Assembly: GCA_019246575.1 (NCBI GenBank)
Contig: JAFAQG010000395.1
Location: forward strand, 1-7,458
Reading direction: 5' to 3'
From: Acidobacteriaceae bacterium
GTDB taxonomy: Bacteria > Acidobacteriota > Terriglobia > Bryobacterales > Bryobacteraceae
DNA: 7,458 bases
The notes below the pieces were generated by a model that saw only the letters and a program-made list of their open reading frames with translations, made no database searches and had not been told where the DNA came from. The translations under genes were made by a program, and so were the position numbers. Below are positions 1-7,458 of this stretch, one piece after another. Each line of letters starts with the position of its first letter. Within the stretch, counting starts at the first letter, position 1.

Positions 1-767
1 TCCTTCGTCCGAGTTCGGGCGCGATTGAGGTGCTGGGTGGACCGCCGGGCAGAGATAGAGCCTTCCATATCGGCTTTCTGCCGGAAGAGCGCGGGCTGTA
101 TCGCCGTATGACAACGTTGCAGACGGTCATCTATTTCGGTCAGTTGAAAGGCCTCTCGCGCGGCGCGGCCCACACAGCTGCCACTCAACTGATCGAACGA
201 TTTGGATTAGCTCAGTTCCGCGACAGCCGGGTTGACCACCTGTCCAAGGGCATGGCGCAGAAGGTGCAGCTCGCAACGGCCTTGGTGAATGCACCGAAGT
301 TGCTGTTGCTGGACGAGCCCTTCTCCGGACTCGACCCGGTCAACCAAGCTGCTTTAGAGGACGAAATTCTCCAAGCCGCGCGTCGAGGCTCGACCGTTCT
401 GTTCTCCACTCATGTAATGGAGCACGCCGAGAGGATTTGCGCACGTCTCATCATCCTGGCAGGCGGCCGGAAAGTTTTCGACGGCGATCAGCAACAGGCC
501 AAGGCGACACTGCCGCGCCGTGTGTGGCTGCGCGCTAAGGCCGATCCATCTGGTTTGCCCGGCGTAGTGCACGCGGAACACCTGCGGTCAGCAGAAGCCG
601 GCTGGACCGACTGGCAGATTATCCTCGAACTCGGCCGCGAGCCGGGCGATCTGCTTCAAGCGTGCGTTGAACGAGGATTCGCGCTCAGAGGCTTCGAGGC
701 GCATCCTGTCAGTCTGCACGACGTCTTTCTGCACTTGGCCGGACCGCCGCCGGGACAGGCGATATGA
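1..767 (+). CDS. ABC-2 exporter ATP-binding subunit, NatA-type (5' end missing)
   Basis: This is the ATPase of an ABC exporter. It would hydrolyse ATP in the cytoplasm to power the permease encoded next. The frame is open from base 3, and residues before the first GTG (base 30) read LRPSSGAIEVLGG, the usual stretch just after Walker A, so the true start and Walker A lie upstream of the window. Visible elements in order are a Q-loop variant GFLPEERGLY (about base 72), ABC signature LSKGMAQ (240-260), Walker B LLLLDEP with D-loop SGLDP (300-335) and the H-loop STHVME (about 405-422). A C-terminal tail like DUF4162 of NatA/YhaQ-type ATPases ends in the typical LHDVFLHLAG. The variant Q-loop and signature are normal for this subgroup. 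The stop overlaps the permease start (ATGA, 764-767), which suggests translational coupling. The substrate is unknown; sodium, drug or lipid export are all possible for this family. Confidence 0.93.
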   Translation, partial: LRPSSGAIEVLGGPPGRDRAFHIGFLPEERGLYRRMTTLQTVIYFGQLKGLSRGAAHTAATQLIERFGLAQFRDSRVDHLSKGMAQKVQLATALVNAPKLLLLDEPFSGLDPVNQAALEDEILQAARRGSTVLFSTHVMEHAERICARLIILAGGRKVFDGDQQQAKATLPRRVWLRAKADPSGLPGVVHAEHLRSAEAGWTDWQIILELGREPGDLLQACVERGFALRGFEAHPVSLHDVFLHLAGPPPGQAI

Positions 768-3700
768 CACGCGCGCTGCTGATCACCGGCCGGGAATACC
801 GGCAAATGATAACCTTGCCGGCGTTCTGGATCGTTTCGCTGATCCTGCCGGTGTTCGTCCTGCTCGCTCCGATAGCGCAAACCTTTCTCAGCAAGTCAAA
901 GACCGCGAGCTATGTACTTGTAGATCGGTCCGGCCGCTACGGCGGGCAGATTCGCCGGCGTGTGGAACTCGATTACCAACGTCAGGTGTTGGTTCAGTTG
1001 TTGGTGTATGCCAATCAGTGGCGTGCGATCAACGGCACGACACCAAGTGGTCACGCCTCCGCAGAAAAACTCGCATCCTCGAGCGATGCAGCGGTCGAGA
1101 GCTTCATGGCCGCGGGTGGCGCATCGGCACTATTAAGGCAGTTGCAGCCCCGCCTCTTGCCAGGAGCGCCCCCATTTCAGCCGCCGGCTCGGGCACTCGC
1201 GGAGATCCCTGTCCCAAACGGCGTCGATACTGACACCGCCGATCGTTTCGGTGCTTCGATCGCGCATGATTTTTTGGAACCGATTAAGACCGCGACCGGC
1301 AGCGCAGCATTAGCCGCCGCTGTTTTCATACCGGCTAATGTCGATGCCGGCGGGCAAGTTCGTGTCTGGACAAACGGTCCGGCAGCCGCCCCGCTGGTTC
1401 AAGATCTGAAAATCGAACTAACCCAGAGCGCGCGACTGAGAGCGCTGAAGGCTGCGGGCCTCGATCCGCTCTCAGCCGCGCAGATCGAGAGTGTGAGTGT
1501 GCCCGTCTCAGTCAGTCCGTCCGAAACGCCTGCATCGGGCCACCAAGCCTCTGCACGTTCACTCCTGCCGCTCATGCTGGCATATCTACTGCTCGTTTCC
1601 ATGATCATTACCGGCTCCATGATGCTCCAGGGCCTCGTTGAAGAGCGCTCAAACAAACTTCTCGAGGCGGTGTTAGCGTGTGTAACCCCGCGCGAGCTGA
1701 TGGTTGGGAAGCTCTTGGGAATTTCGGCGATTGGGCTCTCAATCGTGGCGCTTTGGGTCGCGGCAGCCGTCGCGATCGTCAAAGCACAACCTTCTTCTCC
1801 CCTGAGCTTTCTCATACCCGCGCTGGTGTCCTTGTCGCGAACACCCGGAACCGGGGCGGCGATTGTTTTCTATTTCGTGGCCGGTTTTCTCGTCATCGGA
1901 ATGATCTTCCTGGGCGTGGGTCTGGTACGCGACAACATGCAGGAAGCGCAGGCTTACCTGACGCCCTTGACCCTGGTAATTGCATTGCCTTCGGTCATGT
2001 TGTCGTCGATTATCTACCGCGATCCGAATGGATTCGTGCCGCGAGCCTTCTCCTGGATTCCGATCTACACTCCTGTCACAATGCTCGCCCGGCTTCACAC
2101 TGGGGTCTCCCATGGCGAACTGTTCGGTACAGCGACAGTGTTGCTCGCCTTCGGCAGCTTGGAGGTGTTTGCGCTTACGCGCCTCTTCGAAAATAATCTT
2201 CTTCAAACGCGTCGCGGTTTCGCCATCACCCGTAACGTGCGGCCCTTGCTTCGGGTGGCGCTTGCGATCGTCCTTGTAGCCGGCGCCCTTGCAGTCCGAC
2301 ATAGTCGCGTGCGTAAAAAAACTGCCGATGCCAAGCTGAACGGCCCCGCCCATCCTGTCGCATCGAATCCAGCCGCTGACCCTCAGGCATGTTCGAACTC
2401 TGCCGCATTCAACATTAGAGAAGGCGACTGGACCGGATGGAGCATCGATCCACGGAATTGGCGGTTTCAACCACAGCCAGGTTTGACGGCACTCGAAATC
2501 TCACGCCTCAAGGTCAAGTGGGCGTTTAGCTATCCCGGCGGTAATTATGGACAGCCCGCAATCGCAGGCGGCAGGCTTTTTCTCGCTGGCAGAGGCGGCG
2601 CAATCTACTCGCTCGATGCGAAGACCGGTTGCCTGTACTGGCGGTTCGCTCACTCGACGCCGTCACGCACCACTGTCTCGGTTGGACCCCTACCGCCAGT
2701 AGCGGCAAGCGGCTATGCAGCGTATTTCGGTGATACAAGCGCAAATGTCTACGCTGTAGATGCGGCAACCGGCGCTCTTCTCTGGAAGACACAGGTCGAT
2801 TCTCATCCTCGCGCCGTGCTCACCGGCTCGCCGCTGCTCTACAAAAGTCGGCTCTACGTATCGGTTTCGTCTTACGAAGAAGGTGTTTCATCCCTCGCCG
2901 GGTACTCGTGCTGCACATTCCGCGGCAGTGTGGTCGCGCTCGAGACTGCTACCGGCAGAATCTGTTGGAAAGCTTTTGCAATCGAGCATCCTCCCTCGCC
3001 GAATCGTCAAAATAGCGCCGGTACCCAGATGTATGGTCCTGCGGGTGCTGCTGTCTGGTCCGCCCCAACTCTCGATGCCAAGCGAGGCCGTCTTTACTTC
3101 GCAACCGGCAATTCTTATACCGACGTAACAGAGAACGGGTCCGACGCGGTTGTGGCCGTCAATCTCGAGAGCGGCCGTGTGATCTGGAAACGCCAAGTGA
3201 CCGAAAGCGATAACGATCTTTCCGGCTGTGCCTCACGTCGGAAGCTGATCAATTGCCCTACGATCGAAGGTCATGATTACGACTTCGGCGCATCGCCTAT
3301 ATTGGTCCCGCTTCCGAACGGTAAGGACATTGTCGTCGCCGGGCAAAAATCCGGCGCTGTTTTCGGCATCGATCCAGATTCTGGCGCTGTCCTTTGGCGC
3401 ACTCAGGTCGGAGTCGGTGGCTTTCTCGGCGGCGTCCTATGGGGAATGGCAACGGACGGACAACGGATCTACGTCGCGAACGCCGATGTCGCCGTCTCCG
3501 AGACCGGCCGCTCGGGTCTCTTTGCTTTAAATCCCGCCACGGGCAAAGACATTTGGTATACGCCATCTCCTAAGGTCACGTGCGCTTGGGCAAGTGGGGC
3601 ACCGTGCTTTAACGCACAATCAGCCGCACCATTCGCAGTACCGGGTGTGATCTTCGCCGGCACAACCGACGGTCACGAGCGAGCTTACGCCGCGAGCGAC

Positions 3701-3901
3701 GGCCATATCCTCTGGGATTTTGATACCGCCCAGAGGACTTACCGCACAATCAATGGCATTGCCGAACAGCCGGGAGGCCCGATCGACGTCACTTCGGGAT
3801 CTCTCGCCGGCGGCATGCTCTATGTGATCTCCGGCTATCGGGGCATCCTGGGCGGACGCTCTGATAACGTGCTGTTAGCTTTCTCCGTCGATGGACGCTG
3901 A
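764..3901 (+). CDS. Fusion of ABC-2 permease (NatB-type) with PQQ/PVA-dehydrogenase-like beta-propeller
   Basis: One uninterrupted frame encodes 1,045 residues where NatB-type permeases usually have about 400-450. Residues 1-490 form a complete permease: TM1 (about 19-42), a large outside loop (44-264), then TMs near 266-290, 312-338, 364-387, 398-418 and 452-475, with the ABC-2 hallmark VEERSNKLLEAVL at 292-304. An extra hydrophobic segment (493-511) follows. Residues 542-1045 resemble polyvinyl-alcohol dehydrogenase: opening GDWTGWSIDPRNWRFQ, vicinal cysteines C716-C717 in SCCTFRG, TGN (781-783) and DYDFG (838-842), which by eye match PQQ/calcium-site regions of quinoprotein dehydrogenases. 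Seven [DNEA]xxx-G-xxx-W motifs end at W626, 674, 735, 808, 878, 931 and 984. With the opening strand (W586) this implies eight blades. No CxxCH heme motif exists. ATG 764 overlaps the ATPase stop and has an AGG six bases upstream. The even number of permease spans plus TM7 puts the propeller in the periplasm. Joint function is unknown; dehydrogenase activity is inference. Confidence 0.9.
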   Translation: MTRALLITGREYRQMITLPAFWIVSLILPVFVLLAPIAQTFLSKSKTASYVLVDRSGRYGGQIRRRVELDYQRQVLVQLLVYANQWRAINGTTPSGHASAEKLASSSDAAVESFMAAGGASALLRQLQPRLLPGAPPFQPPARALAEIPVPNGVDTDTADRFGASIAHDFLEPIKTATGSAALAAAVFIPANVDAGGQVRVWTNGPAAAPLVQDLKIELTQSARLRALKAAGLDPLSAAQIESVSVPVSVSPSETPASGHQASARSLLPLMLAYLLLVSMIITGSMMLQGLVEERSNKLLEAVLACVTPRELMVGKLLGISAIGLSIVALWVAAAVAIVKAQPSSPLSFLIPALVSLSRTPGTGAAIVFYFVAGFLVIGMIFLGVGLVRDNMQEAQAYLTPLTLVIALPSVMLSSIIYRDPNGFVPRAFSWIPIYTPVTMLARLHTGVSHGELFGTATVLLAFGSLEVFALTRLFENNLLQTRRGFAITRNVRPLLRVALAIVLVAGALAVRHSRVRKKTADAKLNGPAHPVASNPAADPQACSNSAAFNIREGDWTGWSIDPRNWRFQPQPGLTALEISRLKVKWAFSYPGGNYGQPAIAGGRLFLAGRGGAIYSLDAKTGCLYWRFAHSTPSRTTVSVGPLPPVAASGYAAYFGDTSANVYAVDAATGALLWKTQVDSHPRAVLTGSPLLYKSRLYVSVSSYEEGVSSLAGYSCCTFRGSVVALETATGRICWKAFAIEHPPSPNRQNSAGTQMYGPAGAAVWSAPTLDAKRGRLYFATGNSYTDVTENGSDAVVAVNLESGRVIWKRQVTESDNDLSGCASRRKLINCPTIEGHDYDFGASPILVPLPNGKDIVVAGQKSGAVFGIDPDSGAVLWRTQVGVGGFLGGVLWGMATDGQRIYVANADVAVSETGRSGLFALNPATGKDIWYTPSPKVTCAWASGAPCFNAQSAAPFAVPGVIFAGTTDGHERAYAASDGHILWDFDTAQRTYRTINGIAEQPGGPIDVTSGSLAGGMLYVISGYRGILGGRSDNVLLAFSVDGR
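2240..2296 (+). other. Linker membrane segment of the fusion protein (embedded signal-anchor)
   Basis: Codons 493-511 of the fusion gene encode a positively charged start (RPLLR) followed by a hydrophobic core (VALAIVLVAGALAV). This looks like the signal peptide or anchor a free-standing periplasmic propeller would carry. The preceding permease ends with ARG-rich cytoplasmic sequence (TRLFENNLLQTRRGF), typical of where NatB-type permeases finish. The residues after the segment (RHSRVRKK) are also basic, which is unusual for a periplasmic flank and makes the orientation less certain. GTG codons at 2237 and 2255 could in principle start a separate propeller protein, but neither has a recognisable ribosome binding site. 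Confidence 0.7.
2315..2321 (+). other. A7 tract at the fusion joint (possible slippage site)
   Basis: Seven adenines lie between the linker membrane segment and the propeller and encode K518-K519 plus the first base of T520. Loss of one A would give a TGA at 2337-2339, after five foreign residues. Gain of one A would give a TGA at 2377-2379. Either event would release a permease with the linker span but no propeller (about 524 or 538 residues). A7 is long enough to be a plausible RNA-polymerase slippage site, but slippage here is inference only. Confidence 0.35.
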
Positions 3902-3976
3902 TCCATCCCCACCCGGAACCGATTCTGAGCCAAGAACCAGCAGTGATTGTGACGGACTTTGGGCAAATTCGTTCAT

Positions 3977-5380
3977 CTAGGGCGACCGTAAACCGCGGCC
4001 CGGATACACGCCCGGCTGGATTTCCCCCTTTTTCACCACCCACACTCCATTTACCATCACGTAGGGAATGCCCTCCGAGTATTGCGCCGGGTTCTCAAAG
4101 CTCGCTCTGTCTACCACACGCTCCGGGTCGAATACCGTGATATCGGCATCAGCCCCCATTTGCAACCGGCCTTTGTTCGGCATGTTCAGGCGTACCGCAG
4201 GCAAGAGACTCATCTTTCGCAATGCGTCGATCATAGACAGAACATGCTGTTCGCGCACATACTTGGCCAGCACCCGCGCGTACGTTCCAGCCGCCCTCGG
4301 ATGCCCCTTTCCGTTTTGCAGGATGCCATCGCTCGCGATCATCACGTCCGGATTTGCCATGACGGTTCTCACGACGTCTTCTGGGATGTGATAGATCGCT
4401 ACCATACCGCCCTGCTTCCGATACCGGGCAAATGACTCTGCAGTTAGCCGCTCGCCCGTAGCTGCCCACTGAAGGTCCTTATACGTGATGCCGAGGCGCT
4501 GCTGCCATCCGTCCGCAAAAATCGCCGAACCTAAATCGGTCATACTCGCGGTGTACGGATACGCTTCCGTCGTGAAGTCGAGCTTGTGCTCGTGTGCGCC
4601 GCCAATCATCGCCAGCGCCAGGGAAACCGCCTCGACCTCAGTGCTGGCAATGTGAACTACGTGCAATGAAGCCCCGCTTGCCGCAGCATCGGCCATCACC
4701 TCCTGCAATCCGGCAATCCCGCCTGGCTCAACAAGCCCGGCTGTACGCAGATGCACGTATACCGGCGTCTTCCGTACCGACGCCACTTGGAACACGCGAA
4801 AAATCTCCTCACGGCTCGCGCCGGGAACGTATGCAATGCCCATGCCGATTCCAAGTGCGTGTTCATCTAGACCGCGCCGGATTAGCGTAAGAATCTGCTC
4901 GATCTGTTCGGGAGTCGCGGGAGTATTGACGGCCCGATCGCGCGGCAAGAAAGTGCCCGTATCATGCATCACCGCCATGCGCACCGGAATGTGCCCGACC
5001 GTCGCGCCGTAATTGATCAGTGCCTTACCCTCACGTTCCCGATACCACGCATCAACCGGCGAAACGCCGGCTTCCATTTCGAGTGCGGTCGTCACGCCAT
5101 CGCGTGCCTTGAAACCATAGTTCTCGGACGTTTGACCGTGCTGGTGCAAGTCGATGAAACCCGCCGTCACCATCAGCCCGCGCGCATCGATCGTTTCTCT
5201 GCCGGTAAGCGGTTTTTCTGAAACGGCTACAATTTTGCCGTTTCTAATCCCCACATCGCGAATGGCGTCGAGCTTCGTCTCCGGATCGATCGCCCGTCCG
5301 CGCGAAATCACGATGTCGTACTGCTGGGCCGCTACACCAAGGCAGAACGTCCATAGGACCACAACCAGTCTCATAGTCAT
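3977..5380 (-). CDS. Secreted amidohydrolase, N-acyl-D-amino-acid deacylase (D-aminoacylase)-like
   Basis: The product (467 residues) is a metal-dependent hydrolase of the amidohydrolase superfamily, close in layout to D-aminoacylases, which remove the acyl group from N-acyl-D-amino acids. A short Sec signal peptide opens it (MTMRLVVVLW, core to about residue 18, likely cut near VAA-QQ), so it should act in the periplasm. Visible parts are a small beta-sandwich start (DIVISRGRAIDPET), the metal HxH as H79-Q-H81 in FIDLHQHGQ, H210 (YVHLRTAG), H243 (VVHIAST), catalytic-type D351 in ASDG, family block HPRAAGTYARVLAKYVRE (360-377) and the C-terminal sandwich MGADADITVFDPE. Where the bridging-metal cysteine of classical D-aminoacylase sits (GVTTVV-GNCG type), this one reads GVTTALEMEAG with E101/E103, so it may belong to a separate subgroup. 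The second ATG (codon 3, 5371-5373) is an alternative start; neither has a clear Shine-Dalgarno. It converges on the fusion gene and diverges from the MFS gene. Exact substrate is uncertain. Confidence 0.88.
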   Translation of the reverse strand: MTMRLVVVLWTFCLGVAAQQYDIVISRGRAIDPETKLDAIRDVGIRNGKIVAVSEKPLTGRETIDARGLMVTAGFIDLHQHGQTSENYGFKARDGVTTALEMEAGVSPVDAWYREREGKALINYGATVGHIPVRMAVMHDTGTFLPRDRAVNTPATPEQIEQILTLIRRGLDEHALGIGMGIAYVPGASREEIFRVFQVASVRKTPVYVHLRTAGLVEPGGIAGLQEVMADAAASGASLHVVHIASTEVEAVSLALAMIGGAHEHKLDFTTEAYPYTASMTDLGSAIFADGWQQRLGITYKDLQWAATGERLTAESFARYRKQGGMVAIYHIPEDVVRTVMANPDVMIASDGILQNGKGHPRAAGTYARVLAKYVREQHVLSMIDALRKMSLLPAVRLNMPNKGRLQMGADADITVFDPERVVDRASFENPAQYSEGIPYVMVNGVWVVKKGEIQPGVYPGRGLRSP

Positions 5381-5403
5381 AGAAAAAAGTCAGTGAACAA
5401 CTA

Positions 5404-5416
5404 CGCGTCAAACGCG
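5404..5416. promoter_or_regulatory. Short dyad in the divergent spacer (weak operator candidate)
   Basis: The 81-base spacer between the divergent deacylase and MFS genes contains a perfect inverted repeat, CGCGT-CAA-ACGCG. On the minus strand it overlaps TTGACG (5411 down to 5406), a good -35-like hexamer for the deacylase gene. The region 17 bases further on is only a T-run (5388-5383), a poor -10. A five-base dyad in a spacer this size could easily arise by chance. Confidence 0.2.
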
Positions 5417-5441
5417 AGCGCCTCTTACCCAGTCCAGGAAA

Positions 5442-5450
5442 TGCTATCAT
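5442..5450 (+). promoter_or_regulatory. Extended -10-like element for the MFS gene
   Basis: TGCTATCAT matches the extended -10 pattern TGnTATAAT at all but one position. It ends 11 bases before the ATG at 5462, so transcription would begin about 5 bases before the start codon. No convincing -35 hexamer sits 16-18 bases upstream, which is tolerated with extended -10 promoters. No Shine-Dalgarno sequence precedes the ATG, which fits a very short or absent leader. Confidence 0.35.
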
Positions 5451-5461
5451 CGCGGTGCTGA

Positions 5462-6724
5462 ATGAGCGACCCGCTAGAAACCGAGAGGGCACGCATTCAG
5501 CAGCGCTCGCGCGCAACATCGAACCGGACTCGATTCCGATGGCTCGTTGCCGGGCTGCTTCTAGGTTCGACCATCATAAACTACATCGACCGGCAGACGC
5601 TGAGCGTATTGGCCCCCTATCTGAAGGTCGAATTCAAATGGTCCAATTCCGATTTCGCGTTAATCATTGTTTCCTTCCGCCTCGCGTATACGATTTTTCA
5701 GCTCATAGCCGGACGGATTATGGATCTCCTCGGAACGAAGCGCGGGCTGTCGCTTGCTGTTCTGTGGTATTCGATTGCCGCAATGGTAAGTTCGCTCGCT
5801 GTCGGGCTGAAGAGTTTCGCAGTGTGCCGGTTTTTGCTTGGCGCTGGCGAGGGCGGCAACTGGCCTGGCGCAACAAAGACCGTCGCCGAATGGTTTCCGA
5901 AAGCGGAGCGTGGTTTGGCTGTCGCGATGTTCGACAGCGGCTCCGCCGTCGGTGGCGCAATTGCGCCCGCGCTCGTTGTATGGCTCTACGCCGCATTCGG
6001 AACCTGGAGGCCCGCCTTCGTCATTACCGGCATGCTGGGCCTGATATGGCTGACAGCCTGGCGTCTCATCTATAGATCGCCCGAAGTCCGCCAGGAAGAT
6101 GAGGCTCCAGCCACCACCGGCAATCGGTGGGGAGCTCTTCTGAGCCTGCCCCAGACTTGGGGAATTGTGCTCGGAAAAGGTTTAACCGATCCGGTATGGT
6201 TCTTCATCACCGACTGGTTCGCAATTTATCTTGTGTCCCGAGGTTTCAAACTAGAAAACACACTCGCCGGTTTTTGGGTGCCGTTTATCGCTGCCGATTT
6301 AGGAAACTTCGCTGGCGGAGGGCTTTCGAGCTTCTGCATCAAGCGCGGCTGGCCGGTATTGAAGGCCAGGAAGTTAGTCATCGCACTCGGGGCCGCCGGC
6401 ATGATGATGCTTTCATGCACCATTGCAGTCGCAAGCTTTCCGGTGTTGATCGGGCTTTTTGCGATTGCAACGTTTGCCTACGCAGCACTCTCGACCATGC
6501 TGCTGACCCTTCCTGCCGATCTTTATGCGCCGGAATCTGTCGCCACCGTCAGTGGAATGAGTGGCGCAGCCGCGGGAATCGGAACCATGATCTCTACCTT
6601 CCTGATCGGAAGAGTGACGGATCGTTTCTCCTTCGCACCCATAGTCATTGCCGCTAGTCTCGTTCCGGTATTCGCTACGCTCCTCGTTTTTGGCCTAATT
6701 AACAAACGAAACTCGCCCGACTGA
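5462..6724 (+). CDS. MFS transporter, anion:cation symporter (ACS/ExuT-like) family
   Basis: This 420-residue inner-membrane carrier has the size and twelve-span layout of major facilitator superfamily symporters. It most resembles the anion:cation symporter family, which includes the hexuronate transporter ExuT and tends to move organic acid anions with protons. Visible marks are [16 protein letters not shown] in the first span (about 39-54), the loop 2-3 motif [12 protein letters not shown] (84-95), and the strongly conserved [14 protein letters not shown] block (123-136) followed by EWFPKAERG (143-151). A charged central loop (about 205-222) separates the two halves, and a second-half motif GRVTDRF lies at 383-389. 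ATG 5462 leaves a 25-residue basic cytoplasmic tail before the first span; there is no clear ribosome binding site. It sits between two secreted amidohydrolases and may take up the acid product of one of them. A hexuronate substrate should not be assumed. Confidence 0.92.
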
Positions 6725-6750
6725 TGTCCTTCTCTCTCGACAAGGTCTAA

Positions 6751-6764
6751 ACTGTTATATCAGT
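6751..6764. promoter_or_regulatory. Near-perfect 14-base palindrome overlapping a -10-like element before the YtcJ-like gene
   Basis: ACTGTTATATCAGT is a dyad with six of seven pairs matching. It lies three bases before the ATG at 6768 and overlaps TGTTATATC (6753-6761), an extended -10-like sequence. If used, that promoter would start RNA at or next to the ATG. A TCGACA (-35-like) at 6737-6742 is only 13 bases away, too close for a normal promoter. The arrangement suits a repressor site, but no regulator is seen here. The gene may also simply be read through from the MFS gene 43 bases upstream. Confidence 0.3.
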
Positions 6765-6767
6765 GAA

Positions 6768-7458
6768 ATGCGCCCATTCCGCATAACACGTCGGACAGCA
6801 GTTTTCACGCTCCTCTGCGCTTTTCCCGCCGTCGCGCAACACGCCGACACCGTTTTTTACAACGGCAAGATCATAACGATGTGGGATCAGCATCCCACGG
6901 TCCAGGCGGTAGCGATCCGAGGTGACAAGTTTGTCGCCGTGGGCAGCGGCGCCGATGTTCTGAAGACTGCGGACGCAAACACACGAAAAATCGATCTTTA
7001 CGGCCGCTGCGTTCTGCCGGGACTCATCGAAGGGCATGTGCATCCCATCACGGCAGCATTAAGCGAGATCGATGGCCCCATTCCGGTATTTCACTCTATT
7101 CCCGAGATACAGGCGTACATTCGCGAACAGGCGAGAAAGCTTCCGAAAGGGCAGATCATTTTCGTTCCGAAGGTTTACGCAACGCGTCTCGCCGAGCGGC
7201 GATACCCAACTCGGCAAGAAATCGACGCCGCCGCAGGTTCTCGTGAAGCTGTCGTGGATAACGGTTACGCTTCGGTGCTCGATTCTGCCATGCTTCAGCA
7301 CGTCGGCATAACGCGCGACACACCGCAGCCTACGAACGGGCGAATAGTGAAAGAAGAGAGTGGCGAACCCACAGGGTTAGTTCTCGGCGGGCCGCAGATT
7401 CTGGCTAAAGTTCGCGAACCTCGGCCGGTTACGCCAAAGGATCGCTTATGGGCGCTCA
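6768..7458 (+). CDS. Secreted YtcJ-like amidohydrolase (amidohydrolase_3 family), 3' end missing
   Basis: The frame opens at ATG 6768 and stays open to the window edge, giving 230 of probably 540-600 residues. It begins with a signal peptide, MRPFRITRRTAVFTLLCAFP, with likely cleavage after AVA (residues 21-23). The twin arginine in TRRTAVF loosely recalls a Tat signal but Sec is as likely. The mature protein starts with the beta-sandwich strand DTVFYNGKIITMW and reaches the metal-binding HxH as H90-V-H92 in LPGLIEGHVHP. PTRQEIDAAAG (147-157) and GRIVKEESGEPTGLVLGG (191-208) follow the YtcJ/exoenzyme-regulatory-protein-like layout, whose members hydrolyse amide or formamide bonds; many are uncharacterised. 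The usual DGHxxxxNS segment reads NGYASVLDS (165-173), so a conserved histidine is replaced by tyrosine. No Shine-Dalgarno is visible. It lies 43 bases behind the MFS gene on the same strand, so co-transcription is possible. Catalytic residues beyond the window cannot be checked. Confidence 0.88.
   Translation, partial: MRPFRITRRTAVFTLLCAFPAVAQHADTVFYNGKIITMWDQHPTVQAVAIRGDKFVAVGSGADVLKTADANTRKIDLYGRCVLPGLIEGHVHPITAALSEIDGPIPVFHSIPEIQAYIREQARKLPKGQIIFVPKVYATRLAERRYPTRQEIDAAAGSREAVVDNGYASVLDSAMLQHVGITRDTPQPTNGRIVKEESGEPTGLVLGGPQILAKVREPRPVTPKDRLWAL

Follow-up and report, generated by a model that had tools for sequence, protein, structure and literature searches.

A conserved fusion of an ABC-2-type permease with a polyvinyl-alcohol-dehydrogenase-like quinoprotein propeller

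Introduction

Exporters and periplasmic quinoprotein dehydrogenases are each well studied separately. For the protein described here, the nearest systems that work in a similar way are polyvinyl alcohol (PVA) dehydrogenase for the propeller and the NatAB and DrrAB exporters for the permease. The characterised PVA dehydrogenase (cytochrome) of Sphingopyxis sp. 113P3 is taken here to be the product of plasmid gene LH20_RS22175 (record name: PQQ-binding-like beta-propeller repeat protein). It is a free periplasmic enzyme, with a hydrophobic N-terminus, then a cytochrome c, then an eight-bladed PQQ-type propeller with a vicinal cysteine pair. NatB-type permeases, which act with a NatA/DrrA-like ATPase, have six spans, a large domain between spans 1 and 2, and the ATPase gene directly upstream. 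PedA1A2BC, the lanthanide ABC transporter of Pseudomonas putida, belongs to one system with a beta-propeller protein and a PQQ dehydrogenase (accessible parts of PMC6839425 and PMC12997753). There the genes are separate, the propeller protein is of the YVTN type and is not the dehydrogenase, and import is proposed. In NCBIfam family NF041647 an ABC permease likewise bears an extra C-terminal domain, the partner being an intramembrane protease of the CPBP kind. Model TIGR03864 (PQQ_ABC_ATP) presumably stands for PedB; an NCBIfam model for PedC presumably exists as well.

The protein described here joins a NatB-type permease to a PVA-dehydrogenase-like propeller in one polypeptide. The fusion is real and conserved. 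It is apparently undescribed and combines parts of known kinds in a new domain architecture. No account of an exporter and a quinoprotein dehydrogenase in one polypeptide is found in the literature covered, in which subscription journals are sparse, so that this is weak evidence of novelty.

Locus and permease half

In the window, the whole stretch of 7,458 nucleotides analysed, positions 764..3901 of the forward strand form one open frame encoding 1,045 residues: an ABC-2 permease, a seventh span, a linker and a PQQ-type eight-bladed propeller. All features below are on the same strand unless stated. Upstream lies an ABC ATPase gene (3..767; PF00005, 53.1 bits), whose 5' end and Walker A fall outside the window; the signature LSKGMAQ (240-260) and Walker B LLLLDEPFSGLDP (from 300) are read by eye. 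The stop of the ATPase gene (TGA) and the start of the fusion gene (ATG) share bases as ATGA at 764-767. The best NCBIfam model for the ATPase is drrA (119.4 bits, under the cut-off of 312.45); TIGR03864 gives 88.8 bits, below its cut-off of 302.25. The genes that come next encode amidohydrolases and an MFS carrier; the nearest of them is on the opposite strand. No neighbour that would name a substrate is present among the genes of the window, the sole locus available as DNA.

The permease occupies residues 1-482 (764..2209), delimited by Pfam match, structure model and hydropathy peaks. It scores 103.8 bits against PF12698, above the gathering cut-off of 31.6. Model helices give six spans, at residues 19-42, 268-305, 309-341, 361-388, 392-419 and 450-479. 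A large domain stands between spans 1 and 2 in the structure model (residues 43-267; 890..1564) and is, by analogy with the NatB layout, presumably extracytoplasmic. The six spans, this domain and the overlapping upstream ATPase gene give the layout of the PF12698 type. Among PDB chains the permease profile has no match at E <= 1; the Foldseek and VIA match lists for the whole protein are taken up by the propeller. At E <= 1 the permease part matches one NCBIfam family only, NF041647 (29.2 bits, cut-off 435). The structure model has a pTM of 0.54, a value at which the relative facing of permease and propeller is uninformative. An ATPase gene also precedes the unfused relatives of the permease found in three genomes (26-29% identical) and on a plasmid (39%), and no dehydrogenase of the PVA type is found beside those examined. 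The six unfused permeases with inspected ends are about 500 aa long and finish shortly past span 6, whereas the window protein continues for about 560 more residues.

Distribution and relationships of the fused proteins

A first, sequence-only reading of this DNA had placed permease and propeller in one frame and had suggested a search for homologues with the same two domains, naming a regular split near codon 490 as a result that would overturn it. The frame 764-3901 is open, and permease and propeller stand together, unsplit, in 49 proteins of full length, which have 993-1,128 aa (P0001-P0049; the window protein and at least 48 others). The whole-protein search covered 5.8 billion proteins, with 7,998 candidates scored and 3,151 matches, of which the best 120 were used; about 8,000 candidates are scored per search, and 49 is a lower bound. 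With residues 1-500 as the query and lengths of 575-1,829 aa covered, 59 proteins are found: ten shorter ones in addition to the same 49. Of these 59, 57 contain the permease as well as a propeller Pfam family; P0061 ends at the start of the propeller and P0121 loses its frame in the cytochrome. Among the best 120 of 181 matches to the permease alone, the fused kind is mostly 55-74% identical (fragment P0143, 51%) and the unfused kind, of about 480-506 aa, 38-46% identical, which leaves a gap between the two.

The fused proteins other than that of the window are known from dozens of environmental sequences, on contigs of up to 434 kb. Source names of the fused proteins include Acidobacteriia, Steroidobacteraceae and Xanthobacteraceae assemblies. 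Many are labelled by the source as 'polyvinyl alcohol dehydrogenase (cytochrome)', a label that conceals the transporter half. Proteins P0122-P0126 (540-568 aa) resemble split permeases; by eye, their frames are shifted between span 6 and the cytochrome. P0128 is marked partial by its source. P0129 (548 aa) and P0134, whose sequence stops after the cytochrome, may each be a split or a truncated form. P0048 is frameshifted at the propeller end and is omitted from trees, conservation, flank and co-variation counts, for which n is 48 and not 49.

On the propeller tree (48 fused, 24 free proteins) all fused proteins fall on one side of one branch with 99% SH-aLRT support, and on the permease tree (48 fused, 24 unfused) likewise with 100%. 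Both trees are of a quick kind, built without the cytochrome columns and supported by SH-aLRT only; the 24 free rows were hand-picked from 59 listed and the 24 unfused rows, also by hand, from the unfused proteins among the best 120 of 181. By sequence the fusion looks like a single event on both trees. A chance gene joining, which the sequence-only reading had left as an option, is rejected, the same layout being shared by at least 48 other full-length proteins that form one side of a branch on both trees.

Pairs of proteins that are more alike in one half are also more alike in the other (r = 0.95 for the identities, a value that none of 999 permutations reaches). Mean identity is 75% for the propeller and 66% for the permease, and the propeller is the higher in 99.6% of pairs, which speaks against decay. 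Taken together, the correlation and the higher conservation of the propeller suggest that both halves are held as one unit.

Searches of genomes, viral contigs and plasmids add no further fused locus. A genome scan with permease patterns gives 133 pattern matches and no relative. A scan with the alignment of fused and free proteins gives, for the best 80 of 165 relatives, 79 loci that all match only from about residue 448; no matching permease stands beside these free PVA-dehydrogenase-type loci within up to 6 kb of flank. In 12 of those genomes, searched with the full fused alignment, the cytochrome-propeller part alone is matched. Whole-genome searches with the permease give 0, 0 and 1 matches in 11, 296 and 396 genomes (E 1e-70, 1e-70 and 1e-45) and 2, 0 and 0 in 385, 250 and 150 genomes (E 1e-45, 1e-60 and 1e-60; the sets of 250 and 150 overlap); all three matches are without a propeller. 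These sets include no known fusion-bearing genome and only some candidates per genome are scored, so their empty results are weak. One scan of viral contigs gives 91 pattern matches and no relative. In the plasmid collection 53 records match part of the fusion protein, none covers 80% of it, and no near match to the window is found at the DNA level.

Propeller and cofactor site

The propeller occupies residues 556-1045 (2429..3898) and is 44.8% identical to the 113P3 PVA dehydrogenase, with the vicinal cysteine pair at the same place. It is eight-bladed, of the PQQ type and with conserved cofactor-site residues, as in the PVA dehydrogenases. The score against the classical PQQ alcohol dehydrogenase model TIGR03075 is 94.9 bits, below the cut-off of 480.05. 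The acido-empty-quinoprotein model TIGR04528 is rejected (68.3 bits, cut-off 650).

Alignment by hhalign to one PQQ ethanol dehydrogenase places E705 (2876..2878) opposite the Glu of SGGEFG and N783 (3110..3112) opposite the Asn of TGN, both presumably metal ligands, and W765 (3056..3058) with the Trp that is taken here to stack on PQQ. These three placements are sensible; the stretch D838-K862, where the PVA-dehydrogenase type has an insertion, is not settled by that alignment, in which the spacing from Asp to Lys/Arg is 24 versus 23 by hand count. By HMMER alignment to PDB chain 9m2c, D838-Y-D840 (3275..3283) would be the proposed catalytic Asp and a second Asp. K862 (3347..3349) falls opposite a Lys of 9m2c and 4mh1, presumably a PQQ contact. 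The assignment of D838, D840 and K862 to the site comes from these profile alignments to 9m2c and 4mh1, which use no coordinates, and from invariance. The vicinal cysteine pair of the PVA-dehydrogenase family is C716-C717 (2909..2914). The position of the classical pair (C125-C126 of ethanol dehydrogenase) aligns within PSRTTVSVG of the window protein, where there is no cysteine. The 113P3 enzyme has D-F-S at the place of D-x-D. As placed in the site by profile alignment only, D838-Y-D840 resembles the lanthanide-type D-x-D, a lanthanide-binding signature according to the accessible part of PMC11996626.

In all 48 fused proteins, eight of which lack the cytochrome, and in all 24 sampled free relatives, the residues E705, C716, C717, W765, D838, D840 and K862 do not vary. 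Position 783 is variable: Asn in 44 of the 48 fused proteins, Asp in all 24 sampled free relatives. The fused proteins with Asp (P0032 and P0042-P0044) are the deepest fused branches of the propeller tree, with modest support (83-84%); because of this placing, the change from Asp to Asn probably came after the fusion. Judged from sequence, both halves are apparently competent and have long been held together.

Span 7, cytochrome c domain and its loss

The seventh span lies at residues 490-514 (2231..2305), as given by model, hydropathy and flank charge. In the alignment it falls where free enzymes of the PVA-dehydrogenase type have their N-terminal signal region, and it may derive from a signal peptide. 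A hydrophobic segment is present at this place in all 48 fused proteins (hydropathy 1.43-2.91). The N-side flank is the more positive in 43 of the 48, equal in 4 and less positive in 1, a pattern to be expected of an N-in/C-out orientation. The lone reverse case is the window protein (4 versus 5), which by itself does not obey the positive-inside rule. Span 7 would thus place the C-terminal part in the periplasm, as the sequence-only reading had proposed and as the family now bears out. A periplasmic location would likewise be needed for disulfides and for the attachment of cytochrome c. The linker (residues 515-555; 2306..2428) starts at the membrane, is about 40 residues long and has no predicted secondary structure.

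Between span 7 and the propeller, 40 of the 49 fused proteins have CXXCH (at residues 529-550), and all 40 have Met 34-38 residues past it, which gives them a cytochrome c on the N-side of the propeller, as in PVA dehydrogenase. CXXCH is absent in nine, the window protein included. Among the matches listed, all 59 free relatives (P0062-P0120) have CXXCH near the N-terminus. In eight free relatives scanned, the best N-terminal 19-residue hydropathy is 0.83-2.69, a clear signal in most, not all. Since CXXCH and Met are kept in 40 of 40 and CXXCH is present in 59 of 59 listed free relatives, the ancestral fused form was most likely a quinohemoprotein with its own cytochrome. The fusion most likely arose when a permease gene was joined to the gene of a cytochrome-propeller enzyme, the signal peptide becoming span 7. 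This ancestral domain and its repeated loss were not foreseen in the sequence-only reading.

The missing-cytochrome label (8 of 48 rows) takes seven changes on each tree, of which branches with good support force at least five, and on both its scatter is about that of shuffled labels. The changes are read as losses because all listed free relatives carry the cytochrome; by sequence there would be about seven separate losses. The remnants are unequal: P0042 retains both ends of the domain, P0007 almost nothing, which fits separate deletions.

Proposed function

The favoured reading, with a probability of roughly 0.45, is an ABC exporter with a membrane-tethered periplasmic PQQ dehydrogenase that would oxidise an alcohol group at or near the exit. 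Oxidation, sensing and the passing on of substrate had been put forward as possible roles in the sequence-only reading. In the favoured reading the permease, probably as a homodimer, and the ATPase from the overlapping upstream gene would pump a substrate out. Span 7 would carry the periplasmic dehydrogenase of the PVA type, which may oxidise an alcohol group of the exported substrate as it leaves, or alternatively a periplasmic compound whose product must be kept away. Ancestrally the fused cytochrome c would receive the electrons of PQQ and hand them to the respiratory chain; in the window form, without this cytochrome, a separate cytochrome c or another acceptor would take them. The architecture, the grouping on one branch of each tree, the joint variation of the halves, the conserved PQQ site and the missing cytochrome are computed results, whereas the dimer, the direction of export, the occupancy by PQQ, the substrate, a link between transport and oxidation, and the acceptor that stands in for the cytochrome are inferred. 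Were the two activities coupled, a single molecule would bring export and respiration together. A fuller version of this reading is tentative and rather doubtful: a cargo-oxidising exporter with a lanthanide-type quinohemoprotein wired to respiration, in which ATP would be paid and electrons recovered, and in which several lineages, including that of the window, gave up the built-in wire for a diffusible acceptor.

Two other functions are each unlikely, to a similar degree. The propeller may be a periplasmic sensor: on binding PQQ, a metal, an alcohol or a redox partner it would act through span 7 to gate the exporter, with no steady turnover. Binding without removal of electrons allows the PQQ site to stay invariant in eight of eight cytochrome-less proteins despite about seven losses, and the linker, which begins at the membrane and has only some 40 residues here, also speaks for a sensor; the same linker, being predicted structureless, is however a poor gating lever, and a pure sensor has no need of the cytochrome with CXXCH and Met that 40 of 49 proteins retain. 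Alternatively the fusion may be a mere tether, which holds the dehydrogenase in place and makes its level follow that of the exporter, with activities that are otherwise independent. Such a fusion would come about at once if the stop codon between two adjacent genes were lost, span 7 stands at the place of the signal region of the free enzymes, an unstructured linker offers no rigid interface, and P0129 and P0134, if split copies, would favour it. The long retention and the joint variation of the halves are against a mere tether, as is the absence of such a permease from up to 6 kb of flank at the 79 free loci, which leaves no present-day pair of adjacent genes.

It is improbable that the transporter serves the dehydrogenase by moving a metal, a metal carrier or a cofactor for the D-x-D quinoprotein, as PedA1A2BC would for PedH. 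D838-x-D840, invariant in the fused set, is like the D-x-D used as a lanthanide signature (PMC11996626, accessible part), and PedA1A2BC is a precedent in which a beta-propeller protein is linked to a PQQ dehydrogenase (PMC6839425, accessible part). Free enzymes of the PVA type share D-x-D without such a transporter at 79 loci, though, and PedA1A2BC has a substrate-binding protein, of which none is present in the (short) window; the permease matches only NF041647 at E <= 1, and the ATPase stays far under the PQQ_ABC_ATP cut-off. An artefact or a recent functionless accident, to which a locus on a single 7.5 kb contig and the existence of frameshifted relatives might point, is hardly credible beside 48 other full-length fused proteins from several sources with invariant PQQ-site residues.

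The main point against the cargo-oxidising exporter is the repeated loss of the cytochrome, which fits poorly with a tight coupling of electrons. A separate cytochrome c able to take over, or a propeller turned sensor, would make this loss less puzzling. In Sphingopyxis sp. 113P3 a c-type cytochrome gene stands two genes after the gene of the PVA-dehydrogenase type. Among the fused proteins, P0005 (without cytochrome) and P0012 (with cytochrome) are 92% identical overall, the closest such pair, and the repeated losses provide a natural comparison for the role of a built-in acceptor.

Presumed metal site

At residue 783 (window positions 3110-3112), a presumed metal-ligand position, Asp is present in all sampled free enzymes of the polyvinyl alcohol dehydrogenase (PVA-DH) type (24 of 24) and in four deep-branching fused proteins. 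Asn is present in the other 44 fused proteins. The change from Asp to Asn seems to have come after the fusion. A D-x-D motif is found in fused proteins and in the sampled free relatives, whereas the PVA-DH-type protein of Sphingopyxis sp. 113P3 (plasmid locus L085, 4494-6509) has D-F-S at the same place; this difference in motif suggests that metal use differs within the PVA-DH-type family.

Broken and shortened relatives

Five database proteins of 540-568 amino acids (P0122-P0126) look like fusions in which the frame is interrupted between span 6 and the cytochrome. In P0056 and P0057 the interruption seems to fall within the propeller. These interruptions may reflect either true decay or errors in sequencing. 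P0129 (548 amino acids) ends shortly past span 7 and P0134 ends past the cytochrome; both could be split or truncated versions of the fusion.

Free PVA-DH-type enzymes

Twelve matches to PVA-DH-type enzymes are present in each of two assemblies, G003 (titled Terriglobia) and G009 (titled Caulobacteraceae); two of those in G009 are adjacent (C1:190310-194068, the region of locus L002). Such enzymes are also encoded by metagenome-assembled records titled Klebsiella pneumoniae (L070) and Bordetella parapertussis (L077). Among the best 80 of 165 relatives, enzymes like these are otherwise mostly from Acidobacteria and other environmental assemblies, and the two titles may be misassigned.

Genes downstream of the fusion gene

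The fusion gene is followed by an amidohydrolase gene on the minus strand (3977-5380), the product of which matches NCBIfam NF006560 (544.5 bits, above the cut-off of 340) and is presumably D-aminoacylase-like. Genes for an MFS carrier (5462-6724) and a second amidohydrolase (6768-7458, incomplete, cut at the window edge) lie on the plus strand. Together, the three look like a separate catabolic set.
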